Source of the DNA: Rhizophagus irregularis
Lineage: Eukaryota > Glomeromycota > Glomeromycetes > Glomerales > Glomeraceae
Assembly: GCF_026210795.1 (NCBI RefSeq)
Contig: NC_089433.1
Location: 868,001 to 932,000 of the forward strand
DNA: 64,000 nt
Reading direction: 5' to 3'
Shown: positions 1-64,000 of the stretch, piece by piece
How the letters are laid out: every line of letters begins with the position of its first letter
How positions within the stretch are numbered: position 1 is the stretch's first letter
Translations under genes and position numbers: made by a program
Notes under the pieces: generated by a model
Database searches by the model: none
What the model was told of the DNA's origin: nothing
The model's input: the letters and a program-made list of their open reading frames with translations, nothing else

Positions 1-62
1 TGAGAGTTAGAGTCGTATGGTAAAATATTAATTTACTTATAAAAGAATAGTATTTATTAATT

Positions 63-473
63 ATGATGTTCGTACAAAATTTAGGATTATTGATAATTTT
101 ATTATCTCTTATCAATACTTCCTATTCATATCCCCAACATAGAGTAGCGTTTAATCCACGAGGAGTTAATTCGGTTATAAATAGAATATGCATTCATTGG
201 TACGATTATCATCAAAATGAGATATCGACTGAATGCGACATACCAGCTGAACTCTTTTCATCAAAGACATCTCCAGCAAATTGGTCAATAGGATATAAAC
301 TCTCTATACATACAGTGGCTGGTACATTTCATAATGGCCCATATTTTTGGTGGGATGGCTGGGTAAATGGGATATATTGTAACGATATACATTTTCATTT
401 ACGAGAAGGTGGTTTAGTTGTTGTAGAAACTTTAAATAAGTCTATAGTTTATGATAAATGTTCCTGGGAATAA
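63..473 (+). CDS. small secreted protein, unknown function
   Basis: Single-exon ORF of 136 aa. The first 22 residues form a typical signal peptide: MMF start, a hydrophobic core (LGLLIILLSLI) and a small-residue cleavage region (NTSYS). The mature part has about 114 residues with four cysteines (ICIHW, TECDI, IYCND, DKCSW), which could form two disulfides, and is rich in Trp/His/Tyr (FWWDGW, HFHLRE). I do not recognise the family. Size, signal peptide and even Cys number fit a secreted fungal effector-type or extracellular protein, which is inference only. The start is the first ATG (the second codon is also ATG) after an AT-rich leader. No neighbour hints at function; the next feature on the right is a pseudogene on the other strand. 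Confidence 0.65.
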   Translation: MMFVQNLGLLIILLSLINTSYSYPQHRVAFNPRGVNSVINRICIHWYDYHQNEISTECDIPAELFSSKTSPANWSIGYKLSIHTVAGTFHNGPYFWWDGWVNGIYCNDIHFHLREGGLVVVETLNKSIVYDKCSWE

Positions 474-1750
474 TAAATCAGATGATTGATTACTATTGGA
501 AGAATTCACAGAAGTAATTGTATTTGTTTTAGTAATATATCCTGTAGTTTAGATAACAGAAAGTATTTTTCTTATTAAGTAGAAAAACAAATAGTTTAAT
601 TTTCTGTATAAAAATATTTGAAATCAAATTAATTATCTATATCTATTATATAAATTACCTGACTTGTTATTTGTGTTTTGTGAACAGGTTATGATTTATA
701 ATTTTGTTATATGATTTAATCAATAAAAACGAATACAATATAATTTGTATTCCGACTTTATTTATCTATTCCAAGAAATTTTTTCCAAACTTGTATCAAC
801 ATTTTCTCAATTAGTGATATTATAACATCTACTTTACAGGTGACATAAAAAAAATAAAGATAAATGAAATAATAAAGTAATGATAAAAAAATAAAAAATA
901 AAAAATGATAATATAAAAAAATGGCTAAGGCGGCCATCTAGGGCTTAGTTTTCCAGAAAAAAAAAATTTAAAATAATTTACTTTCATTAAAAGTATAGTA
1001 CTAGTATAGTCCGTTACATTACTAATGGAATTTTGCGTGTTACGAAAAATTGCCAAAGATCATGAAATTCCCAGGCAAATTTGCCTGCAATTTTATAATA
1101 CATAACACAAAATCATAATTCCCTGCATGCTCGTAAATAAATATTTCAATGACTTTTACATAAAAATTTAAGTAAAGAGCTTCATAAACCAATTTAAAAA
1201 TTTCGCATGCAAATTTGCCTGCGAGATATTTGCGATAATAATTTATTGCTAATTTTTGCTTATCACATAAAATTTAAATTTTCAAAATTGGATGCATTAT
1301 AGATGAAGAGTTGTGCAATGTTATGCCAATTTTGCCATATTATAATATGCTTAATATGGTTATGGGTCTAAATCGCGACGGGTCAAAATCCCGAATGGGT
1401 CAAAATCCCGACAGTTGGCCCGCGTTATGCAGAATTATGCGGAATCACGTGATATTTTGGCCAGCATTAGAATTCGAGATTTTGACCGGATCACGCTTAA
1501 TATATAGTAATTTAAATTCAAAAAGTTCGCAAGCAAATTTTGCCTGCGTTACAGATGAGGGGATAATTCAAAGAAATTGTATGTCGATAAGTTAAATTTA
1601 TTATTTTTATTCCAACTTTATCAATTAACCGCGTTCTGAGAATCTTCACCTCAAATGTTTAGTACATAAAATAATAAACCAGTGTGATAAATAAATTTAT
1701 TTAAATATATTAAAGATTTTATATATAAAAAAAAGGTTAATTTAAAATAA
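474..1750. other. intergenic, contains a degenerate GGTCAAAATC repeat
   Basis: No gene seen. At about 1372-1488 a short element carries two direct copies of GGGTCAAAATCCCGA and an inverted copy (GAGATTTTGACC), suggesting a degraded MITE. A 94-codon reading frame over it (1311-1595) is composed of this repeat and is not taken as a gene. The rest is AT-rich filler. Confidence 0.5.
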
Positions 1751-2763
1751 TTACTCGATTTTCTTAATACAGATACCGTAAGGACGTAAATTATTCCCAT
1801 CGGGTGAAATCTAATATTCACCGATTCCAGTTTCTATATTTGAAATTCTAATCAAATTCTCTGGGTTAACTCTATTTTGGAACACAACCAGATAGTCATC
1901 TCCTTCATAAGTAAATTTAATGGCATATTTAGATGCGACATCAATATCTGGAGTGGAATAAAATCTGTATCCAAATGGTAATGGTTTCTTACAAGAGAAA
2001 TTTCCATCTCTAGCGATTGAATTACAATTATGTTCGGCAGTTCCATGATAAGATACTATTAAAAATAAATGAATTGTTTGAACTTTGAAAGAAATTGACA
2101 TAGATAAGAGAAATTTACTATAAATAACAAATACCTGGCCACTCATCTTGTACTGAACTTGTTGGGAATTGTCTACTTTTATCAGCACCTAACCAAATGT
2201 TATCTTCATATTTATCAAGAACATTGATAGCAAATCTCTTCCAACCACAAGGTCGTTTATACCTAAAATCTCCCCGCATAAAAGTTTCTCCATTATCATT
2301 TACATCCGTAAAATCACGATCATATTTTGGAGCAATATGATTAGATTGAAAGTGTAAAGCTACAATCACTGCTGTCGTCATCTCTTAATTTCAAAACTAA
2401 TTGTAGCGTAGAATTATCTTGCATATCGTAATCTGTTAGAGTACGTTCATCTTCAAGTTGTTTGTCGTCAAGAACAAATCTTGTTTGATCTGGTGATACA
2501 CCTTCAATTGGAATTCTCGCCTTTACTTGATCAAGTGTATCATTGAAATCAACATATAATGATACAGTCATACCGGATAATGTTTCAACGTATATATCTC
2601 CATCTCGGGGTGATGTATATACTTTACCTCCAACTAAAAAAGACTTATTATTATATTTAATACATTCCCCAATTTTTTCTTTAGAATTATCATCATGAGT
2701 AGCAATTTTATTGTTATTGTTCGTAATAGCACTTAATGCTGTGGCTAAAAGTGAGTTTTACAT
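1751..2763 (-). pseudogene. ubiquitin-like + ART/PARP-like fusion protein, broken
   Basis: Reading leftwards: an acidic/Asn-rich leader, then about 65 residues with ubiquitin-fold character ([28 protein letters not shown]), then a second domain (DFTDVNDNGETFMRG, RPCGWKRFA, EWP-VSYHGT, FYSTPDIDVASKYA, VVFQNRVNP) resembling ADP-ribosyltransferase-like folds (YHGT...YSTPDI...). A clean intron, GTATTT..AATAG at 2134-2056, joins EWP to VSYHGT. At least three lesions are visible. TAA directly follows the ATG at 2763. A frame change lies between the ubiquitin-like part (ending KLRDDDSSD) and the second domain near 2350-2390. A TAG replaces the expected Trp after GIGEY at about 1810, beyond which ISPDGNNLRPYGICIKKIE continues in frame to TAA at 1751. 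The family is known from glomeromycotan genomes; the ART function is inferred from motif resemblance. Confidence 0.7.
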
Positions 2764-3398
2764 TTTCAATTATTAATGAATAGTAAATATTTTTATCAAA
2801 AACGCTTCATTTATATATACATATGGTTTTATACCTATTTTATATAATATATAATATATTAAGCTTATAATGTTCTACTTATGTTTATTAATCATAAGTT
2901 TTTAAGTCATAATAGATCATAAACAGATTAGCATGAAAAAATAAATTGGTCTTTAATAAACCTTTTAATGATTTAAAACGCATCATTAGGAAACCAAATA
3001 TAATAAAGAATGAACTAAATTTCTTGATTTGTAGTAAGTTATTCATCTCAATTTCATGCTTTTTCTTCATTCCTGCTTTTTTTATTACTCGATTTACTAT
3101 TTATATATATAATTGAAGATCAATATGTTTACATATTCAGCAGAATATCAAGAATTCATTATCAGGAACGTCACGTGCACACACATAAATACGCGTCGAT
3201 CCTACTTTAATGCACTAACGTGATCATATTACAATTGTTACAATTGACTCCTGATGTGTCCGTAGGGGTAACCATTAATAGTTAGTGGAAATTGAAAGTC
3301 ATAGTCCGATCAGGAATACTGCGGTGACCAATTATCATAGGTCATTAAAATCCCGCATATTTGCTAATCGACAGAACAATAACATAATTTAAAATTAC
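2764..3398. other. intergenic
   Basis: No gene supported. A 60-codon frame at 2888-3070 (minus) has a hydrophobic stretch but no other support. The stretch 3100-3398 lies just beyond the last recognisable exon of the multicopper oxidase remnant; I looked there for the missing HCH-type copper motif and did not find it. Confidence 0.5.
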
Positions 3399-5187
3399 CA
3401 TGTGAAACGGGTGGTCTCCTTCGTCAGTATCTAAACGAACGTGTTATTTAAAATCTCTTTTAAATAATAATTAAAAATAACCATGATAATTATCCTTAGT
3501 GATAAAAGTAATATCAACTACTTCTCCAGGAGTATCAAAAATATAGGCATTTCTATCTCGTGGCAAGTTATTCGCTTTTCCTGCAAAGATTCTTGATAAT
3601 GTCGGAAATTTTATATCGGGCACATAAGAAGATTCATTAAAAAAAGCTCTAACAACCCCTGATGAATCATTATGAAAAGCGATTGTAAGTTCCATCTCTT
3701 TTGTTGCTTTAGGAAGGTTTTCTTCATATAATGGCTGTAAAGTTTCATGTTTTAAATCAATACATTCTTCCAAGAAATCTTTCCATGGTACGTCCTTTGG
3801 CGCAGAATCTTCTGGGGCTCCATCATAATGTACAATAGCTTTTACAATTGAAAGTTTTTTGGCATCGTCTGGCATACATTTCTTTTGAAATTCCGATCGC
3901 ATTATATAATTATCAACAGGTTGGTTTACGGTAACAATAACGGAATATCTCTGAGCAACATTGATAGGAAGACGATGAATCTTATTTCGTTTAGTATAGG
4001 AACCTTCTACTTCTATAACTTCCATTTCATGTTTATCAATTGAAAAGAAGAATGCCGAAAATGCGCTGAAAGATAAGAGGTTATGAAACAACACATAATG
4101 AATTATTAAAATTTTAAATTGTATTGATACTATAATGACGTAAATACGTAAATTTACCTAGTATTAATGATACGAAGACGATATCTTTTATTAGAAACAA
4201 ATTCAAATTTAGCAAGACCAGAATTATCCACGCATTTGGATACATGTGGAGCTTGTGAACAATCGAAATTATTTTTTCCGTTGATCTATCCGTTATCGGG
4301 AACTAAACAAGAGTTTAAATTAACGCCATGCGTCTATTGCGTCATTGTATGATGACATTTCTTATTGTCCTTACCTGCCTAATATAAATTATTAATAATG
4401 TAAATTTTTTATTAAAAATATAAATATAAATATAAATCAATTAACATGAAATTAAAACAATTGTAGATCAACTTTAATTTACCTCATCGCCTTCGCTTGA
4501 AGGAGTCAAGAATTTTTTTAATAAAATTTCTGATTCCGTGTGATGATAATCAGTCAACATGACGATGATTTCCTCATCGTATTCATTTAAATACGGGTCA
4601 TCAGGATCGTGAATGACTGATAAAATGAAAATGAAAAAAAAGCGTTTTAAAATTCCAAAAAAAAAAAATAGTCGACTTAAATATGAATTATTAACTTACT
4701 TAACGCTCCAACAACTCCCATCGACATATTGCGTCAATGCGTGTGAATGGCTAAAATTCGGTGATATCACGTTAGACATTTCAGTTTCACCATTCAAAAA
4801 GAAAATTGTATATACTTACTACCAATAAGTGCCGGCTTGATCAGGAACAGTAAAATCATAAGTAAATGCGTAATTGTCTGGTATCAAACATTGAGTCTGA
4901 CAATGTTATATATTACCAGTGAACGAGAAACGGAAATATAGAATTAGAATGTGTAAGTTACGTAAAGACGCTTATTTAAGAACATGAATTGATTGAACTC
5001 ACTTGTCCTGCCACCCCGTCAAACCTAAAAATTGATTATAAATTAGTCATTTATTTTAATAAAAAAAAATCATTAACTATAGCCGATAATTACATACCAA
5101 GGAGTCCCTCTTTGGAACACTCCATGTGCGTGAATGAATTGCTGGAGATATTTATTTGTTAATAAATAATTATTCAATAAACATACC

Positions 5188-6753
5188 CCCTATAAGAAAT
5201 ATGTATACGGAAAGGATACGTTTTGTATACATTTTATGTACGTTTCTATAGATTCCGTATACAAATTCCGTGTATTTAATAAGCAATTCATTTTTGAACA
5301 TCTTTTAAAAAAACTAATGTATACAAAATGTATACGGAAAAAATTAATCATGCGGAATGTATACGGAATTTTTAAACTTAATATTTTTAGAAAATAATTT
5401 TACAAAAATCTCGTATCATAACACGAGATCACGTGATTGTTTATTGTTTTGTTATGATACGTTTATTTGTTATTTTTTTCTAAATTTTTCTTCTTTTCTT
5501 CGTCAATCGTTTAAAAAAAAAATTTTTTTTTTTTTTGTGCCTCATTTTAAAAAATTTTTTTTCATCACTCTTCTTTAAAAAAAAAATTTTTTTGATTTTA
5601 TTCTTTTATTCCCACTCTTCTTTTTTTAAAAAAAATTTCTTCTTTCTATTTCTATTTCCTCTTTATAAAAAATTTTTTATTTTTCTAACTTTGACGTCCT
5701 CCCTTTAAAAAAAAAAATTTTTTTAACTTTCCTAACTTCGTTACCCTCTTTAAAATTTTTTTTTTTTTTGATTTATTCTTTATTCCCTTTTCTTTTTTAT
5801 TTATATTTATCCCTTTTTTTTTATTTCATAGGCCAGCAGATTTTTTTTTGTGAGAGGATTCAGTTTCTTTTTTCTTTTTTGTAGATCAGTTTGAGAGTCC
5901 TTTAGGTTGTTTCAGTTTTATTGCTTCAGAGTCTTCTTTTTTTGTAGGTCAGTATTGGATTTATTTTGTTGTTTTGGTTTCTTTTTCATCAGATGCTTCA
6001 TAATTCTTTTCTTTTATGTAGGTCAGACATTCTGGAGTTCTCTTTCTTTTTTTGTAGGAATGCTGGCCTTTGGTGACTTGGACGATTGCAGATACTATAT
6101 GAAGGGGGGTTTGTTTCCAATTAAGTTAGACATTCTTATGTTTCTTTTTTTTGTTTTTTAGGTTGTTTGACTCCAAATGAACCTGAACTTACAGATAATT
6201 TTGGTTGCAATAGGGTGGTTTTAATAAAGAGGGAATTTTCATAATATATTTGTATTTCGTTTATTTTTTATTTTTTATTTAATTTAATAAAGTAAAATTA
6301 GATTTATGTAAATACAATTATAGTAAACTGTAATACAAATAGTAAATTCAGTGACCAAATCGTATAAATTTCGTGATAAAATCAGTATGAATCCCGTGCA
6401 AATTCCGTATCCAAACCATATTTTTAGTGATACGGAATAGTGCTTCGATCCGGATGGGTTTTTAACGGATCAATCCGCGGTTTACTACGGTTTGGCAACG
6501 GTTTATTTGAGTTGGAGCTATAAGTTTGGCCAAAATTAATAAAATTTGAAGAAGAATAATTTTTTCAAATCTGACAAAAATTATAGTTTGACAAAAATAA
6601 TAGAAAAATGTTGTGATCCTAATCAACGGATCAATCCGGATAGAAGCACTAATACGTAATTGTGCATTTTTCCGTATCCTATTATGATACGTTATTTCTA
6701 AGGAAAAAACCGTATAAAAACTTTATAAAAACGTATCCAATTTTTTTATAGGG
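5188..6753. mobile_element. non-autonomous DNA transposon, CCCTATAA family, copy 1
   Basis: Starts CCCTATAAG and ends TTTTTTTATAGGG, flanked by a 3-bp duplication ACC (5185-5187 and 6754-6756). No transposase is present. The left 200 bp repeats ATGTATACGGA motifs; the middle is alternating T-runs and short A-runs (5500-5850); 5830-6180 has repeated TTTTTGTAGG/GGTCAG units; the right end repeats CGTAT-type motifs. It sits in intron 1 of the multicopper oxidase remnant. A closely similar copy spans 46612-49356 (itself interrupted), and short relatives lie at 18238-18404 and 49721-49971. The 3-bp duplication would fit CACTA- or PIF/Harbinger-type transposases; which one is not shown here. Confidence 0.85.
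6438..6651. mobile_element. hAT-type MITE nested in CCCTATAA copy 1
   Basis: 214 bp with terminal inverted repeats TAGTGCTTCGATCCGG / CCGGATAGAAGCACTA and an 8-bp duplication ATACGGAA / ATACGTAA (one mismatch). The homologous position in copy 2 (between 49260 and 49261) is an empty site, which confirms the borders. Its termini match those of the 1.1-kb elements at 9776 and 36540, so it is probably an internally deleted member of the same family. Confidence 0.85.
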
Positions 6754-7061
6754 ACCAAGAAAAACTTCCTTTGTAACTTACATGTTGGTTCTCCTAATTC
6801 ATTACGAACGTTTATTACAATACGATCTCCTTTTTTGGCTTCTATAGTTGGACCAGGGTATTGCCCATTAATAGTTGCCAAGCTACGAGTAAATCCATCC
6901 GGGGCTAAAGTAACTCTTTTTAAAGTGAGATCGAAAATATTTTTTTTTGGCTCACAATTCCGGGATTTAATAAGTTCTTGGTTCAAAATTGGCTTAGATA
7001 AAACTAAAGTTGCCCAAAAAATAACGCAAAAAAGATGAACAAATAATTTATAAAAAATCAT

Positions 7062-8885
7062 GACAATTCGATTGTTAATTCAAATGAATTGGTCGATGAT
7101 TTGAAAATTTCTTGGTATTTTTATTAGTTTTTTTGGCAAGGTCACAAATTTTTGGGACAATAAATTCGCTTCTCACTTAATTGTCTTTATGCACATCCAT
7201 TGTGGTGTTATAATTACGCACACGACCTTTAGGCTAGACTGAAAGGTGAAACATCTAAAAATAGCTCTTTTTTTGTCTTTTTTAAAATATTCGTACATAT
7301 AATGAAATAAATGATTTCCTATAGATAGAAATCTGATTCTGTATACGGAATTGACGAAGATCTTCAAATGTTTTTCTTGCCAATTTGCAAGGTAACATGG
7401 GTGCATGGGTGACGCCTACTGACCATTTATGGTCCGGTTATATTGCATTTTTCCTCGAACGCTTCTTCTGAAGAATGTTACGAGTTCCGGTGTTGTTAAG
7501 AATCTTTCTTTCAATACTGGATTAAAGGGCATGGTATTTCTACGAGCGATCAACCGAAAAGTATATATATAAAGGAAGTTTGCGTAAGATTTTCAAATCA
7601 AATTATTTACGTAAACTTGTAAATTTAGTAAGTCGGTAATTCCAGAAATGAAAAGTTGCTTATTTTAATATTTTATGCCACGTGTATTATGTATTCTGAA
7701 GACGTTCCCATTTGACATTACAAATACTTAGGGGATGGCCAGAAATGACGTAATTTAAATTTTAGGATTTTTGATCCCCCCCTCCCTATGTCATCATTCA
7801 TTTTAGGAAATGACACACTCTTAACCCCTTAGGAAATGACGTCATTTCTGGCCATCCACACATTCACTCCTGTTGTACTTTGATATATCTATTATTTTGA
7901 TTATTTTGTTAATCAGAATATCAGATCATCAGATTTCCCTAAACCGTTTTTAACCATTAAATGACCGTAATTCAACTCCAAACTTCATAAAGTCGGTCTT
8001 ATGATCTTAATATCATACATAAAAATGAAAAGATTTTATTTTTTTCTTTAAGTAAATTTACTTTAAAATAGTCTCATTTTATTATTAATTTGGCAATGAA
8101 ATATTTTATAAAATTTCAGCAAAATCAGCAAAATCAGCAAAAATACATCATATCCAGCTGTTACACTGCATAATCTGATGTATAAATGTAAAATAACAAC
8201 CTTCTAACGGTTATAAAATAATAACTAAAAAAAATCATAATGTTCAATGAAGTTGCAGGTCCCAGGAATATACTGCATGTAAAAGGGTCAGTGAGTTTCA
8301 AAATAATCATACAGTATCTTTCCTTTGTGATAATTCTCGCTGAAATACTGACTGATGTTACTATAATTCCGGCCCTGAAAAAGATGCGTTCAGATTTTTT
8401 TTTTTTTTTGACACAACCTTATCCTTAAAGTCGCCCGGAAAAGATCAGGATCGGTGGATTCGTGCAACAATCGGTAGATTCGGCAAAATAGTGTTTCAGA
8501 ACCGAGAGGTAACAAGAGATCGGCACTCATTTACTATTAGCTCTGGCCAGAATTACATAATGTGGAATTATCCAAAAAAAAAAGAATGTTAACTTTACGC
8601 AAACTTTGACACTTTGTATACTTTTTATGTATTGCTCGGAGTCCTAGTATTTCCCTGATTTGACCTGGTTTAAAAATCGTATCTATGTACCAAAACGATC
8701 GGCGATCTTGAATGCTACGGTATAACCAATATACCTTGTATCACTCTGATTTGCGTTTAAGTTTACAAAAAAGGAAAAATTATAATTAATAAAAATTTGT
8801 AAAACCATATGTTTCTTATATTTGTAACACAATCATACGTCTTCTTTTAAAATTTTAAATCTTTTTAAAAAAAAAGAAACCAAAA
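7062..8885. other. intergenic with one MITE
   Basis: Apart from the MITE at 7733-7857 nothing recognisable. Reading frames at 7173-7406 (minus) and 8240-8428 (plus) have no family resemblance or coding bias and are not called. Confidence 0.5.
7733..7857. mobile_element. MITE, 125 bp
   Basis: Perfect 19-bp terminal inverted repeats, GGATGGCCAGAAATGACGT at the left and its complement at the right, enclosing a short AT-rich/C-rich centre with further copies of the AAATGAC motif. No clear target duplication. Confidence 0.7.
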
Positions 8886-9340
8886 ATGTCTCAACTTCCC
8901 GCTGATTGTTTGTATGAGATTTTCAAATACTTAGAAAATGATAAAGTTACTTTAAATTCATGTATATTAGTTAATCGATTTTGGTGTGAGGTTTCGGTGA
9001 GGATTTTTTGGAGAAATGTTTGGAATTAAAATACTTTAAATTTTAGAACTTTAATTGCTTGCCTTTCAAACAAGTCATAAGAAATTTTATGTGAGAATGG
9101 AATTATTATTTCGACCCCAACTTCAAAATTTCCAACTTACAATTATGCATCATTTTGTAAAGTTTTATCAGTTGAACAAGTTTTATAATAAGATAAATTT
9201 ACTTCTTAAAAGAACTATTTCATCAAAAGATTCCAATAATATTAAACATATGTTACCAATAGTAGTACAAGAAATATTTAAATTGTTTATAAAACATGTA
9301 TCTTCTTTAAAAAAATTAGAAATATTATCATTTTGTCAAT
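8886..9340 (+). pseudogene. F-box protein remnant
   Basis: From the ATG at 8886 the reading MSQLPADCLYEIFKYLEND, LVNRFWCEVSVRIFWRNVW is the classic F-box start of the expanded F-box/LRR family of glomeromycotan fungi; F-box proteins recruit substrates to SCF ubiquitin ligases. A stop (TAA) follows NVWN. Family-like sequence continues in shifted frames: TLIACLSNKS near 9045, then a frame from 9055 with MHHFVKFYQL and VVQEIFKLFIKHVSSLKKLEIL. It is abruptly replaced after about 9340 by a CCCGAC-type repeat. Frameshifts, stops and the 3' truncation make it a pseudogene. Confidence 0.7.
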
Positions 9341-9545
9341 GGCAATCTCCACCCAATGTCGGACAACTTCCCGACAACCTTTTTTCCGACATACCCTTTA
9401 CCCGACAACGATTACCCGACAAGACATATTCCCGAATGAACATTTTACCGACATGACACATTCCCTAATGGACATTATACCGACATGCTATTTTTCCTGA
9501 CATGACATTATCCCAACAACACATATCCCGACAGACATTTTCCTG
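9341..9545. repeat. degenerate CCCGACA/CCGACATG repeat tract
   Basis: About 15 imperfect copies of (C)CCGACA or CCCGAATG spaced 10-20 bp apart. The tract terminates the F-box remnant. It could be part of a larger repeat whose borders I cannot define. Confidence 0.55.
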
Positions 9546-9775
9546 ATTAAAAAAAAGTGATTTCCCAATTATTTAAGATAAAACATATGGAGAAAATTTT
9601 TATTATTTGTTTATTCATATTTATTTTAATAAAAATTCGCAATTTCATGTATACTGTATATTTGGGTATATATAAAATGTCCATGAAACAATGCAATTGA
9701 AACATGCTGCTTTTTTAACGTAATCTTTCCTGGTATCATACTTTATTTTTAACGCGATAAAGATCGATTTGCGGA

Positions 9776-10871
9776 TAGTGCTTCGACCCGGATGAAAACC
9801 GTCATCCGGATTACACAAAAAAAAAATCCGGATTATATCCGGATTGACCCGGATTTTGAATCCGGATCAGATAATCCGGATAGAAACCGGAAACCGGATT
9901 GGATTTACAAATGATCGGCAATAATTCTGGCCAGAATTCATAACGCCGGCCAGAATTACAAATTGTGTAACATTAAATTTTCATGCCAGCCGATAAAAAA
10001 TTTTTTGCCCGGTGGCTAAACTATTTTCTCGGTGTCACGTGATCTTAATTTCGGCCAGAATTACAAATTTGGCCAAAATTATCCAAGACCACGAAATTTA
10101 CATAATTCCAATTTCATTAAATACTTTTCTTTAAAACAATTTCATATTATTTCAGCATTGTCTCAGACTATTGTTTAACATTTCTTTGTAAATTAACTAA
10201 TTATGAAATTTTAAACAAGATATTTTTATATACAGCTAAAGATTACTATAAATAGATGTGTTGGGTTAGTAAGGCAATTTTTTAAGGATTTGTTTCTTCT
10301 TTCAAAAATTAAAGAATCATTTGAATCAAATTACATAACACTAGTTTTAATTTTTAAAAAAAGTTGTTATAATTATATAAATTTATAATATTGAACAATT
10401 TTTCATTTTAAAACAATAATTATTATTTTGTTGTAACAAAAATAATATAAAGTTTTTTTTCTTTTGAACGTTTGAATGTGAAATCTAAAATTATTTGTTA
10501 TTTGTTAATGTATAAATTTAAATAAACAAATCTGATACAAACTTCAATAAATAAATTATAATTGAAAAATCTTCTTAAACTTACTGTATTAAAAAGTTTA
10601 ATAACAAATATAAATTTAATAAATTTTAATAAAAAAATTGGTATTAGGCGCAAAAATAATTAGCCATAATATCATTTAGATATAGATCTTTATGGATCAG
10701 CAAAATTATTATTAATAAAAAAAAAAATAATAAAAATTTCATCCGGATTCCGGGTCAAACCGGATATTTTTCATCCGGTTTATAATCCGGATGAAAACCG
10801 TGAAAATCCGGATATCCGAAAAAAAAAATCCGGATCAATCCGGATTGATCCGGATACGGGTCGAGGCACTA
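9776..10871. mobile_element. non-autonomous hAT element, 1.1 kb, copy A
   Basis: 1,096 bp from TAGTGCTTCGACCCGG to CGGGTCGAGGCACTA with a perfect 8-bp duplication TTTGCGGA on both sides (9768-9775, 10872-10879). Both ends are arrays of ATCCGGAT-type motifs; a block of GGCCAGAATTAC motifs lies inside the left end; the centre is AT-rich with no transposase. Almost identical, in opposite orientation, to 36540-37637. Confidence 0.9.
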
Positions 10872-10879
10872 TTTGCGGA

Positions 10880-12059
10880 CATTAAAAAATATCAGTGATT
10901 ACATAAATAATATTAACGTGCGTCATCTTGTTTAATGAATTTAGGATTCCAGCTTTATTAAATACGTTAACTAACAATTTCTAGATTGTTTATTTATTAA
11001 ACTGACCTTAACTCTCCTCTCAAATGTTCATTAATTAACAAAACTTGTCTCAGTCAATGTATTACAATGTGTAAATATCATCTTCGAATTTGGATTTTAG
11101 CGAGCAAATAAGTCTTTTCAGAATTACATATTTCGTCTGAATCCTGCAAAGATAACGAGAAATTATCTGCAAATCCATTTGAAACATTTAAAAATATTTA
11201 ACACAACGAAATATTGCTATTCAAAAATATGCTTGCTTCGTTAATAATAAATCTTTTGAATACTTTAGACAAATTAAATTTTTATGACTCATTGACTCTA
11301 TAAAAAAAATCTCCAATGAAAGAAATTATATTTCATTGTTATTTACTATTTCTAATTCGCAAATTTACAAGAGCTTGAACAGACAGACAGTCAGTGATGA
11401 CAAATGACCAGGTCATTTGGCCATTTTGGAATTGACCTTCGAATGACATGTCATTTGGGTCATTTGTCATTCGAGTTATTTAGAATTAATTCAGGCCAAA
11501 TTTATGATGCCGGTCAGCATTAAAATTCATATTATCAAGTGATATATATTTATCCTCGAAACAATGAAATTACATAGATAATTTTGGTCAGAATTATGAT
11601 GTAATTTTTAAATGACTAGGTCAAATGTCAGAATTGAAGATTTGTTACATCATGTTAGTTTTTTATAATTAATAATTTTAAAGTTCAACGTACTTGATCG
11701 AGATATGTATTAGATATTTTAGAAATCAATGAAAGAACTGTATTTTGATGAAACGTAATAGTTCATAGTTCATTAAATTTGCCTATCGCAAAGTTAAAAG
11801 CTATTTATTTATACCATCTAGAACTGCATAAAGTATCCCCCTTGAACGTACGGGTCCGATTTTATAAGATCTAGTATGTATTATTCATAGTATCATTAAA
11901 TTACGGTATAATATATTCCCCCCTTAATGCTAGCAAATCAATGTTTGATTTCTGGTCAAACTTACATATCCTCATATAATATCCAGTATCTACAGAGTTC
12001 GTTTCTTAAACTCTTATTTTATTTAACAAAAAAATTAATACCTTATAAAAATTTATGCT
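10880..12059. other. intergenic with a possible MITE
   Basis: At about 11395-11640 AAATGACCAGGTCATTTGG and related inverted/direct copies (GACATGTCATTTGG, AAATGACTAGGTC) suggest a small palindromic element. Otherwise nothing is recognised. Confidence 0.45.
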
Positions 12060-13330
12060 TGAAGTTACCTTTATTTCAATTATAAAAATATTAATTTTAA
12101 AATTTTCTCTATTATTTTTTGATAAAGAATATCAAAACTCAATAAAAATATACTTTTCAATACAAGATAATTCAAATCTTTCATATCTAATGGTCAATAG
12201 ATTTTAGTGTGAAATTGTGATTTCGATTGTATTGAGAAATCCTTGGTACCATGATCCAGGCAATTACCAGCATTTTCACGTCAATCACTTTGTTTGGTTA
12301 TTATCCTTCTTTATATAAATATTATGAATACCGTAATTTCTATTGTGTTTTCTTTATCTTATAATCAAATTCTTTACAAGCAAGAATTTTACAGAATTAA
12401 TGTATTTGATATGAAATCAATCAGACACCAATTACAAATATTTTCGTTCTAGAAGTTTGAAACATTTGTAAATTAATTTCTTCATACTTTTATGAATTAA
12501 CACGTTTCTGTCAATATAAAGAGACATGGAATTGTTAAATTAATTGAAGTTCAAAGGATTTAAAGTATCTTGAATTGTCTTGCCAATCATATTGATTTTA
12601 ACTTTTATCTCTGATCAAATTGTATGGTCAATTGAATTCTTAACCTTTTTTTTTTTAGAAAGATTCGGAATTCTGTCATTATCAAAAATTATATAATTTT
12701 CTCATTATAAGTCGACTCTTCATATGAATGACAGATTAGAAATTTTATTAAAATTTTAGTTGTTCAATACCGACTAAAATAAGGAAATTATATTTTGGGT
12801 GCCTTAGGGAAATTCTTAGGAAAATAGTAAGGTTATGCAACTTCCATACTTACAAGTACATCCAATTATAATTATGAGGAAATTTATATAAAACTGAATA
12901 ATAAATATGAAATTTATGGAGCAATATTTCCGAATATAGCAAACATATATAGACTTTAAGATATTAATACTAGTAAGTGCTTTCATAATATTAAGATTTT
13001 AGAATTTATTGTATTTTTTAATTTTTTTAATGAGTTTTAGGAATATTGTTTTCTAACCCAAAATATGATCATTTCAATATACGAGAATAACAAATTAGAA
13101 TTAGAGTCTAGTATCACGAGATTATATTTTCTTGGACGAGCTAACGATATCATAGTTAAAAATATTAATTAATACAGCAATATATAAAAAATGCAAATAA
13201 AATACGTTACAGTGGTTAAAAAATTAGTAATCATTTACTTTACCAACTTCTAAATATTAACTAATTTGTTACACCATCAAAATTATGTATTTTTGATTCA
13301 ATTTGGATCGAAATTCTGGGAGCCAATAAA
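12060..13330 (+). pseudogene. decayed F-box/LRR protein remnant
   Basis: Nucleotides 12180-12255 (LMVNRF-CEIVISIVLRNPWYH when read with stops) align with the F-box block of the remnant at 8963-9030, and 12535-12600 reads as IVKLIEVQRDLKYLELSC-like text typical of the following LRR part. Many stops and frame changes; no exon is intact. The right-hand border is uncertain. Confidence 0.45.
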
Positions 13331-14389
13331 TAATAATTCAAAGTAGCTTATTAACGATTAAGTATATATAATTATTAGTAATTAATGAATATAATTTGAA
13401 ATTGGTTAAAAATTTAAATGAAAAGTAGAGTTATAAGACAAACTAACTCTGATTATTTATAAATTATTGGATTATTATTATTTGAATAATAAAACAAATT
13501 ACTAAAATTAAATGAACCACTTCAGTTCGGAATTGACGTCGTTCAACTCCAAAACTGATCTCATTAGATGTAAAATTTTTATTTGTACAGCCCTTAAGAA
13601 TATAATTATATAAAAATTTGATTTTTTACTAGTATATAAATATGGTTTACTATGTATTTTATAATTTTATGAATAAATAAAAATGTTTAAAATAATAGAT
13701 AAAAATTTAATAAAAAAAATGTACATAGTTTTCATAAACAAGAGACGGAGTGGCGAATATTTTATTGTAAGGCAATTATTTTTTTTTAAAAAAAATTACA
13801 TCTAAATTAATTATTTCAACAGACAAATAAACGAATATTATAAATTTAATTTTAAACACCTTTTTCTTAGCAATGTAAATAAATATATGAGTTAGTGAGA
13901 GCGTTATATTACCGAAGATGCGGTCGTAAAAGGTAAATAGTATATCATGTGATTTGGATTCAGAATTATGATAATTCTGGTAATTTCGGCAAAGAAATTT
14001 TGCAACAATTCATATTAACGATCACCATGACTTTAATGAATTTATTTTTTTTATATTTATATATTTCCTTGTTGAATCATGAGATATTATAAAATTTAAA
14101 TTTAAAATATACCTTAAAATTTATTTAATAAAAACGCGTTCAGTTTACGCTGCTAATATATTAATATAATGAGAAAGAAAAAGATAAAAATAAAAAATAA
14201 ATTATTCAAATTACAAACTAAGAATTTGAAGAAAATCTCATAAGTCATAGTGTTTAAATAATTTATGATAGTATCTAAATATCTAAAAGAAAAAAAATAT
14301 TAATTTCAAAGGTAAACACTTCAAAAATTTTTTTTTACTTTATTGAATTAACGAAATATTATATTAACCTTTCTTTAAATTTTTTTTAG
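13331..14389. other. intergenic
   Basis: AT-rich sequence; no gene, RNA or element recognised. Confidence 0.5.
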
Positions 14390-15100
14390 TCTAGAACAGG
14401 AAAACATCTCATGCAATGTTATTCGCGTCCAGTAATCATTGCAGGGTGAGTGCGTTTTTTTGTTTTGTTTATCATTTTTTGTTGCTAATTTCTTTTTTAC
14501 TAACTATTTCTTGTTTCTTCTTTTAAGTTTCGGTAATTCTTCAAGGCCCTGGTGAGTTTATTCTTTCATTTTCATTGTGTTTCAAATTTCTTGTTACTAA
14601 TTAGTTTCATTATTTTTCTTTTAGATTCTAGGGGTTTCGAAGTTCTGAACGAATGAAATTGGTGAGTTCGTCTGACTTTAAAAATATTTATTTTTTTTTT
14701 TAAAATAAGAGAAACGTTTTACTAACCGTTTCTTCATTTTTTAGGATCTCCTTTGGAGTCTTTGAATGGACAGAATTTGTAAGTTCATCCGATTTTCTTT
14801 TCTCTTTTTTAAAAACGTTTTATTAATGTTTCTTCTTCTCTTCCGTAGGTTCTTCCAGTTTTCGATTTTGGATTAGAATACCAGTAGGTTTAAAGCTTCA
14901 AAACTCATTTTTTTTCTTTTATTTTTTTAAAGAAACATTTATTAACGTTTCTTACTTTTTTCTTGTAGGTTTTTTAGACTTTTGACTTTGATTTCAGGTT
15001 TATTCGGCAAAAAGTTTTAAAGGTATTCTTCGAAACTTATTTTTAAAAATTTTATATTTGATGGAAGCATTCTTTGACACTTCCTTCTTTTTTGTAGATT
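14390..15100 (+). repeat. series of short exon-like segments between consensus splice sites
   Basis: Six or more segments of about 24-57 nt each start after a pyrimidine tract plus AG and end at GTGAGT/GTAAGT-like donors: about 14390-14446, 14527-14551, 14625-14660, 14745-14778, 14850-14882, 14970-14997. The spacers of about 70-95 nt carry TACTAAC/ACTAAC/ATTAACG branch-like motifs 20-30 nt before the AG. The joined segments show stops in the frames I followed, so a spliced non-coding RNA or untranslated leader is as likely as a protein. The layout resembles the arrays at 55441-56280 and 53415-53765. Confidence 0.5.
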
Positions 15101-16337
15101 CTGGTATTGTGGATTCGGGACATATTTTTTTTAAAGGAAATGTTAGAGCTATGGCTTCCTCAGCTGAATACCGGGCTCAATTTACAGCCTTGAAAGTCCT
15201 AATAAGTTTTTTAGACACTTTTGAAAACTTTAGGTTTTACTGGATATGGCTGCTTTTTGAACAAATTTTAATAGCTGTTTGTTGGAATTGAACCAACTGG
15301 AACAATGTCCAAACCAAATACATTAACAACATATATATTTGTAGTATAGAATAATTACTAGTGTAGTTTTAATTAATTTGTACATATAATTTGTAATGCT
15401 TTTATTAAATAAATTGACACACATTAAAATAATAGCAGATAACTGAATTTGAGTTGTTTTGTTTTGAAAAATTCCGGAGAAAAATTTTTAAAATTCTGTG
15501 CAGATTTTTTTAATACTTGCAGATCTGCGCATGTTTTATTAAAAATTTTTCTCTGATGTGCGTTGACAGGGTAGCAAATCTGCGCAGAAATTTAGGCCAG
15601 AGATCTTTGCAGATTTTTACCCTAAAAAATTTACCGATGTAGTAATTAATAAATTGAGGTAATAACTTCATAATCTGCCAATATCGCAAAGAATTTAAGA
15701 AATTTTTATTTTTTTCTATTTTTTTTTTATATTCAAAGTAATTCTGTGGGTTCTAATATTAGCTCCTCTCAATATATTTCAAATATTTACAAGGTAATCA
15801 TTTATAAATTATTAACATTATGTAAAAAATATATATATTTATTAGTACTTCCCATTAATAGTGCATAGACCATCAATTAATAAAAATCGAGCTTTCAATT
15901 TTTTTTAAAAAAAAACAGGTTTTTTTAGATTTTAATAAAACAAAAACTGAATTTTTTTATTATTTAATAAAAAGGGTTTCAATTTTACCTAAATAAACAT
16001 TTCAGCTAGTAAAAAAAAAAATTTGTTTTTTTAAAATATATACGAATTGTTAATTACTAATCAGCATCGGGATTCAGAGCCTTATGAAAAATGTTGAAAT
16101 GACATTTTTTTTATAAATAAGTAATAAATAATAGATCTATTTTATTCTTTAAAAAAAAACATACAAATTTTTTCCAGTAACAATTATTAGTAAAAAGCAA
16201 TTATCTGCCATAGTAATGATAAAAAGGAATCAAATAATTATCATATATGTATGGCAAATTATAATATTTCAGAAGTAATGCTTATTTATAAAAAATCAAT
16301 CATAATAGCTTATTATGCCCTAATAAATAGATGGTAT
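15101..16337. other. intergenic
   Basis: No gene recognised. At about 15450-15630 repeated CTGTGCAGATTT/TCTGCGCA motifs and a small inverted pair AGGGTAGCAAATCTGC / GCAGATTTTTACCCT look like a decayed element. The remainder is T/A-run sequence. Confidence 0.45.
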
Positions 16338-16990
16338 TCATGGTAAAAAACTTGAAATATTAGCTAATTTATCTTTTGCCTCTTTAATTCCATTGTCTGA
16401 AGCTTTTCCATACCAATAATTTGCTCTATCAATATCTTTGTAAATACCTATACCACCAAAATAGCATTTTGCTACATAATTTTGTGCTTCTGCAATTCCA
16501 CCTTCAGTTCATAACAAAATCCTAAATTACATTGTCCTAAAGCATACTCTGCATTTGCTGATTTTACGTACCATTCAAATGCTTACCATACTGAAAATAA
16601 AGACCTAAATTATTTTGTGCTATTGCATATCTATTTTCTGCTGATTTTAAATACCATTCAAATGCTTTATTTCATTCTTTTCAGTTCCTATACCATGGTC
16701 ATAACAATAACCTAATTTACATTGTCCATTAGCACTTCCTGAAATAGCTGATTTCATGTACCATTGAAATGCTTTTGTTTTATTTTTATCTATACCTACA
16801 CCATGGTCATCTAAATTGCATTGACCATCAGCATACCCTGCATTAGCCGATTTTGTATACCATTCGAATGCTTTTATTTCATTTTTTATCTATTCATTAA
16901 AAATTTTTTCATTGTAAAAATTATTAAATTTTTTAACAAATTCTCATCATCATCATCTTGAGAAATAATGAAATTATTATTATTATCCAT
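16338..16990 (-). pseudogene. Sel1-like repeat protein remnant
   Basis: Reading leftwards from the ATG at 16990 (MDNNNNFIISQ). About five Sel1-type repeats are visible in shifting frames: EIKAFEWYTKSANAGYADGQCNL, KAFQWYMKSAISGSANGQCK, then LGYCYDHGIGTEKN, ANAEYALGQCNLGFCYE, ANYWYGKASDNGIKEAKDKL. Sel1 repeats form TPR-like solenoids used as scaffolds, and in this fungal group they often follow kinase domains. In-frame stops and several frameshifts break the reading, and no kinase domain is present next to it. Confidence 0.7.
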
Positions 16991-17580
16991 GGTTTTTTTT
17001 TAACAAGTTTGATGATATTGTTTATTGTTAGGAACGTTAAATTATTATTAGGACGTTAAATATTTATTTCTTTTATATTCACTATTTGGGTGAAAGATTT
17101 TCATGCTTAGTGTATAAAAACAATGTAGTAATTAGTAAACATTTTATTGCAAAAAAATGAGACCCAAACCATGTGATTCAATGTAACAATATTTACTGCG
17201 CTATTTAAATCAAAAATATAATAATGACTTCATCCTTCTTATAAATAATAGTTTGGAAAAACATAAATTTATTAATAAATCTTGTGGAACAATCATGAAT
17301 TGATACTAGATGTACAGTATAACTAAGAATTATTGAAAATGACAATTTTTTTTTTTTGTAACGCATTTCTTTATTAATTAGAGTTGCCTATCAAAAGTAA
17401 TACCAATTACAGATAGAAATACTTAGACAAATATGATATGACCCTATAACAAAAAAAAAGATCTAATATAATAGGCTAACTAAACTATGCTGATAACGCT
17501 ACAACACTTTACACGAAAAAAAATGTATATATATATATATTGTTTTATATTTTATTTAAATTGTTAGTAAAAACAATATA

Positions 17581-17694
17581 CACAGTGAAATTCGATATAC
17601 CGGAACCTCGATATAACGGATCATAAGTAAAATCTTGATATATCGGAACGGATTAACATAACGTAATGGTTCCATTATGTCGAATTTCACTGTG
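17581..17694. mobile_element. pogo/Tc1-mariner-type MITE
   Basis: 114 bp with terminal inverted repeats CACAGTGAAATTCGAYATA and TA on both sides (17579-17580, 17695-17696). The inner text (CCTCGATATAACGGAT) resembles pogo/Tigger-type termini. Confidence 0.75.
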
Positions 17695-18237
17695 TATGTA
17701 TATAAACCTATATCTAAAATTGTCTAGTAAAATCACACGATTTTCCGTTTACGGAAATGGAAAATGGCAAGTTGTTGATAACTGGTTTGTATTATGTAGA
17801 CTAACGTCTTGTATTATAAAACTAAATAAAAATTTCAATCAAAGTATAAAATAAATACTGTCTGTAAGGTGACTATAGCTGGTATATATTGAATCAACTT
17901 TTTATAATTCTCATATTAAAGAATAAAATAGTGAGAGACGTAAGATTTTATTTAATTCCATAAATTCTTATATTGGAATAATTACATCCGATTATTTTTT
18001 AGTATTTAATTTTACGGAAGATAAGTGTTATAAACTTTTCTAATAACCAAAGGCAAGTAGACATATTATAGTTTTATTCCGTTACAATACAATATTAAAT
18101 TCTTATAAATTATTTAACGCAATAATTTTAATGGAGCGTTAAATAAAAATCTACTTTTTTTTAAAAAAAAAACGGGTTGCGAGACTATATAATAAAGACC
18201 AGTGAACAATTCATTGTTTTTTAAGATTGTGAGCTAG

Positions 18238-18404
18238 CCCTGTAAAAAAAGTCGATCCGTCCGTCTTTTTTCCGTAAAAGGTCGGAATTAATAACCTTAT
18301 ATCACGGAATTTATCGAATTATTTACATTTTCCGTGAATGGATCCGTGAAAGGCTCATTTTACAGAGTTTTTTACAGAAATAACGGATAAAATTTTTTAT
18401 AGGG
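18238..18404. mobile_element. short CCCTATAA-family MITE, 167 bp
   Basis: Begins CCCTGTAAAAAAAGTCG and ends AAAATTTTTTATAGGG, with a perfect 3-bp duplication TAG (18235-18237, 18405-18407). It carries several CCGTAA/TCCGTG motifs like its larger relatives. Confidence 0.8.
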
Positions 18405-18842
18405 TAGTTCGTTGATCAATCTGGTGTAACGCATATCGCACGCCATACTAACTTATCATACTATTTAGGAATTATCATAATGATCATAGTCACCATTTTC
18501 ATCACATGTAACTATATTTATTGTTTACTATTCCAAATTAAAAGGTTTGGCGTATAGCATTTCAGCATTAAAAGTTAGTTTAAAATGAAAATGATTTAAC
18601 CTTGACGAAATTTGTTTGGATATTTACTAAAAGCAGATAGATTCTGCACTACCATGTGAATAATCTAATTATTTAAATTGTTCTCTTTTTCTTTCTTTTC
18701 CATTCTTAATAAGCATTTGGTTTTTTGAGTTTTTCCCTGCAAAAAATCAAAAAAAATAATTTTCATTTTATAAAGATTTAAATTATTTATCTCACGTATT
18801 TATTCATTTAAATTCATATTTTTAGTTATTTAATAAATAATA

Positions 18843-19211
18843 ATGTCACATACTTTGTCAATACCACTTGAATTCCAAATATGTATGCATAGCAATAAAA
18901 AACAACAACAACCTCAACATTATTTTCCAGAAGTTGAAACGTATAATTGCGAGTTTAGAGAGGCAGATCGTATCGCAAGTATATTTTACAAATGGAAACT
19001 TAAATACAATTTAAACAATCTTGAATTTGATATTTTAGAAGTATGGTATTATGGAATCGATTTAATCACGAAAAAAAATACCTGGAAAATTATCCTAGAT
19101 TATGATGATCGTGTCATCGGGTCATTTTATAATAAGAAAAGTTTTCATCGTTTATTATTTCGATTCATAGTAAGAAGGAAATTCAGTAAGTACGAAATTA
19201 TAGAGGTGTAA
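18843..19211 (+). CDS. hypothetical protein, 122 aa
   Basis: Single-exon ORF starting MSHTLSIPLEF. It has a short Gln-rich patch (KKQQQPQ), then a basic/aromatic body (ADRIASIFYKWKLKYN, FDILEVWYYGIDL) and a basic C-terminus (LLFRFIVRRKFSKYE). No signal peptide or membrane segment. I do not recognise a family. Composition is protein-like rather than low-complexity and the ATG has a suitable A-rich context; the gene is isolated between transposon-rich stretches, so it may be a small lineage-specific gene or a chance ORF. Confidence 0.45.
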   Translation: MSHTLSIPLEFQICMHSNKKQQQPQHYFPEVETYNCEFREADRIASIFYKWKLKYNLNNLEFDILEVWYYGIDLITKKNTWKIILDYDDRVIGSFYNKKSFHRLLFRFIVRRKFSKYEIIEV

Positions 19212-21498
19212 CTTGTAATGTAGAGGGGATGGGAACAGGGAACAGGACGCTGGGACAGATCATTTTTAATGGAAATACAGTCACAGCCGATTACTAGGAC
19301 ATATATTTGATTTTCGCCGTACAAGACGATAAACCAATTTTTTTATTAGAAAGATTAATAAGATGAATTTAATAAATATTATATTGCCCTATTCCTCAGA
19401 ATTAAATCATTTCTAATATTTACTAGACGCATGATTATTATGACTTGAAACGATTAAAGCGCGGACAACATTGTCCCAGCCAAACGCACCAAACCATACC
19501 ATTTGTAATGCATGAGAATAGAGAAAATCAAGTTAATAATCACAATAGTTAAAATAAGTAAAATGTAGTGTCTTAATAGTTTATTATAGTTTAATATAAT
19601 AAATAGTAAAATTAATAGTACGTAAAATAAGTTTTTAACTTTTTTGCTGATGAAGTTGTTTCACTATCACCAAAAATAATTATACTCAAGCAATAATCTG
19701 ATCTCCGTCCAACATACAATGACAAAGAAAATTCAATAACAACACGTTTGAAGTTGGTAACATTAAAAGTAGTTTGTAGTAAGATCATATATATACAAGT
19801 TAATATTTACTATTTATAAATTTTATCAATTATATTCGCCATTATTTTTACCAGCGCCGTAATTATTTTTATTATGTTTTCAACTCAAGTATTTCTTACA
19901 TTCATACCTAAATTAAATACATGCGATATCCTACGATATAATTATTTCCCATTTTATAATCTCTTTCTTTTTTCCAATTTTTTATTATCTTTCGATCCAT
20001 CATCTCTTCTATAATACCTTTTGTTTCTCAAGCTCGCTTATTTTGATCACATCTATATTCTTGTTTTTATATTCTCAAAAACATTAAATATAAACTCTTT
20101 TGCTCGATGTTTATTAAAAACTATTAATAGTTCCACTATTAAAAAATCTAAATAATGATTATAACTCAGTGGATATAACAATTATTGTTCATTCTTAGCT
20201 AAACAATAATACCTCGACAAATAAGCACTTTTTGCGACAGAGACTAGCCAAACTAATCACCAGTTACTATAGGATATTATGTATAGCTGATTCGTAAACT
20301 TCTGCAATTCATTAAATGCTTAATTAGGTAGTCATGTTCGCCTTTTCAATAATATGATCTTCTAATTTTTGATGGAAAAAATTTGGAGAAAAAAATAAAA
20401 TAAAATAAAATAAAAAATTGTATTTCACCAATTTAAAATGCATCAGTTTTGCTCGAGTAAAAAGACTTGAGAGGATTTATAACTTGAAACAAAAATTTAT
20501 TAACCCATAAAATCTTATACTTGTTCATTAATATACTGTATATAAAGTATAAAAAATATTTTTTTTTTTTAGACAAAAATTTCATCAATCCATCTTAAAG
20601 AAAAATATCAAGAATTAATAATTTAGTTAGTATGATTTTGTAAAATAGTATGTAGTTTAGTATCATACGTATGATTTTAAATCGTACGTACTACTTTGAT
20701 TGCTAAATATAGAAAAATTGTACGTATATACATACTTTTTTACCAGCCTCGTCATACACTTTTTCAATCCCTTGAAGTCCTAGCATGTCATTATTTATGT
20801 GTATTCATCTTTAAATGAATAAATTATAAACACAATCATATTTAAGCTTTTTCATGTTCTTTATTAAATTTTAAATTTTAAATTTTCTCGCAGAACTTAA
20901 GTGAAAAAAATTGAAGCTGCAAAATACTAAATTACCTATAAAAAAATTCTATAGTAGGATTATAATCCTAATCCTTTTTCTTTACTAAATTAGCCAATTC
21001 TAAAGCTTCGATAATTTCTTTTACATCTGAGAGAACTATTTCCATTTTATTAATTATTTAATATTTGAAATTTTTTTTTTTTTTAAAAAAAATAAATCTA
21101 AAAAATTAGGGAAAGAATAATTACATATTTTTCGTATTTTATAATTGTCTACTGTGTAACCGTTGATCAAACTCATAAATTCGTTATTTGTGTGTAATAA
21201 AAAAATTTAAATACATACATAAGTATATATGTACCATAAAAAATCATACATACAAAGTAAAAATTCCATCAAACATACTAACAAAATCATACTATACTAA
21301 TATTATATATACTCGCTTTTCAGGCGCGAACGTTGCCAAATTCTTAGTTTACAGTATGTATGATATAGCTAATAGCACATGATCATTGTGTAATCCGGTT
21401 AAATGATTTTCCGTTTGCCGAACAAAAATAAATACAAATATCCAAATTTTACAATTTTCGCACCATAAACTTCAACCTCTATTGAATTATTCTCAAAA
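19212..21498. other. intergenic
   Basis: No gene recognised in 2.3 kb. It contains AT-rich text, a short AAAATA microsatellite near 20390-20415 and T-runs. The 64-codon frame at 21188-21382 is not supported. Confidence 0.5.
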
Positions 21499-23805
21499 AT
21501 GACAAATTATTATTGGATTATAGCTCAACATTCTGGAAAAGTTCTTGAAGTTGAAAATGGTTCTTTTTGTAGTTGTGCTAACATTATACAACATACTAAG
21601 AAATCTGAGCTTGACCCCTTCGTAAAGTGTTGCATATTCTTTTAATAAAAATAGTTTGTTATTATTAATAATAATTTGATTATTATTTAATTAATCATTT
21701 TTTTTTTATCTATATTTAGGTTGATATGCAACTCTGGTATTTTGATGGTGGATTTATTGTAAACAAAAGATCTGGCTTCGTGATTGATGTCGCTGAAGGT
21801 ATGTAACACTATGTATGATTCATTATTATAAACCGAAATCTTCTAATTTCTAACTCAAAAACTTTTTTTCTTTACTAATCAAGAGATAATCGAAAATTGT
21901 AAGTAATTATGTTTTAAAATATTATTGTGTGTTTTTTTTCTTTAATTCCATAATTAACGTATTTCAATAATAATTAAGGTACGAAAATTATTCAATATCC
22001 AAGGAAACCTGAACCATCTCAAAATCAAGAATGGGAATACAACCATGAGGACAACACTATCGGTTTGAAATCTAATCGAAATTTTGTCCTTGATGTTGAG
22101 GTAAAAATGTTATTGAAATACATTACTAGAAATAAATAATTAAGAATTCAATATTTAATCCCTTTTCTTGTTTTTGTTACAGGAATCAAAAACAGATAAT
22201 CATGCCTTCATCATCCTATATGAAAAGCATGGTGGAGAGAATCAACAATTCATTTTGCAAAAATGGAATGATTGTTCAGTTATCGAAAATGCAGTACCGA
22301 AAATTATTGACAATTATAGATTTTTGCCTAAATTATCACAAAATTTCCTTGAAATTTTGAATGATGACGAATATTATGATATTAATATTGAAGTTGGTAA
22401 CGACCCACATGTAAAAACATTTCATGCTCATATGATTATTTTAAATTACCGTTCTCCTTATCTACGAAGTAAGTTGTCAACTAATAAAAAGAATAATGAT
22501 GGAACTTTGGCGCATATTGAACTACCTAATATTTTACCCGAAATTTTTGAAGTGATTTTAAGGTAAGTATTAATTACTATGTATTATTTTTTTTTTTATT
22601 TATCAATATATTTTAATTTCAATCGTTATCTTAGATACATTTATGGTGGAAAACTTTCTCTGAAAGAATGTGATTCTACGGATGTAATTAAGTTATTAGT
22701 TGCCGCTAAAGAACTAGATCTTCAGGAATTAATTATCTATATACAATCTTTTTTGATTGAATATAAAGCAAACTGGATGGAACAAAATTTTGAATTAATC
22801 TATCGAACGAGCTTTGAAAATAATTCTTTCTTGGACCTTCAAAAATATTGTAATAATTTAATATCTAATGAACCGGATAAGATATTCAGGTCACCAAATT
22901 TCACTTCAATTCCGGAAAAGCTTTTGATTTCAGTTATTCAAGATGATAATCTTCAAATGAGTGAAATTCAAGTTTGGGAGCATGTACTTAAATGGGGAGT
23001 CGCTCAAAATCGAGAATTGCCATCTGATGTCGCAAACTATTCAAAAGATGATTTCAACACTTTGAAGAGTACTTTACAACAATGCATCCAGTTTATTAGA
23101 TTTTACAATTTATCATCTGTAGAATTTGCGGAAAAGGTATTTCCTTACAAAAAAATTTTACCGAAAGAATTATGTAAAGATTTATTATTAAGTCTTTTGA
23201 ATCCTAATAACAAGAAAGGTGATTCAAAACCTCGTATACCTAGAAACATTGATATAAAAGATATTGATTCTAATATTATTACATCTCAACATGCTGAAAA
23301 AATCTCAAAATGGGTCGATAGATTAGATGTTAATGATGAGCAAGATTCTCCATACGAATTCAAATTATTATTTCGTGGATCTCGTGATGGATTCTATCCT
23401 AATAAGTTTCATGAAATTTGTGATCTACAATCTCACACTGTGACAATTGCTAAAGTGAAAGACAGTAACGAAATTCTTGGAGGATATAATCCTCTTGAAT
23501 GGAAATCTGTTGATAGATATAGTAATACTTATGATAGTTTTATATTTTCTTTTAATAATAAAAATAGAAACGAGAATTATATTTTAAGTCGTGTAAAAGA
23601 TAATCAATATGCTATAGATAATAAATCTTATTATGGTCCATCATTTGGTAACGGAGATCTTATTATATGGGGATTAGATATTAAAGCATTTGGTAATTAT
23701 TGTAATGTTTGTAAAAATTCTTATGAAAGTTCGATTAGGGAAACTGAAGAGAGATTTTATGTTGAAGAATATGAAGTATTTCGATTGATGAAAATTTACT
23801 CATGA
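21499..23805 (+). CDS. ricin B-like lectin + BTB + BACK + TLDc protein
   Basis: Five exons with GT..AG borders and matching phases: 21499-21621, 21720-21798, 21979-22100, 22183-22562, 22635-23805 (about 624 aa). Residues 1-150 are beta-trefoil-like (IIAQHSGKVLEV, GFVIDV, NQEWEY, NFVLDV, NQQFIL: repeated hydrophobic strands with QxW-type motifs). Residues about 155-255 are a BTB/POZ domain (YYDINIEVG, FHAHMIILNYRSPYLR). Residues about 260-370 are BACK (ANWMEQNFELIYRTSFENNSF, IPEKLLISVIQ, VWEHVLKWGVAQN). Residues about 440-624 are TLDc (FKLLFRGSRDGF, FHEICD, ILGGYNPLEW, DSFIFSF). BTB-BACK proteins usually act as Cullin-3 adaptors; TLDc is linked to oxidation resistance and V-ATPase regulation. 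A lectin-like front end suggests a carbohydrate- or ligand-dependent version (inference). A possible 15-nt cassette exon lies in intron 2. Confidence 0.9.
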
Positions 23806-24056
23806 ATTTTTTTCTTTATAAAAAAAAACAAATAAAAAAATAATAACAAAAATAAATTATTTACAAATGCTTAAAATGCTTAGCTTATTTACTTATCACA
23901 TGAACATTTCACATGATTGATATCAAATCAAATGTTGTCTCACGCACTAAAATTTAACGTTGCACAGACATTATTTTATTAAAAACCCGTTTCACAAATT
24001 ATGCAAATCATTGGGGAATTCTTTCTCATTTCTTCTTTATCGAATTAATTTATATA
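23806..24056. promoter_or_regulatory. intergenic spacer between the two BTB-TLDc genes
   Basis: 251 bp between the stop of the first gene and the ATG of the second, containing both the 3' end of one and the promoter of the other. No specific motif is claimed. Confidence 0.35.
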
Positions 24057-25665
24057 ATGGATGATGATAAACTTTTTTTATCTAAATTATCCCAAAATTT
24101 ACTTGAAATTTTAAATGATGAAGAATATTATGATATAACTATTGAAGTTGGTAATGACCCTCAAGTAAAAATATTTCGTGCGCATATGATTATTTTATAT
24201 TATCGTTCTTCATATTTACAAAGAATTTTATCGACTAATAAAAGAAAAAATGATGAAACTTTGACACATATTAAATTACCAAATATTTCACCTAAAGTTT
24301 TTCAAATAATTTTAAGGTAATAAAATTCTAAATTTAACAGGACTTTAAACAAAAAATTTAATATAATTTAATATAATTTAATATTCCTAATCCTAATTTT
24401 ATAATTTTTTTTTTATTATTATTTTTAGGTATATTTATAGTGGAAGAATTTCTTTGAAAGAAAATAATATTTTAGATATAATTAATTTACTAGTTTCTGC
24501 TAGTGAACTTGGTATTCAGGAATTAATCCTTTACATACAATCTTTTTTGATTGAAAATAAATCAAACTGGATGGAACAAAATTTCGATTTAATCTATCGA
24601 ACAAGCTTTGAAAATGATTCTTTCTTGGATCTTCAAAAATATTGCACTGAATTAATTTCTAAACAACCAGAAAAAATATTTAATTCAACAAATTTCACTT
24701 CAATTTCAGAAAAACTTTTAATTTCAATTATTCAAAATGATAATCTTCAAATGAACGAAATTCAAGTTTGGGAAAATGTTCTTATATGGGGACGTGCTCA
24801 AAATCCAGAACTTCCATCTGATATCACAAACTATTCAAAAGATGATTTTAATGTTTTAAGGAATACCTTGCAACAATGTATTCCATTTATTAAATTTTAC
24901 AATTTAACTACTAAAGAATTTGTGGATAAAGTATTACCTTATAAAAAAATTTTACCAAAGGATTTATATAAAGATTTATTAAAAGTCCTTTTAAATTATT
25001 TAGATCCTAATATCAAACTAAATGATAGAACAAAACCCAACGTAACTAAAGAAATTATTAATACTGAATCTATTGATTCAAAAATTATTACACATCAACA
25101 TGTTGAAGCAATCCCAAAACCCAACGTAACTAAAGAAATTATTAATACTGAAACTATTGATTCAAAAATTGTTACACATCAACATGTTGAAACAATCTCA
25201 AAATGGATCGACAGATTAGAAATTACTGATGAGTTAACTTCATCTTATGAATTCAAATTGTTATTTCGTGGATCTCGTGATGGATTTTGTCCTAAAAAAT
25301 TCCACGAAATTTGTGATAATCAATCTCGCACTGTTACGCTGGTTAAAGTAAAGGGCAACAACGAGATCCTTGGAGGATATAACCCGACTGAATGGATGTC
25401 TGATTATAGTCGGAATTATAATGAGGATTGTTTTATATTCTCTTTTAATAATAATATAATTAAAGATTGTATTATAAGTCGCGTAATGGCTAATAATGGA
25501 GCTACATGGAATTGTTTTTGTTATGGTCCATTATTTGGTTCTAATGATCTTATTATATGGGGATCCAGAGGTGAATGTCGTTGTTTTAAATCTGACTATG
25601 AAAAACCGATTAGAAAAGAGAGAAGATTTTCTATAGAAGAATTTGAAGTATTTAAAGTCGTGTAG
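24057..25665 (+). CDS. BTB + BACK + TLDc protein
   Basis: Two exons, 24057-24316 and 24429-25665, joined as R|YIYSGRISL (about 498 aa). Residues 1-90 are BTB (YYDITIEVG, FRAHMIILYYRSSYLQ). Residues about 90-215 are BACK (NWMEQNFDLIYRTSFENDSF, ISEKLLISIIQ, QVWENVLIWGRAQNPELPSD). Residues about 325-498 are TLDc (FKLLFRGSRDGF, FHEICD, ILGGYNPTEW, DCFIFSF, LIIWG). It is a clear tandem paralogue of the gene at 21499-23805 but lacks the lectin-like front end. The BACK-TLDc linker carries a perfect-length 28-residue direct duplication (PNVTKEIINTESIDSK... repeated with few changes; DNA period 84 bp from about 25032). The probable role is a Cullin-3 adaptor-like or oxidative-stress protein, by family only. 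Confidence 0.9.
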
Positions 25666-26800
25666 GCACTCACTTTTCGATAATGACAAATTCTTATAGT
25701 TTTTTAAATTTTTGGTGAGCTAATTTTTCTTGTAAGTTTCTCAGATAAATAAAATTTTGAATTTAAACTACCACATAACAATAATTTTTAGTGAATTTTT
25801 TTTATATCATGTCATATGTTTTTATCGTAAAAATAACAATCTTGGTTATAATTTATACGAAGGCACAGTTCATGTCCTAACGTAAAAATCAAAAATGATA
25901 TTTTAGACTGAAATTATGCATAGTGCATAGTTTTTTGAGTTTATAACGAAATATTACCTTCTGTTACCGATCTTCTATTTGAAGATATATTATGTCATGA
26001 TTAGGCGTCTACTTATATGCAAAAAATATGGGTACAAGCATGTATTAATTATCTAGCATTTAACCTTTTTTAAAAATAATGTCAGACTGTGACATAAAAG
26101 TGGCAAGATTTATTGGGAAGTCAGTAATTACATAAATGAATTTCAAAAGGGAAAATATTTCTTTCTGTAACAAAATAATAACTGAATGATCGATAAGTCA
26201 AAATTTGACCAATATAAATAACATTCTGATCTAAATAATGTTGAATAACATCAATGTCAATGATAAATAATTATGTATTCACGAAGCATAATTTAGGATT
26301 CTGCAACCCGGCACATGCCCATGCCTAAAAAAAAATTTGGGGCACGGGAGTAGGTATTGCTATAGGCATCAATGCCTGGCAAATAAAAAGGCTTGAACAC
26401 TGTAATTGGGATTGCACTGCACTAGTACTTGACATGGTGCTAAGTAAATAATATATACATTTTTTGCTCAGCAAAGAAAAATACAATTTTTTAGAAAAAA
26501 GTACATACATTATATTGATAACATTAATAGCAAATATCATATATTGTTAGGGTATATTGTTGTCAAAGCTTCCATTAGAAAGTAAACAAAAAAATGACGG
26601 GCAAATGGGCACTATCTTGCATAAAGCTAAATGATATCTAAAATTGGCTCTTAATTAAAATCATAATAATATCATTTTTATAATTCTCATTACATTTTCT
26701 TTTACCATTTAATTACTTAATTTTAATTTAATTTTAATATTAGATAATAATATCGCGTTTTAAATATATTTCATATAGATAAAAATTAAATACCTCCGAA
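25666..26800. other. intergenic
   Basis: No gene recognised; a 71-codon minus frame at 26325-26540 has no support. The last 8 bp (26793-26800, CCTCCGAA) are the left target duplication of the hAT element. Confidence 0.5.
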
Positions 26801-29800
26801 TAGTGTTTCGGGCGAAACCGAAACTAAATTTTTGGCGAAACTTCCGAAACTTGGCGAAACTAGTTTCGCCACCAGTGCAAAATTCCGAAACTGGCGGAAT
26901 TTCCGAAACCTAGCGAAACTTGCCCAAACTTCCGTAACTTCCGTAACTTGGCAAAACATGTTTTATTTATTTTTTTGTAATACATGACTGGTTTAACAAA
27001 AAAAATAACAAAATTTATTTATAAATTGCAACTTTACAATTTAGAATATTACAATATTACATAGTATTAATTATTTCATCAGCTTCGGCAGCTGGATCCC
27101 ATTCAATATCATCATTTTCATTCATAGGAACGTCTACTCTATTATCTTGAATCTCATCTTCTACACTATCTATACTATCTTCAATTATATCACCCAAAGT
27201 ATCAACAAATGCATCTAAGTCCAAAATATTATCAATATTTAATTCTTCCTCCTCACCAATTACTATTTCCTCCTCATTATTGTAATAATCAAGTAATTCA
27301 TCTTCCAATTCAAGAAGGTCTTGGTCGGGATTCAAATGTGCATCAATTAATATTTGATGAATTTCTTCAGTGGATTTTTCTATACCATAATAAGGCAATT
27401 CTTTTTTCACATTTGCATGATAATAGGCTGAAAGTTTATACATATTTTCAACTTTATTTAAGCCTAAACGGGTCCTTCTTTTGCCATATATCCAACCAAG
27501 ACTTGACCATACTCGCTCACATCCAGCTGCATGAGGTGTGACGGAAAAAAGTTTAAGTGCTAGTTGAACTAAGTAATCCTCATCTTTAGGAAAGCTATCC
27601 TCAATTGAAAACCACCAAGTATATGGAGTTTCAGTATCACCCATTTCAATATCAAAAGGTTTTTCTCGTATACGATATTGTTTCATTTGATGCATTAATT
27701 CTTTACGTTCAGCTTTGTTTTTTCCCATTTTCATAAAAATTTCATCTGCTATCATTAATAAATCTCTAAACAGACCTCGTGCCCAGCAAATTTCTAAAGT
27801 ATTTATTTGGTATGATAAATTTAATTTAGTAAATAATTTTATAATAATAACTATAATTTTGTCTTTGAAAAAAAAAAATGTGTTTGAATTTTCCATTTAG
27901 TGATTTATTAATTATTATTATAAGAATTACAGATAATATGATCCAAACTTACCAGTATAATACGGGTGTAAAAAAAAGCATAATAAATATATTGGATCAG
28001 CAAATTCAGCGTAACGACGGTTAAAAATTGAAATACACTGCTGACGAAAAACTCGATGATCATTATTAGGTAATTTTTTAATTGCAGCTCCAAGTTTTGC
28101 AAGTCCAAGAAAACAATCAGCAAGGGTGCAAGACTGAGATTCTAATGCTGCAATTGATTGTTTAATAGGACGTAAGGTAAATGCTAACGCACGTACATCA
28201 TCAAAAAATGCACGTGATCGTAAAACTGATAATACTGCTGTTGAAAGGTTTTTGGGTTTTTCACATTTTAACTAAATAAAAAGCAAAAAAATGAAATTAT
28301 TTGTTGAATTAGTAATTTAATGAATTCAGACAAATGGTTCAAAATCTTACATTTTCTAATGGTACTTTATGGCGCATAATTGAATCAACACAGTCATACA
28401 TAGTGTGCCATCTGGTATTTACCCATTTCTTCAATCCACCTCCACTAATACCACAAGCTTTAGCTTCTTCTTTTAATGCAGAACCTTTTTATATTAAATA
28501 AATTAATAAAACAATTGTAATATCAAAAAATAAAATAAAATAAAATTTAAATTAAATTACCTCCTTGATGGCTTTTTTTAAAGTATGTCACAATAGTATT
28601 ACATTTTGTTAAAATCCGATTTGCAAATGAAGTAGAGCAAATATCTTTTGAAATCAGATTAATAGCATGTGCCATGCAACGCACATTAAGAATATTTTTA
28701 TACTTTTCTGTGATAATTTGTCGTGCATTTCGAATATTTGCTCCTGAATCCGATACAATTGCTGAAAAATTTGCTGGACCAATTTCATCAATTATTTCAT
28801 CAATTGTTTTGGCTAAAAATTCGCCAGTATGGCTTTCACTTGATAGATCCTTTAAGCACCACAAATACTCCTTATGGTTGAGTGTGTGAATTAAAAAATC
28901 CCAAATTGACTCATTTGCTGAGTTTGTCCACCCATCACATGCTTGTTAGATTTAAAATAAAGATTAATTAAAATTAAATTAAAATCATTAATCATTAATA
29001 AATCAATAAACAACATACACAATGTTAAATTCACTGTATTTTTCAAATCTTTCATAACTTGTGTGTTCACAACTGCAGTTTAGTCTGCCAGAAAGTAATT
29101 CTTTTGATGGTGGCGTGTATCCTGGACGTAGAGTCTTCAAAAATTCAACAAAAAAAGGATTTTCAATTACATGCCATGAAATGCCACATACAACAAATGC
29201 TTTTACACAAGCACGATCAATTTCATGAATTCTATCCTCAGAGAGTTGACTACTTTCATGAAATTCTGACATTTTTGTTTGAATTGAACCATCATTAAGT
29301 TTTCGCTTTTTAGATGAAAGATTGGTCATATTTCCTTCAGCTTTTGCAGCAAGATGATTTAAGAAAAAGTTCCTTGTATCAGCCGGTACTTTAGAACAAT
29401 CATTAGCGAAGTGTGCTTCCAACTCTTGTGGTGAGCCCTTTTTCCAAAATAAATCACAGTATACACAGGTTGCTTCATAGTGACCTTCTGATTCTTTTCT
29501 ACCTTGTATAGCATTATCTCTCCATACCAAAGACTTAGGACGACCACCAGAATTTTTACTTTTCTTTTTTGTTGGAGTTATAGGAGTTGCATTTGGGGAA
29601 GGGTTAGAAAAGGTAAAAATTTGTGTAGACATAATTGAAGAAAATGATAATTGATAAGTGATTGTTTTCAAAGTTGGGCGATAAGAAAAAAGGGGGTTCA
29701 GGGGTAAATGGTTATTTATAAATAAACGCGTCAGTCACGTCATATAAATCTCCTTACATTTTTGCGAGGTAATACACGTGACATTTTTAGTTTCGCCAGG

Positions 29801-29925
29801 TTTCGGAAGTTTCGCCAGGTTTCGGAAATTTCGCCAAATTTCGGCAGTTTCGGAATGGCCCAAACTGAAACCTAAAATGGGCGAAATGTTTCACCAATCG
29901 CAAAACAGTTTCGCCCGAAACATTA
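26801..29925. mobile_element. complete autonomous-type hAT transposon
   Basis: 3,125 bp with terminal inverted repeats TAGTGTTTCGGGCGAAAC / GTTTCGCCCGAAACATTA and a perfect 8-bp target duplication CCTCCGAA (26793-26800, 29926-29933). Both ends contain 8-10 subterminal copies of (T)GGCGAAACT / TTTCGCCA motifs, typical transposase-binding repeats of hAT elements. The interior carries one transposase gene on the minus strand. Confidence 0.93.
27057..29671 (-). CDS. hAT transposase (BED zinc finger, DUF659-like core, hATC dimerisation)
   Basis: Five exons on the minus strand: about 29671-29020, 28941-28561, 28484-28351, 28271-27953, 27793-27057. Exon 1 begins MKTITYQ or, 13 codons on, MSTQIFTF, and holds a BED-type finger (GRPKSLVWRD, CVYC...HFANDC). 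Exon 2 has CDGWTNSANESIWDF, FSAIVSDSGANIRNAR and VRCMAHAINLI of the catalytic RNase H-like core. Exon 3 has KKWVNTRWHTMYD. Exon 5 has the hATC block (FSVTPHAAGCERVWSSLGWIYGKRRTRLG, KLSAYYH) and an acidic tail. Introns 2-4 join in frame. The exon 1-2 junction does not: GTATGT/GTGTAT donors at 29018-29020 and the AG at 28942-28943 leave the phase one off from CDGWTN, so either splicing is unusual or there is a single-base lesion. It moves its own element by cut-and-paste. Confidence 0.85.
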
Positions 29926-29933
29926 CCTCCGAA

Positions 29934-31247
29934 TATAATGTTTGGGATTAACCGTAAACCAGGTAATAAACAATCATACAATATTATTTAAATCATTAAC
30001 TTGGGCTTACCGTGAGCACAATTGTAGTATACATGATTCACTTATAAACTGAAAATCTCTAATTGGATTATATGTTTATTATGTTATTATCTTTATTTAA
30101 AAAGTTACTAATAATATTAACGCTTATTTAGTTTAGCTAGCCTAAGATTTTTCCCATTTCATTGAACTGACGTTCTTTATCATATTCTAAGAGCTGACCA
30201 TAATGTTCAAATCACCGAATTCTTCTTCGATCCCAGAAAAACTTTTGAATCTTTTATCCAAAATGATTATCTTGAACCGAAGTACAAATTTGGAAGCGAG
30301 GGATTAAATGGATTCGCTCAAAATCCTGAACTTTCTTCTGATTTTACAAACAAGAGTATCCAGAATTTAATTACGCCTTTTGTACTGAACCATCATCATG
30401 TAACATTAATTTGAGCGTTATTTTAGAGAATCGATTAAAAAGAACATTTACAAGTAAATTAACTAATAATGGCTGTCAGTTTTTAGTATAGCACATAAAT
30501 TTTACAATGAAGCTATGAAAATTTTTTTGTTTTTGAGAAGTGGAGCCAAAATATATATTTTTTACTATTTGATAAATATTTGGTTTGACCTCTATTTGCA
30601 TCAACAAATTTGAATTTCATATCAATAACCTTTCTAATAATTATGCTATTTTCAAAATTATTTCACTCCTTTCTAAATAAATTGAAAAATGGCTTGTAAA
30701 TTTTTTTCTTTTTTTGTTATTGCTATCTTCTTAATTTACTGCTTCAAAAACAACCCAAAGTTTTCGCTATGATTTGAGATTTGAGCGTAAAATGGACATG
30801 AAAAACTCATTATTTAAAGACAAATTTCATTCCACCTAAATATTATGTAAGTTGTTATTTACACCTCTATTATAATAATAAGCTCATCAATAACCTAAAA
30901 ATTATTTGGTAAGCCAAAAATACATATTTTAAAGTTTTCTTGTTAAGAATTAAAATAATGTGAAAATGACCATCATTTCAATTTTGGTAGTATTTTGCTT
31001 TAGTATTGATATTTAAAAACAAAATATTTAAAATTTCGGCATTTTTTATAAGAGAGGGATAAATTAATACAAATAATGTGATTTATGCTACGCCACAATG
31101 GGAGATTGACAGCTGTCAGCTGACACACATTTATACATGCAGTATCTCATGCAGTGCTTGATCAACATGCATATTGTATCACAATATACTCTTATTAATA
31201 AAGGCGTAAAAAAAAAAAATTTACATTGTTAAGAGAATTATATAGTA
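29934..31247. other. intergenic with a BACK-domain fragment
   Basis: Holds the fragment at 30200-30380. Otherwise AT-rich text with no gene recognised. A run of 12 A at about 31209-31220 precedes the ATG of the micro-exon candidate. Confidence 0.5.
30200..30380 (+). pseudogene. BTB-BACK gene fragment
   Basis: Reads FKSPNSSSIPEKLLNLLSK and, in other frames, WIRSKS/NPELSSDFTNK, matching IFRSPNFTSIPEKLLISVIQ ... AQNRELPSD in the BACK part of the gene at 21499-23805. Frame changes and missing flanks show a dead fragment. Confidence 0.6.
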
Positions 31248-34200
31248 ATGGCTCAAATCAAAGGTAAATATAACATACTAAGCAGACTGAAATATTAAAA
31301 TTTTTATTTAATAATAAATAAATTTATTTATTAATAATTTAAATATTATCTATTACCTTACGTAATATACATATGATATGATTTAAATGAATTACATTCT
31401 TGTTTAAAAATTATATTAAACAATTAGCTCGTAAGTTAATAAGTTATTTTATAGTTTAATAATATTGGAATTGCTTATTTTATTATATTCTATATAACTA
31501 AATAATTTATTTAACGATTAATAATATTATATATATAGTTAGTAAGTTATCAGTTATTTAAATCTTTAGTTCTTTACTCTATTTTGCATAATATTCAAAT
31601 AACTAAATTCTTTGTTTAAATAACTATTCAATAATCTATTATGATACAGATGGTAAGTTACAATTCTTAAAAGTTATATTTACTTGTTTAATATTTTATA
31701 TAACTAATTATATTCTTTATTTAGATTGTAAGTAATATATTTTATTTACAGTATATAATATTATATTATTTATATGATTATATCTAACTAATTATAATAA
31801 TTAATAATACTACAGGGTGTAAGTTATATGTCATCTACATTATTTCTACTATTTGTATAGTTTAAACTAACTAAATCTATTTACAAACAAATTATTTGGT
31901 TATTTCTTTTAGTTCGTAAGCTGAGTTATTATTTAATTCTATTGTTATGTATGTATATAATATTTACATATAAACTAACTAAATTTTTATTTAAAAATTA
32001 TTTAATGATATAGGGGGTAAGTTATTATTTAATTCTATTATGCTATCAATATTTCTATTGAGTATATAATTTAAATTTTAAACTAATTAAAATCTTTATT
32101 TTAATAATATAGCTTGTAAGTTATTTATTTACTTCGACTATTATTTATTTATATAATAATAATATATAATTTAAACTAAAAATTCTCTATTTAAAAAATT
32201 ATTTAATAATATAGCTTGTAAGTTATTTATTTAATTCTATTATTGCTTGCATATTTATATATTATATATAATTTAAACTAACTAAATTTCTTATTTAAAC
32301 TTAATAATATAGGGAGTAAGTTATTTATTTAGTTCTATTTTATTATATATTTATATGCATTTTAAATTTTTTCAAAAAATTATTTTGTAATTTCTTTTAG
32401 TTGGTAAGTCATAAGTTATTTATTTAATTTTATTATTACATCTTTATAATATTTATACATAATTCACATAATTTAACCTAACTAAATTCTTTATTTGGTA
32501 ATTTATTTTAGAACGTAAGTTATTATTTATTTAATTCTATTAGTATATATTTATATACTGTATTATTTATAATGTTTACGCATAATTTATAATTAAATTT
32601 TTTAATTAAAAAATTATATGATAATTTATTTTAGAACGTAAGTTATAGTTATTTATTTAATTTTATTTTTAAATATTTATAATATTTACATATAATTTAA
32701 ATTATGTAAATTCTTTATTTAAAAAATTAATTAATAACATAGGGGGTAAGTTATTTATTTAATTTTATTATTATATATTTGTATAATGTTTGCATACAGT
32801 TTAAGTTAACTAAATTCTTTATTTAAAAAATTATTTGGTAATTTCTTTTAGAACGTAAGTTATAAGTGATTTATTTAATTTATTATTATATATTTAGGAC
32901 ATTACAACTTATTTGTTAGTTTAATGTACTGATTCTTCTCTATTTTTTAAAAATCTAAAATATAATGAACATATAATAACATTTGTTTAAATACTTTCTT
33001 TAAATTATGATTATTTGAAATTTTCTGAAATTTTCTATATTCTCAAAATTTCTTAGATTTATTTAATCTATTTAATGAAAATTCCTTCTCCCACTTTATA
33101 GAAAATTCTGATGTTAAACAAACAATTAAATTGAAATGAACTTATATAATGTTTAAATGTAATTTAAATTAACTAAACTTTATTTAAATAATTTCATTTA
33201 GATCGTAAGTTATAAGTTATTATTCAATTGTATTATTACACATTTGCAGTACATTATATTTACATATAATTCAAACAAACTAAATTCCTTATTAAAAAAA
33301 ATTATTTAATAATATAGGAAGTAAGTTATTCATTTAATTCTACTATTATTATATACTTATGTAATATATTTATATATGTAATTTAAATTAACTAAATTCT
33401 TTATTTAAAAAAATTATTTAATATTATACTAGGGAGTAAGTTATTTATTTAATTTTATTATTATTACATAATTATATAATATTTACATATAATTTAATGA
33501 ATTAAATTCTTCATTCAAAAAAATTATTTAATAATAGAGAGTAAGTAATTTTATTATTACATATTTATAATATTTACATATAATTTAAACTAACTAAATT
33601 CTTTATTTAAAAATTATTTTGTAATATCTTTTAGTTGGTAAGTTATAAGTTTTTTGTTTAATTTTTTTTATTGTATTTGTATATAATGCTTATGTATAAT
33701 TTAATTCTTTATTCACAAATTATTTAATAATATAGCTCGTAAGTTATTTATTTAATTCTATGATTTATTATATTTTTATAATTTTTATATAATATTTGCA
33801 TATAATTTAAATTAATTAAGTTCTTTATTTAAAAATTATTTGGTAATTTTTTTTAGAACGTAAGTTATAACTTATTTATTAATTCTATTATTATAAATTT
33901 GTATAATGTAATCTAAATTAACTATTTAAAAATTATTTAATAATAGTTGGTAAGTTTTAGGTTATTTATTTAATTCTACGATACATATATCTATTTAAAC
34001 TAATTAAATTCATAATTTAAAATTTTTTTAATAATATAGAAAGTAAGTTACTATTTAATTTTATTATTATATATTTATACAATATTTTACATATAATTTA
34101 AACTAAATTCTTTATTTAAAATTTATTTATTAATTAATATAGGAGGTAAGTTATTTATTTAATTATATATAGGGATGGCAACGGTCAGTTATAGTCGGTC

Positions 34201-35438
34201 ATGGTCAGTTATAATCGATTATAGCAATTTAAACGGTCAGTTATGGTCGGTTAAAAATTGGTTAAACGGTCAGTTAAATGGTCGGTTATACCATTTTACT
34301 TAAATAATTGGTTAAATGGTCAGTTAAATGGTTAAAAATGGTCGGTCAGATGTTAAAACGGTTGGTTATGATCATAACTGTTGCCATCCCTAATTATATA
34401 TTATATAAAATTTATATATAATTTAAACTAATTAAATTCTATATGAAATTATTTAATAATATAGCAAGTAAGTTATTTATCTAATTCTCAATAGTTAATA
34501 TATTTACGTATATTTACATATAATCTAAACTAACTAAATTATTCAAAAATTATAGCTCGTAAGTTATTTATTTTCTATCATTATATATTTATATAATATT
34601 TGCATATAATTTAAACTAACTAAATTCTTTAATAAATTGTTAATATTATAGGAAGTAAGTTATTATTATTACATATTTATATAATATACATAATATTTAT
34701 GTATAATTTAAACTAATTAAATTCTTTAATCTTTATATAAAAATTATTCAATAATATAGCTTGTAAGTTAATTATTTAATTTTACTATTACATAATTATA
34801 TAATATTTATATATAATTTAAACTAATTAAATTTTTTATTTAAAAAAAAACTTAATAATAGATGGTAAGTTATTTATTCAATTCTAATATTATGTATTTA
34901 TATAATGATTGCATATAATTTATATTAATTTAATTCTTTATTTAATAAATTATTTAATAATATAGAAAGTAAGAATTTTAATATATATTTAGTATATAAT
35001 ATTTTTATATTTAAAAGTTAAACTAACTAAATATTTTATTTAAAAATTATTTAATCAAATAGATTGTAAGTTAGTAGTTATTTAATTTTATTACATATAA
35101 TTATATAATTTGTATATAATTAAACTAACTAAATTCTTAAAAAATTTAGATTGTAAATTATTATTTAATTTTGTTATCATAATACTTACATAAAATTTAA
35201 ACTAATTAAATCCTTTATTTAAAAAAATTATTTAATAATATAGGGGGTAAGTTATTTACTTAATTTTGTTATTGTATGTTTATATAATTTAAAATAACAA
35301 CTTTTTATTTTAAAACTATTTAATAATATAGGAGGTAGGTTATTTATTATATATTTATATAATATTTATATATGATTCATTTAATTAATTGAATTCTTTA
35401 TTAACAAAATTATTAATAATGTAGAGAGTGAGTTTTAA
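31248..35438 (+). CDS. candidate gene assembled from 36 single-codon (3-nt) exons
   Basis: Exon 1 (31248-31263) is ATGGCTCAAATCAAAG followed by GTAAAT. Then 36 triplets, each between YAG and GTAAG or a close variant: CTC 31428, TTA 31539, ATG 31650, ATT 31725, GGT 31816, TTC 31913, GGG 32014, CTT 32113, CTT 32215, GGA 32313, TTG 32401, AAC 32512, AAC 32635, GGG 32743, AAC 32852, ATC 33202, GAA 33318, GGA 33433, AGA 33538, TTG 33635, CTC 33736, AAC 33857, TTG 33947, AAA 34040, GAG 34143, CAA 34465, CTC 34556, GAA 34652, CTT 34760, ATG 34862, AAA 34966, ATT 35063, ATT 35150, GGG 35244, GAG 35332, AGA 35425. Exon 1 ends in phase 1, so codons straddle each intron: MAQIK, then ALNDWFRASW, IEQREHRRKI, AQLERATRTY, ENYWGE, then SEF and TAA (35436-35438) if the last donor is unused. 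The reading is stop-free and helix-like; one other phase has stops at once. Function unknown; no family recognised. Confidence 0.5.
31264..35424 (+). repeat. tandem array of about 36 AT-rich intron-like units (72-120 bp)
   Basis: Each unit reads GTAAGTTATTTATTTAATTC, an AT-rich middle, (T)TTAAACTAACTAAATTC (branch-site-like) and TTTATTTAAAAATTATTTAA, ending TATAG or TTTAG. Spacing between triplets is 72-120 nt except 164 nt (first), 347 nt (32855-33201, probably an insertion) and 319 nt (34146-34464, containing a hAT MITE). Units are diverged but alignable. The 5' splice site, branch-like motif and 3' AG are the best-kept parts. The array breaks off at a 499-bp element (35472-35970). Confidence 0.85.
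34170..34392. mobile_element. hAT-type MITE inside one intron unit
   Basis: 223 bp with inverted ends TAGGGATGGCAACGGTCAG / ACTGTTGCCATCCCTA and a perfect 8-bp duplication ATTATATA (34162-34169, 34393-34400). The inside is made of ATGGTCRGTTA-type direct repeats. Removing it restores a unit of ordinary length between triplets 25 and 26. Confidence 0.9.
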
Positions 35439-35471
35439 TTTTATTGTAGCATATTATTTAATGTTTATATA

Positions 35472-35970
35472 TGTTGTGCCTCAGATCGATTCATGCCTCA
35501 GATTGAAGCTCACGCACCTCACATTGAGATTGTCACCTGACGCACCTCATTTGAATCATTCAATAAAGTCTGTTATAAGTAAACTTTTTTTCTCATTAAT
35601 TAAACCACTTTTTGTAACATAAACAAACTTGTGCGCCATAATGAGTTACATGTTTCCTGAAATCTTTATGTAAATCTGATTCATATTGAAGTTTATACTT
35701 GTATTTTATCTGAAAAATCATTAAATTTTAAGTCATTTTTCAAATGAAAAGATTTAATGAGCATGATTCTAATTAATCTGAAATTTTAGGATTGTATACT
35801 TAAAATAATGATAAATAAGTTTACTTAGTACTTAAAAATACATTAAAATTGGAAATTTTGATGTTTAATTATAGCTCATTTTTATTAGCAATTGAGGTGC
35901 GTCAGATGACAATCTCAAACTGAGGTGCGTGAGCTTCAATCTGAGGCAAGAATCGATCTGAGGCACAACA
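35472..35970. mobile_element. long-TIR element, 499 bp
   Basis: Long inverted ends (about 80 bp): TGTTGTGCCTCAGATCGATT at the left and its complement ending GGCACAACA at the right, with inner TGAGGTGCGT motifs. Flanked by TATA on both sides, so the target duplication is TA or TATA. No transposase. It interrupts the 3' side of the micro-exon array. Confidence 0.8.
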
Positions 35971-36539
35971 TATATATCCCCTATTAAAGAAAAAATTTTC
36001 TAACGAAATGATCTATCAAAACAAAAATCTTTCCTATTAAAAATGGAATTTCCATCAAAAGAAAACAAATTCTCAACGAAATTATTTATCGAAAAAAACT
36101 CCCTATTAAAGAAAAATTCTTCAATGAAATTCTCTCAAAAAACCCCTTATTAAAAAGATGCTCCAATGAAATCTACCAAAAAATATAAATAAATTCTCAA
36201 AAGAAATTCTAAAACTCTAACGAGATTAACTATCAAAAAAAAGAAATTTCCCTATTATAAAAAAATTCTCCAATGAAATTTCTATCAAAAAACAAGCTCC
36301 GCTATTAAAAGAAATTCCCTATCAATAAAAAAATTCCCAACGAAATTTTTTTATCAAAAAATTTCCAAAGAAATTCTTATCAAAAAAAAAAGCTTTGCAT
36401 ATATTAAAAAAAAAAATATCTCTACCAAAAATTTTTTAAAACTACGCTAACCATGTGATTGACAAAATATGTTGCCGGGCAATGTCAGCTCGGTGCTGAT
36501 CTTTTTCAGCATCGGATAGCATTTTTTCAGACTCTGAGC
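35971..36539. repeat. degenerate tandem repeat, period about 40-50 bp
   Basis: From about 35978 to 36420 imperfect copies of CCCTATTAAAGAAAAATTCT and CAACGAAATTCTATCAAAA alternate. No gene. The last 120 bp before the hAT copy B contain CAGC/CTGATC motifs without clear structure. Confidence 0.6.
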
Positions 36540-37637
36540 TAGTGCCTCGACCCGTATCCGGATCAATCCGGATTGATCCGGATTTTTTTTTTTCGGATAT
36601 CCGGATTTTCACGGGTTTCATCCGGATTATAAACCGGATGAAAAATATCCGGTTTGACCCGGAATCCGGATGAAATTTTTATTATTTTTTTTTTTAATTA
36701 ATAATGATTTTGCTGATCCATAAAGATCTATATCTAAATTATATTATGGCTAATTATTTTTGCGCCTAATACCAATTTTTTTATTAAAATTTATTAAATT
36801 TATATTTGTTATATTAAACTTTTTAATACAGTAAGTTTAAGAAGATTTTTCAATTATAATTTATTTATTGAAGTTTGTATCAGATTTGTTTATTTAAATT
36901 TATACATTAACAAATAACAAATAATTTTAGATTTCACATTCAAACGTTCAAAAGAAAAAAAACTTTATATTATTTTTGTTACAACAAAATAATAATTATT
37001 GTTTTAAATGAAAAATTGTTCAATATTATAAATTTATATAATTATAACAACTTTTTTTAAAAATTAAAACTAGTGTTATATAATTTGATTCAAATGATTC
37101 TTTAATTTTTGAAAGAAGAAACAAATCCTTAAAAAATTGCCTTACTAACCCAACACATCTATTTATAGTAATCTTTAGCTGTATATAAAAATATCTTGTT
37201 TAAAATTTCATAATTAGTTAATTTACAAAGAAATGTTAAACAATATTCTGAGACAATGCTGAAATAATATGAAATTGTTTTAAAGAAAAGTATTTAATGA
37301 AATTGGAATTATGTAAATTTCGTGGTCTTGGATAATTTTGGCCAAATTTGTAATTCTGGCCGAAATTAACATCACGTGACACCGGGAAATAGTTTAGCCA
37401 CCGGGCAAAAAATTTTTTATCGGCTGGCATGAAAATTTAATGTTACACAATTTGTAATTCTGGCCGGCGTTATGAATTCTGGCCAGAATTATTGCCGATC
37501 ATTTGTAAATCCAATCCGGTTTCCGGTTTCTATCCGGATTATCTGATCCGGATTCAAAATCCGGGTCAATCCGGATATAATCCGGATTTTTTTTTTGTGT
37601 AATCCGGATGACGGTTTTCATCCGGGTCGAAGCACTA
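36540..37637. mobile_element. non-autonomous hAT element, 1.1 kb, copy B (inverted relative to copy A)
   Basis: 1,098 bp from TAGTGCCTCGACCCG to CGGGTCGAAGCACTA with a perfect 8-bp duplication CTCTGAGC (36532-36539, 37638-37645). The reverse complement matches 9776-10871 nearly base for base over the stretches I compared, so both moved recently. The 64-codon minus frame at 37236-37430 is part of the element and not a gene. Confidence 0.9.
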
Positions 37638-37928
37638 CTCTGAGCTGATCTTTGTCAGACCCGGACACCAGAACCGTGGAATGCTTAAAATAGGTTTATT
37701 CAACAAAATATTAATGCTGTACGACTATCATTGGCTTAATATAGGTTTATTATACACTCATTTACACAACAAAATATCGGAGAAAAGGTTTTTCCTAGAA
37801 TGTTTAATTGTTCATGAAAGTGACGAAAAATTTTATTGATTATTCATTGAGAATATACAAAACGAATATTTCATTTGGTTTTTAGATTATAAGAAAATAA
37901 AATCTTTTAAAAAAATTATTCTTAAAAA

Positions 37929-39452
37929 ATGAAGAAAATTATTCTCGCTTTTGGCTCAACAGGCCTTGGCAAGACAACAATGGCTCATTTGCTTTGTGAA
38001 GCAAATGTTAAGGGTTCAAGTGGTATTGAATCTGCAACTAAAATAGCAGTATATTATGAAACAGATAAATATTTATATATTGATACTTGTGGATTTGGTG
38101 ATTCATCTGGTAAAACAGATGAAGAATTATTTCATGATATGATGTGTTTATTTCAAAGATATGGACAAAATAATATCTTTAATATCAATACAATATTATG
38201 GTTTTGTTCTGAGAGTGAAAGAGAGACAAGTCACTTACAACGTGAGGCTAATTTTATTCAACGTCTTGTCGAATATACTGATGAATGTAACCCAATAGAT
38301 TTATGGAAAAGTGTCTTGATTATAACAAAGGGCAATTTAAATTTGCGCAAATTAGTTGATGGACCAAAATCTGCTGCAAGGAATGCTTGTTGGGCTTTTT
38401 CTAATAAACAACATTACGAATTTAATGAAGATTCTTTCTTCGTTAAACACTTTCCATGTTGGATCTATGACACTGAAGGTATCACAGAAGAAAATGCACG
38501 TTGGGTTAAAATGGATTCTAAAACTCGTTTCGAATTTAATTGTTATCGTCAGGATGAAATAAAATCAAAAGTTCAACATTTGATTTCAAATTTTAGTCCA
38601 ATAACAATACGCTTTAAACAAGGAATATGTAAAAAATGCAATGTAATTGGGGATCCAAGGCTTTTCATCACACAATGTCATACCAAATCATTTTTTAAAC
38701 ATTCTATAAAAATCGAATATTTTCATCCTGAAGAAATTGTTCATTTTCATTCGGGAAGTAAGTTTCTTGTTCATGAACCTGATGAAAACTCAATAAAAAA
38801 GCTTTTTGAAAGTATATTCGATGGCGATCAAATTGAGATTCCTGTGTCTCAAGTTTCAAGTGAAATAGCAGAAAAAATTATTGAATCGTGCAAATTATTT
38901 AATAATCAAACAAATGCAGCACCAGAGTTACAACCAGAATTACAACCATCATTTATGTCACAAATAATTTCACACGCACCTCAAGCAGCATCAAATTTAT
39001 TACAAACAGTAGCGCCATTAGTGACGACATTGGCCGTTCCCAGAATGGCACCTAGTACTGTAACTTCTACTTATCTTCTTTCAGGTCCTTCAGTAGCCTT
39101 CCTTGTCATTTGCTCCGAAAGAAATAAGTGTTGTTATGAGGCAAAAAATATCTCATGTAAAAGGTGTAAAAAATTGATTGAAGAAATAAATGAAATAGGC
39201 TGTATTGAAAAATGTGATAATTGTAAAAAAGAATGGATAGAAACTGGTTGTGCAACTGGATATGGATGTTGTAAACAAGAAGAGGGAAAGCTCGGATGTC
39301 AAGCACATGAAAGATGCACAATATGTGATGAAGCTGCGATCGAATTAAATTCCCAAGGATGTACGGAATTTTGCGTGAAGTGCAAAGAAATGTGGAATAT
39401 TACACCAGGCTGTGATTCCGCTTCCAAACACGATGTGTTGATAATGGATTGA
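37929..39452 (+). CDS. AIG1/GIMAP-like GTPase with C-terminal Cys-rich modules
   Basis: Single-exon ORF of 507 aa. P-loop at residues 9-16 (GSTGLGKT), G3-type DTCGFGD at 52-58 and a degenerate G4 ITKGN at 132-136 (TKxD expected). Residues 1-220 are therefore a TRAFAC/AIG1-type G domain. A middle region of about 150 residues has CKKC and HFHSGSKF motifs. A Pro/Gln-rich linker with two near-identical PELQ units follows (residues 332-340), then a mildly hydrophobic stretch (380-395). Two copies of a Cys module end the protein: C-x2-C...GC-x3-C-x2-C-x3-W at 410-436 and 463-489, plausibly metal-binding. Such GTPases are expanded in glomeromycotan fungi; a role in membrane or defence-type signalling is family inference. 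A CTTTCAG tract near 39080 hints at an intron, but the only donor would make it 30 nt, so I keep one exon. Confidence 0.85.
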   Translation: MKKIILAFGSTGLGKTTMAHLLCEANVKGSSGIESATKIAVYYETDKYLYIDTCGFGDSSGKTDEELFHDMMCLFQRYGQNNIFNINTILWFCSESERETSHLQREANFIQRLVEYTDECNPIDLWKSVLIITKGNLNLRKLVDGPKSAARNACWAFSNKQHYEFNEDSFFVKHFPCWIYDTEGITEENARWVKMDSKTRFEFNCYRQDEIKSKVQHLISNFSPITIRFKQGICKKCNVIGDPRLFITQCHTKSFFKHSIKIEYFHPEEIVHFHSGSKFLVHEPDENSIKKLFESIFDGDQIEIPVSQVSSEIAEKIIESCKLFNNQTNAAPELQPELQPSFMSQIISHAPQAASNLLQTVAPLVTTLAVPRMAPSTVTSTYLLSGPSVAFLVICSERNKCCYEAKNISCKRCKKLIEEINEIGCIEKCDNCKKEWIETGCATGYGCCKQEEGKLGCQAHERCTICDEAAIELNSQGCTEFCVKCKEMWNITPGCDSASKHDVLIMD

Positions 39453-40477
39453 ATTTCATCTATTTTTTATGTTTTTTGAACATACGTACAAATGTACGAT
39501 AATTTAAAAGTTTATTACAAGATATACTTGTTTATATTACTTTTATTATAATATTTTTATACATTTAAAAATAAAGTTATAATTAACTCTTTTGTTTGTA
39601 ATTCATTTTATCATTTATTATCATCACCCGTAGACGAAACTAATAATTTTTGCCAATTTAGCGTCATGTGAAATTTGATATAATAATTACAACATTTATA
39701 TCATAATAAAACGAATTTACAAGGCAACTTTCAAAATATAATTTGTTCTTTTCAATATTATTAACAGAAATCTAATCACGATCATTAATGTTGATTAAAT
39801 ACTAAATATATTTAAGGTAGACAAAATAAAGCTTTCCTTTAAGTAAGTCCACTTTTGATTCCAAGTGATATATGGAGAATACAAAGTTTTTAAGAGTCGA
39901 TCAACTATTTAAATTTATATTTAAAGTTTGTGAGGCGCATTTTTTATCTTTTCTTTATTTTCTATGTATGTTATTTGTATTCAAAATGTCTCGAGGCATT
40001 TAAGCTTTAGCAATTATAATCTTCACGCTAACTATCTTTATATTCATTGCGACAGGATTTCTTGCTGTTGTGCGATACTAATGTAGCGCCAATAATATAT
40101 TTTCTTTTATGAAATATGAGTAAAACTTATATGTAATTCTAATTATTAGACGAATAATTGTTTCTTTGAAATATCACTTCAAATATTAAAATATTTCTAT
40201 GAAATAATTCAATCTATGATCTATTGTATTAAAGACATATTATTTCTGTGTATAAACTAAATTTCTAACAATATTTGGCAATGAGGAACGTACAAAGACT
40301 TAGACCCGACGTGGAACATTGCTATATTTTAGAATTAAAGGAATTTGCATGAAAAATATTGTTATACTAGTTGTTGAGATAAACCATCTTTAAAAAATTG
40401 CACTGCGCGTTGAATTTTACTAATTTATATTAATGTAAATTTTCTTTCGCGAATTCTTCTTTCGCGAATTAATTATA
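39453..40477. other. intergenic
   Basis: No gene or repeat recognised; AT-rich. Confidence 0.5.
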
Positions 40478-40735
40478 ATGGCTGATGATAAACTTTTTTT
40501 ATCTAAATTACCCCAAATTTTACTTGAAGTTTTAAATGATGAAGAATATTATGATATAACTATTGAAGTTGGTAATGACCTTCATGTAAAAATATTTTAT
40601 AATTATTTTATATTATCGTTCTTCATATTTACAAAGAATTTTGTCGACTAACAAAAGAAAAAATGATGGAACTTTGACACATATTAAATTACCAAATATT
40701 TCACCTGAAGTTTTTCAATAATCTTAAGGTAATCT
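40478..40735 (+). pseudogene. BTB-domain gene fragment (paralogue of 24057-24316)
   Basis: Starts MADDKLFLSKLPQILLEVLNDEEYYDITIEVG and is almost identical to exon 1 of the BTB-TLDc gene at 24057. A deletion after VKIF removes the RAHMI part and shifts the frame to a stop. The 3' end (CACCTGAAGTTTTTCAATAA) and the donor region (TCTTAAGGTAATC) can still be recognised. About 700 bp downstream (41436-41480) a piece of exon 2 (ISKQPEKIFKSTNFT-like) survives, so a whole gene copy once stood here. Confidence 0.8.
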
Positions 40736-41878
40736 TTATAATCTATATAACTAAAAAAATTTGTCCTGACGTTTGGATTAGTCATTTAGTCTCCGTATAA
40801 AAATCCCATGCCATATAATTAAACCCCGTGACATACCTCCGCCTGAGCTACTTATGGTCAAAAACTATATTCCAATCAACTAATTTAATTCAGTTAATAA
40901 AATTTTAACTTAATCGTTTCGGTTTAGTTTTTTTTTTTTAACTGAAAAATTTTTTTCTCATTCTTTTCTCGTTTTAATAGGTTTAATTTTTTTTCCTAAA
41001 ACTGAAATTATTTTTTTAAAAAAAAAATCTATATAACATAGGAAAATTGACTAACGATGATAGAAAGATGATTAATATTTTTTCAATTAAATTGAACGCT
41101 GGATAAATAGTTTGGTTTTCAAATTCATAAAAATCAAAAAAAAAAATGATATTTTTACAATATTTTATAATTAATTAATTAAGAAATTGTTGATTTAATA
41201 ATAGATTATTATAACCTAAGTTGGTTATAAGTTTAAGATTGACGTAGTATAATTTGATAAGAAATTTTATAATTAATTAATAAAAATTTGTAGTATTTTC
41301 ATAATATTAAATTTTTTTCGAAAATACTTCTAAAAAATTAATCAATTTTTATTGATAATTATTTTTTCACAATTCATTAACTGTTAATTCCGAATTTCAT
41401 TCTACACTCAAACGCTAAATCATTAATATAAATAGCTTTAATTTCTAAACAGCCAGAAAAAATATTTAAATCAACAAATTTCACTTAAAATTATACTTTT
41501 TAAAGTGCATCAAATTAAATTTTTTTCACTAAGTTATTTGGATTGGTGATTTATTAAAAAAAGCATATCAAATCAAATTTAACAAAAAATAATGATCAAA
41601 TGGCATGAAAAAGATAAATATGCATAATATCTGAGAAAACTAGAGATATACTGTAATTTCGGTTCATAATGATAACAACAAAAGCACCATCATTTTACTA
41701 ATATGAATAATAATCATAAACAATTTAAATATTTAATAATTATTAAAAAGACAATTAACCAACACAAAATAAACTAAAACCATGATTATGATTTACAAAT
41801 GGATTTACTTAAAAGGAGATTTATGATCTTAAATCATAATGAATTGTAAACTCGCAACCGTCCAAACAAGAAAATACA
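40736..41878. other. intergenic, includes a BACK-domain scrap
   Basis: Only the scrap at 41436-41480 (homologous to 24650-24705 of the intact paralogue) is recognisable. The rest is AT-rich with A- and T-runs. Confidence 0.5.
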
Positions 41879-42735
41879 CTACTTAAATATATATTTAACA
41901 TCAGTTACTCCAATATTGTATAATTTACAATCTTTAATATAAGCTATGCTATCAATATCAGCTAAAATACCGCCAGCATTTTTTATATTGGCAACAACAC
42001 ATTTGTTCATGAATAGTTTTGCTTTACGACCATCAATACAAATAGGCGGAACCGGTCCAAAACATTTGATGAACCAGCAGTTGTCTACAAAAACCTGAGA
42101 GGTTTCCATATATAGTGAGTATCCTCGAGTACATTCAACATAAATATTATATAGTACAAGATTACTATCACTACCTCGGAATACATTGATGTCAGAATTC
42201 TTTATTGTCACTTTACCAATTCCAATGATAACGATGTTTCTGTTATCCATTTCCATCAACACCATAGTTGTATATGTACCAGGCTCAAGTACCAATATTA
42301 CATCTTCAAACTGAAACAGATCAAGTAGTCCTTCGTCAAGTTGGTTATCCTCTCTTTTGATAATCTTCGGGGTTGAAAAAGGCATTTTTTTACATTGTTG
42401 GATAAAAAATTCGTCTTCATGAGAAATTTCGCCCAATGCCAGAGAAATTAAAATATTAGCATATGCACCAAATAGATTACTATTTGTAGCATGCATTTTT
42501 GCAAATTATACTGTAAGCTCCTTTATTGCACATTGCATCTAATCTAATTGATGTATTGAGGTAGCCCAAAACTTGAGGTTGGTTTTCTTTTCGTTCTTTA
42601 GATGAAAGAAGAGAGAATGAAGACTCTGGAAGGACAAAAGAAAGTAGCTTTAAATGCTTTAGGATGTTTTTTCTGGAACTTTTCCAGTTCCTGCATGTAA
42701 ATTTCGAAAGTATTTTCAATATTAACGGACTCCAT
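41879..42735 (-). pseudogene. TPR-like + right-handed beta-helix protein with two frameshifts
   Basis: Best reconstruction runs over three frames on the minus strand. From the ATG at 42735: MESVNIENTFEIYMQELEKF, then KKHPKAFKATFF. After a shift near the CTCTCTTCTTTC tract (about 42605): SSKERKENQPQVLGYLNTSI, then RLDAMCNKGAYSI (TPR-like). After a shift in a run of five A (about 42497): MHATNSNLFGAYANILISLA, then a C-terminal 130 residues of short repeated strands (VILVLEPGTYTTM, NIVIIGIGKVTIK, NLVLYNIYVECTRG, SQVFVDNCWF, AKLFMNKCVV) typical of right-handed beta-helix proteins such as the SHCBP1-like class. Both shifts sit in low-complexity tracts, so assembly error is possible. The 205-codon last frame alone may still be expressed. 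Confidence 0.55.
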
Positions 42736-44087
42736 ATATCAAAAATATTTAAAAGAAGTGGGTGGGAATCCCTTAACAATAAAAACTTGCAATTATCAAT
42801 TTAATTCAAGATCTTCAGCCATACATGTGAAGATCAACGTGTAAATCCAAATTTTTTTCTTTGAATTCGTAAACCTGCTTCAAACCCGACAGCTCGGACA
42901 CGTGATCGATGTGGCGGTTGATCTTTTCTTTATGTAAAATAATTATTAAAAATCTAAGTTAAATGTTACACAAGACAAGATAAGCGGATGCACATCACAG
43001 GTCACGTTAACCTATCCTGATCATGTGGAAAGAGTAGCCTTCACAATGTAAATACCTTTTTAAGATTTTCGCGACAGTATATAAATTTCGATTATATTAA
43101 CTCTTTTCATTTTTATTTTTGTTTTTATTTTTTTCTGTTTTTTTTCATTATGATGCTCGTAGTCTAAATTAAGCAAATAATATTAATAATTATGTCATAG
43201 TTGTTGAATTAGTAAAATTTGCTTAATTTAAACTATAATAAGACCTTAGCATACTCGGTATTTGATATATAAATACATTAAAAACGATAAAATTATGCTT
43301 TTCCAACTATATAAATAAATATCGATTTAGGTATATCAAAGATTTTCATATGGATCCTTGACATATGGGGACGCCCGTAGCAAAAGGGGGGGATAGGCCA
43401 AAAAATTCAAATTTGAGATTTTATTATAATTATATGTCTATTAGTCTAATTATTAAGAAAATATGGTTTTTTATTAATAATATATTAGTAAAAAAGTTTA
43501 ATTTTGAAATTTTCTTATTATTTGCATTTTACTTTTATAGAATTAACAAGCAACATAAACTTATTAAAAGAAAATCAATACTCTTAGTAAATTGCCTGTA
43601 AAATTTAGTTTTAGATAAAAAAAAAAGGTCTGAAAGTCAATTTATTTCACAATTAAGTGATGATCTGCCAAATTTATCATGTGATTTAAATTGCGATTTT
43701 TTTTAAAATTACGGAATTATCCCATTCCCCCTTTTGCTACGGGCGTCCCCATATGGAGTTTGATAAATTTTTTATAATAAACACATGTTTCTTTTATGGT
43801 GTATAAATACGGGTTATATAATAATATTTATTATTTATAGTTAGATAATAGGTCTTTTAATACATGCACATTTACTTCCATTTTATAATTTTAAGTATTG
43901 TTATCAGTTATAAAAGGCGTAAAATTGAATTAATAATACAAAGTTAATTGCATCGATCCCTTTTTTAACAATGAATGACACAAAGCCATTGTTAAAAAGT
44001 CTTTATGTAGTTACTTTAAAATCAGTACAATGTAAGAGTTTTATCTGTATAAAAACATAAAAAAGGAAAAAAAAAGAAAAGTTTAGT
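42736..44087. other. intergenic with one MITE
   Basis: Holds the MITE at 43362-43755 and otherwise nothing recognised. Confidence 0.5.
43362..43755. mobile_element. palindromic-end element, TATGGGGACG family
   Basis: 394 bp whose ends are inverted copies of CATATGGGGACGCCCGTAGC, followed by AAAAGGGGG. If TA is the target duplication, the element proper begins TGGGGACGCCC and ends GGGCGTCCCCA. The reading frame inside (43365-43601) is not a gene. Related in style to 46265-46427. Confidence 0.8.
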
Positions 44088-45969
44088 ATGCAAAAAAATA
44101 TTAAAAATAATTTTAAAGATAATAATGATCATAAGATTCTTGAAAGAGAATCTCTAGAACATAATTTGTTGAATAAAATTCATTATAAAAAAGAATCTTC
44201 AGAAAACATTAAGCTTGATAATTATTACGAAAAAGATATAGCTAATAAAGAATTCGGGGTTTGTTTTAATTGTAATAAACCACAGACTGAAGAAAATTGG
44301 TGTTTAAATTGTAATTCTAAATTTTTTCAAAAAGAATTCAATAATTGGAGAAGTGAAAATATGCATATAGATAAATTTATACAAGAAGCTCAATTAAATG
44401 CAAGAAATAATAACGAAGTTATAGAATGGATTAATTATGATCATTTTATAAATATACAATATATTACTCGAGGAGGATTTAGTATTATTTATGGGGCTGA
44501 TTGGTTAGATGGAAGTATTGATTGTTGGAATTATGAAAAGGAAAATTGGAATAGAATTACTCAAAAAAATGGAATTCGTGTAATACTTAAGAGTTTAAAC
44601 GATTCTTCGAATATTCACGAAGATTTCCTAAATGAGCGAGGTAATTATTTTTTTAATTTTTAATTTTTTAAATGGCATTTTTTTTTTTATTAATATAAAT
44701 ATATATATACCATTTTTAGTTGAAAAATCATTTAAAATTTTTATATTCAGCTATAAATAATTATTCAAATTTTGTGAAAATTTATGGAATAACTAAAGAT
44801 CCAAATACATCAAATTATATAATTGTTTTACAAGAAATGCCAATGGGTAATTTAAGATCTATACTTATGATAAAAAAATGGAATCAAAATGATAAATATT
44901 ATAATATATACGAGATAGCAAGTTCACTTTCCGCTTTGCATAAATGTGATCTAGTTCACGGTGATTTACATAGTGGAAATATACTTTTTAAAGATATATT
45001 TACTGCTTATATAAGCGATTTTGGATTAAGTAAACCTGCGGATCAATCTATTGATTATAATGTGATTTCTGGAGTACTTCCATATATTGCTCCAGAAGTT
45101 TTACGTGGAAAACCGTATACAAAAGCTGCTGATATTTATAGTCTTGGTGTTATTATGTGGGAATTTACATCTGGTGTTCCTGCTTTTAATAATAGACAGG
45201 ATGATTTTAATCTTTCCTTAGATATTTGTAGAGGATTAAGACCAGAAATTATAGAAGGAACAGAACCTGATTATGAAGAATTAATGAAAAGATGTTGGAA
45301 TACTGATCCCAATAAAAGACCAACTGCAGATGAATTAGCAGAAATATTTGACGTGTTATCTACTAAATTTATAATGCTAATGAAGGATGAAGAAAGAAAG
45401 TCAGTACCAGCAGTACCAGCAATACCAGGTAAATAAGATTTTTTTTTCTTATATTAATTAAATTTAATCATTAATCGATTATTACTATTATAGAGAATAA
45501 ATCATATCATCCATTAACTTGCTATACAAGTAGAAAATTTGATTATTCTGTAAAGTTGAATGAAATTTTAAATCAAGAAGAATTAAGTTTTAAATTTACA
45601 ATAAATGAGAAAGATGATTATAAAGAAACAATATTAAGTGAAAGTTTAGGTAAGTATTACTTGTTTTTTTTTATTAATTTTAGGAGTTAGTATTAGTACT
45701 AGGTATAATGTATTATTTAATTAACTAAATAACTATGGTGATAAATAATCATTTGCCGCTATATAGTAAATGAATAGCAGAACCCTTTTATTAATACATT
45801 TTTATATTAATAACTTTTATAGAAAATTGTAAGATTTCTAGTACCATTTTAGGTAATTTACATTTTTTATTTAATGTTTATAATTTTTCATATTTTAAAT
45901 TATTATTTTTTTTTTAATTAATTATTTTTTTTTGTAGATATTAATCAAGAAAAAAGAGAAAAAAGTTAA
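44088..45969 (+). CDS. TKL-like protein kinase with N-terminal zinc ribbon
   Basis: Five exons: 44088-44640, 44720-45428, 45494-45649, 45823-45852, 45938-45969. N-terminus: CFNCNKPQTEENWCLNCN (two CxxC pairs) and FNNWRSENMHIDKFI, the usual leader of the expanded glomeromycotan kinase family. Kinase motifs: Gly loop ITRGGFSIIYGADW, VILK lysine, HGDLHSGNIL (HRD is HGD here), ISDFGLSK, PYIAPEVLRGKPYTKAADIY, CWNTDPNKRP. Exons 3-5 give a short charged tail ending REKS. Exons 2 to 5 join in phase. The exon 1-2 junction is off by one (exon 1 ends CGA G, while exon 2 must start on TTG AAA AAT CAT to read KNHLKFLYS), so a small lesion or an unusual splice site lies at 44634-44640. Likely a Ser/Thr signalling kinase by family. 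Confidence 0.7.
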
Positions 45970-46611
45970 TTGACTAAACAAATTTATAAGGTGCTAGTGT
46001 CATGTGATCATCATGTGCCACTCCGAAATTGATCGATGTTGCAAATGTTTAACATGATTAACATGTCGGACATAATTAATATGCCGAACATGTCAAACCT
46101 AATTAACATGTTGGTTATGATCAACGTATTGAACATGTTAGTCATATTATACATAGTAGATATGTTAAATTTATAGTAAAGAAAGGGAATAAAAAAAGTT
46201 TTTATTTTAAAGTTATAAAGTGATAATTTTTATCAAGTGAAATCCTTTATTCGTGTTTGGAAGTATATGGGAGGCGGTCAGTAGAAAAGGGGGAAATTTA
46301 AAAATTTTAAGATTTTTGGTTATTAAGCTAATTTTGTTCCCATGACCATGATTGGCAAAGTAAACTAATAAAAAAAATTTTGACCAAAATTTGGATTTCC
46401 CCCTTTTCTACTGACCACCTCCCATATGCCGACGTACAGCGCTATACAACACATCTGATCGGATAATTTTGATATATTGTTTAATACATTGTCTAATTAT
46501 ACACTAATAAACCTTCTGCTACCTAACCACATAAATTGCTCAATAAATTTAAGCGTAAAGAACTGACACAACACTAGTATACTGGTATAGAATATAAAGA
46601 TTTGATATAAT
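45970..46611. other. intergenic with one MITE
   Basis: At 46030-46140 loosely repeated AACATGT(T/C) motifs occur. The MITE lies at 46265-46427. No gene. Confidence 0.5.
46265..46427. mobile_element. MITE, TATGGGAGG family
   Basis: 163 bp with inverted ends ATATGGGAGGCGGTCAGTAG and its near-complement, each followed by AAAAGGGGGAAAT-type text. Likely TA target duplication. Confidence 0.8.
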
Positions 46612-49356
46612 CCCTATAAGAAATATGTATATGGAAAGGATACATTTTGTATACATTTTATGTACGTTTCTATAGATTCCATATACAAATATCATAATTT
46701 GTTAGATGGGAAAATTAAAGAAAAATACGGAGATCTTAGTAGGGTTTATTCAATTAATATAAACTATAGTCATCTCGACGAAGTTAATTATATTATTACT
46801 TGGAATAATATTATGATAGAAAAAAGACTTCGACATTTTATTCGGCAATATACAGATATAAGGAATTTTGAACAATTTTTAAATTTAAATCGAAACGCGA
46901 AATATAGGAAGAGTCAAGTAGATTGGCAAGTTACATTTACATATTTAAAAGAAAAAGAAACCGCTTTAGAAACTAGTTTATGGACATCTAAAAGACGTCG
47001 TAAAAAAATGTGACGGTTAATAGAGGAGATCCCTACGATTGAACATTGTAAAAAATCTTTATTTGATTTATTTAAAGATTGGAAATGTCCCCGATGTGAA
47101 AAAAAGAAAGAGACCTTTAATCATGTTTGGAGATGTAAATCTCAAAAAAAGAAAATGATGTCGATTATAAAAAATGCTTATGAATTTTTTTTCAATGAAA
47201 TTTTAAAATTGAATTATGTAATTATAAAAGAAGAATTGTTTCAATTATTTCGAGAGGAAACTTATGGTCTATTGAGAGAGGATGTGAATAATTTGACGTT
47301 TATAGATATTATTAAAGGAATATTTCCATTAGATATTACGAGATTTTTAATCAATAATAAAGTGAAGGCGGATGATAGAATAGCGTTAAGCGTTTTATTT
47401 TTAGATTACGTATACGATGAAACCTTTAAGATTTGGGAGGATAGATGTGAGGTACAAATTAAAAAAGAAAAAGCTTTTCAAATTAGCGAAGCAAAAAAGA
47501 AATCAATGAAGAGTTACGATTCCAAATATAAAAATAGGCTTGATGAGTTGACCACTCCGCTATATGGAAGGGCTGAGGGTTTACTTGCTGGGATTTATTT
47601 TAATAAAAAGCCGTTGGATTTTACAATTTTTGTGAGCCAGATTACGTTTAATTTTTGTTTTTATTTTAAATTTCTATTTGTTTGCCCGATAGGGTGAGTT
47701 TTTTTTTATTATACAGTTCTATATTTTCATTTAATCTGGTTTGTTGGGGGTGATTTAATTTATTATTTCATTCTAGATATTTAGTTTAGTATTATTGTTT
47801 AGATAGTTTTTTTTTATTTACTATAACTGTTATCAAACTAAAGACATAATTGTAATTTCTTTGATCAATTAATAAAGTTCGTTTGTTAACCAGAAAAAAA
47901 AAAAAAAAATAGATTCCGTATACAAATTCCATATATTTAATAAGCAAATTCATTTTTGAACATTTTTTAAAAAAACTAATGTATACGGAAAAAATTAATC
48001 ATGCGGAATGTATACGGCATTTTTAAACTTACAAAATCCATCATAACATAATACGTTTTTTGTTTTTTATATAACCCTTACTTTGATGAGTTTGATCTTC
48101 CGATCTTTCTTTCTGTCTTTCCTTTCCTTTCTCTTTTCTCTTGTCTTATTTTTGTTATTTTTTCTAAAATTTTCTTCTTTCTTCGTCACCTCCCTTTTAA
48201 AAAAAAAATTTTTTTTTTTTCGTACCTCACTTTAAAAAAGCTTTTTTTTCGTCACTCTCCTTTAAAAGAAAATTTTTTTTCGTCACTCCCTTAAAAAAAA
48301 TTTTTTTGATTTTATTCTTTTATTCCCACTCTTCTTTTTTTTTTAAAAAAAATTTTCTTCTTTCTATTTCTATTTCCTCTTTATAAAAATTTTTTATTTT
48401 TCTAACTTTGACGTCCTCCCTTTAAAAAAAAATTTTTTTAACTTTCCTAACTTCGTTACCCTTCTTTTTAAAAAAATATTTTTTTTTGATTTATTCTTTA
48501 TTCCCCTTAGTTTCTTTTTTATTTATATTTATCCCTTTTTTATTTCATAGGCCAGCAGATTTTTTTTTTGTGAGAAGATTCAGTTTTCTTTTTTCTTTTT
48601 TGTAGATCAGTTTGGGAGTCCTTTCCTTTTTGTAGGATGGTTCAGGATTTTTTCTTTTTTCAGGTCAGTTCAAATTTCTTTTTTTTTTGTAAGTTGGGTT
48701 CAGATTCTTTTCTTTTTGTAGGTTGTTTCAGTTTTGTTGCTTCAGAGTCTTCTTTTTTTGTAGGTCAGTTTTGGATTTATTTTGTTGTTTTGGTTTCTTT
48801 TTCATCAGATGCTTCATAATTCTTTTCTTTTATGTAGTTCAGACATTCTGGAGTTTGCTTTCTTTTTTGTAGGAATGCTAACCTTTGGTGACTTGGACGA
48901 TTGCAGATACTATATGGGGTTTTGTTTCCAATTAAGTTAGACGTTCTTATGTTTCTTTCTTTTTGTTTTTTTGGGTTGTTTGAACCTGAACTTATAGATA
49001 ATTTTGGTTGCAATAGGTGGTTTTAATAAGGAGGGATTTTTCATAATGTATTTGTATTTTGTTTATTTTTTATTTTTTATATAATTTAATAAAGTAAAAT
49101 TAGATTTATGAAAATACAATTATAGTAAACTGTAATACAAATATAATTTCAGTGACCAAATCGTATAAATTTCGTGATAAAATCAGTGATCAAATCATGT
49201 AAATTCCATATGAATCCCGTGCAAATTCCGCATCCAAACCATATTTTTAGTGATACGGAATTGTGCATTTTTCCGTATCCTATTATGATACGTTATTTCT
49301 AAGGAAAAAAATCGTATGAAAACTTTATAAAAAACGTATCCAATTTTTTTATAGGG
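46612..49356. mobile_element. CCCTATAA-family DNA element, copy 2, interrupted by a LINE
   Basis: Starts CCCTATAAGAAATATGTATA and ends CCAATTTTTTTATAGGG, closely similar to 5188-6753. The 3-bp flanks are AAT and TAT (one mismatch). A 1.2-kb LINE fragment sits at 46691-47909. The right part (48540-49020) has about 110 bp more of the TTTTTGTAGG-type units than copy 1 and lacks the hAT MITE of copy 1. It is inserted in an older minus-strand LINE (49357-50775). Confidence 0.85.
46691..47909 (+). mobile_element. 5'-truncated LINE fragment with poly-A tail and target duplication
   Basis: Ends in a run of 15 A (47895-47909) and is bracketed by an 18-bp duplication TAGATTCC(A/G)TATACAAAT (46673-46690, 47910-47927). 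It encodes the C-terminal end of a non-LTR retrotransposon ORF in one frame broken by a TGA at 47011: YRKSQVDWQVTFTYLKEKET, then KCPRCEKKKETFNHVWRC (CxxC...HxxxC knuckle typical of LINE C-termini), then a helical tail. No reverse transcriptase is left. Confidence 0.85.
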
Positions 49357-50775
49357 TATGGGCGTCATTAGTGCATCCGGTAAGAATTTCGGATTGATTG
49401 AAATTGGTGGAATATCTAATCCTTGTTTTGCGAGTTCATCTGCCAATTCATTGAAATGAATTCCGGAATGTGCTTTCACTTTTTGGAAATTAACTGTAAG
49501 GTTATTTTGTAAAACTATATAATTAATTAAACTCCACGTACGTCAATTTTAAGGAGTCTTCGTTCAGAAGTTAAGCGATTGGATGATCGAAAATAAGTTG
49601 AAATAATATTTTGAGAATCTATGTAGATATTCACAATACTGTCTTTTGAACATATTAAAAGGGCAGTTAATAGGATGATGGGTGGAAGACCGTTCCTCCA
49701 TTATAGATAATTGGTGGTAGCCCTATAAAAAAGGAATGTTCAGAAAACATACATAAAATAAACATAAAATGTACATTATACATAAAATGTCTATAGAATG
49801 TCCATAGAATACATAGGATATATGCAAAGGGGACTCATATACTTTTTTGTACATTTTATATACAGTGAGCCCATTTTGTATATTTTTTATATATTTTATG
49901 GACATTCTATAGACATTTTATGTATATTGTATATTTTACGTATATATTCTAAACATTCCTTTTTTATAGGGTAGGAATTTATCCGATACTTCCGCCCAGC
50001 CAAAACCCATTGTCGTTGTACGGTTAGGTGTTTCTGCATATTTGGCGAGTGATTCATCTGTGTAAAATTAAGTGTTCCGATTTTGTAATTGCATGGCCAA
50101 TTGCGTTAATAAAGATATATTATCTTGATTCTCAAGAAGGCTGTTTTTAATTTGTGTTATCGTGGTTAAGAGTGATGTTGACGAGTTGTTTAACGGGTGA
50201 AATGTGGAGTTATGTTGAGTAGATTCTGATGGAGAATGATTATACGGTGTGTTGGACGCGTGTCTGAAAGCGTTAAATAAAAGCCAGTGTCCGTAGCGTG
50301 ATCAAACTTGAAATCGGAAAAAGTAGAACGTTTCGGTAAATCACTGGGATTTTACGGACTGAAAAAAAAAAATTAAAATCGATTCAACTTAATGAAATAG
50401 ATGTTTACTGAGGTTCTATAATTCTTTGAGTGTATCGAAATTTTGATTAATTGTGTGGTACAGCCATTAATACACATTTTGGTCGCAAATCTCTATAGTA
50501 TCGGACGTGTAATGAACATCCCGGACAAGTGCTTAGTATATCGATGTAAGTTTTCTCGGTGTTAAAGTAGCTAATTCATCTCGGCTTGTTGTTGGAATAA
50601 AGTGTTCTCTATATGTAATCGATAACGCAAATGGGTCGTTTGAGTTTCCATATAATTCTTTATTGTTGACTGAATCCCAAGAAATAATCCATTCGTTAGG
50701 TGTTTTATAATGAACATATTTCTGAAATATTTGTTCTTTATTTTGTTTCAGTTGTAGTCGCATTTTCAACATCAT
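49357..50775 (-). pseudogene. older LINE fragment with RNase H domain, split by two elements
   Basis: Reading leftwards: KEQIFQKYVHYKTPNEWIIS, YREHFIPTTSRDELATLTPR, then in another frame CPGCSLHVRYYRDLRPKCVL. An RNase H-type block follows: FTDESLAKYAETPN, MGFGWAEVSDKF, then after the MITE, ALLICSKDSIVNIYIDSQNI, and finally KVKAHSGIHFNELADELAKQ, then GLDIPPI. The order and motifs (TD, DSQ, HSG...ADELA) are those of the RNase H1 domain of LINE ORF2. Frameshifts and stops show it is dead. The right end of the CCCTATAA element (49356) cuts it directly after the ADELA part. Confidence 0.75.
49721..49971. mobile_element. short CCCTATAA-family MITE, 251 bp
   Basis: Near-palindromic: CCCTATAAAAAAGGAATGTT at the left and its near-complement at the right, with a perfect 3-bp duplication TAG (49718-49720, 49972-49974). 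The interior consists of repeated ACATAAAATGT / GTCCATAGAAT motifs. It splits the RNase H domain of the LINE fragment. Confidence 0.9.
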
Positions 50776-53400
50776 TTTTATGAAAATGAAAAAAAATAAT
50801 ACTTAAAAAATTTTAATATAAAAAAAAGCCATATTTATGATATAGTCACAATGTATCAGACAACGCAATCACAGTATTGTAGATGTATTGCAATTTCGTA
50901 TTAACTTACAGTACAATGCATTGTTACGTTACTAAAATAACAGCGTGATACTATAGTGAAAGCGATGTCATAAAATCACAGGTTTCAGCAATGTTTATTT
51001 TTTTCGCAGCTCAATAAAAGGACTCTTTATGTACTGATATATTACATGAATGAAACCTTTCACTATAAGCAATACAACATATTAGTTTTAACTAGAATTA
51101 TACTTTCGAGTTTAGATGATCACTTACAATAATATATAATTATCATTAACCTTGTGTTTATCTTAATAATAATATAGGATTCCCTATAATAAATTTATTC
51201 CGTGTTTTTTATTCTGTTATTTCCGTAAATGTATTATATTCACGGAATTTATAGCCTCAAAATGTATAGATTTTTAGTTATTTTTCCGTAATATAGAAAT
51301 TACGGATAAATCTTTTACAGAAATGATATCTTCTAACAAAAAATGTTAATTTTTCGTTACTTATCTAATAAATATTGTGTATTTGCATCAAAAAGATTTT
51401 TTTTCTTATTACAGCATAGAAAATTTACAGTGTACACTATTAGAAAATTAGTTATGGTTTAGACAACTTTTAAGGCAACCTCAAACTTGCCAAAATTATT
51501 AGAATTTAGAACATTTTAAATAATGAATTTAAAGATGTGATTTTATTTTTAGAATACACAAACGATAAAATACAGATAGGTATGGCACGTAATTTAAAAC
51601 AACATGTTCTAAAACAGTTTTCGTTTTATTATATATAAATTGATTTTTTAACCAAAATTTAAGATTTAAAATTTATAATATCGAAGTGTTTTAAAACATT
51701 TTTTAACACATGTTTTAAAACGCCGAAATCGTTTTAAAACATGTCCCTAAATACAGAATATAAGACAAAATATGTAATAGTGATTCGAATATTAAGTAAT
51801 TTGATAATATAATAACACAAGTAAACTAACGAAATATATATATATAAAGTACAATGTATTATTACAAATAAATAGATAAACTATAGACAAATGATTATTT
51901 AACAATATACATAAATGTTTAATTTCCAATCAGATCTGACGATAAAATTCGTAAATGTAAAAAATTTTATTTTATTACATAATTGTACAGCCACCAGATT
52001 CACCCGGTTTTTCAGTGGCTTCAGCAGTTGCGATAGATGGAATGGATAGTTTAATGGTAACTTCAGTCTGATTCATTTTGTTAGGAAATTTAAAGAATTT
52101 AATTGATTTTAAGAGTTTGAATTATGCGAAAAAAACTATCAAAGTATTTTTTCTTTTTCTTTTTTTTTTTTGATTGAATTTTAATTTTTTGTCTTCTTAA
52201 GAAAATTTTTTGCTAATTTATACTTTTTCATACTTTTGGATTGAAAAATATTTAATATTGTGTGCATTTACGCATGTCTCCGTGTTTGAAAAAACAATTA
52301 GTAATTGATCTACAATACGTAAAATTTTTAGTTACACTTTTTAGGAGCTGAAACATCACAACATACAAAAGAATTTTCATACAGACAATATTTTCACCAT
52401 ATTTGTGTGTTAACAATATTTTTTTAAAATTCAGTATGAGTATTGTCCTAAAATACTATATCGTTATATATATATATATTTTTTTTTTATATATTGTTGT
52501 ATTATCTTTATCTATTATTTGAAATCATTGCAATCATGTGGTGTCACGTTAAGACTCCTTTGAATTGTGTAATTGTGTAGCTTTTCTCCCATAAGTTATG
52601 TTACACAAACAAAAAATGAATAGTATTCCTAAGGAAAATTTTTGGTTACATTAATTTCCAAAAAGGAAATATCGTTTCACGTCGCTTTGGGACGTTCCGC
52701 CTTTTTTTATTTTGTAGGTACCTATCTGGACAATAAATCGTAAATGGATCAGATCCAACGGTAAATGTTGATCTGTAGAATTTATATAAAATAGTCACCT
52801 TTTCTTAGGTGACAATGTCAATAAATGATCGGCAAATTCGTGATTATATAGAGATGTCGAATTGAAAAAGATGTGTTACCAAAGCCCGTGATTAGTCACG
52901 TTGCCACCTTAGATATTGACAAAATAATACTTTATTAATAATATAAATAAATACAATAATATGCTTGGTTTAATATTCGTGCGGGCTTAGGTATTACATT
53001 AGTTTAAAATATATATATTAAAATGTCGGTGATTTGAATGGCCTTTATGTTAACTCAGGCCAATTTATAGTGTTGGCCTGAATTATATATATCAATGTAA
53101 CATAAACATCTTACTACAGTATGGTTAATTATGAAATGGGACACGGAAAATTTATCATTTTGTCGGTGCAAAAATGATATCAGTATCGTTTTTTTAAATA
53201 AATATGAAAGATATAATGTTTTTTGAAGTTTATCTCCATTTTAAGGAGTTTGTCATTTCAGAGGTCTTCAAAAGCAAAAAATTCACTTCAATAATATTAA
53301 GATGTTAATCTAAAAAAAAAAGTTTTAAATGTCAATAAAAAAAGTAAAGGGCGTTAATGATGGTAAGTACAGTCAGACCTCTATGTACCGATATTTTATG
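50776..53400. other. intergenic with one hAT MITE
   Basis: Besides the MITE at 51577-51749 no gene is recognised. Near 51180-51350 CCCTATAATAAATTTATTCCG and CCGTAAATG/ACGGATAAATC motifs look like a further decayed CCCTATAA relative without a clear right end. Confidence 0.45.
51577..51749. mobile_element. hAT-type MITE, 173 bp
   Basis: Ends TAGGTATGGCACGTAATTTA / AAAACATGTCCCTA with inner inverted copies of AACATGTTCTAAAACAGTTT. Perfect 8-bp duplication AATACAGA (51569-51576, 51750-51757). Confidence 0.85.
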
Positions 53401-53414
53401 TACAATTGCCGCTC

Positions 53415-53765
53415 TTTTTTTTCTTTAGAAATGCCGACACAACCAAATTTTAAGGTAAATAGGCGTGAGATTGATTTTTTAACATTTATTTGAAGAAATG
53501 GGTATAATATCACTTTTACTCCATCTTTTTCTTTAGAAATGCTTTTAAGGTAAAATAGAAATAGGCGAGACATGAAATTACAGTATGTAGAAGTAATATT
53601 AATATCATTTTTACTTTTTTTTTTCTTTAGAAATGCTGAATTTTAAGGTAAATAGAAATGGGTGAGACGCGAAATTATGTTTTTTAACATTTATTGTGCT
53701 AACAGCATTTCTACATTTTTTTCTTTCTTTAGAAATACTAGACTAATTAAATTCTGAGGTGAATA
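53415..53765 (+). repeat. four tandem intron/micro-exon-like units
   Basis: Four segments each follow a pyrimidine tract ending CTTTAG, start AAATGC or AAATAC and stop at GTAAAT/GTAAAA/GTGAAT: near 53430-53455 (26 nt), 53536-53548 (13 nt), 53632-53648 (17 nt), 53733-53758 (26 nt). The spacers repeat GGTAAATAGAAATGGGTGAG and TTTTTTAACATTTATT. The joined text is too short to judge as coding. Confidence 0.5.
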
Positions 53766-54045
53766 TAGATAGTAGTGGGACGCGAGATTTGCTTTACTAT
53801 TTTTTGCATTCCAACATACTTGTCAATAATAGTAGTGAGATACATGTGAAATGGGTGTGCATAAGTAGTTATTAGAATATTGAGTTTATTATATAATGTG
53901 CAAATATTACAATAACGTTATAGTATATATTGACATACATTTTACAAATAAAGCATCAATATTATTGTAATTATGTGATAATACATGTTATAATAGTGTT
54001 ATAAAGCAAATTCTGACATGGTGTTTTAATATATATTGAATCATA
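53766..54045. other. intergenic
   Basis: No feature recognised; the last 3 bp (ATA) are the target duplication of the next element. Confidence 0.5.
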
Positions 54046-54394
54046 CATCAGGAAATTTTTCCAGATGATATATAGCGATATATATCACTTTATCGATATT
54101 TATCGCTGTAAAATACTGATAATTAACGAAATATGATAATTAATAATAATTATCTGCTGATAAATTGCGTTATCAGCAGATATTGATAATTATAGAAAAC
54201 AACTATCAAGTAAATTACCGATAATTTGTGATATTGATGATTATCGATAGTTATTGTCAAGTTATTTCATGATATTGATAATTATCAAATATCATCATAA
54301 TTATCAAAAATTAGCACACAGTTAGTTGACGACGCTGGGGTTTGGATCACGTGACAGATTTAATCAGATTGGCCACATGATCGCGTCATGTTTA

Positions 54395-54780
54395 TTTGTT
54401 CGTTCCCCATTACTTCTTTTCGTCTCCCATCACCCCATCACTCCTCTTCATCTTCCCATCATTTCTTTTCGTCTCCCATCACTCCTTTTCGTCTCCTGTT
54501 ATTCCTCTTCGTCTACCATCACTCCTTTTTACTTTCCATCACTCCTCTTCTTCTCCCATCACCTTCCATCACTCCTCTTCGTCTCCCATCACTTTTCTTC
54601 ATCTTCCCATCATTTCTTTTTGTCTCCCATCGCTACTTTTCGTCTTCCATCACTCCTCTTCGTCTCCTATCACTCCTTTTCATCTCTCTATTTCTCCTTT
54701 TTGTTTCCTATCACTTCTCATTACTCTTTTTTACTCCCTTTCATCTTTTATTACTTTCCATTACTCCATTGTTATTTCAT
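54395..54780. repeat. CT-rich minisatellite
   Basis: About 20 copies of an 18-20-bp unit close to TCTCCCATCACTCCTCTTCG. All three plus-strand frames are open across it, giving Ser/His/Phe/Pro-rich text that reflects the repeat and not a protein. Confidence 0.75.
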
Positions 54781-55440
54781 TTTTTTATTAGCATCTTTCT
54801 CCTTGATCATTGTAATTTACTTATCTTTTTTATTTATTGATATTATTTTTTTTTATTTGTACCACTTCATTAAAAATAAATACGGGATTTTTTTCTTTAA
54901 AATCGTAAAAGTGTAACTTAAATTTTAATATTTGCAAATAAAATTTCATTAAATAAGATTATTTTGAATAAATAAATATGTTCGCAAAAAAATTTTTTTA
55001 AAAAATATCTTTGCAATAAAATTTTAAGTTTCACCGATCAAAAAATTAATTTACTCAATAACTGAATCCCCTCTATTCTTATAAAATTATGTATTACGCG
55101 TATTATGTATCACGTAATACTAATCTACTTTTTAAACTATTTTTAAACTTTTTTTAACAAAATATTCCTCCCTCTCTTCCATTTTTCCCTTTCCCCTTTT
55201 TTCGTTCTTCCCTTTTTCCTCCTCTCCTCCGTTTTTACCTTTTCCCATTTCTTTCGTTCTTCTTCTCTCTCGTTCCCCTCTCTCTCTTTCTTTCATTTCC
55301 TCCTCTCTTTCATCCTTCCCTTCACCTAAATTAACAGCTTTTCACCAAGTAAAAAATTTACGAATTTTTTTAGGAACATTTTCATTTCGGTGGATCTCTT
55401 GTGAATTTTTGGGTTTTAATTTTTTTTTGGCCTTACTAAC

Positions 55441-56280
55441 CTTTCTTTTTTTTAGGGTTTATCACATTTCGACCTTTGGACGCGTGGAAAATTCTAGACA
55501 GCCAGGTCTTTTAACGCTTTGAAATTCGGTGGTTAGTCCTTAATTTTTTTTTATTTTTACAGTAACGAAACGTTTATTAACGTTTCATATTTTTTCTTTT
55601 TTTTAGATATTGGCTTTTCTTCCTTTTGGGCTTTGGAGTTTGGATAGGTAAGTTTCGAAGTGAAAACTTTCGAAACTTTAGTAATATTTTTTTGAAAAAA
55701 AAACTAATTTTTTTTAGATATCGGCTTTAATCTTCCTTTTGGGCTTTGGATAGATAAGTTTCGAAAGTTTCTTTCTTTCTTTCGAACTTAGATTTTTTTT
55801 TAATAAAATAATCTAATTATTTTTTCCTTTTTTTTAGGTATCGGTTTTGGTTTTGCGCTTCAGATCAGTAAGTTTTGAAAGTTTCGTTTCAAAACTTATT
55901 ACTTTTTTTTTAAAAAAAATAAAAAATTTTTAATTAATTTCTTTTTTTTTAGGCATATATTAGCTTCAATCTTTCTTTCAGATCGGTAAGTTTCAAAAGT
56001 TTCTTTTCATTTTGAAACTTTTTTTTGGCTTTTTTTTAAAGTAAAATTTTCTAATTTTTTTTTTTTTAGGTATGTATCAGCTTCGACTTTAAATTTTGGA
56101 TTGATAAGTTTTGAGGGTTTCATTTCGAAACTTGTTTTTTTTAAAATAAAATTTTTAATTTTTTTTTCCTTTTTTTTTTTAGGTTAACCACTTTGAATCA
56201 GTAAGTTTCGAAGGCTTTGTTTTGAAACTTATTTTTATTTTAAATAAAAATTTTAATTTTTTAGGTCTTTCTCTTTTTTC
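55441..56280 (+). repeat. array of about seven micro-exon-like units inside the CATCAGG element
   Basis: Segments of 18-41 nt lie between a long T-tract plus AG and GTAAGTTTCGAA-type donors: from about 55606, 55719, 55838, 55953, 56070 and 56182, with less regular ones at both ends. Segment text is related (ATATCGGCTTTAATCTTCC, GTATCGGTTTTGG, GTATGTATCAGCTTCGAC). Two donors are mutated to ATAAGT (55753, 56103). The spacers start with a hairpin-forming GTTTCGAAAGTTTC / GAAACTT. Probably a multi-intron non-coding transcript. Confidence 0.6.
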
Positions 56281-56728
56281 TAGACGGCTGGGCCTTTAGA
56301 CATGAGAAATTTGGTGTATAAGTTTTGGATTCTGCCATTTTGGTTTCGCAACATCCTGTTGTGAACCAGACTTTTTATTTTATTTTATTTAATTAGAAAT
56401 ATATTTAATGTTGTATTTATTATATTTTTATTTCGTTTTATTTGTATATTATAATAAATTAAATAAAATTAAATTTTGATGTGTAAAGTTTGATATTTAT
56501 TGTTTAAGTTAAATATCGATTGTTGTTAAATATCGATTGTTTATTATTTGTTAAATATCGATATTTATCATTTAGGTTTAAATTTGATGATTTTATCATT
56601 TTTATCCATATCGATACTCGACGAGTGCGATTATTATCGATATATATCACATTTTATAAATAATGGGATATATATCGATAAAGTGATATATATCGCTATA
56701 TATCACCTGTAAAAATTTCCTGATGATA

Positions 56729-57059
56729 TAAGCTAATGAATCAAAAAAGAAATTATTGAATTATAAACTAAATTACAGTTCATCTCCAAAAAAGAAGATT
56801 TTATAATTATTATTATCAATAAACTCGATACTCTAATGAGCAGTTTTTACTACAAGCTTATAGTTCAAAATGAAATTAAAGGTTGAAATATAGAGAAATT
56901 TATTCTTAGAACAATTATCGAGCCATATACGAATAGAATAATGCATGAAATGGTCTCATTTTCTGGCAATGAATAATTCGTGTGAAGGAGCCGAACCATA
57001 TGGTATAAAATTTTATCTGAAATGACGATAAATATAGAACAATTAATGGAAGTTATATA
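56729..57059. other. intergenic or unreadable LINE upstream part
   Basis: No intact reading; may include decayed sequence belonging to the LINE remnant that becomes readable from about 57030. Confidence 0.4.
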
Positions 57060-58970
57060 ATAGCAAGGAAATTTAATGGAAAAGATATAGTTTTGAGAAA
57101 AGACTTGCCAACTAGTACGAGAAAAGAAAGCAACAAAGAAATAATAATGTGGAAAAAAGGAAAAGACTACATATATAGCGTTAAGAGTAAAAAATCAAGA
57201 AGTAAGAATTACGATGAAGTTGGTAAGCATTTGATATTACATGAAGATTTAGAAACAGAAAATACGAAATACAATTCACCGTTCTTAATGGATTGTAAGG
57301 GTGTAAATACGATATTAGTAGAAAACGTAATATAGGGAAGTGTTTAGTATATATAGAAAAAGAAATAGCGACGATGATAAAAGGAAGAAAAATTAAAAAA
57401 TAATGAAATCGAGAACGTCATGAAACCGTATATGACGACAGAAAATATAGAAATACAAAATGAAACAGCTATTGAAGCTAATATAGGAGAGGTGAGCGAG
57501 CTTGAGGCTAAAAAAAATGATGATAGATAATAATAAAATAGATAACGTAGAGAATAGTATGATGTGGTTAGAATTTATATTGGAGGATAACGAATTAAAG
57601 GAAACGTTAAGAAATTTTGTTGATGAATGGCTTTATACAGTAGATAAAGAAATAATAGTTAATATAGGAGCAGTGATACAAAAGGGAGATGAGCTATGCT
57701 TAGATGGTTTTTTGGGGATGGAATTAATACCGAAAAGTAGCGATATTTATAAATTTAATTTCGATGGAATATTGAGGTTCGTAAAGGACGAGCGAAACGT
57801 ATATATAATAGCGTTAATTATTGCAATAATTATATTGCCTTGCGATATAAAAACAAAAATAAGGACAGACTTGGAAATAATTGATTGTTTATATAAATAT
57901 AGTAAAATAGGAAGTGTTCGAAGAGAGTTAGACGATAAATTATATATATGCTTAAATTTTATCAATACGGTATTAGTGTTAAAAAACATACATATGTTAG
58001 TAAAGACGATAAGATGGTAACGCAAAAAGCAATACAAGATGTCAAGGTGCCAGCAATAAAAAAAGAATTAATTAGTTGTGAACAAACGATTAAGGAAATA
58101 GAATTCAAGATGAATAATTTGTTGGTAGACGAATATAGTTTGAGGTGGAATTATATTCCAATAGAACATGCATATAAATTTTGGTTTAAAGAGTTGATCT
58201 ACAATAGTACGAAATAGACTTGCTGTCTCTTAGATTCTGTCATTCAAATGGAGGTAATATTACGATAGACTGGAGCGCTTCTTTTAGATTAATCAATAAT
58301 GAAAATAACAACATCGAAGAAGTTACAAATAAAGAAGATGCTATTACAAGGTGTTTTTAGAGTTAAGAATTACCTAAAGATTTTACCAACATATGAGGTG
58401 TTGTGGAACCGTAAAGTTTGGGGAATTAGCAGTAACAAATGCCCGCGGTGCTCAATTGAAACAAAAACGTGGGAACATATTTGGATATGTGGTAAAAATG
58501 ATGTTAATAACACAGAATATGAAATATTCAAATAACAGCGTTGAAGAAGTGTTAAATAAGTCAATTGTCTAAATAACGAAGCAATCGATCGATTTAAAGA
58601 TAGTCTGTTTGAAAACAGGGGTATTAAGATTTATGATAATGCAAACTGAAAATTTGATTAGGGAGATAACAAGAGGTTTATTCAACATAAAGTGGTGGCA
58701 AGCGTGCAAGTTAAAAGATCAAAGGAAAATATTAAATGAAATTTTTGATGTATACATGCAAAAAATACAGCGTTTGATTTGGAACAACAGATGTAGTGAT
58801 ACGATTGATTTGGAACAACAATTGGGGATTATAAAAGAACTTAAAAGGAAAAATAAAAAGAGATGATACTAGTGATGAGGTGATACGAAAATATAATGAT
58901 AGAAAATAGTAAGGATGACGTAGGTTATAATAATAAAAAATCATGGGGAAAATACGTGACATAGAATGCA
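57030..58970 (+). pseudogene. decayed LINE 3' end (RNase H-like and zinc-knuckle part)
   Basis: Homologous along its length to 60686-62667 but with many frame changes. Readable pieces are 57093-57335 (YIYSVKSKKSRSKNYDEVGK, NSPFLMDCKG), 57502-58020 (ELKETLRNFVDEW, CLDGFLGMELIPKS, GSVRRELDD), 57948-58217 (LRWNYIPIEHAYKFWFKELI), 58299-58535 (VKNYLKILPTYEVLW, NKCPRC, WEHIWICGKN) and 58609-58866 (MQKIQRLIWNNRC, QQLGIIKELKRKNKK). The CPRC...HIWxC block is the usual LINE C-terminal knuckle. No poly-A or target duplication is left, so it is older than its neighbour. Confidence 0.7.
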
Positions 58971-60672
58971 ATACAATAGCTCTATATAGATGGTTTTTAT
59001 ACTTCGTTTTATTATACGAAGATTTTGATATGGAGAAATTTGGAGTTAACGTTTACGTTATCGCCAATTTCAATGTATTTTTTGTATTTAACTAGATGTA
59101 GCCCGTCGCGCTGCGCCAGGGATGAGAGTAATAATAAACACATTTTACTATTATTATGATGGTATTAGTAGGAATAAATATAATAAATTACACAATTTAT
59201 ATGATTATTTAAATAACAATGAATTGTGTGCAAGTGTTATTATTAAATGCAAATTTTATTTAATATGAAACAAATGTTGCAGTACTATGAAATTATGATC
59301 TATTTGTACATTTACAAAAATAATTTTGTATAAGTAGTTTATTGTTACATTGTTACAAAAAATCTTTTTTTTTTATCTTAAAAAATTTCATTGTAGCATT
59401 AAAAAAATTACATCTTCTGCTGAAAAAAAAAATACATAAAATATTGTTAATATCTCAAGAAATTCATTATAGCAATCTATTGTTATAGAAAAAAAATTAT
59501 CTCACTAATTAATATGAAAAAAAATTCTGAAAAACTTCTATTGTCATGAAAATAAAGAATTCCTCAGAAATATTAATTATAACGATCGATTGTTACAAAA
59601 AATAAGTACGGTAATTATGGTAGTCTATTATTGAGCTTGATACAGCCTAAAAAATATTGTTATTATTAATAATAAGAATCGGGAATTGTAAAAAAGTTTT
59701 TGTTATAAAATTATTAATTATAAAAAAAGGTAATAACCATGACGCCGCAGCATTGATCCAAACCTAAATGGTGAAAGAATGTATTTAGGAAAAAAAAATT
59801 CAGTTTGAAAAGTCAAACCGAAAAAGGAAAAGGGAACAAAATTTCAGATTGGAGAAAAAGCCAACCGGAAAAAAAACAGAAAAAAAAATAATAATAAAAA
59901 TTTTGAAAAATAAAAATGAAAAAAAAAATTGTGGGAAAAGAAAAAGGATAAAGAAAAAAATCGGTTTAAAAAAGGGAAATTTTCAAAAAAAAAAGGAATC
60001 CGAAAAAAAATAAGTACCGAAAAAAAGAAATAATATAAAAAAAAAATCGGTCTTAAAAGACTGAAACAATAAGATTATTTAATAAAAAAAAAAGAATAAT
60101 AGTTTTTCGGTTTGGGGAAAAAAGTCCAAATCTAAACGGGGAAAAGAATAGAAAAAATTTCAGTTTGAAAAATAAAATGAAAAATTTTTAAAAAAAGAAA
60201 AGAAAAAAGAAAAGAAAGAGATGTTTCGAGAGATAAAATTGGAAATATGAAAAAAAAGAAAGAACCGAAAGTAAAAGATCAGTTCAAGAAAAAAAACAAA
60301 AGGGGAGCCGAAAAAATTTAGATTGAGGAAAAAAAAAATTCTGTTTTAAAAATTTCATTAACCGGAATTGGATTAGATGTAAAACATGACTTGCCGATCA
60401 AGCAGGCCTTCTAAACGAATTTATCGTAGAGTAAAAAACAGACAATAGCCTTTTCCTATTCGGTAATCTGTCGTACTCTCTGAAATATAGTGGTACAATT
60501 TTTTTTTATATTTTTTAAAATAAAGTGCCCCATAGACTCCCAGTTAAACGATCATCAAAACACTTGCAAAGTATACTCTTTTTTGGTTGTGATCTACGCG
60601 AAAAGTTTACCTGCGAATTTAATATCTTAGATTTAGATTATAGATTTAGGAATAAGAATAATGAATCCTAAA
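58971..60672. other. intergenic; polypurine tract
   Basis: At 59100-59118 a GC-rich island (TAGCCCGTCGCGCTGCGCCA) stands out from the AT-rich surroundings. From about 59770 to 60340 the plus strand is almost pure A/G with scattered CCG, an asymmetric polypurine tract of over 500 bp. No gene. Confidence 0.5.
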
Positions 60673-60685
60673 TCTAAGAGTATGA

Positions 60686-62880
60686 AACTGATAGAAAAGA
60701 AAGTAACAAAGAAATAATTACTTGGAGAATGGATAACGAATCAGATAGTGTATATAGTATAAGATCAAAAAAATCACGCCATCACTATTATGATGAAATA
60801 GGTAAACATATGGTAAAGTATGATAAATTACAAAATCATAATGATTCGAATAATTCTCCATTTTTGATAAATTGTAAGGGATGTGAATACAACATCAGTA
60901 GGAAAAAAGAAAAAAATTTGGGATGTTTTATTTATATAGAAAAAGATATGGCATCAACGCTTAAAGGAAGATGGGAAAAAGATAGTGATGGTGTAAAATA
61001 CGTAAAGCCATATTACACTCTAGATAATATCGATAGACAAAATGATGAGGCGTATAAAAAGCGAATAATTTAGTTACAATTGGAGATATAGAAAAGATGG
61101 TAATAGATAAAGAAAGTAGCATTTTACGTATGGGTGCAAAGTTATGGTTAAATAGTATTATAGAGGACGAAGGAATTTATGATTTATTAAATAATTTTAT
61201 CGAGAACGATTTTATAAATTTTATAGATAAAGAAATTATATTGCAAGTTGGTGGTATTATTCAAAAAGGCTCAGATTTATGTTTAGATGGTTTTTTTGGA
61301 ATAGAGCTCTTTCCAAAAAATAGTAACATAGAAAAATTTAGCATTGAAGGGAAAATTGTTAAAATAAAAAATGAAAGGAAACTATATGCGTTAGGAATAA
61401 TAATAGCGCTTACAATAATTCCAGAAAATACAAAGGTAGATTTAAAAACAGATGAAAAGATTTTAAAATGGTCGATAGATTATAGTAGGATAGGAAGTAC
61501 ACGACGTGAATTAGATGATCCATGTTATATATTTCTAAATTGCATAAATACAATGTTAGATTTAAAAGGTATAAAATTTTTAATTAACGATAAGAATGGG
61601 GAAATTACAGAAATGATGAAAGAAGTGAAATTGCCAGCTTTAAAAAAAGAGTTAATTAGAAATAAACATTCGATTGAAGAGGTAGTCATTAAATACCATA
61701 ATATAATCATTGACAAATACACGTTAAGGTGGAACTACAATCCGATTGAAGGGGCTTTTAGGAACTCTTTTAAAGAAATAAGCAATAATATCAACCATAT
61801 AGATATTATTCTATTAGATTAAGTAAAAGATTGTTTTATCGAATGTAATGGAGCAAATGTGACAATTGATTGGAAAGAATCGTTTAGACTTATTAATAAT
61901 GAAATATCAACAGGAAGAAATGTCACAAATCGAATAGACGCGTCAATCAGGTCATTTAGAGTTAAAAATTTTTTAAAGATCTTACCTACATATAAAATTT
62001 TATACAGGAGGAAAACTTGGGGAATTAAAAATGACAAGTGTCCACGTTGTATTTTGGAAATAGAATATTGGGATCATATATGGTCTTGCGAGAAAAATGG
62101 TCCCAATAATAAGGAAAACGTCTTGTTTAGAGAAAGTGTAGAGGAATTTTCACGTGTGAAATGTTAGACGAAGACGGAGATGAAATCAATAGATTTAAAT
62201 TGGATTTATTTAATATCACTTCAAGTAAATCAAATATAATGGTTTTAGACAATGTATTTAGAGAAGTCACTCGAGGTATTATTAATGAAAAATGGTTGAA
62301 GATTTGCACTAAAGCATTGTTCAAAGCAATATTACGAGATATTTTTGATCTTTATATGGTAAAATTACAGAAATGTATATGGGAAGAACGATGTAATGAA
62401 ACGATAGAAATAGAAAAACAAATGGGTCTTTTTAAAGAACTTAAAAGAAAAAAGCGGATAGACACAAATGATAGTGCAGATGATGATGACGACATTTCGA
62501 ATAATAAAAATTATAATAATAAAAATGATAAGAAAAAAATTAAAAAAATTAAAAATATAATAAAAATAGATTTAGAAAATAGTGTAAAAGAAGACGTATT
62601 TTGTTTAGGTAGCTCTAACAGACATAGGATAGGTAATAATATTATTAGTAATTTAGTCAATACATAGTAGTTTTTAGATATAATAGATACTTTTAATTTC
62701 TTTGGTTATGTTTATCCTCGCCTTGGTTGGATACCCCTTGGCTTTGGTATGAAGAGATTCAATTTTGTACGAGATTGAATTTCAATGTATTAATGTTATA
62801 ATTATTATGTATTATGATGCGTTATTTTTACTAATAAAATAATTAAATGCGTTTACCAAAAAAAAAAAAAAAAAAAAAAA
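60686..62880 (+). mobile_element. 5'-truncated LINE, recent insertion
   Basis: Ends with a 23-A tail (62858-62880) and is bracketed by a 13-bp duplication TCTAAGAGTATGA (60673-60685, 62881-62893). It begins abruptly inside the retrotransposon ORF (TDRKESNKEIITW) and holds only the RNase H-like and C-terminal part, so it was 5'-truncated on insertion. Confidence 0.88.
60729..62667 (+). pseudogene. LINE ORF C-terminal part (RNase H-like, zinc knuckle)
   Basis: Three consecutive reading frames: 60729-61073 (VYSIRSKKSRHHYYDEIGKH, NSPFLINCKGCEYNI), 61097-61822 continuing after a TAA to 62167 (CLDGFFGIELFPKNSNIEKF, then ERKLYALGIIIALTII, GSTRRELDD, LRWNYNPIEGAF; then VKNFLKILPTYKILYRRKTW, then CPRCILEIEYWDHIWSC), and 62161-62667 (REVTRGIINEKWLKI, QMGLFKELKRKKR, then an Asp/Asn/Lys-rich tail). 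The FGIEL...LYALGIIIAL...KTDEK stretch resembles the RNase H fold of LINE ORF2. Few lesions, consistent with a young copy. Confidence 0.7.
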
Positions 62881-62893
62881 TCTAAGAGTATGA

Positions 62894-64000
62894 CGCCCAC
62901 CCTCCCTCCTTACGAATAGATGGACTATATATATATTTTTTTCTTCATTTTTTTTTCATTAAAAAAAAAAAAAGTAAAAAAAAAATTGTGTTACTCTACA
63001 TATTACGCAATATTTACTTTTTTTATGTATTACTCAATATTACTTTATTACACAATTTATTACACAATTTTATTACAGAAAAATATAAATTTATTATTCA
63101 AAAAAATTTTCATAAAAAATATAAAAAAAAAATTTTTTATGTTACTCAACATATTGTGCAATATTTACGCAAAAATAAAATTAAAAAATTTTACGTATTA
63201 CTCAAATTATATTGTATTACATTATATAACATTTATCAATTTATATAAAAAATAAAAAAAAACGTGTTTAATATTGCAATATAAAATTTATTTTTTCATA
63301 AATAAAAAACTTTACGTGTTAACTTAAAAATCAATATATTTCGCAAAAAATATATTTTTGCAGCATAAAATTTATTTTTTTCATAAAAATTTTACATTAC
63401 TCAATCAGTATATTTTGCAATATAAAATTTATTTCTTTATAAAAAAAAAATTCAAATCAAAAGAAAAAAAAACTGATCTTTATTTGTTTCCTATCTCTTT
63501 TTTTACTCATTTACTCAAAATAAATGAATCAAATAAATTCATGTAAAAAAACCGGTGTAAAAAAAAAAAATTTTTTTTTTTCGCAACTTTTATTTGGCTG
63601 TTCCAATTTCCATAAAGGTATAAATGAATAATTACAAAAAGGCGTATATGATCAGATGGTGTGGCTATAATACAAATATTACATTAATCAAAATATAAAT
63701 TATTTCCAAATATGTAAGTTGTTTATGTTTCTTCCCAAGATTGATGTTTCTAATATCTACGCTATAGTCATAAAATTTTAAGATAGAAACGTAGAAGAAG
63801 AAAAAAGGAAAAATTCGGATGATGTGGCTTAAATAATTACATATTACATAAATTAATCGTGCTTCTAAAAAAAAAATATTTCCAAAATAGGTTTTTTTCC
63901 AGCGATCAGACTCCTTTATTTTATTATCGAAAAAAAAATTAGATCTTTCATTATCAAATATCAAATAAAAATTTTTTTTAAAACAAAACGAAGAATGATT
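62894..64000. other. AT-rich low-complexity end region
   Basis: From 62980 to 63430 loosely repeated TTACTCAATATATT, GCAATATAAAATTTATTTTT and CATAAAAATTTTACGT units form a degenerate tandem repeat. Overlapping open frames there and at 63665-63964 (minus) are artefacts of composition. No gene is supported. Confidence 0.5.

Follow-up and report, generated by a model that had tools for sequence, protein, structure and literature searches.

Runs of predicted three-nucleotide exons in front of a protein-kinase family of Rhizophagus irregularis

Can a run of sites that resemble splice acceptors and donors, each pair set exactly three nucleotides apart, be read as a gene whose exons are single codons? 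The question is raised by a stretch of Rhizophagus irregularis DNA of 64,000 nucleotides (contig NC_089433.1, positions 868,001 to 932,000; hereafter the window), in which a reading of the sequence alone had noted 36 such sites in a row. That count was borne out, as all 36 consecutive sites between 31425 and 35432 conform to YAG-NNN-GTRRR with a spacer of exactly 3 nt, and the divergent donors that had been pointed out (i.e., GTAAA at the 33rd site, GTAGG at the 35th and GTGAG at the 36th) are present. Each of the 33 GTAAG pentamers in the array stretch has a YAG exactly 3 nt on its 5' side and none has one at 0–2 or 4–15 nt, while YAG-N3-GTAAG occurs once in the rest of the window. Comparisons across the genome give the question a wider setting: in over a hundred R. 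irregularis protein-kinase genes, a variable front part of the protein appears to be spelled one codon per 3-base exon.

The array in the window

On the forward strand, a putative first exon at 31248..31263 (ATGGCTCAAATCAAAG) would encode MAQIK and the first base of the next codon, ending in phase 1, an assignment based on the sequence and on the similar short, phase-1 ATG exons of paralogs. Candidate intron 1 follows on the same strand at 31264..31427 (164 nt, GTAAAT...TTAG) and leads into the array of 36 predicted three-nucleotide exons (31428..35427, forward strand), the delineation of which draws in part on the family-wide frame test described below. First bases of the triplets are at 31428, 31539, 31650, 31725, 31816, 31913, 32014, 32113, 32215, 32313, 32401, 32512, 32635, 32743, 32852, 33202, 33318, 33433, 33538, 33635, 33736, 33857, 33947, 34040, 34143, 34465, 34556, 34652, 34760, 34862, 34966, 35063, 35150, 35244, 35332 and 35425. 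The 35 introns between them measure 72–120 nt, as the sequence-only reading had it for every unit, with the exception of intron 16 (32855..33201, forward strand, 347 nt), enlarged by an unrelated stretch, and intron 26 (34146..34464, forward strand, 319 nt), enlarged by a MITE-like insert with arms at 34164-34185 and 34377-34398; intron 1 also falls outside this range. A CTAAY branch motif, which had been ascribed to each unit, was found 15–60 nt before the AG in only 17 of the 36 window introns (4.4 expected if shuffled).

When exon 1 and the triplets are joined, the phase-1 peptide is MAQIKALNDWFRASWIEQREHRRKIAQLERATRTYENYWGE, with no stops. For the window array alone, the absence of phase-1 stops is suggestive only (0 versus 2.2 expected, P 0.06). 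The joined window peptide had no contiguous match in the genome, and no intronless copy was found there with the joined DNA of several arrays, a result that is uninformative.

Following the last triplet is the start of a further array-type intron (35428..35465, forward strand, GTGAGTTTTAATTTTATTGTAGC...), which is cut off, about 40 nt from that triplet, by an adjacent inverted-repeat element and which, if read through, leads to a stop after SEF. The element is MITE-like (35466..35976, no strand assigned), has 88-nt terminal inverted repeats that are 94% complementary and abuts the truncated 3' end of the array. On the 3' side of the window array there is neither a 1-nt exon nor a kinase exon, both of which are carried by paralogs, and the sole kinase-like match in the window belongs to a separate gene at 44349-45346. 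Since the array lacks these two features and adjoins the MITE-like element, the window copy looks like a 3'-truncated member of the family; it may be a pseudogene.

Family members and their common reading frame

Exact matches to the 15-letter motif AATATAGNNNGTAAGTTA, which includes the 3-nt gap, numbered 1,628 (828+800) in the 146.7 Mb of the genome (32 contigs), compared with 1+1 for a reversed-pattern control, and the same motif with a 4-nt gap gave 4 matches (control, 3). The 3-nt-gap motif recovers 29% of the exons of the arrays analysed, and extrapolation from these non-random arrays suggests an estimated 5,000–5,600 or so three-nucleotide exons genome-wide, in over 100 genes. The array motif was absent from the viral contigs and the bacterial and archaeal genomes searched.

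The analysis covered ten arrays taken in the order in which an unbiased motif scan listed them, and twenty that are closely related to the window array. All ten from the scan are located upstream of kinase exons, and kinase exons also lie 3' of the nearest relatives of the window array. The number of recognised three-nucleotide exons was about 20–80 per array (31 arrays). Spacers in the fetched arrays were almost always 3 nt, except for one 1-nt spacer near the 3' end in most of them, and 2- or 4-nt spacers were seen at a few loci. First exons of paralogs are short and in phase 1 (MAQSNNE, MGQCISK, MAHSNDK, MDQRIE), many arrays open with residues like L(N/D/S)DW(F/W/Y), and R, D, F, W, N and Y are abundant in the predicted segment.

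The route into the kinase was evident from the 3' ends of the arrays. After the last triplet, usually TTG, there is an intron ending in YAG, a single nucleotide (mostly A), GTAAGT, an intron of about 70–95 nt and an exon such as EFGKSGNTIIDDFILEKKLKWIPYNKFKNVEYLNEGGFGTIYKA, and the kinase is in frame only with the single nucleotide included. In the arrays tested, both the 1-nt exon and an in-frame kinase exon (EFGKSGNTIIDDFILEKKLKWIPY...) were present. The motif of the 1-nt exon has 93 exact matches in the genome (control, 0), and a stricter motif that combines it with the last triplet has 66. Among 60 further kinases sampled from a kinase-exon search, 56 have an array directly upstream (within about 900 nt), and all arrays share one orientation towards the kinase. 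Among the kinases with no array directly upstream, at least several are interrupted by transposon-like DNA; such interruptions are seen in family members L051, L057, L065 and L090. The downstream protein carries a PF07714 kinase domain (E 2.8e-34), and scans of two downstream proteins gave PF07714/PF00069 kinase matches and no match to NACHT or ANK.

Read as ordered codons, the triplets of the main sample (31 arrays, 1,230 recognised triplets) were examined in three phases, leaving out codons that spanned gaps, i.e., places in some arrays where a unit was not recognised. In phase 1, into which the ATG exon leads, there was one stop among 1,128 codons, compared with 42.8 (sd 5.3) when triplet order was shuffled within arrays and with a lowest count of 26 among 2,000 shuffles. 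Reversal of the triplet order gave 40 stops among 1,128 codons, and codons formed by skipping one triplet gave 41 among 1,026 (38.6 expected); for skips of one to seven triplets, stops were at or above chance with no depletion. Depletion of stops in the main sample is thus restricted to phase 1 and to consecutive triplets, which is the pattern of a common frame. A second sample, comprising 58 further kinase loci from the kinase-exon search, contained no stops in 302 codons versus 10.6 expected, although here, unlike in the main sample, skip-one codons were also mildly depleted (2 versus 7.4, P 0.01). Phase 0 has few stop triplets too (5 of 1,230) but is the frame of neither the ATG exon nor the kinase and was rejected. 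The lone phase-1 stop of the main sample is in L014, at a doubtful weak donor (AAA/GTAAA).

The bases that together avoid stops lie an intron of about 100 nt apart in the DNA, so that joining in mRNA and translation would be needed to link them, and such avoidance can hardly come about without ordered joining and translation of the triplets. Translated one-codon exons, used in order, are strongly supported by these comparisons, which form the principal argument and are independent of expression data. The earlier proposal that the units are introns and the triplets single-codon exons in a reading frame gains support from the stop statistics of the family as well as from the in-frame continuation of paralogs into the kinase.

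Splice signals, intron homogenisation and competing readings

Among 1,128 introns with a median length of 98 nt, the donor is GTAAGTTAT (86–100% per position) and the acceptor mostly TAG (95%), otherwise CAG; CTAAY occurs 15–60 nt from the intron end in 74%. Donor positions +1 to +6 (GTAAGT) are conserved at 95–100% each; because GT, the first five donor bases (in part) and YAG were criteria for site finding, only the further positions constitute independent support. In intact members, an ATG exon, the triplets and the 1-nt exon are very probably spliced linearly onto PF07714 kinase exons, the window array being the 5' part of a truncated gene of this type. The order of parts in an intact gene would be a short ATG exon (in some cases followed by an acidic second exon), about 20–80 three-nucleotide exons, the 1-nt exon and the kinase exons. 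Since all joints are in phase 1, each codon would consist of the last base of one triplet plus two bases from the start of its successor. Exons of 3 nt are below the size that exon definition requires, so that each intron is probably recognised on its own through its strong GTAAGT donor, CTAAY branch site and YAG acceptor. The simplest route would be step-wise removal, in which each round adds 3 nt and regenerates the next donor, i.e., a form of recursive splicing that leaves one codon behind per step.

Linear splicing of this kind has to be weighed against two other uses of the same DNA. If triplets were variously included and skipped, a large repertoire of N-termini could arise from one gene, as reported for truffle NACHT-ANK genes. 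Every unit being 3 nt, the frame would be kept whatever number was skipped, only about 4% of skip-one junctions create a stop, and reviews describe microexons of this kind as alternatively spliced in Tuber melanosporum. In the main sample, however, protection from stops is limited to consecutive joining and skips of one to seven fare no better than chance; the isoform exposed to selection would thus chiefly be the one that keeps every exon in its order, and combinatorial splicing appears somewhat unlikely. An unspliced tandem satellite with a fixed 3-nt spacer (e.g., a protein-binding or structural repeat) would account for AT-rich tandem repetition, and tandem-repeat software does detect the arrays, with a period of about 100 nt. 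Such a satellite is extremely improbable, given that stops are avoided across units in just one phase and one order, that the ATG exon, the 1-nt exon and the kinase exon are all in frame, that canonical donor, branch and acceptor motifs are present and that all arrays face the kinase in one direction. A third possibility, that arrays once coding have decayed to pseudogenes, the window copy included, fits the truncation and missing kinase of that copy and the transposon-like DNA in L051, L057, L065 and L090. As an account of the family it is very unlikely, considering that stops are all but absent from the more than 1,400 codons read in the family and that donor sites are strongly conserved, also in arrays on intact kinases.

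Differences between introns and triplets were noted when introns were compared between genes. Pairs with at least 98% identity (1.3% substitutions) shared the upstream triplet in 11% and the downstream triplet in 22% of cases, compared with 6.5% for random triplets and with 87–94% identity for control 3-nt windows placed inside these introns at a distance of a few bases from the triplet; the pairs are not independent and intron homogenisation inflates the contrast with codons. Within genes, the upstream triplets of intron pairs were identical in 46% and the downstream triplets in 55%. Introns are 100% identical across some genes whose kinase exons are 88–94% identical, and near-identical introns occur in genes on different chromosomes with unmatched flanking codons. 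Colinearity of near-identical introns between genes was only slightly above baseline, so that segmental copying is inseparable from array-wide homogenisation.

Two origins had been suggested by the sequence-only reading. Introners inserted repeatedly into coding DNA do not on their own account for the exclusively 3-nt spacing; tandem duplication of an intron with its codon provides a better fit, on condition that the codons subsequently evolve much more rapidly than the introns. In its fuller form, the introner proposal has a mobile intron inserted repeatedly, perhaps with a 3-bp target duplication, each insertion adding an intron and a codon. It would accommodate the near-identical introns on different chromosomes without matching flanking codons, and the frame would be preserved if the 3-bp target duplication fell within a triplet. 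Adjacent identical triplets, an excess of which is expected under 3-bp target duplication as well as under single-unit tandem duplication, were not in excess (123 observed, 123.9 expected). All motif-scan arrays lie in one gene family at one place, whereas introners are dispersed; multi-unit tandem duplications are visible (e.g., YDHPAYDHPAYDHP in L030 and a repeated 15-unit block in L015), and certain intron subtypes are tied to a triplet, one cluster being nearly always followed by TTG. An introner-type origin is unlikely on these grounds.

We read the intron and codon patterns as concerted evolution of a minisatellite-like array combined with codon diversification, in which selection is inseparable from targeted mutation or from intron-limited copying. 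The arrays would expand and shrink as tandem minisatellite-like repeats, which would keep the introns homogenised, and the codons would diversify by selection, by a high local mutation rate or by both. Since the backbone is predicted to be spliced out, the protein segment would consist of the variable codons only and might serve as a fast-evolving recognition or interaction segment before the kinase. A bolder reading, which we advance tentatively as a plausible minority view, is that of a diversity-generating architecture, i.e., a minisatellite of near-identical introns with one hypervariable codon each, spliced step-wise, that would provide more than 100 kinases with rewritable N-terminal recognition segments. 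Codon change would then outpace change in the neighbouring intron bases by a factor of tens, and selection might not be the sole cause, with targeted mutation or intron-precise copying as possible contributors.

If linear splicing of the triplets is true, the arrays would put splicing to an extreme test and allow a protein segment to evolve rapidly. Whether the spliceosome can process dozens of consecutive 3-nt exons would become testable, along with the order of processing and its accuracy. Linear splicing would also account for the likely failure of standard annotation to recover the N-termini of this large kinase family in the arbuscular mycorrhizal fungus that is used most. If transcripts confirm them, the approximately 5,000 exons of 3 nt together with the 1-nt exons would, to our knowledge, outnumber the minimal exons of every other organism.

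Comparison with known systems

In the open-access microexon literature on Rhizophagus or arbuscular mycorrhizal fungi (a scope that leaves subscription papers and preprints largely outside), no such array was described, and passages found in the R. irregularis assembly paper treat exon-intron boundaries in a general way only. Classical recursive sites of flies leave zero nucleotides, in contrast with the one codon per step that would be left in Rhizophagus. Recursive sites in Drosophila and human, and recursive-splicing exons (PMC6224609), nevertheless share with the arrays a 3' splice site that is followed immediately by a 5' splice site, and step-wise intron removal. A 1-nt exon required for the frame is also found in Arabidopsis APC11, where a single-nucleotide exon is constitutive (PMC4674806). 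APC11 is one conserved gene, whereas the Rhizophagus 1-nt exon has its 93 exact motif matches in a fast-evolving family, beside an array of 3-nt exons. Schistosome micro-exons are longer (several to approximately 36 nt, symmetric), belong mostly to secreted proteins and are not known to form 3-nt arrays between homologous introns. The schistosome micro-exon genes (PMC10399815) and the Rhizophagus kinases are alike in being families with many tiny exons and high variability. In fungal NLR repeats and in PRDM9, the repeat backbone is translated, whereas in Rhizophagus it would be intronic and the protein would keep the variable codons only. PRDM9 zinc fingers are homogenised repeats with a few hypervariable codons. 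Hypervariable tandem repeat proteins such as the fungal NLR repeats (PMC9815663) resemble the arrays in the same way, i.e., homogenised repeats with a few hypervariable codons.

The closest precedent is in a truffle. The sequence-only reading knew of no described gene with such a run, but three later papers report, with reference to Iotti et al. (2012), that the nank (NACHT-ANK) genes of Tuber melanosporum have dozens of 3-bp mini-exons subject to alternative splicing (PMC4986451, PMC9815663, PMC10197012), and codon-sized microexon arrays are therefore an already known kind. In both Tuber nank and the Rhizophagus kinases, an expanded gene family of a mycorrhizal fungus has runs of codon-sized exons, and these lie in a part of the protein that is putatively variable and concerned with recognition. 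The two systems differ in phylum and in family (NLR in Tuber, PF07714 kinase in Rhizophagus), and in position, the array being N-terminal in the Rhizophagus kinases and reportedly in the C-terminal recognition part in nank. Rhizophagus adds the 1-nt exon, about 5,000 exons and homogenised introns, and its sequence signature is that of ordered full inclusion, whereas alternative splicing is reported for Tuber. If the Rhizophagus exons are confirmed, the truffle precedent would suggest that two unrelated mycorrhizal lineages independently placed codon-sized exon arrays in expanded, putatively recognition-related families. Compared with nank, the Rhizophagus arrays are a far larger, independent variant of codon-sized microexon arrays, new in phylum, family, protein position, exon number, 1-nt exon and the signature of ordered inclusion.

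Base composition and spacing of the triplets

In the reading frame of the array kinases, in which each codon joins the last base of one 3-nt exon to the first two of the next, the middle base of the triplet is the third position of the codon. Across 31 arrays (the paralogous loci L009-L039 and the window copy), this middle base was T in 57%, G in 33%, A in 9% and C in 1% of triplets, whereas in the kinase exon that these genes carry the corresponding values were 53% for T, 5% for G and 39% for A. Wobble-position A seems to be replaced by G within the 3-nt exons; one guess as to the cause is avoidance of an extra AG acceptor.

Departures from 3-nt spacing were noted in two otherwise regular arrays, as two 4-nt spacers in L024 and a single 2-nt spacer in L025. 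These would shift the frame and may reflect pseudogenes, assembly errors or unused sites.

Mobile-element-like sequences and other genes of the window

MITE-like elements with terminal inverted repeats were located at 34164-34398, within the 319-nt intron 26 of the window array, and at 35466-35976, adjoining the truncated end of the array. Broken reading frames on the minus strand at 27057-29734 look like a hAT-type transposase; two pieces of these frames were without a match in a Pfam scan.

A separate kinase gene (44061-45436, plus strand; PF07714, E 8e-34) is of the commoner Rhizophagus type, with a cysteine motif followed by the kinase domain, and carries no 3-nt exon array. Two adjacent BTB/BACK-TLDc genes occupy 22159-25665 (plus strand), the second of which contains an in-frame 84-bp duplication at 25031-25203. 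A 508-aa open frame at 37926-39452 (plus strand), with the P-loop-like start GSTGLGKTT, is perhaps an AIG1-like GTPase; a Pfam scan with the default threshold gave no match for it.

Ends of the array-kinase proteins

In L009 and L011, the protein extends well beyond the kinase, with a long C-terminal region of 300-500 aa that resembles a coiled coil. At the opposite end, among L018, L010, L022, L026 and L033, some first exons start with MAHSNDK or MDQRIE and several with MGQCI(S/G)K, a predicted N-terminus that resembles an N-myristoylation/palmitoylation signal.

Follow-up and report, generated by a model that had tools for sequence, protein, structure and literature searches.

The 64,000-nucleotide stretch of the Rhizophagus irregularis genome analysed here (hereafter the window) displayed a candidate first exon followed by a row of 36 exons of three nucleotides each. 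The parts of this array are as follows, with positions counted from the first base of the window.

31248-31263, + strand: candidate exon 1, ATGGCTCAAATCAAAG, which reads MAQIK with 1 nt left over, then donor gtaaat
31264-31427, + strand: first intron, between exon 1 and triplet CTC
31428-35427, + strand: 36 three-nt exons in a chain of splice sites, 35 exons after CTC, each exactly 3 nt
Triplets 1-6, + strand, first base: 31428 CTC, 31539 TTA, 31650 ATG, 31725 ATT, 31816 GGT, 31913 TTC
Triplets 7-12, + strand, first base: 32014 GGG, 32113 CTT, 32215 CTT, 32313 GGA, 32401 TTG, 32512 AAC
Triplets 13-18, + strand, first base: 32635 AAC, 32743 GGG, 32852 AAC, 33202 ATC, 33318 GAA, 33433 GGA
Triplets 19-24, + strand, first base: 33538 AGA, 33635 TTG, 33736 CTC, 33857 AAC, 33947 TTG, 34040 AAA
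Triplets 25-30, + strand, first base: 34143 GAG, 34465 CAA, 34556 CTC, 34652 GAA, 34760 CTT, 34862 ATG
Triplets 31-36, + strand, first base: 34966 AAA, 35063 ATT, 35150 ATT, 35244 GGG, 35332 GAG, 35425 AGA
31428-31915, + strand: header CTC TTA ATG ATT GGT TTC, which reads A-L-N-D-W-F in phase 1, compared over 31 rows
34170-34392, + strand: inverted-repeat insertion in one array intron, with ends TAGGGATGGCAAC and GTTGCCATCCCTA, read from the sequence
35428-35472, + strand: last donor, gtgagt, and the DNA that follows it

The splice signals of the array are highly regular. A strict YAG-N3-GTAAG context surrounds 33 of the 36 triplets, the other three having the donors gtaaa, gtagg and gtgag, and the distance from acceptor to donor is always 3 nt. 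Of the 34 such strict sites on the plus strand of the whole window, 33 belong to the array; the minus strand holds none. Inside the array, no acceptor-donor spacing from 0 to 15 nt other than 3 was found on the plus strand; the minus strand there displayed one site with a spacing of 12. The intron with the inverted-repeat insertion is 319 nt long. A DNA search of the same genome and an alignment of starts indicated that the first intron is akin to the one located after exon 2 of the relatives described below. The donors weaken at the end of the array, and downstream in the window we found neither the tail motif (a 1-nt exon) nor a kinase exon of the array family. A separate kinase lies at about 44322-45588, with 45-52% identity over the main block and without the tail motif; no kinase domain was found joined to the window's own array.

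A sequence-only reading of this DNA had proposed, from composition and phase, that the triplets are coding. Its count of 44 G/C in the 108 joined bases was borne out, with 13.5% G/C in the introns (11.7% without splice sites), and its per-position counts of 8/36 and 19/36 were matched exactly on recount, the three triplet positions holding 17, 8 and 19 G/C of 36. The stops that it placed in the third phase are also present (phase 2 has five in the window), and phases 0 and 1 are both open. The joined peptide, MAQIKALNDWFRASWIEQREHRRKIAQLERATRTYENYWGE, has 41 residues and not the 44 that had been given. Two randomisations of the window alone lend modest support to coding: shuffling the triplets left phase 1 free of stops over the 35 junctions with P = 0.043, and permutation within triplets gave a position-2 G/C of 8 or fewer with P = 0.005. 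The contrast in G/C at third codon positions (GC3), offered as an argument for coding, is present in the window, but 17 arrays gave.345,.358 and.423 by position. Not being a property of the family, and being confounded because the outer triplet positions adjoin splice sites, GC3 was rejected as a decisive argument. A homology search with the 41-residue peptide yielded no candidate with three words in common, and the peptide had no match in Pfam; these negatives say little, as the middle of the segment varies between genes.

The 146.7 Mb genome (32 contigs) contains many relatives of this array. One unit subtype occurred in 2,097 copies, against 2 for a reversed-pattern control. The first 100 exact matches listed, covering about the first 20.8 Mb, form 16 clusters, and a rough extrapolation from these leads to about 110 arrays in the genome; a separate extrapolation gives about 5,000 units. 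A kinase search in which 91 of 6,266 first-look candidates were scored returned at least 130 matches. The relatives follow a common gene plan: a short ATG exon and the header triplets come first, then 22 to 81 exons of 3 nt, and finally a 1-nt exon and a protein kinase. Of 36 loci put through a pattern scan, 28 have the ATG first exon, with lengths of 13, 16, 19 or 22 nt that in all 28 cases equal 1 mod 3; at L035 no ATG stood at the expected start of exon 1. The header mostly reads A-L-x-[DN]-W-[FWY] in phase 1 (31 rows from 30 distinct loci, L060 and L072 being one locus), with its Trp partly selected, as rows were chosen by ATT and then GG.

Under a flat prior on exon length from 1 to 60 nt, 562 of the 583 exons in 17 arrays were parsed at 3 nt, with splice-site weights derived from the strict 3-nt sites of these very arrays. 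Parsed exons of other lengths (0, 1, 4, 6, 7, 9, 29 and 41 nt) amount to 17 of 714; some are misparses and others may be real, such as a 6-nt TTGTTG in L073 and 4-nt exons in L063. The parser also skips some units, for example an ATG in C2:18019. Unit lengths vary and the 3-nt spacing is almost constant. The predicted architecture consists of many very short exons with lengths that are multiples of three.

The kinase end of the relatives is well defined. Spliced models of five of them are open in phase 1 from the ATG into the kinase; three end at TAA (453, 456 and 463 aa) and two reach the end of the DNA examined (345 and 392 aa). Kinase motifs are intact in four of these models, and in the remaining one Asn replaces the catalytic Asp and DYL stands in place of DLG. 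These five relatives encode a kinase domain (PF07714/PF00069), with PF07714 matched at 1.1e-41 in the one spliced model scanned. Shortly upstream of the kinase, 11 of the 12 arrays in which a glycine loop was found displayed a 1-nt exon (A in nine, C in one, T in one), which puts phase 1 into frame with the kinase.

Across the family, the order of the triplets is strongly constrained. None of the 745 triplet junctions in 19 long arrays forms a phase-1 stop (0/677 in 17 arrays), whereas within-array shuffles of the 19 gave 32.6 +/- 4.2 stops with a minimum of 20 (3000 shuffles), and reversed order gave 34. Chance does not come near to explaining this absence of stops. None of the 127 triplets that start with AG, AA or GA comes after a triplet with T as its last base; T ends 173 of 677. 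The 17 partial loci, counted without those that overlap long arrays, have phase-1 stops at 2 of their 162 junctions (shuffles 5.2 +/- 1.8, minimum 0), and both sit where a unit was apparently missed: in L055 (ATT ATC AGA, with ATC skipped) and in L052 (a 207-nt gap).

Coding in the phase of exon 1, as the sequence-only reading had it, is strongly supported by the stop-free junctions, the length of the first exons, the kinase frame and the header. Triplets that drift elsewhere without keeping the phase-1 peptide would speak against it, and here the picture is mixed: the middle of the peptide does differ between genes, while the header and the frame are kept. With a probability of roughly 0.87, we propose that the variable segment between leader and kinase is written as 3-nt exons that are joined in phase 1 and translated. 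The window array very probably belongs to this large Rhizophagus kinase gene family as the 5' part of one gene, with 36 triplets kept and the kinase end absent. The window copy may be a relic, and its own translation is doubtful because there is no kinase end.

The introns provided insights into how such arrays evolve. They measure about 95 nt (the medians of 17 arrays lie at 90-101 nt), with strong GTAAGT donors and TAG acceptors. Of 697 introns, 365 have a branch-point-like CTAAC, about 38 nt before the acceptor; a reversed control gave 1. When units of different arrays were paired by having both flanking introns at least 95% identical (n=427), the triplet was identical in only 11%. Since such near-identical introns flank unrelated codons, introns seem to have been homogenised or spread apart from the codons. 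Targeted hypermutation of the triplets was considered as well and rejected, as triplets at matched positions of sister genes do not outrun introns. In this one gene pair (C11:4337 kb versus C11:4396 kb), 19 of 27 triplets are identical and the per-base identity is 86% in triplets and 86% in introns; units were paired by intron similarity, one of 28 pairs was dropped (a 1-nt parse, L065) and a few pairings look shifted. Intron homogenisation or spread appears to fit better.

Introners are mobile introns that occur near-identically at many sites of one genome. Near-identical introns between unrelated exon sequences are displayed here too, within this gene family only. An origin of the array by repeated insertion of mobile, introner-like introns between the codons of an older exon, and not by tandem duplication of units of intron plus codon, would be compatible with the coding reading and would suit both the 427 between-gene pairs and the runs of four such near-identical introns that flank differing triplets. 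We consider it unlikely. Recent block duplications within arrays copy triplets (a 16-unit period with identical triplets in L062; also L066, L063 and L070), and the triplet is shared by each of the 25 pairs within arrays whose introns are fully identical. Furthermore, a constant 3-nt spacing is not expected from random insertion, and gene conversion of introns accounts equally for the pattern.

Could the triplets be absent from the protein? If the array acted as a single long intron removed through recursive splice points, the triplets would usually be lost with it. Each unit does resemble a recursive-splicing exon in having an acceptor and then a donor at 3 nt, the frame survives the skipping of any number of triplets, and the database model P0003 skips the array. 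Nevertheless, avoidance of stops between successive triplets makes sense only if neighbouring triplets are joined and translated in their order, and the header residues are conserved in phase 1, which makes this explanation improbable.

Published gene models raise the alternative of a phase-0 reading, in which each coding triplet is itself a codon. The NCBI model P0002 reads the triplets so; it omits the header and depends on two exons, of 23 and 5 nt, whose donors (GTATTT and GTAATA) are poor. Its residues 1-167 agree with the phase-0 model, being matched by 29 three-nt exons joined in array order, where the triplets omitted from the match were selected to fit P0002; that array triplets are joined in order in this model also speaks for the main reading. 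Phase 0 has only one stop in 775 triplets of 19 arrays, and TTA and TTG at the second header position are synonymous in it. That one array contains a TGA triplet argues against this phase, and the scarcity of TGN (4/704) and TAN (1/704) means that few phase-0 stops are expected in any frame. Moreover, phase 0 leaves the ordered avoidance of T before AG, AA or GA without a reason, first exons end in phase 1, and P0002 can be built only with its two poor donors and at the cost of the header. We regard phase 0 as very improbable. The models P0001 and P0006 have a different sequence in this region. At least some published models of this kinase family, from a major plant symbiont, are probably wrong near their N termini; existing models treat this extreme architecture inconsistently.

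A non-coding satellite with only a superficial likeness to splice sites in its conserved core would also be AT-rich, tandem and present in many genomic copies, but it is hardly credible given that the units go with ATG leader exons and with a kinase, all in one continuous reading frame, that their length varies where the 3-nt spacing hardly does, and that phase-1 stops are avoided.

Under the phase-1 reading, a short N-terminal leader would be followed by a row of 3-nt exons, each giving one codon's worth, and then by the kinase, for which the 1-nt exon would close the array and set the frame. We infer that introns are removed by intron definition, most likely in 5'-to-3' order; every splice would bring the following triplet up to the following donor, until all triplets are joined. 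Units of 3 nt can come and go with the frame intact, which would leave the segment free to change in length and sequence; it may serve the kinase as a variable part for recognition or regulation. More tentatively, and at somewhat less than even odds, we postulate a protein-diversifying system in which one codon is one exon, comprising about a hundred kinase genes, uniform introns that are mobile or converting, free codons, and frame-safe gain, loss and skipping of units; its product would be a receptor-like segment that is hypervariable, perhaps with combinatorial isoforms.

Should splicing proceed as drawn, these genes would carry an intron after every codon across a run of tens of codons, and the pairing of spliceosomal sites with almost no exon between them would be severely tested. 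The arrays suggest that introns form a common pool which evolves independently of the codons between them, and that a protein segment has a simple route to change codon by codon without frameshift. Consecutive one-codon exons have apparently not been described in the titles and abstract starts among the matches listed in our literature search.

Several known systems bear comparison with these arrays. TAL effector repeats and PRDM9 zinc fingers consist of near-identical units with a few variable coding positions; unlike in those arrays, the constant part of the Rhizophagus unit would be intron, to be spliced out, and the unit would give one codon. Introners have near-identical introns in common with the Rhizophagus genes, whose introns are arrayed at a 3-nt spacing. 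The generation of introns by DNA transposons is the subject of work cited in PMC10640383. Recursive-splicing exons, as outlined in PMC6224609, make a new donor when joined to the preceding exon, and a long stretch is removed stepwise; the 3-nt exon of the arrays, unlike these, is apparently kept and translated. Schistosome micro-exon genes (MEGs), as far as PMC10526429 describes them, are families with many very short exons (3-81 bp) and introns of up to 5 kbp. The Rhizophagus family is likewise predicted to be built of many very short exons, but nearly all array exons are exactly 3 nt and in a single phase, with introns of about 95 nt, which are not long (medians 90-101 nt in 17 arrays) and many of which are near-identical copies, and with a kinase end. 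Finally, isolated exons of 1 nt are described in Arabidopsis (PMC4674806) and in Fusarium CYP621A (PMC12940212), and one of 3 bp in Drosophila hth (PMC7392893). Spliceosomes can thus use exons that are likewise 1 to 3 nt long; as far as these sources describe them, they occur singly, whereas the Rhizophagus arrays hold 22 to 81, plus a 1-nt exon.

The window holds an array, that is, a row of predicted exons of a single triplet each, separated by introns that closely resemble one another:

31428 to 35427, plus strand: 36 triplets, each following TAG or CAG and preceding a donor

The distance from acceptor to donor was exactly 3 nt at all 36 triplets, and the donor read GTAAG at 33 of them (gtaaa, gtagg and gtgag once each). 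Across the 64 kb, the strict YAG-N3-GTAAG pattern occurred at 34 sites on the plus strand and none on the minus strand, while YAG-GTAAG at other spacings (0 to 15 nt) gave 0 to 4 sites per spacing per strand. Across 35 of its introns, conservation was 94-100% at the first six donor positions (+1 to +6) and at the last three of the acceptor (-3 to -1), and 46-91% in the remaining 51 columns examined. The G/C counts of the sequence-only reading (44 in the 108 bases of the joined triplets; 17, 8 and 19 of 36 by triplet position) were exact on recount, and the introns contain 13.5% G/C.

The array belongs to a family. In the genome searched (146,748,485 bases in 32 contigs, with the window at 868001-932000 of contig 5), one subtype of the unit formed by intron plus triplet matched 2,097 times at no more than two mismatches, against 2 matches of a reversed-pattern control. 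An NCBI protein of R. irregularis DAOM 197198 aligned to this genome with 99% identity across its main block. When splice sites were chained under a flat prior over exon lengths of 1-60 nt, 562 of 583 exons in 17 arrays came out at exactly 3 nt; under a prior for 3 nt, 697 of 714 did. Both chains used weights derived from strict 3-nt sites of the same arrays. Three 4-nt exons lie amid the 3-nt array of locus L063, through a frameshift, a misparse or an assembly error.

The reading phase was assessed by counting stop codons across triplet junctions, relative to shuffled and reversed triplet orders. In phase 1, the frame set by the one nucleotide left over from the first exon, the 17 arrays showed 0 stops in 677, compared with 28.8 +/- 4.0 in shuffles (minimum 14 of 5000 shuffles) and 32 in reversed order; phase 2 gave 116. 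With 19 arrays, the count was 0/745 (shuffles 32.6 +/- 4.2), and adding 17 partial loci gave 2/907 (37.9 +/- 4.8), both stops probably falling at missed units. Although T ends 173 of 677 triplets, in none of 127 cases did a T-ending triplet stand before AG, AA or GA. We know of nothing in splicing that ties the nucleotide preceding a donor to those past the following acceptor, about 100 nt away, but such a tie does follow if the triplets are joined and translated. Phase 1 employs 18 amino acids (3.92 bits), and phase 0, which takes the triplets themselves as codons, mainly I, G, L, R, M and F (3.02 bits). The dinucleotides AT, GG, TT, AG and CT open 628 of 704 triplets in the 17 arrays and, combined with a nearly free preceding base, leave almost a single codon for each amino acid.

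In 28 of 36 loci, a pattern scan recovered a first exon starting with ATG, 13-22 nt long and in all 28 of length 1 mod 3, with peptides such as MGQCIGK, MDQCIGK, MAQSNNE and, in the window, MAQIK. Among the eight loci without a match, L067 has a first exon visible by eye with a GTAT donor, L035 has no ATG at the first-exon site, and the pattern found no first exon in the remaining six. The array containing L035 (C24:2020895-2029800, L035/L064) also includes a TGA triplet, harmless in phase 1. Several loci add two further exons, the second 27 nt long in the models from L066, L067 and L072 and the third with an acidic repeat. The array then opens with a near-constant header, CTC-TTR/TCA-ATG-ATT-GGT, which reads in phase 1 mostly as A-L-x-[DN]-W; the next residue was F, W or Y in 29 of 31 rows (28 of 30 distinct loci). 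Its TTA/TCA change is silent in phase 1 but alters the residue in phase 0, and the opposite holds for TTA/TTG.

At the other end, CTT-TTG closes 7 of 19 long arrays, with variants such as CTT-TCG or ATT-TTG elsewhere. A 1-nt exon (tag|A|gtaagt) then leads to a kinase exon opening A TTT GG. The 1-nt exon was present in 11 of 12 arrays with a located kinase glycine loop, its base being A in 9 arrays and C and T in one each. The remaining array, C1:2290553, does have the motif, but at a greater distance upstream because of intervening inserted sequence. All five spliced gene models of relatives had an open frame from ATG into the kinase, three stopping at TAA (453, 456 and 463 aa) and two still open where the retrieved DNA ends (345 and 392 aa). 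The single model scanned matched PF07714 in its kinase, and signature motifs were intact in 4 of 5. The kinase of C2:18019 may be inactive, since YNF and DYL replace CDF and DLG.

Database models treat these loci unevenly. Residues 1-167 of the NCBI model P0002 (C11:4166278 onward) were reproduced from L073 by 29 three-nt exons in array order, with three L073 triplets omitted, selected to fit P0002; therefore, a second pipeline also recognised such exons. P0002 reaches phase 0 via 23-nt and 5-nt exons with weak donors, omitting the header. P0003 skips the array, and P0001 and P0006 carry different sequence there. P0004, recorded as a MULE transposase-like protein, has the L067 leader (exons 1-3) as its end, as if annotation had fused two genes.

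The window copy retains leader, header and 36 open triplets. Neither the 1-nt-exon tail motif nor the kinase exon of the family was found near its array. This copy is either truncated or has a different 3' end, and its peptide should not count as an established protein. An inverted-repeat element (35473-35969, ends GTTGTGCCTCAGATCG / CGATCTGAGGCACAAC) lies directly beyond the last triplet and may bear on how the kinase end was lost. At about 36540-37640, two ATCCGGAT-type repeat blocks flank an AT-rich stretch, resembling a long inverted repeat. Elsewhere in the window, two adjacent similar ORFs (22579-25665; BACK and TLDc domains in the first) are probably a tandem duplicate. The protein kinase gene at 44088-45588 has no triplet array and shows 45-52% identity to the array kinases over its main block; its exon layout could reveal the ancestral state.

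Introns and codons were compared in unit pairs with both introns at least 95% identical, which are non-independent and prefiltered on nearby flanks: the triplet was the same in 11% of 427 between-gene pairs and 36% of 162 within-gene pairs, and in 25/25 within-gene pairs with identical introns. Four successive introns, nearly identical between two genes, can enclose GGA GGA GGA in the first gene and TTC CTC TTC in the second. Recent within-gene block duplications (L062) copy triplets too. The simplest account of these sequences would be that introns evolve in concert or move, while codons stay put, drifting or diversifying. In one sister pair, triplets and introns are equally diverged at matching positions; the ends are identical and the middle varies. 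Codon hypermutation is not required, as triplets diverge no more than introns in that pair.

Among the matches listed in open-licence literature on microexons in Rhizophagus or arbuscular mycorrhiza, 3-nt exons, short exons with kinases, and introners with Rhizophagus, this architecture was not found described, and the passages of PMC8786786, PMC11333574, PMC10640383 and PMC10234402 consulted make no mention of one-codon exons. Median intron length per array is 90-101 nt, and CTAAC occurs in 365 of 697 introns, a median of 38 nt upstream of the acceptor (1 in reversed sequence). Intron definition would fit such short introns with strong sites. We propose that introns may be removed in 5'-to-3' order, each splice bringing one codon to the next donor; skipping of units would be tolerable because they are frame-neutral. 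The array segment may act in regulation or recognition, since it is variable and placed between leader and kinase.
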